The notes under the pieces: generated by a model
What the model was told of the DNA's origin: nothing
Database searches by the model: none
Seen by the model: only the letters and a program-made list of their open reading frames with translations
Translations under genes and position numbers: made by a program
Assembly (NCBI GenBank): GCA_024280335.1
Contig: JAJRQI010000044.1
Span: forward strand, 1 to 37,243
From: Deltaproteobacteria bacterium
GTDB lineage: Bacteria; Desulfobacterota; Desulfuromonadia; Desulfuromonadales; Geopsychrobacteraceae
Direction: 5' to 3'
DNA length: 37,243 nucleotides
Shown here: positions 1 through 37,243 of the stretch, in pieces
Position numbering within the stretch: the first letter of the stretch is position 1
Layout: every line of letters starts with the position of its first letter

Positions 1-22
1 CTTAAAACCAAGATCAAAGACC

Positions 23-90
23 GTCATCCTCGCGAAAGCGGGGATCCACGCGTCTTAAAAACACTGGATTCCCGCCTTCGCGGGAATGAC
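23..90. repeat. Dispersed inverted-repeat element, copy 1
   Basis: Two 26-nt arms (23-48 and 65-90) are imperfect reverse complements separated by 16 nt; arm ends read GTCATCC...GGATCCA and TGGATTCCC...GAATGAC. Almost the same element, in the same orientation, is at 9056-9123. Arms of this kind (GTCATTCCCGCG.../...GCGGGAATCCA) are, from general knowledge, common dispersed intergenic repeats in proteobacteria. Here it lies downstream of the histidine kinase gene and could form a hairpin in its transcript, but no T-run follows, so a terminator role is not shown. The rest of 1-199 holds only a 6-bp palindrome at 117-130. Confidence 0.8.
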
Positions 91-199
91 GACAAACGAG
101 TAGCACCTGAAAGGCTTGGACTAAAGTCCATAGTTTTTACTCGCGTGATGGAACAATAAAAGGGGCACATCGAAATCGCCGGGCAAAAATGACGCAAAT

Positions 200-2635
200 T
201 CAAACCACTTGCTTGATGGCATCTTTGAGGACTGAGAGGCTGTAGGGCTTTTGCACGAAACCGGCGAGCCCTTTGCCCGCAAATTTCTGGGCAATTTCCT
301 GCTCGTTGTAGCCACTCGATATGATCACCTTGACGTCTGGTTTGAGCTGTCGCAGTTCACGAAAGCATTGCTCACCGTCCATGTGCGGCATGGTCAGGTC
401 GAGGATGACGAAGGCGATGTCCGGATTGGATACGAAAACTTTTAAAGCCTCTCGGCCATCTTCAGCCGTCAGAGTGGTGAAACCCAACTCCTTCAGCATT
501 TCGGCGCCGATACCGCGGATTGTCTCTTCGTCATCCACCAGCAGGACCCTGCCGCTGCCTTGCCAGTCATCCTGGCGTGATTCATTGTCAAAGATCTCGG
601 CCGGTTTGTCGGATGCGGGGAGCAGGATTTTAAATGTCGTCCCCTTCCCCGGTTCGCTATAGACCTTGATCGCCCCCTTGTGGCCACGCACAATACCGAG
701 CACCGCTGACATGCCGAGACCGCGACCGGTAAATTTTGTCGAAAAAAACGGATCAAACAGCTTTGCCAGGGTCTCCTTTTCCATACCGCAACCGGTATCA
801 GAGATCTCAAGGTAGACGTACAGTCCATCCTTCAGATTTTCATCCAGCCAGACATTCTTCAGATAGCTGCGGTCGCAGTCCATGCAGCCGGTGGTGATGG
901 CAATAATCCCGCTTTTATCGCCGATGGCTTCGGAGGCGTTGATCACCAGGTTCATGATGATCTGGCGGAGTTGGGTGGCATCTGCCTCAACCGACGGGAG
1001 GGAGGAACAGGGGTTAAGCCGTAGTACGGATTTTTTAGAGATCGAAACATCGAGCAGATGCAGCATCTCTTCCATCAGGATATTCAGGTCGATGCTTTCG
1101 ACCACAAACTTCCCCTTGCCGGAATATGCCAGCATCTGCTTGGCAAGGTCGGCAGCTCGCGCTGCGGCCTGCTCGATGCGTCGCAGATTCTCCAATGCCG
1201 GTGATTCTTTTTTGAGCCGCCTCAGCGCCAGCTCGGCATTACCGATGATGGTGGTAAGGATATTATTGAAATCGTGGGCGATCCCTCCAGCAAGGACGCC
1301 GAGACTCTCGAGTTTTTGAGTGTGAAGAATCTGTTTTTCCAAATTGAAACGTTCCTCTTCGGCACGCCTTCGTTCGGTGATGTCACGGACCAAAGCAAGG
1401 TTGTAACCGGTATCGTCAAATTCAAAATAATTGGCCGTGATCTCGACCGGAAAGGTTCGACCGTCCTTGTGGCGATGGATCGATTCAAAGTTGAGCGTCC
1501 CCTGTTTTTTCAGTTGCTGCCAATGCTCAGACCAGCTCTTCGCCGGGAACTCCGGGCCAATCTCCGGAATCGGCATGCTGCTAATCTCTTCTCTGCTATA
1601 ACCCAGGGCACGGCACGACTCTTCATTGACATAATTGAGTCGAGAGCTTTCATCAACCAAATAAACCGCTTCACGGATGTTATCGAGGGCAAAGTTCATT
1701 AGTGCCATGTTTTTTTCGGTCTGTTTGCGCGTGGCGATATCGCGATGGATGGCCAGCAGCATCTGCTGGCCGGCTATCACGAGCATTTTCAGTGAGACCG
1801 CGACTTCCCGCTGGTCACCGGTTTTGGTGCGATGAATAGCTTCGAAGCTGGTCAGACCATCCGGCGGCAACGCCGCTAAAAAAATATCTATTTCTTTTGA
1901 GTGCTCACTGAAATGAATATCTTTGGCCCTGAGAATTGCAAATTCTTCACGAGAATAGCCCAGCAAGGTATGCGCGGCCGTATTGAACTGGAGCGACTTG
2001 AGTTCGGGAACACTCCAGAGCACGATTCCTTCGGGCGACTGTTCAAAGAGGCTGCGATAAAGAACCTCTGATTCCTGCAGGCGCCGATTGGCTTCGACGA
2101 GTCGAGAATAGGTGGAGATCTCGTTGTCGAGCATTAACCCGGCATAGACGAAGAACGGCAGCAGCTCATCAAAAATACTTTTGTCCGATAGCTGCATCCC
2201 CTCCATACAGACCACCCCGATTTTTCGCCCATGTGAGAGCAGGGGATAGATCCAGTTTTCAATCGCTATGGAGGAGCTGCCATCCGGAGCGGGAACCGCC
2301 TTCCCGTGATGGATGATCCGCTGGGGCTTTCCGCTGGCAAGGACCTGATCAACATCCGGATTTTCGGATTCCGTGTAAAGGCACCTTTTGCCGTAGATAT
2401 CGCGGTATTGCCAATCGGCGCCCAGACGAAAGATGAGCACGATGTTATCGCCCCCGACAGTCTGCATCAAAATCTCGAGAATGCACGGCACCAGATTGTC
2501 CAGCCCAGCCACCGAACTTAAGCTGCTCAGCAGACGGTTGACCAGCTCTAAATGTGACTTGCTTTTAGCCATCGCGGACAGGCGCCGTTGCAGCTCTTGG
2601 TTTTCCGCAAGCATTTTTTGTAGATCATTGTTCAT
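200..2635 (-). CDS. GAF-PAS-PAS hybrid histidine kinase with C-terminal receiver
   Basis: An 811-residue sensor kinase with no obvious transmembrane segment, so probably cytoplasmic. Order: short coiled coil (about 1-30), GAF-like domain (about 30-165), PAS (about 188-305), PAS with PAC tail (about 310-425), DHp with H-box GGIAHDFNN (His454), HATPase with N-box LVINASEA, G1 box SDTGCGM and G2 region GRGLGMSA, then a receiver (about 696-808) with DDEE, phospho-acceptor Asp746 in ILDLTMP and Lys796. All catalytic residues needed for autophosphorylation and internal transfer are present. It is the last gene of a four-gene operon and its ATG overlaps the stop of the DUF1638 gene as ATGA. There is no DNA-binding output, so the signal must pass to an unlinked partner. 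The ligand is unknown; context suggests something tied to the corrinoid proteins encoded upstream (inference). Confidence 0.93.
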   Translation of the reverse strand: MNNDLQKMLAENQELQRRLSAMAKSKSHLELVNRLLSSLSSVAGLDNLVPCILEILMQTVGGDNIVLIFRLGADWQYRDIYGKRCLYTESENPDVDQVLASGKPQRIIHHGKAVPAPDGSSSIAIENWIYPLLSHGRKIGVVCMEGMQLSDKSIFDELLPFFVYAGLMLDNEISTYSRLVEANRRLQESEVLYRSLFEQSPEGIVLWSVPELKSLQFNTAAHTLLGYSREEFAILRAKDIHFSEHSKEIDIFLAALPPDGLTSFEAIHRTKTGDQREVAVSLKMLVIAGQQMLLAIHRDIATRKQTEKNMALMNFALDNIREAVYLVDESSRLNYVNEESCRALGYSREEISSMPIPEIGPEFPAKSWSEHWQQLKKQGTLNFESIHRHKDGRTFPVEITANYFEFDDTGYNLALVRDITERRRAEEERFNLEKQILHTQKLESLGVLAGGIAHDFNNILTTIIGNAELALRRLKKESPALENLRRIEQAAARAADLAKQMLAYSGKGKFVVESIDLNILMEEMLHLLDVSISKKSVLRLNPCSSLPSVEADATQLRQIIMNLVINASEAIGDKSGIIAITTGCMDCDRSYLKNVWLDENLKDGLYVYLEISDTGCGMEKETLAKLFDPFFSTKFTGRGLGMSAVLGIVRGHKGAIKVYSEPGKGTTFKILLPASDKPAEIFDNESRQDDWQGSGRVLLVDDEETIRGIGAEMLKELGFTTLTAEDGREALKVFVSNPDIAFVILDLTMPHMDGEQCFRELRQLKPDVKVIISSGYNEQEIAQKFAGKGLAGFVQKPYSLSVLKDAIKQVV

Positions 2636-3219
2636 GGTGTGCCCGCCTTTGCGCGACTGAGGGTTTCGGCGAGGGTTGCTTCAAGGTGTCCGAGCCCGAT
2701 ATCCACCCAGCGTAGTTCAAGGGCAGTCATCTTGCTGACGGCTGCGGCTTCAGCACTAAAATCTCCCGAGCAGGGGGTACGAATCGCCAACAGGTACTTG
2801 TGAGCACCGCAGAAGATGCTGCGCATGATTTCTGGATCTCCCGGCATGATCTCGCCAACAATCTCTTTCCAGTTTAACGCCCAATCCTCAAACAGGAAGA
2901 AGGCGCCCCGTTCCAGTTCGCGGCAGAACAGCTCATGCCCCAGATAGATATCAACACAATTCTGCCCGGGTGTCCTAATGACCCTGACGTTATCCAGAAT
3001 CTGGTCCATGCGTGGATGGCAGGCACCGTAAAACACGATGGCTGATTCCTCGCGATGCCGCTGCAGACATTTCTCCAAACTGTTCTGGAGTTTATCAAAG
3101 TCAACGTGCAGGCCGGAGGGGAGAAATGATAGGCGCGGTTGCCAGTCGTTCTTAGCGACCAGATAGCGGATCTCTTTTTGCAAGATGCCGCAACCGATGA
3201 TGAGATCAGTTCCGCTCAT
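2632..3219 (-). CDS. DUF1638 domain protein
   Basis: A 195-residue soluble protein. I recognise DUF1638 from the opening LIIGCGILQKEI (Cys10), the central FYGACHPRMD (Cys67) and the following NCVDIYLG (Cys88), which matches the family pattern of a YGxC motif followed by an (N/D)C-hydrophobic-LG motif. The biochemical function of this family is not established as far as I know. From memory, members often sit beside corrinoid-dependent methyltransferase genes, as here. Conserved cysteines could bind metal or a thiol cofactor, but that is a guess. It overlaps the MtaA-like gene by 4 nt upstream and the kinase gene by 4 nt downstream (both ATGA), implying linked, roughly equal translation with both. 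Confidence 0.85.
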   Translation of the reverse strand: MSGTDLIIGCGILQKEIRYLVAKNDWQPRLSFLPSGLHVDFDKLQNSLEKCLQRHREESAIVFYGACHPRMDQILDNVRVIRTPGQNCVDIYLGHELFCRELERGAFFLFEDWALNWKEIVGEIMPGDPEIMRSIFCGAHKYLLAIRTPCSGDFSAEAAAVSKMTALELRWVDIGLGHLEATLAETLSRAKAGTP

Positions 3220-4256
3220 AGGGCGTCCGTTGCATAGCGCCCATGTTTGATGGCGGCCTCTACCAGCGCCCTGATATTCTCTTCGGGGATCTGCAACGGC
3301 ATGACCTGGGTGCCGAAGGCGAAGCCACCCTGCTGCTTGCCGACCCGCATGATCCGTGCGACCTCCTGATCAATTTCGGCCGGAGTCCAGTTAATCAATT
3401 TAATATCATTGATCGCACCGACAATCAGTGCCTCGTGACCCAGAATTTGCCTGGCCTCGGCAATATCATCGAACGGATTAAGATAATAGGCACCGATGCC
3501 GGTATTTTTCTTCAGGTCGGCCAGAATCGGGTTGATTCGGCCGCCGCCGTTAAAAAACACCACTCCGGTCGCTCCCGGCCCTTCCAGGTCTTTAATCACC
3601 CAAGGCAGAGCCAGATCACGAAATTTTTGCGGCATGATAAATGTTGCCGAAGCCACCGGGTTGGCATAAATAACCAGATCGGCACCTGCTTCTCGCAGAG
3701 CAACAATCTGCCTGGAACAGAATTGTGAGCACTTTTCTAGCAGCAGGTTGCGTAATCCTGGATCGCCAGTCAGAAACAGATCGAGCCAGGCCCCGATCCC
3801 CATCAGCATGGCCGGCAACGAGAAAGAGGCCGTCATCACGCCGAGTACCGGCCAGCGGCCGGCTGATTCCTGCTTCAGAATGCCGATACAGGTTGCAAGT
3901 TCGTGGAAACGTGGGTGGCAGTGCAGGTCGTCGGGAAGCTGTAGTTTGAGAATGTCCTCAGGCGTGCGAATCACCAGATGGCCGACGTTGGGCGGGCCGT
4001 CATCGGCGTAGAGGATCGTGTGGCAGCCCATGATTTCGGCATCCAACCCCGCATAGAACATCCCCAGCAGGCCGTCATAACCGTATTTCTCGCGCAAGCG
4101 CAACTGCCCTTCGGCCACCAGGTCCCCCCGCGCGTAGTATTCGCGCAGAGAAACCCCTAACTCGGTTGCGCCCTGATCAAGAAGATTGACAATGAGCGGA
4201 ACCCGGTCGGGGGTCCGGCCCTTCATCAGTGCTGCCAGACGTTCCATCCCGGTCAC
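3216..4256 (-). CDS. Uroporphyrinogen decarboxylase/MtaA-fold protein lacking the zinc ligands
   Basis: A 346-residue URO-D superfamily protein; the start GTPDRVP (residues 13-19) and the NPI-L barrel segment fit the MtaA/MtbA branch, which moves methyl groups between a corrinoid protein and a thiol. In active MtaA-type enzymes a zinc is held by a H-x-C motif and a later Cys. Here the first motif reads FFNGGGRINPI, putting Asn236 and Gly238 at the His and Cys positions, and the last reads FGTQVMP, putting Thr316 at the final Cys. All three ligands are therefore replaced. The start is GTG, overlapping the corrinoid gene stop as GTGA, with GGAGG 10 nt upstream; ATG at codon 4 is an alternative. 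Its direct neighbour supplies a corrinoid partner, so binding of that partner without classic zinc chemistry is plausible. True heme-pathway HemE is unlikely given the context and divergence. Confidence 0.87.
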   Translation of the reverse strand: MTGMERLAALMKGRTPDRVPLIVNLLDQGATELGVSLREYYARGDLVAEGQLRLREKYGYDGLLGMFYAGLDAEIMGCHTILYADDGPPNVGHLVIRTPEDILKLQLPDDLHCHPRFHELATCIGILKQESAGRWPVLGVMTASFSLPAMLMGIGAWLDLFLTGDPGLRNLLLEKCSQFCSRQIVALREAGADLVIYANPVASATFIMPQKFRDLALPWVIKDLEGPGATGVVFFNGGGRINPILADLKKNTGIGAYYLNPFDDIAEARQILGHEALIVGAINDIKLINWTPAEIDQEVARIMRVGKQQGGFAFGTQVMPLQIPEENIRALVEAAIKHGRYATDAL

Positions 4257-4933
4257 GATGTGCGTACCTCCTGTACCAGGCGGGAAACGACTTCCGGGGC
4301 TTCAGCCGCACTGTCAGCCCAGGCATCGGCCCCGACCTCGCGGAACATGTTGTCGTGGAAACGGTAAGGAGCACCACCGACGATAATCCGCAACTTTTCT
4401 TCCAGCCCGCGCTCCTGCAACAGCTGGCGAACCCGCTTGGCCCCGCGCTCGCCGGTGGCGGTGTGGACCATCATGGAGGAGATCGCAATGACATCGGCAC
4501 CGACCGCAACCGCCTCGTCGACAAAACGCTCCGGCGCTACGTTGATCCCCAGATCGGTGACCTCGAACATCCTGGCGCGCAGACAGCCGCTGACAATTTT
4601 CTTGCCCAGACCGTGGAAGTCGCCATAACTGGTTCCGATGATCACATGACCACGAATTTCCGGGACAACGGCAAACATCGGCAGCAGCCGGTCGACCACC
4701 TCCTCGGCGATCTGCGCGGCCAGAAAATGCTGAGAAAGAGTGACCAGACTGTCAGAGACCATCCCTCCGATCATCCGCTCCATGCCGGGGATGATAACTT
4801 CAAAGACGATCTTCTCCGGTGTCACCCCACGGTCCAAAGCGTTCTGCACAACTTGCAGCGCCGCAGGCTTATCGGTGTCGAAAAGAGCCTTGATGTAGAC
4901 TTCGAGTGTGAGTTGCGCGATATTATCAGTCAT
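4253..4933 (-). CDS. Corrinoid (B12-binding) protein, MtaC/MtbC-like
   Basis: A 226-residue two-domain corrinoid protein: a helical cap (about 1-88) and a Rossmann-like B12 domain (about 92-215). The cobalt-ligating motif D-x-H-x-x-G is present as DFHGLG (Asp105, His107, Gly110), followed by the Ser-rich ISSMM (about 151-155) and the IIVGGAP turn (Gly186-Gly187) that cradles the nucleotide tail. The family carries methyl groups on cobalt between methyltransferases, or serves as a B12-binding sensor part. I chose the ATG at 4933 because AGGAG lies 9 nt upstream; an in-frame ATG at 4984 would add 17 poorly conserved residues. It is the first gene of the operon and overlaps the MtaA-like gene by 4 nt. 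No MtaB-, MttB- or MtgB-like substrate methyltransferase and no RamA-like activase are encoded in the window. Confidence 0.9.
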   Translation of the reverse strand: MTDNIAQLTLEVYIKALFDTDKPAALQVVQNALDRGVTPEKIVFEVIIPGMERMIGGMVSDSLVTLSQHFLAAQIAEEVVDRLLPMFAVVPEIRGHVIIGTSYGDFHGLGKKIVSGCLRARMFEVTDLGINVAPERFVDEAVAVGADVIAISSMMVHTATGERGAKRVRQLLQERGLEEKLRIIVGGAPYRFHDNMFREVGADAWADSAAEAPEVVSRLVQEVRTS

Positions 4934-4951
4934 GGCTAGACACTCCTGCGC

Positions 4952-4970
4952 AGAGGATCTATGGTCCTCT
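4952..4970 (-). other. Small inverted repeat in corrinoid operon leader
   Basis: A 6-bp perfect inverted repeat, AGAGGA (4952-4957) and TCCTCT (4965-4970) with a 7-nt loop, lies about 18 nt upstream of the corrinoid start codon, next to the AGGAG ribosome site. It may form a small hairpin in the leader. The wider leader (4934-5076) shows no convincing sigma70 promoter and no cobalamin-riboswitch core that I could recognise. Confidence 0.3.
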
Positions 4971-5076
4971 TCGGCGACGTGCAATCCATCTATTCCCCCG
5001 GATAAATATTTTTCTCTAATTTAATAGCGTCACCAACAAATGTCACGGATATAGTGCCAGTACCCTGTATTTCATA

Positions 5077-5205
5077 CTAATTCTCGGACACAACCAGATC
5101 AAATCGTACAAAACGGCGTCCGTGGCGCTGAAGGCGCACCTCATCAATCAACGATTCACCCTTGAATCTTCCCGATCCGGTGAAATTCGCCATCAGTGCC
5201 GCCAC
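5077..5205 (-). CDS. Candidate small ORF, 42 residues, unknown
   Basis: A short open frame fills most of the gap between the radical SAM gene and the corrinoid operon. It can start at GTG 5205, two bases after the radical SAM stop with GGAGG 13 nt upstream, or at ATG 5193 (38 residues). The sequence alternates basic and hydrophobic residues (for example RRFVRFDLVV near the end), suggesting beta strands, and lacks a signal peptide or cysteines. I do not recognise it. The position invites translational coupling to the radical SAM gene, but the spacing from the ribosome site is long, and a chance open frame is quite possible. Confidence 0.28.
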   Translation of the reverse strand: MAALMANFTGSGRFKGESLIDEVRLQRHGRRFVRFDLVVSEN

Positions 5206-5207
5206 AC

Positions 5208-6095
5208 TCAGTAATAATCCTCCCCATAATCCGGCACTGCATTGAACCAGTCGGGCTGTTTGCGCGCCTCAGATAACGCTGCTTCAGTCTGTGCGATCAG
5301 CCTGTCCCGATCCTTGGGGTAGCTGCCGGACAGGTTGAGGATATTGGAAACATGGTTGGAGCGCAGGATACATTTCTGCGGGTTGAGCTGACCGACAATC
5401 GTCAACGCCTCTGAGATAATTTCACCGTTGGTCAGCGGCTCGATCAGCGCAAAATAGTCGTCGTTGTGCCGCCTGAACATAGTCAACAGGGAAAAATATT
5501 CCGGCGAGAGTTGATTGATCCACTCGGCAGTGGCGAGTGCATGCTCGCGACTTCTGGCTCGACCGGCCAAACCGAGGATACCGGTGACCGATAGCTTGAT
5601 CCCGGCTTTTTTTGCCTTTTTGCAGAGCTCCAACATCTGCTGCGGCGAAAACCCTTTGTCGATCAGCTTCAAGGTCGCGGCATCGCCCGATTCCAGGCCG
5701 AAATAGAGAATCCGCAGCTTCTTTGCCTTCAGTTCCGCCAGCTCCGTTACCGATTTGGTTGTCAAGCTGTTCGGCGACGCATAAGCGCCGACCCGGGTCA
5801 AACGGGGAAAGTTCTCCGCTAATAAATCAAGCAGCTCCATCAACCCTTGCTGCGGATAGACCAGCGCATCGCCATCGGCCAAAAAGATTCGCTGGATCTG
5901 CTGACGATGCGACTGTGGTACCGCAGCAATTTCGGTCGCAATTTCGGCAACCGAACGCAAGTGAAATTTCTTCATCTTGTACATGCCGCAGAAACGGCAA
6001 CGGTTCTGGCTGCAACCGATGGTGATTTGCAGGATCAGCGAACCGGCCTCCGAGGGGGGCCGAAAAACCGGTTCGACATAATCAAAATAGTACAT
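5208..6095 (-). CDS. Radical SAM protein, function unknown
   Basis: A 295-residue radical SAM enzyme. The cluster motif is GCSQNRCRFCGMYK with Cys28, Cys33 and Cys36, i.e. the C-x4-C-x2-C spacing seen in a subgroup of COG1032-like proteins rather than the classic C-x3-C-x2-C. Barrel features follow: LADGDALVYP (about 72-81), which corresponds to the GGE-type SAM-binding turn, YFGLESGDA and VTGILGLAGR. No N-terminal B12 domain and no extra C-terminal iron-sulfur cysteines are visible, so the substrate is unknown. The start ATG at 6095 has AGAGGA upstream and follows the rhomboid stop by 3 nt, so it is probably co-transcribed with that gene. The family call is sure; any specific reaction would be a guess. 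Confidence 0.88.
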   Translation of the reverse strand: MYYFDYVEPVFRPPSEAGSLILQITIGCSQNRCRFCGMYKMKKFHLRSVAEIATEIAAVPQSHRQQIQRIFLADGDALVYPQQGLMELLDLLAENFPRLTRVGAYASPNSLTTKSVTELAELKAKKLRILYFGLESGDAATLKLIDKGFSPQQMLELCKKAKKAGIKLSVTGILGLAGRARSREHALATAEWINQLSPEYFSLLTMFRRHNDDYFALIEPLTNGEIISEALTIVGQLNPQKCILRSNHVSNILNLSGSYPKDRDRLIAQTEAALSEARKQPDWFNAVPDYGEDYY

Positions 6096-6098
6096 GGG

Positions 6099-6677
6099 CT
6101 AGTCCTCTGCCTGGGTCTGTTGCTGCTCGATCATCCGCAACTGCCGACGCGCCTCGGCGGCTAAAGTTTCGCTGTGTGCCAGATCGAGAGCGGAGAGAAA
6201 ATAATGATACGCGCTGGTCAGGTAACGCGGCTGTCGCAGCATCGCTTTGCCGGCCCCCAGATAGGCCTGATCGATCCGTTCATCGTTCTGTCGTTCGGCG
6301 ACAAAGCGCCGAAAAACCTGCAACGCCGCCCGATGTCGACCCTGCTCCAGCAGATAATTACCAATCAGTATCACATTACCGGAATCGACCTGTGCCCGCT
6401 GCTGCCGATTCTCCAGATGCAGATAGCAGTCACTGGCACCGGCCAGATCACCAGATCGAACGGCCGGACAAATCTGCGCCAGCGAGTTGAATTTCGCCGG
6501 CGGCTTTTCCGGTCGGCGCACCCTGCTCTTGCGCTGATAATATTGATCACTCCCCCAGGCAACCCCCAATCCGCCTAAAAAACCACCGATATGCGCACCG
6601 TGGGCGACGCCGCTACCGGAACCGGCCGTAAACAGAAAGGGGAGCAGGTTGTCGATCAGCAGATAGAAACCGAGCAC
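6099..6677 (-). CDS. Rhomboid C-terminal half with TPR-like tail
   Basis: A 192-residue frame that could start at GTG 6677, ten bases after the TAG. The first 45 residues are the last rhomboid transmembrane part, including GAHIGGFLGG, where His29 is the catalytic His of the Ser-His dyad. From about residue 65 the protein is soluble and helical, with repeats such as GNYLLEQGRHRAALQVF and AYLGAGKAML that resemble TPR units, a tail often seen on rhomboids of this lineage. No good ribosome site precedes the GTG, so separate expression would rely on reinitiation after the upstream stop. On its own it cannot be a protease because the Ser loop is in the other half. It ends 3 nt before the radical SAM gene. 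Confidence 0.65.
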   Translation of the reverse strand: MLGFYLLIDNLLPFLFTAGSGSGVAHGAHIGGFLGGLGVAWGSDQYYQRKSRVRRPEKPPAKFNSLAQICPAVRSGDLAGASDCYLHLENRQQRAQVDSGNVILIGNYLLEQGRHRAALQVFRRFVAERQNDERIDQAYLGAGKAMLRQPRYLTSAYHYFLSALDLAHSETLAAEARRQLRMIEQQQTQAED

Positions 6678-6686
6678 CAGCCGGGC

Positions 6687-7268
6687 CTACAGATAAACGC
6701 TGGTCATCAAAAACGGAAAAAAGAACAGAAAGCAGCGCACCCGGTTGCGCGGAAACCAGAGAAAATAGCAGCCGAGCACCCCGGAAATAGCCCCCGAGGC
6801 GCCGATCAACGGGACCTGCGAACCGGGAACAAACAGGGCAAAAAAGAGCGTCGCAATGATCCCGCAGCCGAAGTAGGTTAACAGGTAACGCCGGCGGCCA
6901 AGCCGATACTCAACATTGTCGCCGAAGATATAGAGGAAGAGCATGTTTCCGGCCAGATGCATCAGACCGCCATGCAGAAACAGGGACGTAAATAGTGAAA
7001 TCAGAGAAAATTCGGCCGGGCGGAAACCATACTGAAAAACCAGCAGATCGTAAGCAGAGAGATTCTGATAAACTTCGCGAGCAGTGACCTGCCCTTGCAA
7101 ACCGAGAACCTGCAGATAATCCAGCAGTAGCGGGTCGCTGAGTGAAACCTTGCCGAGCATGGCCGGAAGGGTCACCAGCAGATAAACACCGATATTGATC
7201 GCCATCAGCAACCAGGTGGCGAAAGGGCGCCCCGGTGGGTTGGGAGTATCAGAAAGTGGAAAAAACAT
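6687..7268 (-). CDS. Rhomboid N-terminal half (catalytic Ser)
   Basis: A 193-residue membrane protein fragment. It has a first transmembrane helix (about 18-38), a periplasmic loop, the rhomboid signature HGGLMHLAGNMLFLYIFG (His99, His104, Asn108), further helices, and the active-site GASGAISG with Ser158. It ends at TAG right after FPFLMTSVYL, inside the membrane domain, so the His-bearing helix is missing. Rhomboids are intramembrane serine proteases that cut single-pass proteins. The ATG at 7268 has AGGA 5 nt upstream. The gene diverges from the FAH-family gene across a 198-nt gap (7269-7466). Confidence 0.8.
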   Translation of the reverse strand: MFFPLSDTPNPPGRPFATWLLMAINIGVYLLVTLPAMLGKVSLSDPLLLDYLQVLGLQGQVTAREVYQNLSAYDLLVFQYGFRPAEFSLISLFTSLFLHGGLMHLAGNMLFLYIFGDNVEYRLGRRRYLLTYFGCGIIATLFFALFVPGSQVPLIGASGAISGVLGCYFLWFPRNRVRCFLFFFPFLMTSVYL

Positions 7269-7466
7269 CCGGATCCTATCGTTAAATTGTCAGCGGGCAT
7301 ATTAGCATAGGAACAGACCTCAAGCCAGAATCGACACCCCTTGCTTTTATCCGGCAGATACCGCTATCTTCCGAGGGGAGGCGCGCAAGAAGCTGATCCT
7401 GCAGCTGGCAGTGCCCGCAAGGGGAGCGGCTTTTCTATTCAAATTCTATTCTGTAGGGAGAAAAAT

Positions 7467-8123
7467 ATGTATCGCGCCAAAATCAAGGAAAGCGGACAAA
7501 GCTACAACATCGGTAAAATCATCTGTCTGGGTCGCAACTACCTGGACCACATCCGCGAGTTGGGCAATCAGGTTCCGGACCGGGCGGTGATTTTTTGCAA
7601 ACCGGCCAGCAGTGTAATTGCCGACGGCGGAACGATCGAGATCCCCGACTATTCAGAGGACTGTCACCACGAGCTGGAACTTGCCCTGCTGATCGGCAAA
7701 AGCGGAAAGAATATCGCCGCAGAGAAAGCCCTTCAGCACATCGCCGGCTACGGTGTCGCCCTCGATCTGACCCTGAGAGACCTGCAGGCAGAGCTGAAAG
7801 AAAAAGGCCTGCCCTGGGAAATCGCCAAGGGGTTCGACACCGCTTGTCCGCTCTCCGACTTTGTGCCTGCCGATCAGGTAAAAAATCCGAACGACATCCG
7901 CTTGACCTTGAAAGTCAACGGCGAACTGCGTCAAGAGGGAACAACCGCACAGATGATGCGCAACATCGAGCAGATCATCGCCGAAACATCCATCTTCTAC
8001 CGCCTGCAGCCGGGTGATATCATCCTCACCGGCACCCCCGCCGGAGTCAGCCGGATCAGCAGCGGCGATGAACTGTTCGGCGAGATTGAGCAGGTCGGCA
8101 GCCTACGGGTAAGGGTGGCATGA
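7467..8123 (+). CDS. Fumarylacetoacetate hydrolase family protein (acylpyruvase-like)
   Basis: A 218-residue protein with the compact length typical of YcgM/FAHD1-type acylpyruvate hydrolases or oxaloacetate decarboxylases, not the 400-residue FAH of tyrosine breakdown. Visible signatures are CLGRNYLDH (20-28), FCKPASSV (43-50), the metal-binding HHELELAL with Glu69 and Glu71, Asp100 in VALDLTLRD, and DIILTGTPAGV near the C-terminus. The likely reaction is hydrolysis or decarboxylation of a 2,4-dioxo or oxo acid with Mg2+ or Mn2+; the exact substrate cannot be read. The start is fixed by AGGGAG six bases before ATG 7467. A weak promoter-like pair (TTGCTT at 7341, TATCTT at 7365, 18-nt spacer) lies upstream. 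Its stop overlaps the next gene by ATGA. Confidence 0.88.
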   Translation: MYRAKIKESGQSYNIGKIICLGRNYLDHIRELGNQVPDRAVIFCKPASSVIADGGTIEIPDYSEDCHHELELALLIGKSGKNIAAEKALQHIAGYGVALDLTLRDLQAELKEKGLPWEIAKGFDTACPLSDFVPADQVKNPNDIRLTLKVNGELRQEGTTAQMMRNIEQIIAETSIFYRLQPGDIILTGTPAGVSRISSGDELFGEIEQVGSLRVRVA

Positions 8124-8977
8124 AACCGAGCATTGCGCTGATCGGACCGGGCAAGGTCGGCTGCGCTGTCAGTCGCCTGCTGCTTGACGCTGGCTATCCG
8201 CTCGTTGCGTTGATCGGTCGGAATCGGCAACGGACAATCGATGCCTGTAACTTCATCGGCTGCGACGCAACGCTCGCCGGCCTCAACCTGCGGGATGCGG
8301 CAAAAGCCCAGATCCTGCTGCTGGCGGTCGCGGATGATCAGATTGACCCCCTGGCAAAGAATTTACAGGTGACAGCAGGGCTTTCCGCCGAGCAGACGCT
8401 GATCCATTTCAGCGGTCTGCACCCGGCGACAGTGATGCGCCAGGACTCATCAGCGGCCCAGCTGTTGTCGATCCACCCGCTGCTTCCCTTTGCCGACCGA
8501 CAATTAGCAGTAGAGAGACTGCCCGGCTGTCCCTGTGCCCTGGAGGGGGATAAATCGGCACTGGCTCTCGGCGAGCAGGTGATCACTGCCATCGGCGGCA
8601 AACCGTTCACCATCGCCGGCGAACAGAAAGCCCTTTACCACGCCGGCGCCAGCATCGCCTCGAACTTTCTGGTCACGCTGCTCGGGATTTCTCGCGACCT
8701 GCTGGGTCAGTGCGGCATCGACCGGGAGAAGGCCATCCCGCTGCTGCTGCCGCTGCTTCAGGCCAGCCTGGACAACACCGAAACACTGGGCCCGGAAGCG
8801 GGCTTGACCGGACCGATCGTTCGCGGGGATCGCGGGACGGTGCAACTACATCTGCAGGCACTGGAAAGAGCACAGCCCGACCTGTTACCGCTCTATCGAC
8901 TGCTGGGGAAATTGACCATCGATCTGGCAGTGAAGAGTGGGCGGCTCGACCCGGAACAGTCGAAGTCCCTGCTGTAA
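8120..8977 (+). CDS. Rossmann-fold/DUF2520 protein
   Basis: A 285-residue protein with an N-terminal dinucleotide-binding motif IGPGKVG (Gly9-x-Gly11-x-x-Gly14), then LLLAVADDQI as expected for the NADP/F420-reductase-like Rossmann domain, FSGLHP and SIHPLLPF in the middle, and a helical DUF2520 half (about 155-285) with YHAGASIASNFLVTLL, which resembles the C-terminal domain of 6-phosphogluconate or ketopantoate reductases. It is likely an NAD(P)-dependent oxidoreductase, but no substrate is established for the family as far as I know. The 4-nt overlap with the FAH-family gene suggests both act on the same oxo-acid-type metabolite (inference). Confidence 0.87.
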   Translation: MKPSIALIGPGKVGCAVSRLLLDAGYPLVALIGRNRQRTIDACNFIGCDATLAGLNLRDAAKAQILLLAVADDQIDPLAKNLQVTAGLSAEQTLIHFSGLHPATVMRQDSSAAQLLSIHPLLPFADRQLAVERLPGCPCALEGDKSALALGEQVITAIGGKPFTIAGEQKALYHAGASIASNFLVTLLGISRDLLGQCGIDREKAIPLLLPLLQASLDNTETLGPEAGLTGPIVRGDRGTVQLHLQALERAQPDLLPLYRLLGKLTIDLAVKSGRLDPEQSKSLL

Positions 8978-9055
8978 GCGTAACGGAACAACTCTGCACT
9001 GAAAGTGCATAGGTTCCAAGGGGACTGAAAGGCCCTTAAGTCAAAGGCGAAGATC

Positions 9056-9123
9056 GTCATCCTCGCGAATGCGGGGATCCACGCCTTATAGAACCTCTGG
9101 ATTCCCGCCTACGCGGGAATGAC
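9056..9123. repeat. Dispersed inverted-repeat element, copy 2
   Basis: Arms at 9056-9081 and 9098-9123 (26 nt each, 16-nt spacer) match copy 1 at 23-90 in length, spacing and orientation. The left arms of the two copies differ at one base (GAAAGCG versus GAATGCG), and both copies share the same mismatches between left and right arm, so they descend from one asymmetric parent. This copy lies downstream of the DUF2520 gene and could act as a weak transcript-end hairpin. The remaining sequence up to 9263 is AT-rich and probably holds the promoter of the kinase gene, but no clear -35/-10 pair stood out. Confidence 0.8.
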
Positions 9124-9263
9124 GGGTATTTGATTTTTCAGCCCGTCGCAAGAGGCATAATTATTAATTTTATTTTATTTTGCGGCAAATCACGCTAGCA
9201 TGAATTCTTTACAGCGCTATAAGTTGTGTTATTGGCTGGCGGTGAAAGGATGGACGATAAGCG

Positions 9264-11360
9264 ATGCAGCAGATCTATCTGCACAATAAGAGCTACAGCT
9301 TCGAACAACTCCCCTCTGTGCCCTCGTTACTCGTCGAACTGATAGACCTCTGCCACGACGATGCCGGAAATTTTGACCGGATCGCGAAAACAATTCAAAA
9401 AGACTCCGGCCTGACCGCCAGAATTATTCAGATCGCCAACTCAGCACTCTTTCGCCAATGGAACGAAGCAACCGATATCCGACGGATGCTGGTTGTCCTG
9501 GGTCTGGACAATGTCAGGCAGATCGTCATCTCCAGTGCTGTCCACCAGTTTTTCACCAACTTCAGCAAAGATTTTGACCGGCAGGTGCAGTTTGTCTGGT
9601 ACCGGGCGCTGGTCTGTTCCCACCTGGCGCAGAGGCTTTCCCAACTGACCGGCTACCAGAAACCGCAAGAGGCCTATCTGGCCGGATTACTCTATCAGGT
9701 CGGCCAACTGCTGCTGTTGTTGAATCAGGAACAGAACTATCGTCCGATCCTGGAGCAATACGGCCAAACGACCGAGTTCAACAAGCGGGAAAAAGACGCA
9801 TTCGGCATTGATCATTGCGAACTCGGCGCTGCCCTGGTAGAAAGCTGGCAACTTGACTCCTTTATCGCCGACGCCATCCTCTTTCAAAACAACCCGACCG
9901 AAGCATTGCGCGGCGCCCCGACACTGATTAAAATTATTGCCGTGTCCAGCTCATTGAGTTCAACAGGCTGCGATCAGGTTTCTCCGGCCAGCCTTGAAAG
10001 AGCCGGAACGTTATTCAACCTGACCGAAAGCTCAACCCTTGAATGCCTTGCCACCGCAACCGGGAAAGCTCGCCAGACAGCGGAAGAATTCGGCTTCGGC
10101 GCTGTTTTCAGGACAACTGAAAACAGCTTGACCACGACCATCGAACCACAGAAGGAAAAAGCCGACCGGCAGCTCGCCGACAGGATCAAAAGCCTTGCCC
10201 TGGCAAACTGTCACGCAAATCCGACTTCGGCGACAGATCATGATATTGCGAAAAACTTGCGGGCAACCTTTGCGATCCTTTTTAATATCAGTGCGCTGTT
10301 TTTAATCCGCCCCGGAAGCGATGACCGCCTGACGATTGTCAATGATTCCGGAGTCAAGCGACTGGATGAACTCTGCTTCAACGCTACGGATCAAAGCAGT
10401 ATTCTGGTAAAATCGTTCCAGTCGCTGACCCCCCTGAGCAGTTTTGACCAAGCTCCTTCGATCCTCGATCAGCAGTTGATCCGATTATTAAAAACAGAGG
10501 GGGTGCGTTTCTTCCCTCTGCAGCATGATGCAAAGGGTTTGGGACTCATTGCGCTGGGCCTTTCCAGAGCAGAGAACCTGGAACTCAGCAAGAAGTCGCT
10601 GCTGCTCAAACTGCTCCTGCAAGATATCGGCAGAACACTGCTGCAATCGGTTGAACAACAAGCGGAGAAACCGGGGATCAGTTTTGAGCAACTGAAAAAC
10701 ATCAGCCATGAAGTGAGCAATCCGCTGACAATTATCAAAAACTACCTCTATGTCCTCGGTAAAAAAATTGGAACAGAGCACGAGGCTCAGGAAGAGATCG
10801 CCTTTATCAACGAAGAGATCGACCGGGTGGGGAATATCCTGCTTCGGGCCAAGGAGGTCGACTGCGACATTCCGGAGGCCGGCCAAAGTCTGGATATCAA
10901 CAAGCTGCTTCGCGACCTGGACAGAATCTTCAGTGATTCTCTGTACAAAACCTCCAATATCAGTGTAAGGTTACGGCTCGATGAAAGTATCCCTCGACTC
11001 TCCTGCTCCAGGGATAAAACCAAACAGATCCTGATCAACATCATCAAAAATGCCACCGAGGTGATGCCGGATGGAGGCACCATCGAGCTCAGCACGCGGG
11101 ACAACATCTACCAGAATGGTGCCGAATTCGTGGAAATTACCATCCGCGACAGCGGCCCGGGGATCCCGCAGCGTATTTTACAGAACCTTTTCAGCCCGGT
11201 TGAAAGTACCAAGGAAGGCCACTCCGGGGTCGGCCTGTTGATCGTCAGCAACCTGATCAGCGAACTCAGCGGCACCATCTCCTGCCACTCAACCCTGGAC
11301 GACGGAACCGAATTTAAAATCTATCTGCCGCGAACAATTTGCGCTGAGCCAGTGGAGTAA
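9264..11360 (+). CDS. HDOD-GAF-like sensor histidine kinase
   Basis: A 698-residue soluble kinase. The HDOD domain covers about 14-215 (LPSVPSLLVELIDL, SGLTARIIQIANSALF, and the FGIDHCELGAAL segment with His184). A GAF-like region follows (about 305-460), then a DHp helix with ISHEVSNPLTIIKNYL (His482) and an HATPase domain with N-box NIIKNATE, G1 DSGPGIP (about 629-635) and G2 GHSGVGLLIV. HDOD modules often act as non-catalytic signal or scaffold domains in motility, biofilm and cell-cycle control. A TAA lies in frame six bases upstream of ATG 9264, so no longer start is possible; the ribosome site is weak (AAAGGA 13 nt away). The response regulator starts 5 bases after the stop, marking the two as a probable cognate pair. 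Confidence 0.9.
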   Translation: MQQIYLHNKSYSFEQLPSVPSLLVELIDLCHDDAGNFDRIAKTIQKDSGLTARIIQIANSALFRQWNEATDIRRMLVVLGLDNVRQIVISSAVHQFFTNFSKDFDRQVQFVWYRALVCSHLAQRLSQLTGYQKPQEAYLAGLLYQVGQLLLLLNQEQNYRPILEQYGQTTEFNKREKDAFGIDHCELGAALVESWQLDSFIADAILFQNNPTEALRGAPTLIKIIAVSSSLSSTGCDQVSPASLERAGTLFNLTESSTLECLATATGKARQTAEEFGFGAVFRTTENSLTTTIEPQKEKADRQLADRIKSLALANCHANPTSATDHDIAKNLRATFAILFNISALFLIRPGSDDRLTIVNDSGVKRLDELCFNATDQSSILVKSFQSLTPLSSFDQAPSILDQQLIRLLKTEGVRFFPLQHDAKGLGLIALGLSRAENLELSKKSLLLKLLLQDIGRTLLQSVEQQAEKPGISFEQLKNISHEVSNPLTIIKNYLYVLGKKIGTEHEAQEEIAFINEEIDRVGNILLRAKEVDCDIPEAGQSLDINKLLRDLDRIFSDSLYKTSNISVRLRLDESIPRLSCSRDKTKQILINIIKNATEVMPDGGTIELSTRDNIYQNGAEFVEITIRDSGPGIPQRILQNLFSPVESTKEGHSGVGLLIVSNLISELSGTISCHSTLDDGTEFKIYLPRTICAEPVE

Positions 11361-11364
11361 CCTC

Positions 11365-13539
11365 ATGCTTCAACCCGAAGTCATGGGAGGGGGCAGACAC
11401 ATCATGATGCAAAAAAAAGCCAAGATCCTGATCGCCGATGATGATCCGTACGTCTGCAGAAGCACCCAGGCGGTTCTCAGCAGCGCCGGTTTTGAGACGC
11501 AGGTTGCCACCGGTGGGCTTGAGGCGATCGCAGCCCTGAGCCAGACTATCTACACCCTGATATTGCTCGATCTGGACATGCCGGAGGTCGACGGCCTTGC
11601 GGTGATCGAACATATCAACCGCCACAAAATCAACACCGGAGTGATTGTCGTCAGCGGCGAGTCGGACCTGAACAAAGCTCTCGAAGTCGTCAAGTCCGGT
11701 GCTCGGGATTTCGTCCGCAAACCGCTCAGTCCGGACGAACTGATCCTGGCGATCAATAAGGTTCTGAAAACCATCAACCTGGAAAATGAAAACCGGGAGA
11801 TCTTTGCAGAACTGAAAAAATCTGAGGACCTGCACCGCTTTATCGTGCAAAACTCGCCTGATCTGATGTTTATGCTCGACCGGCGCGGCGAACTGACCTT
11901 TACCAACAACATGCTGAAACTGCTCGGCTACAGCGACAAAGATGTACAGGGTAAACATTATACGGAATTTATCCACAGCAAGGACCTAAACAGAGCCAAG
12001 CGCTTTTTCGGCCGCGGCCGGGGGGCCACTGCGACCAAGAGTATTGAGTTGAGACTGCTGAGCAAAAATCGGCACCAAGTCCGTCACGTGGAGGTCACGA
12101 CGATCAAGGTTTCCAGAAACTTTGACGGTGGCTACCTGCTGAGCGGCAACAAACGCCCACAAAAACGACAACTGGTCGGCTTCTACGGGGTTGCCAGAGA
12201 CATCACTGAAAAAAAACGCTCCGAAGAAATCATCCGCTATCAGCACAATCATGACATCCTGACCGGGCTGCCCAACCGTAGACTGCTGAATGAACGACTT
12301 TCGATGCTGATCGATCGGGCGCAAAAAAAGGGCGGCCAGATCGCGGTTCTGTATATCGATATTGATCGCTTTAAATTAATCAACGATTCATACGGACAGG
12401 TGACCGGTGATGAACTGCTGCAATCGGTTGCCGAGTTGCTGAAACGCCACACCCGCAAGGAAGACACGCTGGCACGCTTCGGCGGCGATGAATTTGTGCT
12501 GCTGTTGCCGCAGGTTAACTCCGCCGCAGACGCAACCGCTGTCGCCGAGAAAATCATCCGTGAGATCGCCATCCCCTTCCACCTGAACGGCAATGAAATC
12601 CATATCACGGCAAGCATGGGGATTGCGCTCTTCCCGGAGCATGGCGCCGCCCGGGAAGAACTGATCCAAAATGCCGATACCGCGGTCTGCAACTCCAAAA
12701 ACACCTCGATCAGCAATTTCTGTGTTTACAGTGAACAGCTGACCAACCACAACAGCAACAAGGTACGGACCGAAAATCGGATCAGGACTGCTATCCGGGA
12801 CAATCGACTGCGCGTTCACTATCAACCGCAGATAAATCTGCAGACCGGGCAGTTGCATGCCGCCGAGGCCCTGGTTCGGATCCTCTCCCCGGAAAACAGC
12901 CTGATCCTGCCGGGGCACTTTATTACCATCGCTGAAGAATCAAACCTGATCAACGAGTTGGGACAGGTCGTCTTTGCACAGGTATGCCGGGACGTTCAGG
13001 AGTGGCAGGCCGGCGGGATAAGGATTCCTATTTCCATCAACATCTCGGCAAAGCAGCTGGTGCTGGAGGATTTCAGCGACTCGGTTCTCGATACGATCGA
13101 CAGCTATGGCCTGGACCCGGAGATATTCGAACTGGAATTGACCGAAAATGTGATAATCCAGAATCTGGAGCGAACCTTGGCCAACCTGTCTCGGCTGACC
13201 CGTTCCGGGATCAAGATTGCCATCGATGATTTCGGCAAAGGCTATTCATCGCTCAGCTACCTGGACCAGCTGCCGCTGAGCACCCTGAAACTGGACAAAT
13301 CATTCCTGAAAAATATCGGTGTCGACAAGGACGAAAACACCATTATCCCCGCCATCATCAATGTTGCGCGGGGCCTGAAACTGAAGTTTATCGCCGAAGG
13401 GGTGGAGAGCAAACTTCAGCATCACTACCTGAAAAACCAGGGCTCCTGTATCGCCCAAGGCTTTTACTACAGCAAGCCGATCGATAAAGACAGCTTCATA
13501 GATTTTGTCAAAACCTACCGTTTCGACAATTTTGACTGA
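11365..13539 (+). CDS. Response regulator with PAS, GGDEF and EAL domains
   Basis: A 724-residue c-di-GMP turnover protein. The receiver (about 18-135) has Asp25-Asp27, phospho-acceptor Asp69 in LLDLDMP and Lys119. A PAS domain follows (about 152-285). The GGDEF domain (about 290-460) has an intact RFGGDEF (373-377) and an inhibitory RxxD site RKED five residues before it. The EAL domain (about 475-720) has EALVR (501-505), NISAKQL, ELTEN, the DDFGKGYSSL loop (one Lys where Thr is usual), LKLDKSF and AEGVES, so both cyclase and phosphodiesterase activities look possible. The kinase four bases upstream probably phosphorylates it. Start at 11365 has GGAG 7 nt upstream; ATG 11404, just ahead of the receiver and behind a G-rich stretch, is a fair alternative. 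Confidence 0.92.
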   Translation: MLQPEVMGGGRHIMMQKKAKILIADDDPYVCRSTQAVLSSAGFETQVATGGLEAIAALSQTIYTLILLDLDMPEVDGLAVIEHINRHKINTGVIVVSGESDLNKALEVVKSGARDFVRKPLSPDELILAINKVLKTINLENENREIFAELKKSEDLHRFIVQNSPDLMFMLDRRGELTFTNNMLKLLGYSDKDVQGKHYTEFIHSKDLNRAKRFFGRGRGATATKSIELRLLSKNRHQVRHVEVTTIKVSRNFDGGYLLSGNKRPQKRQLVGFYGVARDITEKKRSEEIIRYQHNHDILTGLPNRRLLNERLSMLIDRAQKKGGQIAVLYIDIDRFKLINDSYGQVTGDELLQSVAELLKRHTRKEDTLARFGGDEFVLLLPQVNSAADATAVAEKIIREIAIPFHLNGNEIHITASMGIALFPEHGAAREELIQNADTAVCNSKNTSISNFCVYSEQLTNHNSNKVRTENRIRTAIRDNRLRVHYQPQINLQTGQLHAAEALVRILSPENSLILPGHFITIAEESNLINELGQVVFAQVCRDVQEWQAGGIRIPISINISAKQLVLEDFSDSVLDTIDSYGLDPEIFELELTENVIIQNLERTLANLSRLTRSGIKIAIDDFGKGYSSLSYLDQLPLSTLKLDKSFLKNIGVDKDENTIIPAIINVARGLKLKFIAEGVESKLQHHYLKNQGSCIAQGFYYSKPIDKDSFIDFVKTYRFDNFD

Positions 13540-13585
13540 ATATTTCTCTGATAAAAAATAGCCTGATTAGAACGAATCTTCAGCC

Positions 13586-13688
13586 TACCCTTCTCCATGA
13601 GGGAGAAGGTGGCCGAAGGCCGGATGAGGGGGAGCGTTTTCGGCCATTCCCCCCTCACCCTAGCCCTCTCCCTCAGGGAGAGGGGACA
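13586..13688. repeat. Dispersed repeat with nested hairpins, second type
   Basis: The 103-nt stretch contains CCCTTCTCC/GGGAGAAGG (first hairpin), a middle part with GATGAGGGGGA and the related CCCCCCTCACC, and CCCTCTCCCTC/GGGAGAGGG (second hairpin), so the outer halves are also inverted copies of each other. Elements of this CCCTCACCCT...GGGAGAGGG style are, from memory, widespread intergenic repeats in proteobacteria. It lies between the convergent regulator and ppdK genes. Confidence 0.7.
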
Positions 13689-13723
13689 CTTTCAGCGCAT
13701 AGCTGAATATTGCTACGATAAAA

Positions 13724-13768
13724 AATGATTCATCAGAAACGCCCGGTCAAAACATGGTCGGGCGTTTC
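13724..13768 (-). terminator. Intrinsic-type terminator after ppdK
   Basis: A perfect 10-bp stem, GAAACGCCCG (13736-13745) and CGGGCGTTTC (13759-13768), with a 13-nt loop starts about 20 nt beyond the ppdK stop. On the minus strand a run of T follows about 7 nt after the stem, slightly far for a classic terminator. It could also end transcripts arriving from the opposite strand. Confidence 0.6.
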
Positions 13769-13787
13769 CTGTTCGGGCAGAGCCTGT

Positions 13788-16448
13788 TCAATCTCCCTGC
13801 AGGGCCGCGTGCGCGGCCGCCAGCCGGGCGATCGGCACCCGGTACGGGGAACAGGAGACATAGTCGAGACCGATCTGATGGCAGAAGATCACGCTGGAAG
13901 GCTCACCGCCATGCTCACCGCAGATGCCGACCTTCAAGTCAGGCCGGGTCCGGCGACCCTTCTCGGTTCCCATCTGTACCAGCTGGCCGACCCCGGCACG
14001 ATCAAGTTTGACGAACGGATCGCTACGGAAAACTCCACTATCCACATAGTCAGGCAAGAAACGCCCGGCATCATCACGCGACAGACCGTAGGTTGTCTGG
14101 GTCAAATCGTTGGTACCGAAGGAGAAAAAATCGGCTTCACGGGCAATCTTGTCGGCCAGTAACGCGGCGCGCGGGAGTTCGATCATGGTACCGATCTGGT
14201 AATCAACCTTGACCGCGTAACGGGCAAGCACCGCTTCAGCCACCTTGACAGCATTTTCTCGCAGAATGCGCAGCTCATTGACATGAGCAACTAGCGGAAC
14301 CATGATCTCAGGAACAATCTCAAAACCTTCATTTTTAACCAGTTCGCAGGCGGCTTCCATAATTGCCTGCACCTGCATATCGTAAACCTCAGGATAAGTG
14401 ATGCCGAGTCGACAGCCGCGATGACCGAGCATCGGGTTGAACTCATGCAGTTCTTCGACATGCTCTTTCACTTCGGAAAAGCGAATTCCGGCGACGGCTG
14501 CAAGCTCGGCGACATCATCATCAGTCTGCGGCAGAAATTCGTGTAACGGCGGATCGAGCAGGCGGATGGTGACCGGCAGCCCTTTCATCTCCCGAAAAAT
14601 ACCGATAAAGTCACCCTTCTGCATCGGCATAATCTTGGCCAGAGCCTTTTTCCGCCCCTCCAGGTCGGAAGACAGAATCATTTCACGGACCGCCTGAATG
14701 CGCTCACCTTCAAAAAACATATGCTCGGTCCGGCACAAGCCGATCCCCTCCGCCCCGAACTCTCTGGCCACCTTCGAATCCTTGGGCGTATCGGCGTTGG
14801 TTCTTACCTTGAGACGCCGGAACTTGTCAGCCCAGCCCATCAGCGTGGCGAAATCGCCGCTGACCGCCGGCTGCACTTTCGGCACGTCGCCAAGAATGAC
14901 TTCACCGGCACTGCCATCCAGCGTAATGACATCCCCCCGCTTGATGGTATGTCCTGATTTGGTAACCAGCAGCTGTTTTTCATAGTCGATTTTCAGATCG
15001 CCACAACCGGCGACACAACATTTGCCCATGCCGCGAGCAACAACCGCCGCGTGCGAGGTCATGCCGCCGCGCGCGGTGAGAATCCCCTCTGCGGCGTGCA
15101 TACCATGAATGTCCTCGGGGCTGGTCTCGATCCGCACCAGGATCACCCTCTGCTTGAGGCGATGCTGTTCCTCGGCCTCGTCGGCATTGAACACCACCTT
15201 GCCGCTGGCCGCTCCCGGAGAGGCGGGCAAACCTTTGGCAATGATATTCTTTTCGGCAGTTGGGTCGATCGAAGGGTGCAGTAACTGATCGAGCTGTTCA
15301 GGATCGACTCGCAAGACCGCTTCTCGCTCGCTGATCAATCCTTCCTGAACCATCTCCACGGCAATCCGGATAGCGGCATGTGCAGTCCGCTTTCCGCTGC
15401 GCGTCTGCAACATGTAGAGTCTGCCGGTTTCGATGGTGAATTCGACATCCTGCATTTCCCGATAGTGCTTTTCCAGGGTTTCGCGAATCTCCAGCAGCTG
15501 GCCGTAGCACTGCGGCAGAACATCCTCCATCGTCGGCAGATCGCCCTCTTTATACTTGGCGTTATTAAGCGGCTGCGGGGTACGGATACCGGCGACCACA
15601 TCCTCCCCCTGAGCGTTGACCAGATACTCGCCGTAAAAGTAGTTTTCCCCAGTGGATGGATCGCGGGTAAAAGCGACACCGGTAGCGCAGTCATCGCCCA
15701 TGTTGCCGAAGACCATCGCCTGCACATTGACCGCAGTCCCCCAATGGGAGGGAATATCGTGCAGCCGCCGATAGGTGACGGCACGTTGATTCATCCAGGA
15801 ACCGAACACCGCGCCGACCGCCCCTAAAAGCTGTTGGTGCGGATCCTCGGGAAAATCGCAGCCGAGCTCCTGCCGGTAGCGTGCTTTGAATTCCGCCACC
15901 AGCAGTTGCAGATCTTCGGCGCTCAGCTGATTATCCTGCTCAACCCCTTTCGCCTGTTTTTTCTCTTCCAGCAGTTTCTCCAGGATTTCGCCATCCAGCC
16001 CCATGACCACGTTGGCATACATCTGGATAAAACGCCGATAAGAATCGTAAGCAAAGCGAGGATCGTTGCTCTGGGCAATGATCCCCTGAATGGTCTCATC
16101 GTTCAAACCGAGATTGAGGACGGTGTCCATCATCCCCGGCATCGAGGCGGGGGCGCCGGACCGGACCGACACCAACAGCGGATTTTCTCGGTCGCCGAAG
16201 CCTTTCCCCATCTGCTCTTCGAGGGTCGCAAGAGCGGCGTCCATCTGCTGCTGCAACCCTTCCGGGTAGCGACAATCATGAGCATAGAACTCCTTGCACA
16301 CTTCTGTCGTCAGCGTAAAACCTGGAGGGACCGGCAACCCGAGCAACGTCATTTCCGCCAGATTAGCGCCCTTCCCCCCCAGCAACTCACGCATCGAGCC
16401 ATCCCCATCCACTTGTCCTTCACCAAATGAGTAAACATATTTTGCCAT
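13788..16448 (-). CDS. ppdK: Pyruvate, phosphate dikinase
   Basis: An 886-residue PPDK, the usual length. It interconverts pyruvate + ATP + Pi with PEP + AMP + PPi, a gluconeogenic step in acetate-using anaerobes. Domains: ATP-grasp (about 1-350), phosphohistidine swivel (about 400-510) with GGMTSHAAVVARG, catalytic His466 and Thr464 where regulatory proteins modify PPDK, and the PEP/pyruvate barrel (about 520-880) with IGLCRTEHMFF, SFGTNDLTQ and ICGEHGGEPSS (Cys843 general acid). ATG 16448 is chosen because GAGGAG lies 8 nt upstream; a GTG two codons earlier is too close to that site. It sits behind glyS but is separated from it by a strong terminator, so it likely has its own promoter in 16449-16530, not identified. 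Confidence 0.97.
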   Translation of the reverse strand: MAKYVYSFGEGQVDGDGSMRELLGGKGANLAEMTLLGLPVPPGFTLTTEVCKEFYAHDCRYPEGLQQQMDAALATLEEQMGKGFGDRENPLLVSVRSGAPASMPGMMDTVLNLGLNDETIQGIIAQSNDPRFAYDSYRRFIQMYANVVMGLDGEILEKLLEEKKQAKGVEQDNQLSAEDLQLLVAEFKARYRQELGCDFPEDPHQQLLGAVGAVFGSWMNQRAVTYRRLHDIPSHWGTAVNVQAMVFGNMGDDCATGVAFTRDPSTGENYFYGEYLVNAQGEDVVAGIRTPQPLNNAKYKEGDLPTMEDVLPQCYGQLLEIRETLEKHYREMQDVEFTIETGRLYMLQTRSGKRTAHAAIRIAVEMVQEGLISEREAVLRVDPEQLDQLLHPSIDPTAEKNIIAKGLPASPGAASGKVVFNADEAEEQHRLKQRVILVRIETSPEDIHGMHAAEGILTARGGMTSHAAVVARGMGKCCVAGCGDLKIDYEKQLLVTKSGHTIKRGDVITLDGSAGEVILGDVPKVQPAVSGDFATLMGWADKFRRLKVRTNADTPKDSKVAREFGAEGIGLCRTEHMFFEGERIQAVREMILSSDLEGRKKALAKIMPMQKGDFIGIFREMKGLPVTIRLLDPPLHEFLPQTDDDVAELAAVAGIRFSEVKEHVEELHEFNPMLGHRGCRLGITYPEVYDMQVQAIMEAACELVKNEGFEIVPEIMVPLVAHVNELRILRENAVKVAEAVLARYAVKVDYQIGTMIELPRAALLADKIAREADFFSFGTNDLTQTTYGLSRDDAGRFLPDYVDSGVFRSDPFVKLDRAGVGQLVQMGTEKGRRTRPDLKVGICGEHGGEPSSVIFCHQIGLDYVSCSPYRVPIARLAAAHAALQGD

Positions 16449-16530
16449 TAGCACGACTCCTCTGTATGTCTCAGCAGCGAATAAAAAAGGCCGAGGAATG
16501 CAGCGAACTCCCAGGTAAATTCTTCAAGGC

Positions 16531-16595
16531 AAAAAAAGAACGGACCGGTAACACAGTTTGCAGAAAAAAAATTCTGTGATCTGTGTACCGGCCCG
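16531..16595 (-). terminator. Large intrinsic terminator between glyS and ppdK
   Basis: Plus-strand arms CGGACCGGTAACACAG (16541-16556) and CTGTGTACCGGCCCG (16581-16595) pair with one bulge and one mismatch or wobble. On the minus strand the stem is followed by TTCTTTTTTT. The loop contains a nested small hairpin (CAGAA/TTCTG). Two weaker hairpins lie closer to glyS: ACTGC/GCAGT near 16663-16679, and AGAACC/GGTTCT at 16614-16633. Together they make a stop signal for the glyQ-glyS transcript. Confidence 0.8.
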
Positions 16596-16703
16596 TCGAT
16601 TCTTTGCACCAGAAGAACCTCCCCGTGGGTTCTAACCATCCTTCGGCCATCAATAGAAAAGGACTGCTTTACGGGCAGTGACTCCGATCAGTTTTTGTCC
16701 GTA

Positions 16704-18767
16704 TCAGGCAATACGGCTGAAATCGGCAACCCCCTTGAATAGACCGGAAATACGGGTCAACAGGGCCAGACGGTTATTTTTGACCGCTTCATCCTTGGCC
16801 ATAACCATAACACCATCAAAGAAATCATCAACCGGTCCACGCAGCCCGGCAATCGCTTCCAGGGCAGCGGGATAATCGCGACCGGCGACCAGCTCAGCCA
16901 CCTGGATCTGTACCTGTTCCAGCTTGTCGCAGAGAACTTTCTCGCAATCCGCCTCAAACAGTGCGGGATTGACCGACTGCTCCAGCCCGCCTTTGATAAT
17001 ATTACCGACCCGCTTGAATGCGACTGCCAGCGGTTCAAAATCCTCCCGACCCTTCAGCGCTGCCAGCGCCTTGACCCGCTCGACCGCATCAACCGGTTCG
17101 ACAAACGCGGCCGTTAACACCGCATCGACTACATCCTGCGGGTAACTCTGTCCGGTCAGCAGATTCAGCAGGCGCAGACGGATAAACTCAACCACTTCGG
17201 TACTGATTTCAGCAGCCGGGCGCTGCCGTTTGGCCGCCAGCAGGTCAACACTCTTTTCAACCAGGGCTGGGATCGAAATCGGGTAGCCTCGCTCGAGGAT
17301 AATGGCCAGAATGCCGATGGCGCAACGACGCAGGGCATAAGGGTCGGCAGTTCCGGTCGGGATCAGGCCGACACTGAAACAGCCGCAGATGGTATCGATT
17401 TTATCGGCCAGTGAAACAAAGGCGCCGATGTCGTCGCTCGGCAGTTCACCACCGGCCTGGATCGGCAGGTAGTGCTCACAGATGGCCGCAGCGATCCGGG
17501 GATCCTCCCCTTCAAGCAGGGCATATTCCCGCCCCATGATTCCTTGCAGTTCAGGAAATTCATAAACCATCCCGGTTTCCAGATCGCACTTGGCCAACAG
17601 CGCAGCCCGCGTGGTCTGCTCGACCAATTGCGGGGCCAGCTGCTCAGCCAAACCGCCGGCCAGCTCGGTAAAGCGTTCGATTTTCTCGAAGCTGGTACCC
17701 AGTTTAGCCTGGTAGACGACCTTTTTCAGTGGCTCCAGCCGCTCCTCCAGCTTGCTTTTCTGATCCTCCTGCCAGAAGAACATGGCATCGGAGAGGCGCG
17801 CCCTGAGCACCCGCTCATTACCGGCGACAACGACCTGCGGATCTGTGGCGTGGGTATTGGCGATAGTGATGAAGTGCGGCAGTAATTTGCCGTTTTCATC
17901 AATCAGGGTGAAGTAGCGTTGATGCTCGCGCATGCTGGTGATCAGCAATTCCGGCGGCAACTGCAGAAATCGCTCTTCGATACTGCCGGCCAGCGCCTGC
18001 GGTGTCTCGACCAGAAAGGTCACTTCTTCAAGCAGTTCAGCGTCCGGGTTAATTTTGCCGCCCAGTTGTTCGGCCAGCACTTCTAGCTGCTCGCTGATCA
18101 TGCTTTTACGTTTGGCAATCTCGGGGATCACATGCTGCTGTTCCGCCTTGACGAGATAGTCTGCAGCACCGCTGACGCTGAACTCTTCCGGCGCCATGAA
18201 GCGGTGCCCGCGCGAGCGGTTGCCGCTATGCAGGTCGCCGAAGCAAAATGGCACCACTTCGCCAGCAAACAGGGCGACGATCCAGTGCATCGGCCGGGCG
18301 AATCGGACATCCTGATCTTTCCAGCGCATCGACTTTTTGAACGGGATTTTGCTGACCACCCGCGTCAGAATTTCAGGTAGCTGTTCGGCCGTCTCACCCC
18401 CTTCGATCACCTTGGAGAGGAACAGGTAGTCACCTTTTTCCGTTTCGATGGTCTGAAGTTCATCGACACTGACATCGTTACTGCGGGCAAAACCTTCGGC
18501 CGCCTTGGTCGGCTTGCCGTCGGCAGTAAAGGCGATGCGGGCCGGCGGGCCGGTCAGTTGCAACTTTTGACGCTGCTGTTGCCGGGCGACATCCTGGATC
18601 GAAATCGCCAGCCGCCGCGGGGTGGCAAAGGTACGGATCGCTCCGTAACTGATGCGGGCACTCTCCAGCTCTTTTCTGAGCAGTCGTTCTATATCCTGCA
18701 AGGCACGCGGTATGAATCCGGCCGGGATCTCTTCGGTACCCAGTTCAAGAAACAGTTCTGCAGACAT
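16704..18767 (-). CDS. glyS: Glycine--tRNA ligase beta subunit
   Basis: A 687-residue beta chain of the tetrameric bacterial glycyl-tRNA synthetase, which charges tRNA-Gly and carries the tRNA-binding HD-like and DALR anticodon-binding parts. Diagnostic stretches: LFLELGTEEIPAGF at the start, FVDEVE-type motif replaced here by VRFARPMHWIVALF (about 155-168), REHQRYF (about 282-288), and DPYALRRCAIGIL (about 471-483). I place the start at ATG 18767 with GGAG 6 nt upstream; an upstream in-frame ATG at 18779 falls on the wrong side of this site. It follows glyQ after 57 nt on the same transcript. Confidence 0.96.
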   Translation of the reverse strand: MSAELFLELGTEEIPAGFIPRALQDIERLLRKELESARISYGAIRTFATPRRLAISIQDVARQQQRQKLQLTGPPARIAFTADGKPTKAAEGFARSNDVSVDELQTIETEKGDYLFLSKVIEGGETAEQLPEILTRVVSKIPFKKSMRWKDQDVRFARPMHWIVALFAGEVVPFCFGDLHSGNRSRGHRFMAPEEFSVSGAADYLVKAEQQHVIPEIAKRKSMISEQLEVLAEQLGGKINPDAELLEEVTFLVETPQALAGSIEERFLQLPPELLITSMREHQRYFTLIDENGKLLPHFITIANTHATDPQVVVAGNERVLRARLSDAMFFWQEDQKSKLEERLEPLKKVVYQAKLGTSFEKIERFTELAGGLAEQLAPQLVEQTTRAALLAKCDLETGMVYEFPELQGIMGREYALLEGEDPRIAAAICEHYLPIQAGGELPSDDIGAFVSLADKIDTICGCFSVGLIPTGTADPYALRRCAIGILAIILERGYPISIPALVEKSVDLLAAKRQRPAAEISTEVVEFIRLRLLNLLTGQSYPQDVVDAVLTAAFVEPVDAVERVKALAALKGREDFEPLAVAFKRVGNIIKGGLEQSVNPALFEADCEKVLCDKLEQVQIQVAELVAGRDYPAALEAIAGLRGPVDDFFDGVMVMAKDEAVKNNRLALLTRISGLFKGVADFSRIA

Positions 18768-18824
18768 GTAACACTCCAATCACAGGGGCGCTGACTCAGC
18801 AAGAGCCTGAGTGCGACCGCATGG

Positions 18825-19694
18825 CTATTTTTTCAACAGTGGATAACCCAACTTCTCGCGCTGGGCAACATATCCTTCAGCGCAGAGTTTCGACATGGTG
18901 CGCACCCGGCCGATGTAGCCAGCGCGCTCGGTAACCGAGATGGCGCTGCGCGCATCAAGCAGATTGAAGGTGTGTGAACACTTAAGAACAAAATCATAGG
19001 CCGGGAAAACCAACTGCTTTTCTGCCAGTCGAAGACACTCTTTTTCATACATTTCAAACAGCTGAAAGAGCATCTCGGTATCAGCTTCTTCGAAATTATA
19101 ATGGGAAAACTCAACTTCGGTCTGATGATGAACATCGCCATACTTGATGCCGTCGGTCCACTCCAGGTCGTAGACGTTATCGACCCCCTGCAGGTACATG
19201 GCGATCCGCTCGATTCCGTAGGTGATTTCACCGGGGATCGGCTTCAGATCGATACCGCCGCACTGCTGAAAATAGGTGAACTGGGTGATCTCCATACCGT
19301 CCAGCCAGACCTCCCAGCCCAATCCCCAGGCACCCAGGGTCGGTGACTCCCAATCATCCTCAACAAAGCGGATATCGTGAGCATTCAGGTCAAGGCCGAA
19401 ACTTTTAAGCGAGTCGAGATAAAGGTCCTGAATGTTCTGCGGCGACGGTTTGAGCAGAACCTGAAACTGATAATAGTGCTGCAAGCGGTTGGGATTCTCA
19501 CCGTAACGACCGTCGGTCGGTCGGCGTGACGGCTCGACATAAGCAACCTTCCACGGCTCGGGACCGAGTGCCCGGAGAAAGGTGGCAGGATTGAAGGTTC
19601 CAGCGCCTTTTTCAATATCGTAAGGCTGCTGAATAATACATCCCTGTTTGGCCCAGTAGTCTTGCAGAGAAAGAATCAAATCCTGAAAAGTCAC
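18825..19694 (-). CDS. glyQ: Glycine--tRNA ligase alpha subunit
   Basis: A 289-residue catalytic alpha subunit of the (alpha-beta)2 glycyl-tRNA synthetase, near the usual length. It opens with [18 protein letters not shown] and holds the class II motif 2 region [19 protein letters not shown] (about 52-70) and [17 protein letters not shown] (about 158-174). The likely start is GTG 19694 with GGGAGG 4 nt upstream; starting there gives the conserved family N-terminus directly, whereas the in-frame TTG at 19706 would overlap the ribosome site. A strong promoter precedes it (19760-19788). Confidence 0.95.
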
Positions 19695-19759
19695 AATACC
19701 TCCCAAAAGCTTACAGTCGCCGTTTCAGGCGAAAAAAACACAGGCTGTCCCGAACGGCG

Positions 19760-19788
19760 ATTCTAGCTTTCACCCCAGGAGATGTCAA
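19760..19788 (-). promoter_or_regulatory. Sigma70-type promoter for glyQ-glyS
   Basis: On the minus strand TTGACA (19788-19783) and TAGAAT (19765-19760) are separated by exactly 17 nt, close to consensus. The expected transcript start is near 19753, about 59 nt before the glyQ GTG. An 8-bp inverted repeat (TCGCCGTT 19717-19724, AACGGCGA 19753-19760) spans the leader and touches the -10 box. Confidence 0.72.
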
Positions 19789-19801
19789 GAAACACAGCCG
19801 C

Positions 19802-20545
19802 TTAGAACTGCTGAAGAAACTTGAGTGATTTAGGGTCTCGGGGCAGAACCAGTGAGAGGACTTGAGCAAGCATCCGACCTGCTTCGTGCCGGGTTGTTTC
19901 ACCGAACTTGAAGTCAGTAAACTGCCGGTGGTTGACGTTGAGTGTGCGAGCCAGAGAGCCGATGGTTTTCAAATCGATCGCAAAACCACTCGGCCCGGCA
20001 CAACTCAGACAGAGGCTGCCACCCCGTGCGGCATCGAACCGGATCGGTTCGGCGGCGAAGATCTTCAGACATTCGCTGCAGTGCAGCAGGTGCGGAATAT
20101 AGCCGAGCAGGTAAACCAGGCGTAATTCGAACAACAACCGGGCGACTTCTACAGCACCATCCGCAGCGAGATAATCAAGAAAACAGCAAAGCAGCTCAAA
20201 AATGAGCGGGTGTGACTCTGCCTCTTCGACCAACAGTTCGACCAGTTCAACCGCATAACTAGCCAGCGCCAAACGAGGCAGATCAGTGCGCAGACCGGTC
20301 CGGGAATTGAGCAGTTCGGTCTCCTGCAACAACCAGAGAGAACCTCTTCCGGTTCGCCAATGGACAATAACCTGACTGAACGGCTCTAAACTCGAGCCGA
20401 AGCGTTTGCGGCTTTTGCGCGCCGCCCTGGCAAAGCCTTTTTGCCGGCCGTCTTCAGCGGTGAACAGGCTGACAATCCGGTCCGCTTCGCCATAATCAAC
20501 ATGCCGCAAAACCAGGGCCTCACAGCGAAGAATTGGGCCTGGCAT
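19802..20545 (-). CDS. recO: DNA repair protein RecO
   Basis: A 247-residue RecO, which loads RecA onto SSB-coated single-stranded DNA with RecR in gap repair. The N-terminal OB fold (about 1-80) begins CEALVLRHVDYGEADRIVSLFT. The helical part follows, with zinc-knuckle cysteines CSEC (Cys156, Cys159) and CLSC (Cys179, Cys182) intact. Its ATG directly follows the mgtE stop codon with no spacer (TAA-ATG), so translation probably continues by reinitiation. The neighbouring glyQ promoter begins only 14 nt after its stop. Confidence 0.95.
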   Translation of the reverse strand: MPGPILRCEALVLRHVDYGEADRIVSLFTAEDGRQKGFARAARKSRKRFGSSLEPFSQVIVHWRTGRGSLWLLQETELLNSRTGLRTDLPRLALASYAVELVELLVEEAESHPLIFELLCCFLDYLAADGAVEVARLLFELRLVYLLGYIPHLLHCSECLKIFAAEPIRFDAARGGSLCLSCAGPSGFAIDLKTIGSLARTLNVNHRQFTDFKFGETTRHEAGRMLAQVLSLVLPRDPKSLKFLQQF

Positions 20546-21904
20546 TTAAATAAGATGTTTGATGAAGAGGGTCGCGGTACTGAAGTAGATCAGGATTCCG
20601 GTGATATCATTCACCGTCTGAACAAAAGGACTGGAGGCGATCGCCGGATCGATGCCGACCTTCTTAAAGAATGAGGTTGCCAGTACGCCCATACAGGCCG
20701 CGACCGAAATCGCTACCACCATGGCAATCCCGACAACCAGGCCGAGATAAAGATTTTGGTGCCAGAAAACCGCAACCGCTGAAATCACCGTACCGCAGAC
20801 CGCCCCCATAATCAGGCCGACGCGCAATTCTTTGAAGAAAATCTGCCGCAACATGGAAAACTCGATACGGCCGGTAGCAAAACCACGCACAATAATGGTT
20901 GAGGTCTGGCCGCCGACATTTCCCCCCATACCGGTAATCACCGGGATAAAGGTGATCAGAACAATGACTTGCTCCAATGTTGCCCGATAATACCACATCA
21001 AAGAACCGGTAATAACGCCGCCGAACAGGGTGGTCAGCAACCAGGGCAAGCGCAGCCGGGCGATCTGGAATGACTTATAGCCGAGCAACAATTCATCTTC
21101 GCTGGTTCCGGCCATCCGCAGCATATCCTCGGTCGCTTCATCACGCATGACATCGATGACATCGTCAACCGTAATCAGACCCATCAGCTTGCCATGTTCA
21201 TCGACAACCGGGATCGCCAGAATGTTGTACTTGGCAACCAGTACTGCAACCTCCTCCTGATCCATATCGGAGCGCACGCGCAGAACATCGGTCGACATAA
21301 TTTTTGACAGCGGCGTCGCCGCTGCGACATTCAGCAGTTGCCGCAGGGAAAGCACCCCGACCAGATGATTATGTTCGTCAGTGACATAGACGTAAAAGAC
21401 CATCTCGTAGTCTTCTGCATTCTGCAGTGCCTCAATCGCCTGGCGTACGGTAAGTTCCTGATCAAGAGAAAAAACGTCCGTGGACATGATGCCGCCGGCG
21501 GTGTCCTCGGCGTACCCGAGCAACTGCTCGACATCCTCGGATTGCTCACCATGCAGTTTATCCAGAATCTGCTCGGCCAAATCCGCCGGTAGATTTCGGA
21601 TCAGCTCAGCACTGTCATCGTCAGCCATTTGCTGCACAAGAGAGATCAGATAATCCTTGTCCAGCAATTCGGCCAGCTTGGTCCAGGAGTCGGATTCAAG
21701 CTCGGCAAATACGTCGGCAGCAATGGTTATCTCTGGAATCAGATAGAGCAGGGTTTTCTGCTCTTTTAGATTGAAATAGCGAAACAGGTGGGCGATATCC
21801 GCCGGGTGAATTTTACCAAAGACCTTTTTCAGATTGGATGTCGCACCGCGCCGTAGAAGTTTTTTGACCGTTCCCTGCAAAACCTGCATTTTTTGTTCTT
21901 GCAT
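20546..21904 (-). CDS. mgtE: Magnesium transporter MgtE
   Basis: A 452-residue Mg2+ channel/transporter of the inner membrane. The cytosolic N domain (about 20-130), a CBS pair (about 135-255) that senses Mg2+, a plug helix, and five membrane helices (about 285-450) are all present. The pore motif GMGGNVGGQT (325-334) and the selectivity Asp (Asp433 in VNDITG) are intact, so it should work. ATG 21904 is chosen because GGAGG lies 5 nt upstream; an in-frame ATG at 21970 would add 22 residues and overlap the promoter. It appears to head an mgtE-recO unit. Confidence 0.95.
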   Translation of the reverse strand: MQEQKMQVLQGTVKKLLRRGATSNLKKVFGKIHPADIAHLFRYFNLKEQKTLLYLIPEITIAADVFAELESDSWTKLAELLDKDYLISLVQQMADDDSAELIRNLPADLAEQILDKLHGEQSEDVEQLLGYAEDTAGGIMSTDVFSLDQELTVRQAIEALQNAEDYEMVFYVYVTDEHNHLVGVLSLRQLLNVAAATPLSKIMSTDVLRVRSDMDQEEVAVLVAKYNILAIPVVDEHGKLMGLITVDDVIDVMRDEATEDMLRMAGTSEDELLLGYKSFQIARLRLPWLLTTLFGGVITGSLMWYYRATLEQVIVLITFIPVITGMGGNVGGQTSTIIVRGFATGRIEFSMLRQIFFKELRVGLIMGAVCGTVISAVAVFWHQNLYLGLVVGIAMVVAISVAACMGVLATSFFKKVGIDPAIASSPFVQTVNDITGILIYFSTATLFIKHLI

Positions 21905-21952
21905 AAGAACCTCCGCGACAACCTCAATAACAACCGGAAAACCGCCTGTGAA

Positions 21953-21980
21953 ATTATCACTCTCGCGCAAAGTGAGTCAA
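21953..21980 (-). promoter_or_regulatory. Probable promoter for mgtE-recO
   Basis: On the minus strand TTGACT (21980-21975) and GATAAT (21958-21953) are 16 nt apart, about 49 nt before the mgtE start. One arm of an inverted repeat (TCTCGCGC 21961-21968, GCGCGAGA 21993-22000, with an additional AGTG/CACT extension) falls inside the spacer, so the palindrome could be an operator or a local hairpin. Confidence 0.5.
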
Positions 21981-22001
21981 TCTAAAGGCACTGCGCGAGA
22001 C

Positions 22002-22034
22002 AAAAAAAGGGGCAAGGAGAGAACTCCTTGCCCC
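22002..22034 (-). terminator. Intrinsic terminator of the ribosomal gene cluster
   Basis: A perfect 11-bp stem, GGGGCAAGGAG (22009-22019) and CTCCTTGCCCC (22024-22034), with a 4-nt loop is followed on the minus strand by seven T (22008-22002). It lies 24 nt past the rplQ stop and ends the long S10-spc-alpha transcript. Confidence 0.93.
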
Positions 22035-22058
22035 AAAAGTTTTCAGCTGGATAAAAAG

Positions 22059-22520
22059 CTAACTTTCAGCTTTTTCTTCAGTGGCCTCTTCGGTGATTTC
22101 TTCAACCACCGGTGCAGGTTCTGCCGCGGCAACTGGCGCGGCCTTCTTCTGCTTGGCGGTAAACTCTTCCTCGACAAGTTCAATGATCACCATCGGCGCA
22201 TTATCGCCCTGGCGGTTTTCCAGCTTGATGATCCGGGTATAACCACCCGGACGTTCCTGATAGCGAGGAGCGATCAACTCAAACAGTTTACCGACAATTT
22301 TCGGGTCACGTATAACCTGAAGAGCCTGTCGACGTGCATGCAGATCACCGCGCTTACCCAGAGTGACCATTTTGTCAACAAGCTTACGCAATTCTTTGGC
22401 GCGGGTGACAGTGGTGGTGATTTTTTCATATTCGAAAAAAGAGGTCACCATGTTCCGCATCATATGCTGTCGATGATCTGGTTTGCGGCCGAGACGTCTG
22501 CCGGTTTTATTGTGACGCAT
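22059..22520 (-). CDS. rplQ: 50S ribosomal protein L17
   Basis: 153 residues: the normal L17 core (about 1-118, starting [17 protein letters not shown]) plus a C-terminal tail of about 35 residues made mostly of Ala, Glu, Pro and Val. The core sits near the tunnel exit region on 23S rRNA; the tail is low-complexity and probably disordered. It is the last gene of the cluster, 35 nt behind rpoA. Confidence 0.97.
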
Positions 22521-22555
22521 TGCTTCTGGTCCTTTCTAAGACTTAACAGGGGAGA

Positions 22556-23566
22556 CTATTCGTCATCCTGCCCTTTTTGAATCAATTTCAAATACTCAGG
22601 ATCGGGAAAGTTTTCCAATTTCATCCCAAGGCTAAGGCCCATTTCTGAGAGGATATCTTTGATCTCATTCAGCGACTTGCGGCCGAAATTCTGAGTTTTC
22701 AGCATTTCAGCTTCAGTCTTCTGAACCAATTCACCAATCAGATTAATCTGGGCATTCTTCAAGCAGTTCGCGCTTCGCACCGAGAGTTCAAGTTCTTCTA
22801 CCGAGCGATAGAGATTCTCGTTAATCTTCTGTGTTTCGTTGTCTTCCTCGTCGATAACCGGCTCGTCAGTTTCATCGAAACTAATAAATATCTGCAGCTG
22901 ATCTTTAAGAATCTTTGCCGCATAGGCAACTGCATCCTCTGGGTTAACACTGCCGTCAGTAGTCAATTCCAGGGTCAACTTATCATAATCGGTAATTTGG
23001 CCGACACGTGCGTTCGAAACATTGTAGTTAACTTTAACAACCGGCGAGAAAATTGCGTCGATCGGAATCGTCCCGACCGGTGCAGTTTCATCTCGGTTTC
23101 TATCCGCAGAAACATAACCTTTACCCATGGCTACAACCATATCGATCTCTAAATCGGTTTCGTTACCGCAGGTCGCAATGTGATGGTCAGGGTTAAGAAT
23201 CTCCACATTGCTGTCAGTTATGATATCGCCGGCCTTGATCACCCCGGCACTCTTTTTGACAATCCGCACATTACGTGGATCATGCCCATGAAGTCGCACC
23301 TTGACGCCCTTCAGGTTGAGAATGATATCGGTGACATCTTCGGTCACACCGACAACACTGGAGAACTCATGCTGAACATTCTTAATCCGAACCGTTGTGA
23401 TCGCTGCACCCTGCAATGAGGAAAGCAGAATTCGACGTAATGAGTTACCGAGAGTTGTGCCGAAACCACGTTCAAAAGGTTCGGCAACAAACTTGCCATA
23501 GGTTTCAGTCAACTCTGAGGCTTCGAGACGCTTCGGCTTGATCAGGTCTCTCCAGTTTTTGTACAT
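22556..23566 (-). CDS. rpoA: DNA-directed RNA polymerase subunit alpha
   Basis: 336 residues. The N-terminal dimerisation/assembly domain (about 1-230) includes [22 protein letters not shown]. An acidic linker (about 231-250) leads to the C-terminal domain (about 250-325) with [10 protein letters not shown], where Arg264 corresponds to the UP-element-binding Arg265 of E. coli. It nucleates core polymerase assembly. Placed after rpsD (37 nt) as in the standard alpha operon. Confidence 0.98.
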
Positions 23567-23603
23567 ATATTGATTCTCCCTCTCAAGATTCCTGATAAGG
23601 TGA

Positions 23604-24233
23604 TTACTTGGAGTAGAGTTCTACGATCAACTGTTCATTGAACTCAGGTGTCGTCAACTCGCTCCGTACCGGCAGGGTCTTGATGGTTCCCTTGAAATTT
23701 TCACGATCCAGTTCTACCCACGAAGGAACACCACGGCGCATAACGCTGTCGAGTGACTCGTTGATACAAGCAACCTGACGACTCTTTTCACGCAGACTGA
23801 CAACATCTTCCGGCCGTACCAGGTAAGAGGGGATGTTGACCTTGTGACCATTCACTTGAAAGTGACCGTGGCGAACCAGTGTCCGGGCCTGAGCACGAGA
23901 CAAAGTAAAGCCGAGACGATAGACAATGCTATCGAGACGCCGCTCAAGCAGCATCAGCAGGTTTTCGCCGGTTACACCCTTCATCCGGTCAGCTTTGGCG
24001 AAGTAGAGACGAAATTGCTTTTCCTGCAGACCGTAAGTCCGCTTCATCTTCTGCTTCTCGCGCAGCTGGGTACCGTAGTCGGAAACCTTGGTGCGGCGTT
24101 GACCGTGCTGCCCAGGAGCATAATTACGCCGCTCAACAGCACATTTATCGGTGTAACATCTGTCCCCTTTCAGGAACAGCTTGGAATTTTCTCTTCTGCA
24201 CTGACGGCAGACAGGACCTGAATACCTAGACAA
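23604..24233 (-). CDS. rpsD: 30S ribosomal protein S4
   Basis: 209 residues with the N-terminal four-cysteine cluster intact (Cys9, Cys12, Cys26, Cys31), so it is the zinc-binding form, followed by the S4 RNA-binding module ([24 protein letters not shown]). It is a primary 16S binder and, in E. coli, the translational repressor of this operon; whether that regulation exists here cannot be seen. Confidence 0.98.
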
Positions 24234-24251
24234 CTTCTTCCTCCTTGACGC

Positions 24252-24647
24252 TTAAACGCGACGGCGCTTGGGCGGACGACAACCGTTGTGAGGAATCGGC
24301 GTCACGTCCTTAATCATAGTGACGGTGAGACCGGCCAGCGACAAAGCGCGCAGAGCTGATTCACGACCGCTACCAGGGCCTTTGACATAGGCTTCGACCG
24401 AACGCATACCGTGTTCCATCGCTTTGGTCGCTGCTTCTTCGGCGGCCATCTGCGCGGCAAACGGGGTGCTCTTCCGGGAACCCTTGAAACCTTTAGCACC
24501 TGAAGTCGACCAGGCGACAACATTGCCTGCCGGATCGCAGATGGTCACAATGGTATTATTAAAGGTCGATTGAATATGCACCACACCTTTGGCGATATTC
24601 TTCTTTTCTACCTTTTTACGAACAATTTTCTTACCTGACTTAGCCAT
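24252..24647 (-). CDS. rpsK: 30S ribosomal protein S11
   Basis: 131 residues, standard length, with [16 protein letters not shown] and the C-terminal [18 protein letters not shown] typical of S11, which shapes the platform and the mRNA exit near the Shine-Dalgarno helix. It lies 11 nt after rpsM and 18 nt before rpsD. Confidence 0.98.
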
Positions 24648-24658
24648 GATTCCTCCGC

Positions 24659-25027
24659 TTACTTCTTCTTACCAGCAACGGTCTTCTTCGGCCCTTTGCG
24701 AGTCCGAGAATTGTTTTTGGTGTTCTGACCGTTAACCGGCAGGCCTTTACGATGGCGAAGCCCACGGTAACAACCAAGGTCCATCAGACGCTTAATATTC
24801 ATCGTTATTTCGCGGCGCAGATCACCTTCAACACGGCAATCTTGGCCCAAGATTTCACGAATCTTTACCAGCTCTGCTTCAGTCAGATCGTCAGTACGAG
24901 CATTAAAATCAACACCTGCCTGCGATAGGATTTTTTGAGATGTCGTACGGCCAACCCCATAAATATAGGTCATGGCCACTTCAATGCGCTTATTGCGCGG
25001 TAAATCGACTCCAGCAATACGTGCCAA
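24659..25027 (-). CDS. rpsM: 30S ribosomal protein S13
   Basis: 122 residues with [20 protein letters not shown] at the start, the helix-two-turn-helix [20 protein letters not shown], and the basic tail that reaches the P-site tRNA. It forms the head bridge to L5 with S19. First gene of the alpha part, 20 nt behind rpmJ. Confidence 0.98.
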
Positions 25028-25047
25028 TGTCTTTTCCTCCTAGGGCC

Positions 25048-25161
25048 TTATCCCTGTCTTTGCTTGTGTTTGGGATTCTCGCAGATGATCCGGACAACAC
25101 CTTTGCGTTTGATAACTTTGCACTTATCACAGATCTTCTTAACCGAAGCTCTTACCTTCAT
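25048..25161 (-). CDS. rpmJ: 50S ribosomal protein L36
   Basis: A 37-residue gene read directly from the minus strand: starts [14 protein letters not shown] and ends KHKQRQG. The zinc knuckle Cys11, Cys14, Cys27, His32 is complete, so this is the zinc-containing form. It lies between map and rpsM, the usual position in this lineage. Confidence 0.97.
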
Positions 25162-25212
25162 CTTGAGATCCTTCTCTAGCAGTATTCATTGGGCTGTTCA
25201 GCCAGCCAAATC

Positions 25213-25965
25213 TTAAAGATCCAAACAGGTCAATATTTCCGGCCCGTTCTCCGTGATTGCCACCGTGTGCTCGAAATGAGCTGAGCGACGACCATCAACG
25301 GTCACCGCAGTCCAACCATCCTCCAGCACTTTTACCGCCGGCGAACCGACGTTGACCATCGGCTCAATCGCCAAGGTCATACCAGCTTTTAATTTCGGTC
25401 CCTGTGCCGGCGGGCCAAAATTTGGAATTTGTGGATCTTCATGCAACTGGCGGCCGATTCCGTGACCGACAAACTCGCGAACGACACTGAAATGATCCTG
25501 TTCGACGCGAGCCTGCACTGCATGAGATATGTCAGAGAGTCGCCCACCCGGCTGAGCAGCCGCTATGCCGGATTCAAGCGACTCTTTGGTGACAGTCAAC
25601 AGCCGGCGAGTTGTTTCGTCAATCTCGCCCACCGGGATTGTCACAGCTGAATCACCGAAATACCCATCGATGATCAAACCGAAATCGATGCTGATGATCT
25701 CCCCTTCCTGCAGTGGCTGCCGGTTAGGGAATCCATGGACCACCCGATCGTTCGGAGAAGCACAAATAGTAAAAGGAAAGCCGCCGTAACCCTTGAAGGC
25801 CGGGCGTGCCTTCCACTTAATACATTTTTCTTCTGCCAGCCGGTCCAGCTCAAGTGTTGTTATTCCCGGTCGAACCCTCTCTCTGAGATCCGCCAGGACT
25901 TCAGCGACCATTCGGCCAGCCTTGCGCATCTTCTCAAGTTCACTTGCCGACTTGAGTACAATCAC
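25213..25965 (-). CDS. map: Methionine aminopeptidase, type I
   Basis: 250 residues. It removes the initiator Met from nascent proteins. All metal ligands are in place: Asp94 (SIDFG), Asp105 (FGDSA), His168 (VGHGIG), Glu201 (AIEPM) and Glu232 (HFEHTV), plus the substrate-side His77. It starts with GTG at 25965, one base after the adk stop, with only a weak AGG upstream, so it relies on coupling to adk. The 51-nt gap to rpmJ is the largest in the ribosomal block and has no room for infA, which often lies here in other bacteria. Confidence 0.97.
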   Translation of the reverse strand: MIVLKSASELEKMRKAGRMVAEVLADLRERVRPGITTLELDRLAEEKCIKWKARPAFKGYGGFPFTICASPNDRVVHGFPNRQPLQEGEIISIDFGLIIDGYFGDSAVTIPVGEIDETTRRLLTVTKESLESGIAAAQPGGRLSDISHAVQARVEQDHFSVVREFVGHGIGRQLHEDPQIPNFGPPAQGPKLKAGMTLAIEPMVNVGSPAVKVLEDGWTAVTVDGRRSAHFEHTVAITENGPEILTCLDL

Positions 25966-25966
25966 C

Positions 25967-26614
25967 TCATGCGACCTGCAGCGCCATCAGAATCTGCTGT
26001 TGCACCGAAGTGATCTCTGCCATACCATCAACGGCAATCAACAATCCTGCTTGCCGATAATAGTCTTCCAGCGGTGCGGTCTGCTGGTGATAGACTGCCA
26101 TCCGTTTTCGAATGGTCTCTTCCTGATCATCAGCCCGCTGCTTAAGCTCGCCTGAACAGACATCGCACTTGCCATCCGCTCCGGGAGGGTCAAACTTGAG
26201 GTGAAAGCCCTTCCCGCAGTCCCCACAGCTCCGGCGACCGGTCAAACGCTCGACCAAAGAATCAATATCAACGTCCAAGGAGATAACCGCGTCCAACTCT
26301 TTGCTCAACTCAACCAGATTCAACTTAAGAGCGTCTGCCTGAGGAACGGTGCGCGGGAAACCATCCAGTATAAAACCAGTTGCGCAGTCTACCTGCTGCA
26401 AGCGCTCACGCACAATGCCGACAACGACTTCGTCTGGCACCAGGTCGCCTGCGTCCATATATCCTTTAGCCTTGATGCCCATCGGAGTCTGGCCACTAAC
26501 CGCTGTACGCAACATATCACCAGTAGAAATCTGCGGAATGGCAAACTTCTTGACCAGCATTGCAGCCTGCGTCCCTTTACCGGCACCCGGAGGTCCAAGC
26601 AGAACCAGTTTCAT
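25967..26614 (-). CDS. adk: Adenylate kinase, zinc-LID type
   Basis: 215 residues. It interconverts ATP + AMP and 2 ADP. P-loop GPPGAGKGTQ (7-16), AMP-site segment STGDMLR (30-36) and DGFPRT (84-89) are present. The long LID carries Cys130, Cys133, Cys150 and Cys153 and so should bind a structural zinc. It lies between secY (11 nt) and map (1 nt) within the ribosomal transcript. Confidence 0.98.
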   Translation of the reverse strand: MKLVLLGPPGAGKGTQAAMLVKKFAIPQISTGDMLRTAVSGQTPMGIKAKGYMDAGDLVPDEVVVGIVRERLQQVDCATGFILDGFPRTVPQADALKLNLVELSKELDAVISLDVDIDSLVERLTGRRSCGDCGKGFHLKFDPPGADGKCDVCSGELKQRADDQEETIRKRMAVYHQQTAPLEDYYRQAGLLIAVDGMAEITSVQQQILMALQVA

Positions 26615-26625
26615 CTCAACACCTC

Positions 26626-27933
26626 CTAGCCGTGCCGACCTTTGAGTGTCACACCCTTCATAAATCCTTCGTAGGATCTAGATATAAGATGTGCCTCAAT
26701 TTGCGATGCGGTATCCATTCCGACCCCGACAACAATCAGCAACGACGTCCCACCGAAAAAGAATGGAACATTAAACTGACCGATCATCAACGTTGGCAGT
26801 ACGCAGACCAGCGAAACATAGATGGCACCAGCAAAGGTCAAACGACCGAGAACCGTATCCAGATAATTGGCGGTTTCCTTGCCAGGGCGAACTCCAGGGA
26901 CAAAACCGCCCTGATTCTTGATGTTTTCTGCCACGTTTACCGGGTTGAAGGTAATAGCCGTGTAGAAGTAGCAAAAGAATATGATAAATGCAACATAAAA
27001 AAGGTTATAAATCCAGTGTGAAGGAGTTAAGACTGCAGACACTGATTGCACCCAGGGAACATCGATAAAGCTCGCGATCGTCGCCGGAAACATCATAATT
27101 GAACTGGCGAAAATCGGCGGGATAACGCCACTCATGTTTATCTTCATCGGCAGGTGACTCGCCTGCCCACCCATGTTCCGCATGCCGACTACGCGTTTAG
27201 CATAGTGGATAGGGACTCGACGCTGGGCGCGCTCCATAAAAACAATTGCGGCAACGGTAACCAGCATCAGCACCAGTATGAAAATAACGACCGTCGGTGT
27301 CATCGCTCCGGTTTCCACCAGACGCAACGAGTTAACAATCGCCGAAGGCATCCCGGCAACGATCCCGGCAAAGATAATCAGCGAGATCCCGTTACCGATC
27401 CCACGCTCGGTGATCTGCTCGCCGAGCCACATGATAAAGGCCGTACCGGCAGTCAAGGTAACCACTGTCATCAGAATAAAACCGATACCCGGATTCTGCA
27501 CCACCGGCTCACCAGCCGGACCAACCATCGACTGCAGACCGGTTGCGATTCCCGTCCCCTGAATAACCGCAAGGACTATCGTTCCATAGCGGGTATACTG
27601 AGTAATCTTCTTACGACCCTGTTCACCCTCTTTGGAAAGCTTTTCTATCGGCTCAAAAACAACTGTTAATAACTGCAGAATAATGGAGGCACTGATATAC
27701 GGCATAATACCGAGTGCAAATACAGCCATTTGCTGTAACGCGCCTCCGGTAAATGCACTGACCAGACCGAGCAGGGTGCCCTCGGTCCCTTCAAAGAATT
27801 TTGCCAGAACCTGAGCATCGATCCCCGGCGTCGGCACATGACAACCAACCCGATAGACCGCAAGCATGCCGAGCGTGAAGAGAATTCTCCGCCGCAACTC
27901 AGGGATAGCTAAGATATTCTGCAGCGTCGACAT
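26626..27933 (-). CDS. secY: Preprotein translocase subunit SecY
   Basis: 435 residues with ten predicted membrane helices; the start LQNILAIPELRRRILFTLGM and segments such as GIGNGISLIIFAGI, RRVPIHYAKR and the late FVPGVRPG are classic SecY. It is the pore of the SecYEG channel for export and membrane insertion. It follows rplO by 3 nt at the end of the spc part. Confidence 0.98.
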   Translation of the reverse strand: MSTLQNILAIPELRRRILFTLGMLAVYRVGCHVPTPGIDAQVLAKFFEGTEGTLLGLVSAFTGGALQQMAVFALGIMPYISASIILQLLTVVFEPIEKLSKEGEQGRKKITQYTRYGTIVLAVIQGTGIATGLQSMVGPAGEPVVQNPGIGFILMTVVTLTAGTAFIMWLGEQITERGIGNGISLIIFAGIVAGMPSAIVNSLRLVETGAMTPTVVIFILVLMLVTVAAIVFMERAQRRVPIHYAKRVVGMRNMGGQASHLPMKINMSGVIPPIFASSIMMFPATIASFIDVPWVQSVSAVLTPSHWIYNLFYVAFIIFFCYFYTAITFNPVNVAENIKNQGGFVPGVRPGKETANYLDTVLGRLTFAGAIYVSLVCVLPTLMIGQFNVPFFFGGTSLLIVVGVGMDTASQIEAHLISRSYEGFMKGVTLKGRHG

Positions 27934-27936
27934 AGG

Positions 27937-28377
27937 TTAAAGCACCTCAGCCTTGCCGCCGGCAGCTTCGATCTTCGCTGCGGCAGTCTTGCTGAACTTG
28001 TGTGCCTGAACCGTCAGGGGTTTGGACAGGTCACCATCTGCAAGGATTTTGACTCCGTCCTTAATGCTACCGACCAGACCCACCTTACCCAAGGCTTCGA
28101 GATCGACAACAGTGCCGGACTCAAACCCATCAAGATCACGCAAGTTAACCAGCGAATAAACTTTTTTATTCAATGAAGTGAAACCACGCTTCGGCAAGCG
28201 ACGCTGGAGAGGCATCTGACCGCCTTCAAAACCAGGTTTTACGCCACCACCGCTACGTGCATTTTGACCCTTGTGTCCTTTACCGGAAGTCTTGCCAGTA
28301 CCGGAACCCGGACCACGCCCAATGCGCTTTCTATTTTTAGTCGAACCGGCAGCCGGTTTCAGATTACTTAAATCCAT
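27937..28377 (-). CDS. rplO: 50S ribosomal protein L15
   Basis: 146 residues with the glycine/lysine-rich N-terminus [21 protein letters not shown] that threads through 23S rRNA and a C-terminal globular domain. It is a late assembly protein of the large subunit. 17 nt behind rpmD. Confidence 0.97.
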
Positions 28378-28394
28378 CTCGCTGTCCTCTAGTT

Positions 28395-28571
28395 TCAGTC
28401 TTCTACCGCAACCATGTGCTCAACCTTGAAGATCATCCCACGAATTTCCGGGGTATCCTGTAGGGTTACAGTCTGTTGCAGACGTTTCAATCCAAGCCCC
28501 TTAAGCACCTTGCCAAAGTAGGCCGGCCGGCCGATGGGACTCTTTTTCAGAGTGACCTTTACTTCTGCCAT
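28395..28571 (-). CDS. rpmD: 50S ribosomal protein L30
   Basis: A 58-residue gene read from the minus strand: [20 protein letters not shown] at the start and HMVAVED at the end, with the ferredoxin-like L30 signature [10 protein letters not shown]. Length and position between rpsE and rplO match the family. Confidence 0.96.
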
Positions 28572-28594
28572 GTCAATATCTCCTTAAAAGACCC

Positions 28595-29086
28595 TTAGTC
28601 GTTGGCCAGGCCGCGACGGGCTTTAATTTCTTCCGGGCTTTTAAGCATACCCAGAGCATTAATGGTCGCCTTAACCACGTTGTGCGGATTATTGGATCCG
28701 AGGCACTTGGTTAAAATATTGCCGATACCGACCGCCTCAAGAACCGGACGCACAGCACCGCCAGCTATAACCCCGGTACCCTCGGACGCCGGTTTCAGCA
28801 GAACCCTGCCGGCACCAAACTTACCGATGACGTCATAGGGGATGGTCCGACCATCCTGAATCGGCACAGTGATTAAGTTCTTTTTTGCTTGCTCAACACC
28901 CTTGCGGATCGCCTCAGGAACCTCTTTCGCTTTACCCAGGCCATAGCCTACATGCCCTTCACCATCACCAACGACTACCAAAGCGGAGAAGCTGAAGCGA
29001 CGACCACCTTTAACCACCTTGGAGTTCCGGTTGATATGAATGACGCGATCGGTCAATTCTAATTTATTAGGATCAATGCGCAGCAC
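28595..29086 (-). CDS. rpsE: 30S ribosomal protein S5
   Basis: 163 residues, with the double-stranded RNA-binding N domain ([20 protein letters not shown], then [20 protein letters not shown]) and the C-terminal domain containing [16 protein letters not shown]. It lines the mRNA entry and affects decoding accuracy. 11 nt behind rplR. Confidence 0.98.
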
Positions 29087-29097
29087 AGCCCTTCTCC

Positions 29098-29463
29098 TTA
29101 AAGCTTCAGTCCGGCTTCACGTGCAGCATCAGCCAGCGCCTGAACGCGGCCTTGATACAGGAAACCGTTACGGTCATAAACGACCTTAGTAATATTCTGA
29201 TCAAGCGCCTTCTTAGCAATGGCTGTACCGACAGATTTAGCTGCCCCTACGTTACCACCGTTGTTCAAGCCCTCAACTTCCTTACCAATAGTTGATGCAG
29301 CCGCCAAAGTCCGACCTGTTGAATCTTCTATAATCTGGGCATAAATATGCTTTGCACTACGGAAGATAGAAAGCCGGGGGCAGTCAGCGGTGCCACGTAC
29401 TTTTTTTCTAACGCGTGCCTGGCGTTTCAGCCGGGCAATACGTCTTTTCTGGGAAACATCCAC
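29098..29463 (-). CDS. rplR: 50S ribosomal protein L18
   Basis: 121 residues with [18 protein letters not shown] and [20 protein letters not shown], the L18 core that binds 5S rRNA together with L5 and L25. It lies 28 nt behind rplF. Confidence 0.97.
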
Positions 29464-29491
29464 AGCATATGCTCCTTGTTGTTAACTAAGC

Positions 29492-30028
29492 CTACTTGCC
29501 GGCCTTACCAGCCTTACGTACAATGTGCTCATCCGCATACTTGATTCCTTTGCCTTTATATGGCTCCGGCTTTCGGAAAGAGCGAATCTTTGCAGCAGCC
29601 GAGCCAACCAACTGCTTATCAATTCCCTTCACTGTCAGTTTCGTCTGCTTTTCTACTTCGACACTGATTCCTATTGGAAGTTCATAGACTACCGGGTGGG
29701 AAAACCCGAGTGAGAGGGTTAGCACTTTACCACTGATCTCGGCACGGTAACCGACGCCTTTGATCTGCAGCTCTTTTTCAAAACCTGCGGTAACACCAAC
29801 AACCATGTTGTTGATCAGGGCACGGGTCAAACCGTGCAGAGCACTATCCTGCTTATCATCGGTTGGGCGAGTAACAGTAATCTGGTCAGTCTCAACTGCA
29901 ATAGTCATACGCTCATGCAGATTCTGAGTCAGGTTACCTTTCGGGCCCTGTACCGTCAATTTGTTACCGTCGAGGGAAACCTTGACGCCCGCAGGGATTG
30001 CTACAGGCAATTTACCTATACGTGACAT
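29492..30028 (-). CDS. rplF: 50S ribosomal protein L6
   Basis: 178 residues, two repeated L6 folds, beginning [17 protein letters not shown] and ending with the conserved [14 protein letters not shown] segment that touches the sarcin-ricin loop region. ATG 30028 follows AAGGAG by 7 nt; a longer in-frame reading to 30253 runs through rpsH and has no family-like residues, so it is not used. Confidence 0.97.
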
Positions 30029-30053
30029 TGTCGAACTCCTTGTTCTATTGCGC

Positions 30054-30452
30054 TTACCAGACGGTACAGATGACTTCACCGCCGACTTGCGCTTTGCGCG
30101 CGGCGGCATCATCAAGGACCCCCATGGAGGTCGACAGAATCGACGCACCAAGACCATTCTTGACCCGAGGAATCTCATCCTTACCAACATAAACCCGGCG
30201 ACCAGGCGTCGACACACGCTTGATCTCGTGGATGACCGGAAGCTGGTTATCATCGTACTTCAAGTAGATGCGCAGAACACCCTGCTTGTTGTCACTGATA
30301 GTTTTAATGTTTTTGATGTAGCCAAGGTCTTTAAGGACGGTAGCTACAGCAACTTTGACGTTGCTGGAAGGGATATCTAGTTTGGCGTGTTTTGCAACCC
30401 CGGCATTGCGAATGCGGGTCAACAGATCCGCCATCGGATCAGTCATAGACAT
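30054..30452 (-). CDS. rpsH: 30S ribosomal protein S8
   Basis: 132 residues, [20 protein letters not shown] at the start and the C-terminal [22 protein letters not shown], both S8 hallmarks. A central 16S binder and, in E. coli, repressor of the spc operon. 21 nt behind rpsN. Confidence 0.98.
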
Positions 30453-30473
30453 TGGTGGTACTCCTTCTTGCTG

Positions 30474-30659
30474 TTACCAGCTGGACTTGACGACGCCGGG
30501 GAGCTTCCCCTCCGAAGCCAGTTTCCGCAGACAAATTCTGCACATATCGAACTTACGATAATAAGCACGGGGACGACCGCAAATTGGGCAGCGATTGTAC
30601 TCCTGGACCGCAAACTTCTTCGGTCGCTTGGCTTTGGCTATCATTGATTTTTTTGCCAC
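30474..30659 (-). CDS. rpsN: 30S ribosomal protein S14, zinc type
   Basis: 61 residues, the short zinc-binding S14 form, with Cys24, Cys27, Cys40 and Cys43 (CPIC and CRIC). It sits in the head of the small subunit. The short form without the extended zinc-free N-terminus is the only S14 in this cluster. Confidence 0.97.
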
Positions 30660-30676
30660 AGTATCCTCCGCCTGAT

Positions 30677-31216
30677 CTATTTTCTGAACGGCATGCCGAG
30701 ACCGGCCAGCAGTGCGCGGCCTTCCTCGTCAGTTTTAGCCGTTGTTACAATCGTAATATTCAGTCCGGACACCTTGGCAATCTTGTCAAGGTCGATTTCC
30801 GGGAAAATCAATTGTTCCTGGATCCCCAGAGTGTAATTACCACGACCATCAAATGCCTTCGCAGAGATACCCTTGAAATCACGAACACGCGGCAAAGCCA
30901 CATTGATCAGGCGATCAAGAAATTCCCAGGCGCGACTCTGACGCAGCGTCACACAGGTCCCGATCGGCACATCTTCACGCAGTTTAAAGCCTGCAATCGC
31001 CTTTTTGGACTTGGTAATCACTGCTTTTTGACCGGCAATCTGCTCCAGTTCCTCTACAGCAGATTCCAGTAGCTTAGGGTTCTGGATGGCTTCACCTAAG
31101 CCCATATTCAGAACCACTTTCTCAATCCGAGGAACTTCCATGACGTTCTTGTACTGAAATTCCTTCATCAGGGCAGGAACCTGCTCCTGAAGATATGACT
31201 GTTTCAACCTGGCCAT
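30677..31216 (-). CDS. rplE: 50S ribosomal protein L5
   Basis: 179 residues with [36 protein letters not shown] and [19 protein letters not shown]. It binds 5S rRNA and makes the central-protuberance bridge to S13. 12 nt behind rplX. Confidence 0.98.
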
Positions 31217-31228
31217 CGAACTCTCCGT

Positions 31229-31558
31229 TTATTTATCAACAATCTCGTTACATTTCTTGCAGTAACGGGCTTTGTTACCGTCTTCGAGCACCCTTACACC
31301 GGTTCGCACAGCTTCGCTGCATGACCCGCAGACAAGCATGACATTTGAAATGCTCATCGGTGCTTCTTTCTCGACAATGCCCCCCTCAGGATTGAGTTGG
31401 GTTGGACGAGTGTGACGCTTAATGATATTGAGGCTTTCTACCACAACGCGGCCCTTGGCCGGGAACACGCGCAAAACTTTACCCGTTTTGCCCTTTTCCT
31501 TGCCGGCGATAATCTTCACTATGTCATCTTTTTTGACATGTAATTTTACAGTTGCCAT
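31229..31558 (-). CDS. rplX: 50S ribosomal protein L24 with zinc ribbon
   Basis: 109 residues: KOW domain (VKKDDIVKIIAGKEKGKTGK) that starts large-subunit assembly, plus a C-terminal zinc-ribbon-like part with Cys77, Cys80, Cys100 and Cys103 (CGSC, CKKC). 26 nt behind rplN. Confidence 0.97.
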   Translation of the reverse strand: MATVKLHVKKDDIVKIIAGKEKGKTGKVLRVFPAKGRVVVESLNIIKRHTRPTQLNPEGGIVEKEAPMSISNVMLVCGSCSEAVRTGVRVLEDGNKARYCKKCNEIVDK

Positions 31559-31584
31559 CGCTTCAAGACTCCAACAGTCAGATA

Positions 31585-31953
31585 TTAAAGAACTTCAGGT
31601 GCCAGCGAGACGATCTTCATAAAGTTCCGAGCCCGCAGCTCTCTGGCGACAGGGCCGAAGATACGGGTGCCGACCGGTTCATTACCAACATTAACAACAA
31701 CTGCAGAGTTGCCGTCAAAGCGGATGAAAGATCCGTCCGGACGTGGGACTTCTTTGGCAGTTCGTACGATAACCGCACGCACAACATCGCCCTTCTTGAC
31801 CTTTGAATTCGGCAGTGCCTCTTTGACACTGCAGATAATGATATCACCGATACCGGCGTACTTACGTTTGGACCCACCTGGAACCTTGATACAGCAAAGT
31901 TTCTTGGCACCAGAGTTATCCGCGACAGTAAGCATGGACTGCATTTGAATCAT
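31585..31953 (-). CDS. rplN: 50S ribosomal protein L14
   Basis: 122 residues, the standard size, beginning [21 protein letters not shown] place the start at ATG 31953, eight bases after GGAG; the frame stays open to 32007, but that would overlap rpsQ and add residues not seen in L14. It contacts 16S helix 14 at an intersubunit bridge. Confidence 0.97.
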
Positions 31954-31964
31954 GACGTATTCTC

Positions 31965-32231
31965 CTACGCGGTAACGGCCTTCTCTAGAACCTGGCGGAC
32001 CCGCCAACGCTTGTCTTTCGACAAGGGTCTGGTTTCGACAATAAGGACCTTATCACCAACAACGCAGCTGTTCGACTCGTCATGAGCCTTGCAGTTGACT
32101 TTGCGTTTGATGAATTTTTTATAAATGCTGTGCTTAACCAGACGATCAACCCGTACCACAACGGTCTTGTCCATCTTGTCACTAACCACAACGCCGACCC
32201 GGGTTCTCCGGTTACCTCGTTCTTGACTCAT
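31965..32231 (-). CDS. rpsQ: 30S ribosomal protein S17
   Basis: 88 residues, OB fold, with [18 protein letters not shown] and [20 protein letters not shown] primary 16S binder. It lies 11 nt after rpmC and 11 nt before rplN. Confidence 0.97.
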
Positions 32232-32242
32232 TGTTTCCTCAC

Positions 32243-32434
32243 CTAGGCATTCAACTTGCTGGAAAGAACTGTTTTCACGCGTGCAACGTCTTTCCGAACC
32301 TGCGATACCCGGGCAGAATTCTCCAGGTGTCCAGTATGGAGCTGGAACCGTAGATTAAACAGTTCCTGCTGCAGTTCGTCAGCTTTTGCCTGCAATTCTT
32401 CGACACTGAGGTCTTTGATTTCACTAGCCTTCAT
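32243..32434 (-). CDS. rpmC: 50S ribosomal protein L29
   Basis: 63 residues forming two antiparallel helices, with [19 protein letters not shown] and the [12 protein letters not shown] helix. It sits by the tunnel exit next to L23. Its start overlaps the end of rplP by 11 nt. Confidence 0.97.
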
Positions 32435-32846
32435 CGCCAGCCTCTCTTTTCACAAACTTGGTCCGCACCGGCAGTTTATGGGCGGCGAGGCGGAACGCCT
32501 CTCGCGCAACCTCTTCGCTGACACCCTGCATTTCATACATGATATGACCGGGCTTGACAACGGCAACCCATTTCTCCGGCGAACCCTTACCTTTACCCAT
32601 CCGCGTTTCAGCAGGCTTGCTGGTCAGCGGCTTATGTGGAAAGGAACGGATCCAGATCTTACCGCCCCGCTTAATATAACGGGTCATCGCCCGACGAGCA
32701 GCTTCGATCTGACGAGCACTCAGCCAGCCGCAATCGAGTGCCTGCAATCCGTAATCTCCAAAATTGACTTCGGTACCACGGCTCGCCTGTCCGGCCATTC
32801 GCCCGGTAAACTGCTTTCTACGCTTAACCTTTTTCGGCATTAACAT
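32424..32846 (-). CDS. rplP: 50S ribosomal protein L16
   Basis: 140 residues, [20 protein letters not shown] at the start and [20 protein letters not shown] in the middle, diagnostic for L16, which lies near the A-site tRNA and peptidyl-transferase centre. The ATG at 32846 has AGGAG 9 nt upstream. Confidence 0.98.
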
Positions 32847-32862
32847 GACAAGTTACTCCTGA

Positions 32863-33513
32863 TCAGCCGGCTGGCTGTTCTTTATCTTTTCCAAGGACTT
32901 CACCCTTGAAAATCAGCACTTTGACACCGATGATCCCATAAGTGGTCTTGGCTTCAGCGAAACCATAATCGATGTCGGCACGCAGAGTATGCAAGGGCAC
33001 GCGCCCTTCACGATACCATTCAATGCGGCTCATCTCAGCGCCGCCCAGACGGCCGGCACAATTAATTTTGATCCCCTTGGCACCAAACTTAAGAGCCATA
33101 CTGACACTGCGCTTCATGGCACGACGGAATGCTACCCGGCGCTCCATCTGCAGTGCAACATTCTCGGCAACCAACTGCGCATCAACTTCAGGCTTACGAA
33201 CCTCCTGAATATTAATGAAGCACTCACAATCGGTGATCTTGGCTAAATCCTTCTTCAGGACTTCGACTTCAGAGCCCTTCTTACCGATGATGATACCGGG
33301 GCGCGCAGCAAAAATATTGATTTTTACCTTATTTGCCGCCCGCTCAAGCTCGATCTTGGAAATTCCTGCATGATAAAGCCGCTTCTTTAAGAAATTACGC
33401 AGCTTCAGGTCAGCATGGAGTTTTTCCGCATAATCGGAATCTGCATACCAGCGGGATTCCCAAGTCCGGTTGATCCCCAGACGAAATCCTATAGGATGAA
33501 CTTTCTGGCCCAA
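32863..33513 (-). CDS. rpsC: 30S ribosomal protein S3
   Basis: 216 residues: [20 protein letters not shown] at the start, a KH domain with the GIIIGKKG loop (about 75-82), and the C-terminal domain with [20 protein letters not shown]. It helps form the mRNA entry with S4 and S5. 17 nt behind rplV. Confidence 0.98.
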
Positions 33514-33530
33514 AGGGACACCTCCTTGAC

Positions 33531-33863
33531 TTACTTAACGTCCAGAACCACAGTGATGTGACTGGTCGGCTTACGAATCCGGCTGGCTCGGCCTTGTGCA
33601 CGAGGCATGAAACGCCGCAGTACGGGGCCCTGATCAACCACCACTGTTTTAACAAACAGCGCGTCGATATCAGAAACACCCTTCTGCTCAGCGTTAGCTA
33701 CAGCTGATTTCAACAATTTTGAAAGAATGGGCGCGGTTTTTTGCGGGGAAAACTGCAGGATATTCATCGCATCCTGAATTCCTTTACCGCGCACCATATC
33801 TACAACAAGTCGCGCCTTCCGTGGTGAAAGACGGACGTTCCTTAGCTTTGCTTGTGTTTCCAT
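33531..33863 (-). CDS. rplV: 50S ribosomal protein L22
   Basis: 110 residues with [17 protein letters not shown] and the tunnel hairpin [18 protein letters not shown], which lines the constriction with L4 and is where macrolide-resistance changes occur in other bacteria; no deletion is seen here. Confidence 0.98.
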
Positions 33864-33894
33864 TATTCGGAACTCCTATCAGGCAACGTCGTTC

Positions 33895-34176
33895 TTACTT
33901 TCTGACCTTACTCTTCCGATCAGATCCATGACCATAATAGGTCCGAGTCGGGGCGAACTCACCGAGTTTGTGCCCAACCATGTTTTCACTGACGAAAACA
34001 GGGACGAACTTTCTACCATTATGCACGGCAAAAGTCGAGCCTACGAATTCCGGAATAATGGTCGAACGACGAGACCAGGTCTTAATGACCTTGTTCCGGC
34101 TTGCTTCACCTTCGAGATCGACCTTGCGAAGAAGGCATTCTTGCACGTAAGGTCCTTTTTTAATTGATCTTGCCAC
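33895..34176 (-). CDS. rpsS: 30S ribosomal protein S19
   Basis: 93 residues, [19 protein letters not shown] and the conserved [19 protein letters not shown], then [13 protein letters not shown]. It sits in the head next to S13. 29 nt behind rplB. Confidence 0.98.
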
Positions 34177-34205
34177 GGTCGTCTCCTAGAGCCTGATTCT
34201 AAAAT

Positions 34206-35033
34206 CTACTTTTTGTTCCTACGGCGTACGATGAACTTATCGGTACGTTTATTGGTCCGAGTTTTATAGCCTTTGGTCGGCACGCCCCAAGGAGTAACCG
34301 GGTGACGTCCACCAGAACTCTTCCCTTCACCACCACCATGCGGGTGATCAACCGGGTTCATGGCAACACCACGAGATTGTGGACGCTTACCAAGCCAGCG
34401 ATTTCGACCAGCCTTGCCGATCTTAACCTTTTCATGGTCCAGATTACCAACCTGGCCAACCGTTGCACGGCACTCCTGTAAGACCAAGCGGACTTCACCG
34501 GAAGGCAAACGAAGTTGAGCGTAGCGACCCTCCTTGGCAGCGATCATTGCATAAGCGCCGGCACTGCGGGCCATTTGACCACCTTTGCCGACTTTCATCT
34601 CGACATTATGTACCCAGGTACCGAGTGGAATCGACTTGATCATCATCGCATTACCCGGAGTAATGTCGGCAGTTTCACTGGTTACAACCGTATCACCGAC
34701 ATTCAGCCCCTGAGGCGCCAGAATGTAACGTTTCTCTCCATCAGTGAAATACAGCAGAGCAATCCGCGAACTCCGGTTCGGATCATACTCGATTGCAGCT
34801 ACCTTCGCCGGGATCTCCAACTTGTCACGACGGAAATCGATTATCCGATACCTGCGCTTATGACCACCACCGGTGTGACGCTTGGTGATACGGCCAGCAT
34901 TGTTACGACCACCCGACTTTTTCAACGGTGCCAGCAGCGGTTTTTCAGGCGCAGACTTAGTGACTTCCTCAAAAGTCGATGACGTCATATGACGCCGCCC
35001 AGCCGAGGTCGGATTATATCTCTTGATACCCAT
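34206..35033 (-). CDS. rplB: 50S ribosomal protein L2
   Basis: 275 residues, with the C-terminal [14 protein letters not shown] loop (His230 matches the His229 of E. coli near the peptidyl-transferase centre). A primary 23S binder and intersubunit bridge protein. Ordinary length, 33 nt behind rplW. Confidence 0.98.
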
Positions 35034-35066
35034 AATAACTACTCCATACCTGCAAAGCGCGCGGCC

Positions 35067-35354
35067 TTACACGCCGTAAAAATCGATATTGTGACCTTCT
35101 TCAAGAGTCACGTAAGCTTTTTTCCAGTTGCTCCGTTGGCCAAGGTTGGTGCCTACCCGCTTTACCTTGCCGCGAAACAAAATTGTATTGACTGATTTCA
35201 CTTTAACGTCAAAAGCCTTTTCGACCGCCTGCTTGATTTCAATCTTGTTGGCGGTGCGCGCAACCTCAAAGACGACAACCGGGGCTGCTTCCTTGAGAAT
35301 ATTTGCTTTCTCAGTAATCAGCGGCTTATGGATAATTTGGTGCAGAGGCTTCAT
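35067..35354 (-). CDS. rplW: 50S ribosomal protein L23
   Basis: 95 residues, with [14 protein letters not shown] and [15 protein letters not shown]. It is the docking site for trigger factor and SRP at the tunnel exit. It overlaps rplD by 4 nt (ATGA). Confidence 0.97.
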
Positions 35355-35974
35355 TTTTCCAGTGCTCCTTCAATCTGGCCTATCGCAGCGTCGGTCAGCA
35401 CCAGATTCGGGTACTTGAGGATGTCATAAACATTCACCCCCTCAGCGCGGAGAACTTTTACATTGCGCAGGTTCCTGGCCGACAGCTCAACATTTACATC
35501 AGCTTGGTCGATAACAACCAGAGCTCCATCCAGTTCAAAACGCTGCATCAGCTGATTGAAACACTTGGTGCTGATAGATTCCAAGCTGATCTCTTTGAGC
35601 ACAGTCATTTTTTCTGCCTGAAAACGGACAGAAAGAGCACTACAGAGTGCCGCCTGCTTTACCTTGCGGTTCAACTTGAAGGCATACGAGCGTGGCTGCG
35701 GCCCAAAAGCAACACCACCACCGACAAAGTGCGGAGCGCTCACGGTACCCTGACGAGCATTACCGGTACCCTTTTGACGGTACGGTTTTTTCCCACCACC
35801 AGCAACGGCGCTGCGGTTCTTGACCGCGGCACTCCCCTGACGGCGAGCAGCCCGCTGGTAGCGAACCATGTCGTGCAGCAAATAGCCTTTTACTTCAGTA
35901 TTAAAAACCGCGTCAGCGATTTCTCGCTCACCGACCTGGTTTTTATCCTGATCAAATACAGTTACAGTTGCCAT
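35351..35974 (-). CDS. rplD: 50S ribosomal protein L4
   Basis: 207 residues, with the tunnel-reaching loop [19 protein letters not shown] and the C-terminal [18 protein letters not shown]. In E. coli L4 also represses the S10 operon through its leader; here rpsJ is directly behind tuf, so no such leader is visible at that point. Confidence 0.98.
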
Positions 35975-35999
35975 TTCTATACTCCTGCGTCCGTAGCGC

Positions 36000-36623
36000 T
36001 TAAGCCTTGGTTCCCTTGCGGATCATGACCAGGCCATTTTTAGGTCCGGGCACGGCACCACGCACAAGGATGAGATTCTGTTCCGGGCGGACATCGACGA
36101 CGATCAGATTCTGAGTAGTCACCCGGACATTACCCATCTGGCCAGGCATCTTCTTGCCCTTGAATACTTTCGATGGCGATGCGGATTGTCCAATCGCACC
36201 AGGTCCACGCTTGAACATCGAACCGTGACTAGCGCGACCACCGGAAAATCCCCAGCGCTTTATGACACCCTGGAAGCCTTTACCTTTGCTGGTTCCAGTA
36301 ACATCAATCCGGTCACCCGGTTTGAATATGTCACAAGTCACTTCATCTCCCAGCTGACAGTCCTGCTCAGCCTTGAATTCACGAATATGAGCAAAGGCAC
36401 CCTTAGCTACCTTTTTAAAGTGACCCATCTCCGGCTTATTAACGCGATGCGCCTTTTTCTCACCGAAGCCAAGCTGAACGGCTTCATAACCGTCAGTTGC
36501 TGCAGCCTTCTTTTGCAGAACGGTACAGGGACCTGCTTCCAATACGGTCACTGGAATTCGCTGCCCATCGGCGGCGTAAACCTGACTCATTCCGATTTTT
36601 CTTCCTAACAATCCGTTGATCAT
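36000..36623 (-). CDS. rplC: 50S ribosomal protein L3
   Basis: 207 residues, starting [16 protein letters not shown], with the long central extension [20 protein letters not shown] and [13 protein letters not shown] reaching toward the peptidyl-transferase centre. 35 nt behind rpsJ. Confidence 0.98.
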
Positions 36624-36658
36624 TGCTGTTGCCCTTAACTCGCTATGTGTATGATCGC

Positions 36659-36967
36659 CTAGAGCTTGATCTCAACATCAACACCGGCCGACAGGTCGAG
36701 TTTCATCAATGCATCGACAGTCTGCTGAGTCGGCTCCATAATGTCCAAGAGGCGTTTGTGGGTCCGAATTTCAAACTGCTCACGACTTTTCTTGTCAACA
36801 TGAGGACCACGCAGAACGCAGTACTTGTTGATGATAGTCGGCAGCGGAATCGGACCGACCAGGCGAGAACCGGTACGCTTGGTGGTGTCAACGATTTCTG
36901 CTACGGCCTGATCAAGCAGATTATGATCATAGGCCTTCAGGCGAATTCTAATCTTCTGAGTAGACAT
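36659..36967 (-). CDS. rpsJ: 30S ribosomal protein S10
   Basis: 102 residues with [20 protein letters not shown] and the loop [20 protein letters not shown]. It is a head protein and also partners NusB in transcription antitermination. It starts only 11 nt after the tuf stop, so it shares the str-type transcript. Confidence 0.98.
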
Positions 36968-36978
36968 GGTGATTCCTT

Positions 36979-37243
36979 TTACTCGACGACTTCACTGACC
37001 ACGCCGGCACCGACAGTACGGCCACCTTCGCGGATTGCGAAACGCAGTTCTTTATCCATTGCAATCGGGGTGATCAGGTCAACGACCATGGCGATGTTAT
37101 CGCCTGGCATGACCATCTCGATCCCTTCCGGCAGGGTCACAATCCCGGTCACATCGGTGGTCCGGAAGTAGAACTGGGGACGATAACCTTTGAAGAACGG
37201 GGTATGACGACCACCCTCTTCTTTGGTCAAAATGTAACCCTCA
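36979..37243 (-). CDS. tuf: Elongation factor Tu, 3' part
   Basis: The last 87 codons of EF-Tu; the 5' part lies beyond the window edge. Conserved C-terminal domain 3 residues are visible: [30 protein letters not shown] and [13 protein letters not shown], then [16 protein letters not shown] at the end. EF-Tu delivers aminoacyl-tRNA to the ribosome. Its position ahead of rpsJ shows that the str genes precede the S10 genes here. Confidence 0.97.

Follow-up and report, generated by a model that had tools for sequence, protein, structure and literature searches.

Three genes for a corrinoid-binding protein, a protein of the URO-D fold, and a DUF1638 protein run directly into a gene for a hybrid histidine kinase in the 37,243-nt stretch of DNA analyzed here (the window). 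The question raised by this locus is whether the first three products are enzymes accompanied by a regulator or are themselves the receptor through which the kinase is addressed. The pairing of a DxHxxG corrinoid protein with a member of the MtaA/CmuA superfamily that has the URO-D fold recalls MtaC/MtaA/MtbC-type systems (methanol, methylamines; methylcobalamin:CoM methyltransferase, PDB 4ay7). We put the probability at roughly 0.6 that these genes specify a soluble sensor of several proteins, assembled from corrinoid methyltransferase parts; this is a prediction from sequence, and there are no data on binding, signalling, or cobalamin occupancy. That the three-protein module serves as an input module for signalling, as judged from comparative evidence, is a prediction that we hold with considerable confidence.

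Organization of the operon

The sequence-only reading of this DNA had described 4-nt stop/start overlaps (GTGA, ATGA, and ATGA) at the three junctions of the four genes, and inspection of the sequence confirmed all three (Table 1). Across 56 loci, the spacing at the first junction was -4 in 42, -1 in 10, and +4 in 4, and it is thus consistently tight; note that the script used selected the start codon closest to the stop, which biases the result towards small gaps.

Table 1. Features of the four-gene operon in the window.
Feature	Position	Strand	Basis
Corrinoid-binding protein (B12-binding cap + B12-binding domain), 226 aa	4253..4933	-	Pfam PF02607/PF02310, motif
GTGA stop/start overlap, corrinoid protein to URO-D	4253..4256	-	Sequence
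URO-D-fold protein, MtaA/CmuA superfamily, 346 aa, GTG start	3216..4256	-	Pfam PF01208; alignment to PDB 4ay7
ATGA stop/start overlap, URO-D to DUF1638	3216..3219	-	Sequence
DUF1638 protein, 195 aa; conserved C10, H38, C67, C88, possibly binding a metal or Fe-S cluster	2632..3219	-	Pfam PF07796; conservation
ATGA stop/start overlap, DUF1638 to kinase	2632..2635	-	Sequence
Hybrid histidine kinase, 811 aa: N-terminal GAF-like region, two PAS, HisKA, HATPase_c, C-terminal receiver	200..2635	-	Pfam; conserved residues
N-terminal GAF-like region of kinase, aa 1-193	2057..2635	-	AlphaFold model + Foldseek matches

The corrinoid protein matches both B12-binding_2 (the cap) and B12-binding in Pfam and has an intact D105-x-H107-x-x-G110 motif, which is present in 56/57 of the corrinoid proteins from such modules; its score against TIGR02370 (methyltransferase corrinoid protein) is 108.2 bits, below the NCBIfam cut-off of 215.3. 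The URO-D protein clearly has the expected fold (PF01208, E 2.9e-51) but likewise falls below the cut-off of its methyltransferase family (TIGR01463, MtaA/CmuA; 94.2 bits versus 235.4). The DUF1638 assignment is secure (PF07796, E 2.4e-28; 99.5 bits versus a gathering cut-off of 27). The kinase contains PAS, HisKA, HATPase_c, and Response_reg domains, and its ATP-binding residues, HisKA phospho-histidine, and receiver aspartate satisfy the test for a hybrid sensor histidine kinase; the phospho-histidine is conserved in 53/53 kinase rows and the receiver aspartate in 49/49. Its earlier description as a GAF/PAS kinase holds for the PAS domains, which Pfam recognizes, but is weaker for GAF: no Pfam GAF match was found in the N-terminus at E 0.001, and the resemblance depends on a low-confidence AlphaFold model (pLDDT 58), for which the best Foldseek match was a GAF domain and many of the others listed were also GAF, beside chemoreceptor domains. 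Where this N-terminal region was detected, 23/24 copies begin within 700 nt after a DUF1638.

Distribution of the gene order

Confinement of the four-gene order to one strain would have counted against the sensor reading, but this is not the case. In the class and order samples, 50 signalling loci occur in 39 genomes, and the kinase accompanies the other three genes at 49/63 DUF1638 loci; the same order is found in another phylum, in 8/344 sampled Spirochaetota genomes. Two or three modules are present in 10/39 genomes, a pattern like that of receptor families. DUF1638 loci were scored on stop-to-stop frames. L028 was dropped because its two loci are those already represented by L033, and L001-L004 and L007 were dropped as duplicates of the window or of longer loci. 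From the phylum beyond the class, 97 of 125 loci were retrieved; one near-duplicate was removed, and the 54 with the highest scores were thinned to every second one. The 56 signalling stretches used below for counts of RACo and PocR include the overlapping L028 and L033. Not every locus is simply classified: in L008 (Spirochaetaceae), the sole kinase on the contig piece examined lies upstream, although another fragment of the genome suggests one downstream, and at four loci (L009, L085, L095, and L100) a kinase lies near DUF1638 despite the module being missing.

DUF1638 as a probable input domain

Evidence on what the module does comes from gene fusions. DUF1638 and a kinase ATPase domain share one ORF at 15/63 class and order loci, and HisKA was confirmed by Pfam in the three of these that were scanned (L048, L056, and L059). 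DUF1638 is joined to HisKA_2 kinases at three Spirochaetota loci (L193, L194, and L197), to GGDEF in L070, to GAF-PAS-PAS-HD_5 in L074, and to PAS in L140. Such exchange among kinase, GGDEF, and HD outputs is what marks an input domain. The fusions support the proposal that the corrinoid protein is the receptor and the kinase the transducer, with one amendment: DUF1638, and not the GAF/PAS region alone, is the likely transmitter. That methyl donors, thiols, or the cobalamin state are sensed, as was also proposed, is still a conjecture.

In the DUF1638 tree, which lacks alphaproteobacterial rows, the fusions occupy separate places (a 16-row clade, L048, and L074). The no-kinase label requires only three changes, compared with a shuffled mean of 48.4; the two clades with the signalling rows hold a single no-kinase row (L054), and whether these are one group or two is not settled. 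L121 and L141 contributed two matches and one match, respectively, of fewer than 120 aa, and these three were kept out of the tree; the label marking L008, L080, and L082 as questionable modules was assigned by hand. At L082, a long-branch DUF1638 placed beside the clade of the window, corrinoid and RACo-like genes are both present, but neither a URO-D nor a kinase was found.

A Cys/His(Cys)/Cys/Cys set is near-invariant in DUF1638, the cysteine that replaces H38 being shifted by one residue in a second alignment. The set is perhaps a metal or Fe-S site, and the idea that such a site takes part in sensing is a tentative one. Structural evidence is lacking: the AlphaFold model, made from four alignment rows, was too poor to use (pLDDT 47.6), and a profile search against solved structures gave two matches (best E 0.082), which we take to be chance.

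The zinc site and the variable sensed

At the columns aligned to the His, Cys, and Cys of MtaA in PDB 4ay7, the URO-D protein of the window has F, G, and V (within FFNGGG and FGTQVMP). The His-x-Cys...Cys residues are the zinc ligands of MtaA. This H-C-C triad was found in 0/55 signalling-linked URO-D proteins, and the three URO-Ds that do have it are not signalling-linked; a working zinc MtaA in related operons, which would have counted against a sensor, is thus not seen. The signatures at this place vary by subclade (FNGGG, YCGSA, LHHTGG, and THLASG), and in some module URO-Ds a histidine persists close to the former zinc site (LHHTGG, THLASG...QHGEIP), which leaves room for another metal or another chemistry.

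Loss of the zinc thiol-activating site is compatible with a sensor that monitors not an external methyl compound but the cell's own corrinoid supply or redox poise (B12 status, oxygen, or reducing power), the URO-D protein being merely a structural cap. The near-invariant Cys/His set would suit such a role, as would the Hydantoinase_A domains fused to DUF1638 in other Spirochaetota proteins. There is also a metabolic precedent. According to the portion of Price et al. 2018 (PMC5764234) available, a Phaeobacter DUF1638-family protein is needed for B12-dependent methionine synthesis, DUF1638 mutants are rescued by methionine, and in alphaproteobacteria DUF1638 is co-distributed with a RamA-like activase, which would make it a partner in RamA-type reactivation. 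The Phaeobacter and Ruegeria proteins (split methionine synthase and glycine betaine demethylation) belong to the same Pfam family and are described alongside corrinoid proteins but with metabolic genes. Variation of the URO-D signatures by subclade and the presence of several copies in ten genomes are, however, better explained by different ligands, and we consider the supply or redox interpretation unlikely, though the best of the alternatives.

Methyltransferases, activases, and neighboring genes

A second possibility is that this is a catabolic or biosynthetic corrinoid methyltransferase operon with its own regulator, the kinase sensing the substrate independently and inducing the operon. 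The mec dichloromethane cassette provides a precedent: as far as the available part of that report goes (PMC9768040), the PocR kinase MecA is encoded beside the corrinoid protein MecB, methyltransferases, and an MtaA/CmuA-family protein, and was proposed to act in this way; mec differs in having several methyltransferases and a separate response regulator, and DUF1638 is not named in that part. Sensor kinases associated with methyltransferases are also described in Methanosarcina, where, from what is accessible of PMC6944256, the redox-linked MsmS (haem-based) and RdmS (thiol-based) are tied to methyl metabolism and regulate methyl sulfide genes, but no corrinoid-protein receptor is described. 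PocR domains occur in 3/56 signalling stretches and 0/106 others, and L008 has a PocR kinase directly upstream of its corrinoid gene.

Other observations fit this arrangement poorly. A substrate methyltransferase was noted earlier as absent from the window, and one of the MttB or MtaB type was also not found in the module genomes (MttB, PF06253, and MtaB, PF12176: 0/40 each; MtmB and MtbB were outside the search). The companion observation on the reductive activase needs qualification, as this genome has a RACo-type gene at another place (G000:C1). Among signalling stretches, only 1/56 contains a RACo-like gene, versus 21/106 others. At least one RACo is present in 32/40 module genomes, so catalytic corrinoid cycling is not excluded; L035 has one just upstream of the module. 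Fusion to HisKA, HisKA_2, GGDEF, and HD would not be expected of an enzyme that is merely co-regulated, and the window kinase ends in a receiver, with no DNA-binding regulator among the four genes. Plain catabolism was rejected as the leading reading because MttB and MtaB were not found (40/40 genomes) and the zinc triad is missing (55/55 URO-Ds), and an operon with its own regulator is improbable. In lacking the triad and these methyltransferases, in scoring below the family cut-offs, and in its link to signalling, the module differs from MtaC/MtaA/MtbC-type systems. Recurrent neighbors are mostly kinases and receivers. An MCP family recurs in eight loci, a few have periplasmic-binding proteins and PocR, and some neighboring proteins have no Pfam match; no common transporter or enzyme was recognized among the neighbors examined, and no ligand can thus be named.

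Light sensing and chance

B12-binding proteins do serve as signal inputs, AerR being a B12 sensor, and the module shares this feature with CarH and photocobilin. Among the PDB sequence matches of the corrinoid protein are 8j2w-8j2y, with chains labelled 'Cobalamin-binding protein' and 'GGDEF domain-containing protein', presumably photoreceptors. A cobalamin photoreceptor of either type feeding the kinase was nevertheless rejected. The pattern W-x9-EH, which we built from the named residues W131, E141, and H142, occurred in 0/57 module corrinoid proteins (the remaining motifs of the source paper were outside the test), and the partners (URO-D and DUF1638) and outputs (kinase, GGDEF, or HD) are different. 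The sources for those residues and for light sensing by B12-binding proteins (PMC10979010, PMC11796333) do not, in the parts available, name URO-D or DUF1638, and we regard a photoreceptor as very improbable. Chance neighborhood in kinase-rich genomes can be dismissed: in the same class stretches, 27/305 further ORFs of at least 150 aa and without a profile match are followed within 3.5 kb by a HATPase on their own strand, so linkage at 49/63 DUF1638 loci exceeds chance, 15 of these being in one frame and many others joined by overlapping start and stop codons, the order recurs in another phylum, and the fusions alone contradict it.

Proposed mechanism and implications

In the sensor that we favor, the corrinoid protein and the zinc-less URO-D would form the receptor, the latter providing a ligand or substrate pocket above the cobalt; both a bound corrinoid and a ligand are inferred. 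The corrinoid may then switch state through methylation, its axial ligand, or the oxidation state of cobalt, and whether this state is the variable sensed is evenly balanced. DUF1638 would dock on the corrinoid protein, in an inferred physical complex, and read the corrinoid state via a putative Cys3-His/Cys4 metal or Fe-S site; the recipient of its signal would be the kinase, whose place is taken in relatives by a kinase, GGDEF, or HD output fused to DUF1638, the direction of the signal and its downstream target likewise being inferences. A bolder possibility, which we advance only provisionally, is a cytosolic chemoreceptor of a new class, the enzyme-derived corrinoid/URO-D pair sensing via cobalt state (methyl-Co, Co(I), or Co(II)) and DUF1638, by way of a Cys/His metal or Fe-S site, acting as a universal transmitter for outputs of three kinds (histidine kinase, diguanylate cyclase, and HD phosphodiesterase).

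Searches of the open-access literature yielded no description of a corrinoid/URO-D/DUF1638 sensor module, and the data suggest a previously undescribed B12-based sensor that recurs in many anaerobic bacteria. The fusions make the idea directly testable, with a single-chain DUF1638 kinase and two small soluble proteins. If it is correct, part of DUF1638, a family of unknown function, would acquire a likely role, and the labels 'MtaA/CmuA methyltransferase' and 'corrinoid protein' in a genome annotation would not necessarily imply methylotrophy; the corrinoid machinery of methyltransferases would have found a second use in anaerobes, serving two-component and c-di-GMP signalling as a receptor.

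Gene order and protein families

The sequence-only reading had described four open reading frames joined by three 4-nt overlaps, and the window sequence agrees exactly. Pfam identified, in gene order, B12-binding_2 plus B12-binding, URO-D, DUF1638, and PAS-HisKA-HATPase-Response_reg. The URO-D protein scored 94.2 bits against the MtaA/CmuA NCBIfam model (cut-off 235.4), and the corrinoid protein 108.2 bits against the methyltransferase corrinoid protein model (cut-off 215.3); because both fall below cut-off, they are by this test relatives, not members, of those families. Across 56 loci the first junction was tight, with a spacing of -4 in 42, -1 in 10, and +4 in 4 when the nearest start codon was taken. 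A strong hairpin repeat, presumably REP-like, is present in two copies with arms like GATTCCCGCCTTCGCGGGAATGAC.

Coordinates of the module and of the hairpin repeat in the window
Feature	Position	Strand	Remark
Four-gene module	200-4933	minus	
Hairpin, first copy	20-90		fold -49 kcal/mol, z -7.25; just past kinase gene end
Hairpin, second copy	9056-9123		

Distribution of the module

Among sampled genomes, DUF1638 (PF07796) was detected in 44/146 from the window's class, 8/136 from its order, and 94/395 from its phylum; to judge from the named records, the genomes are inferred to be Desulfuromonadia and relatives. Using profiles built from the window's proteins, we annotated 63 class/order loci (the window's own excluded) and 97 of 125 phylum loci lying outside the class. 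The sequence-only reading would have failed had the gene order been confined to this strain; in fact, 49 of the 63 class/order loci encode a corrinoid protein, a URO-D protein, DUF1638, and a histidine-kinase ATPase domain on the same strand. One further locus has a GGDEF output, and 13 do not fit. These 50 signalling loci are spread over 39 genomes, 10 of them with two or three copies; records having the order include JAQTZV010000004.1 (Desulfuromonadaceae) and MGZJ01000020.1 (Geobacteraceae GWC2_53_11). As a measure of chance, a same-strand HATPase lay within 3.5 kb downstream of 27 of 305 background ORFs in the class stretches, and a kinase is also near four DUF1638 loci without the module (L009, L085, L095, and L100).

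The full kinase order occurs in two of the 97 phylum loci (L075 and L081), with DUF1638 fused to other signalling domains in two more (L074 and L140). The signalling profile was matched in 19 of 344 sampled Spirochaetota genomes, eight of which (L188-L194 and L197) have all four components, the L191 kinase being found only at a looser threshold; in a ninth, G585, the operon is apparently split across contig ends.

At L018 and L024, modules sit in arrays that also contain a PocR-GAF-PAS sensor, a REC-SpoIIE protein, and kinases or periplasmic-binding proteins (Phosphonate-bd and NMT1). Additional kinases flank the module at L006 and L007; inspected by eye, the upstream ones resemble the module kinase in HisKA and HATPase, which suggests local duplication.

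DUF1638 as a probable input domain

Judged from sequence, DUF1638 behaves as an input domain; that it would alter output activity is inferred. In 15 of the 63 class/order loci, DUF1638 and a kinase ATPase domain are encoded in a single open frame, which in 11 of them also takes in a receiver; Pfam confirmed HisKA in all three fusions scanned. Elsewhere DUF1638 is fused to HisKA_2 kinases (three Spirochaetota loci), GGDEF (L070), and GAF-PAS-PAS-HD_5 (L074), and in L140 PAS follows it. In G004, of the window's genus, a 538-aa ORF fuses URO-D to DUF1638 and precedes a PAS hybrid kinase (L025).

On a tree of 162 DUF1638 rows, made by a quick method, the label "no kinase" required three changes, where shuffled labels averaged 48.4; the signalling clades hold one "no kinase" row (L054). 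Fused rows are scattered: a 16-row clade, which is touched by a long-branch warning, L048 within the window's clade, and L074. Note that L082, labelled "module?" by hand, has corrinoid and RACo-like genes, and neither URO-D nor kinase was found there.

Conserved residues

Of 57 rows, 56 carry the corrinoid D-x-H-x-x-G motif; the one without it, L075, is from a short 90-aa ORF. The kinase phospho-His (53/53) and receiver Asp (49/49) are invariant. A GAF-like region as in the N-terminus of the window kinase turned up in 24 places, 23 of them within 700 nt after DUF1638. In an alignment of 36 diverse DUF1638 proteins, with the fused clade left out, exactly C10, H38, G65, C67, and C88 (window numbering) are invariant. 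None of the 59 signalling rows lacks any of the three cysteines; of the 103 others, 99 have C10, 102 have C67, and 102 have C88. At position 38 the signalling rows divide into 43 with His and 16 with Cys, and 102/103 of the others have His; a second alignment, of selected rows, displaced this Cys by one residue. Exchange of His and Cys where a residue is otherwise fixed is a usual sign of metal ligands, from which metal binding is inferred.

Aligned to PDB 4ay7, the window URO-D has FFNGGG at MtaA LHICG and FGTQVMP at PGCGIAP, where we take the MtaA residues to be zinc ligands; as far as alignment can tell, it is not a zinc MtaA. Among 61 DUF1638 loci with a URO-D gene within 700 nt upstream, the H-C-C triad is absent from all 55 signalling-linked proteins and kept in three, none linked to signalling output. 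The remaining three (L008, L080, and L148) show by this count neither the triad nor a signalling link; the first two are located close to, or right at, the end of a contig. No H-x-C-G was found among module URO-Ds of the nine Spirochaetota genomes. Replacements are subclade-specific (FNGGG, YCGSA, LHHTGG, and THLASG...QHGEIP), and because some retain a histidine, a different metal site is not excluded. A tandem pair of DUF1638 genes (L076, genome G073) shares its stretch with two H-C-C URO-D genes and a third that is F-C-C.

Catabolic partners

A substrate methyltransferase missing from the window might have lain elsewhere in its genome; the MTTB and MtaB families were looked for and not found there, nor in the 39 class/order module genomes (each 0/40). 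Methanosarcina acetivorans gave a positive signal as control; MtmB/MtbB were outside the search. Besides the module's own, the window's genome contains a second URO-D gene, inferred from its score to be HemE-like. RACo_C_ter, of the reductive activase, was matched in 32 of the 40, with a single match in 22 of these, the window's genome among them. A RACo-like gene occurs in one of 56 signalling stretches (L035) versus 21 of 106 other DUF1638 stretches (Fisher p 0.0012).

Proposed mechanism and precedents

We infer that the corrinoid/URO-D pair would be the receptor and DUF1638 the transmitter. The signal read by the corrinoid could be a methyl donor, the supply of corrinoid, or redox poise. 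Light is an unlikely signal, since the W-x9-EH pattern, built from CarH residues (W131, E141, and H142) named in PMC11796333, was found in none of 57 module corrinoid rows.

According to PMC5764234, methionine rescues Phaeobacter DUF1638 mutants, and in alphaproteobacteria DUF1638 and the RamA-like activase share their distribution; its authors propose no specific function. PMC12478193 takes up this finding. In Spirochaetota, DUF1638 is fused to Hydant_A_N and Hydantoinase_A domains (L185 and L206), a hint that it may act with an ATPase in corrinoid reactivation. These observations lend separate support to the idea that DUF1638 acts alongside corrinoid proteins.

No published description of the module was found in the open-access literature, itself surveyed in part. 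The closest precedents include regulators beside methyltransferases, namely the mec cassette (PMC9768040) and MsmS/RdmS (PMC6944256), and the B12 photoreceptors (PMC10979010); in what was accessible of these, none was seen to use a methyltransferase-derived corrinoid/URO-D pair plus DUF1638 as kinase input. We file the module as an undescribed input module within a known kind of system, two-component and c-di-GMP sensing.
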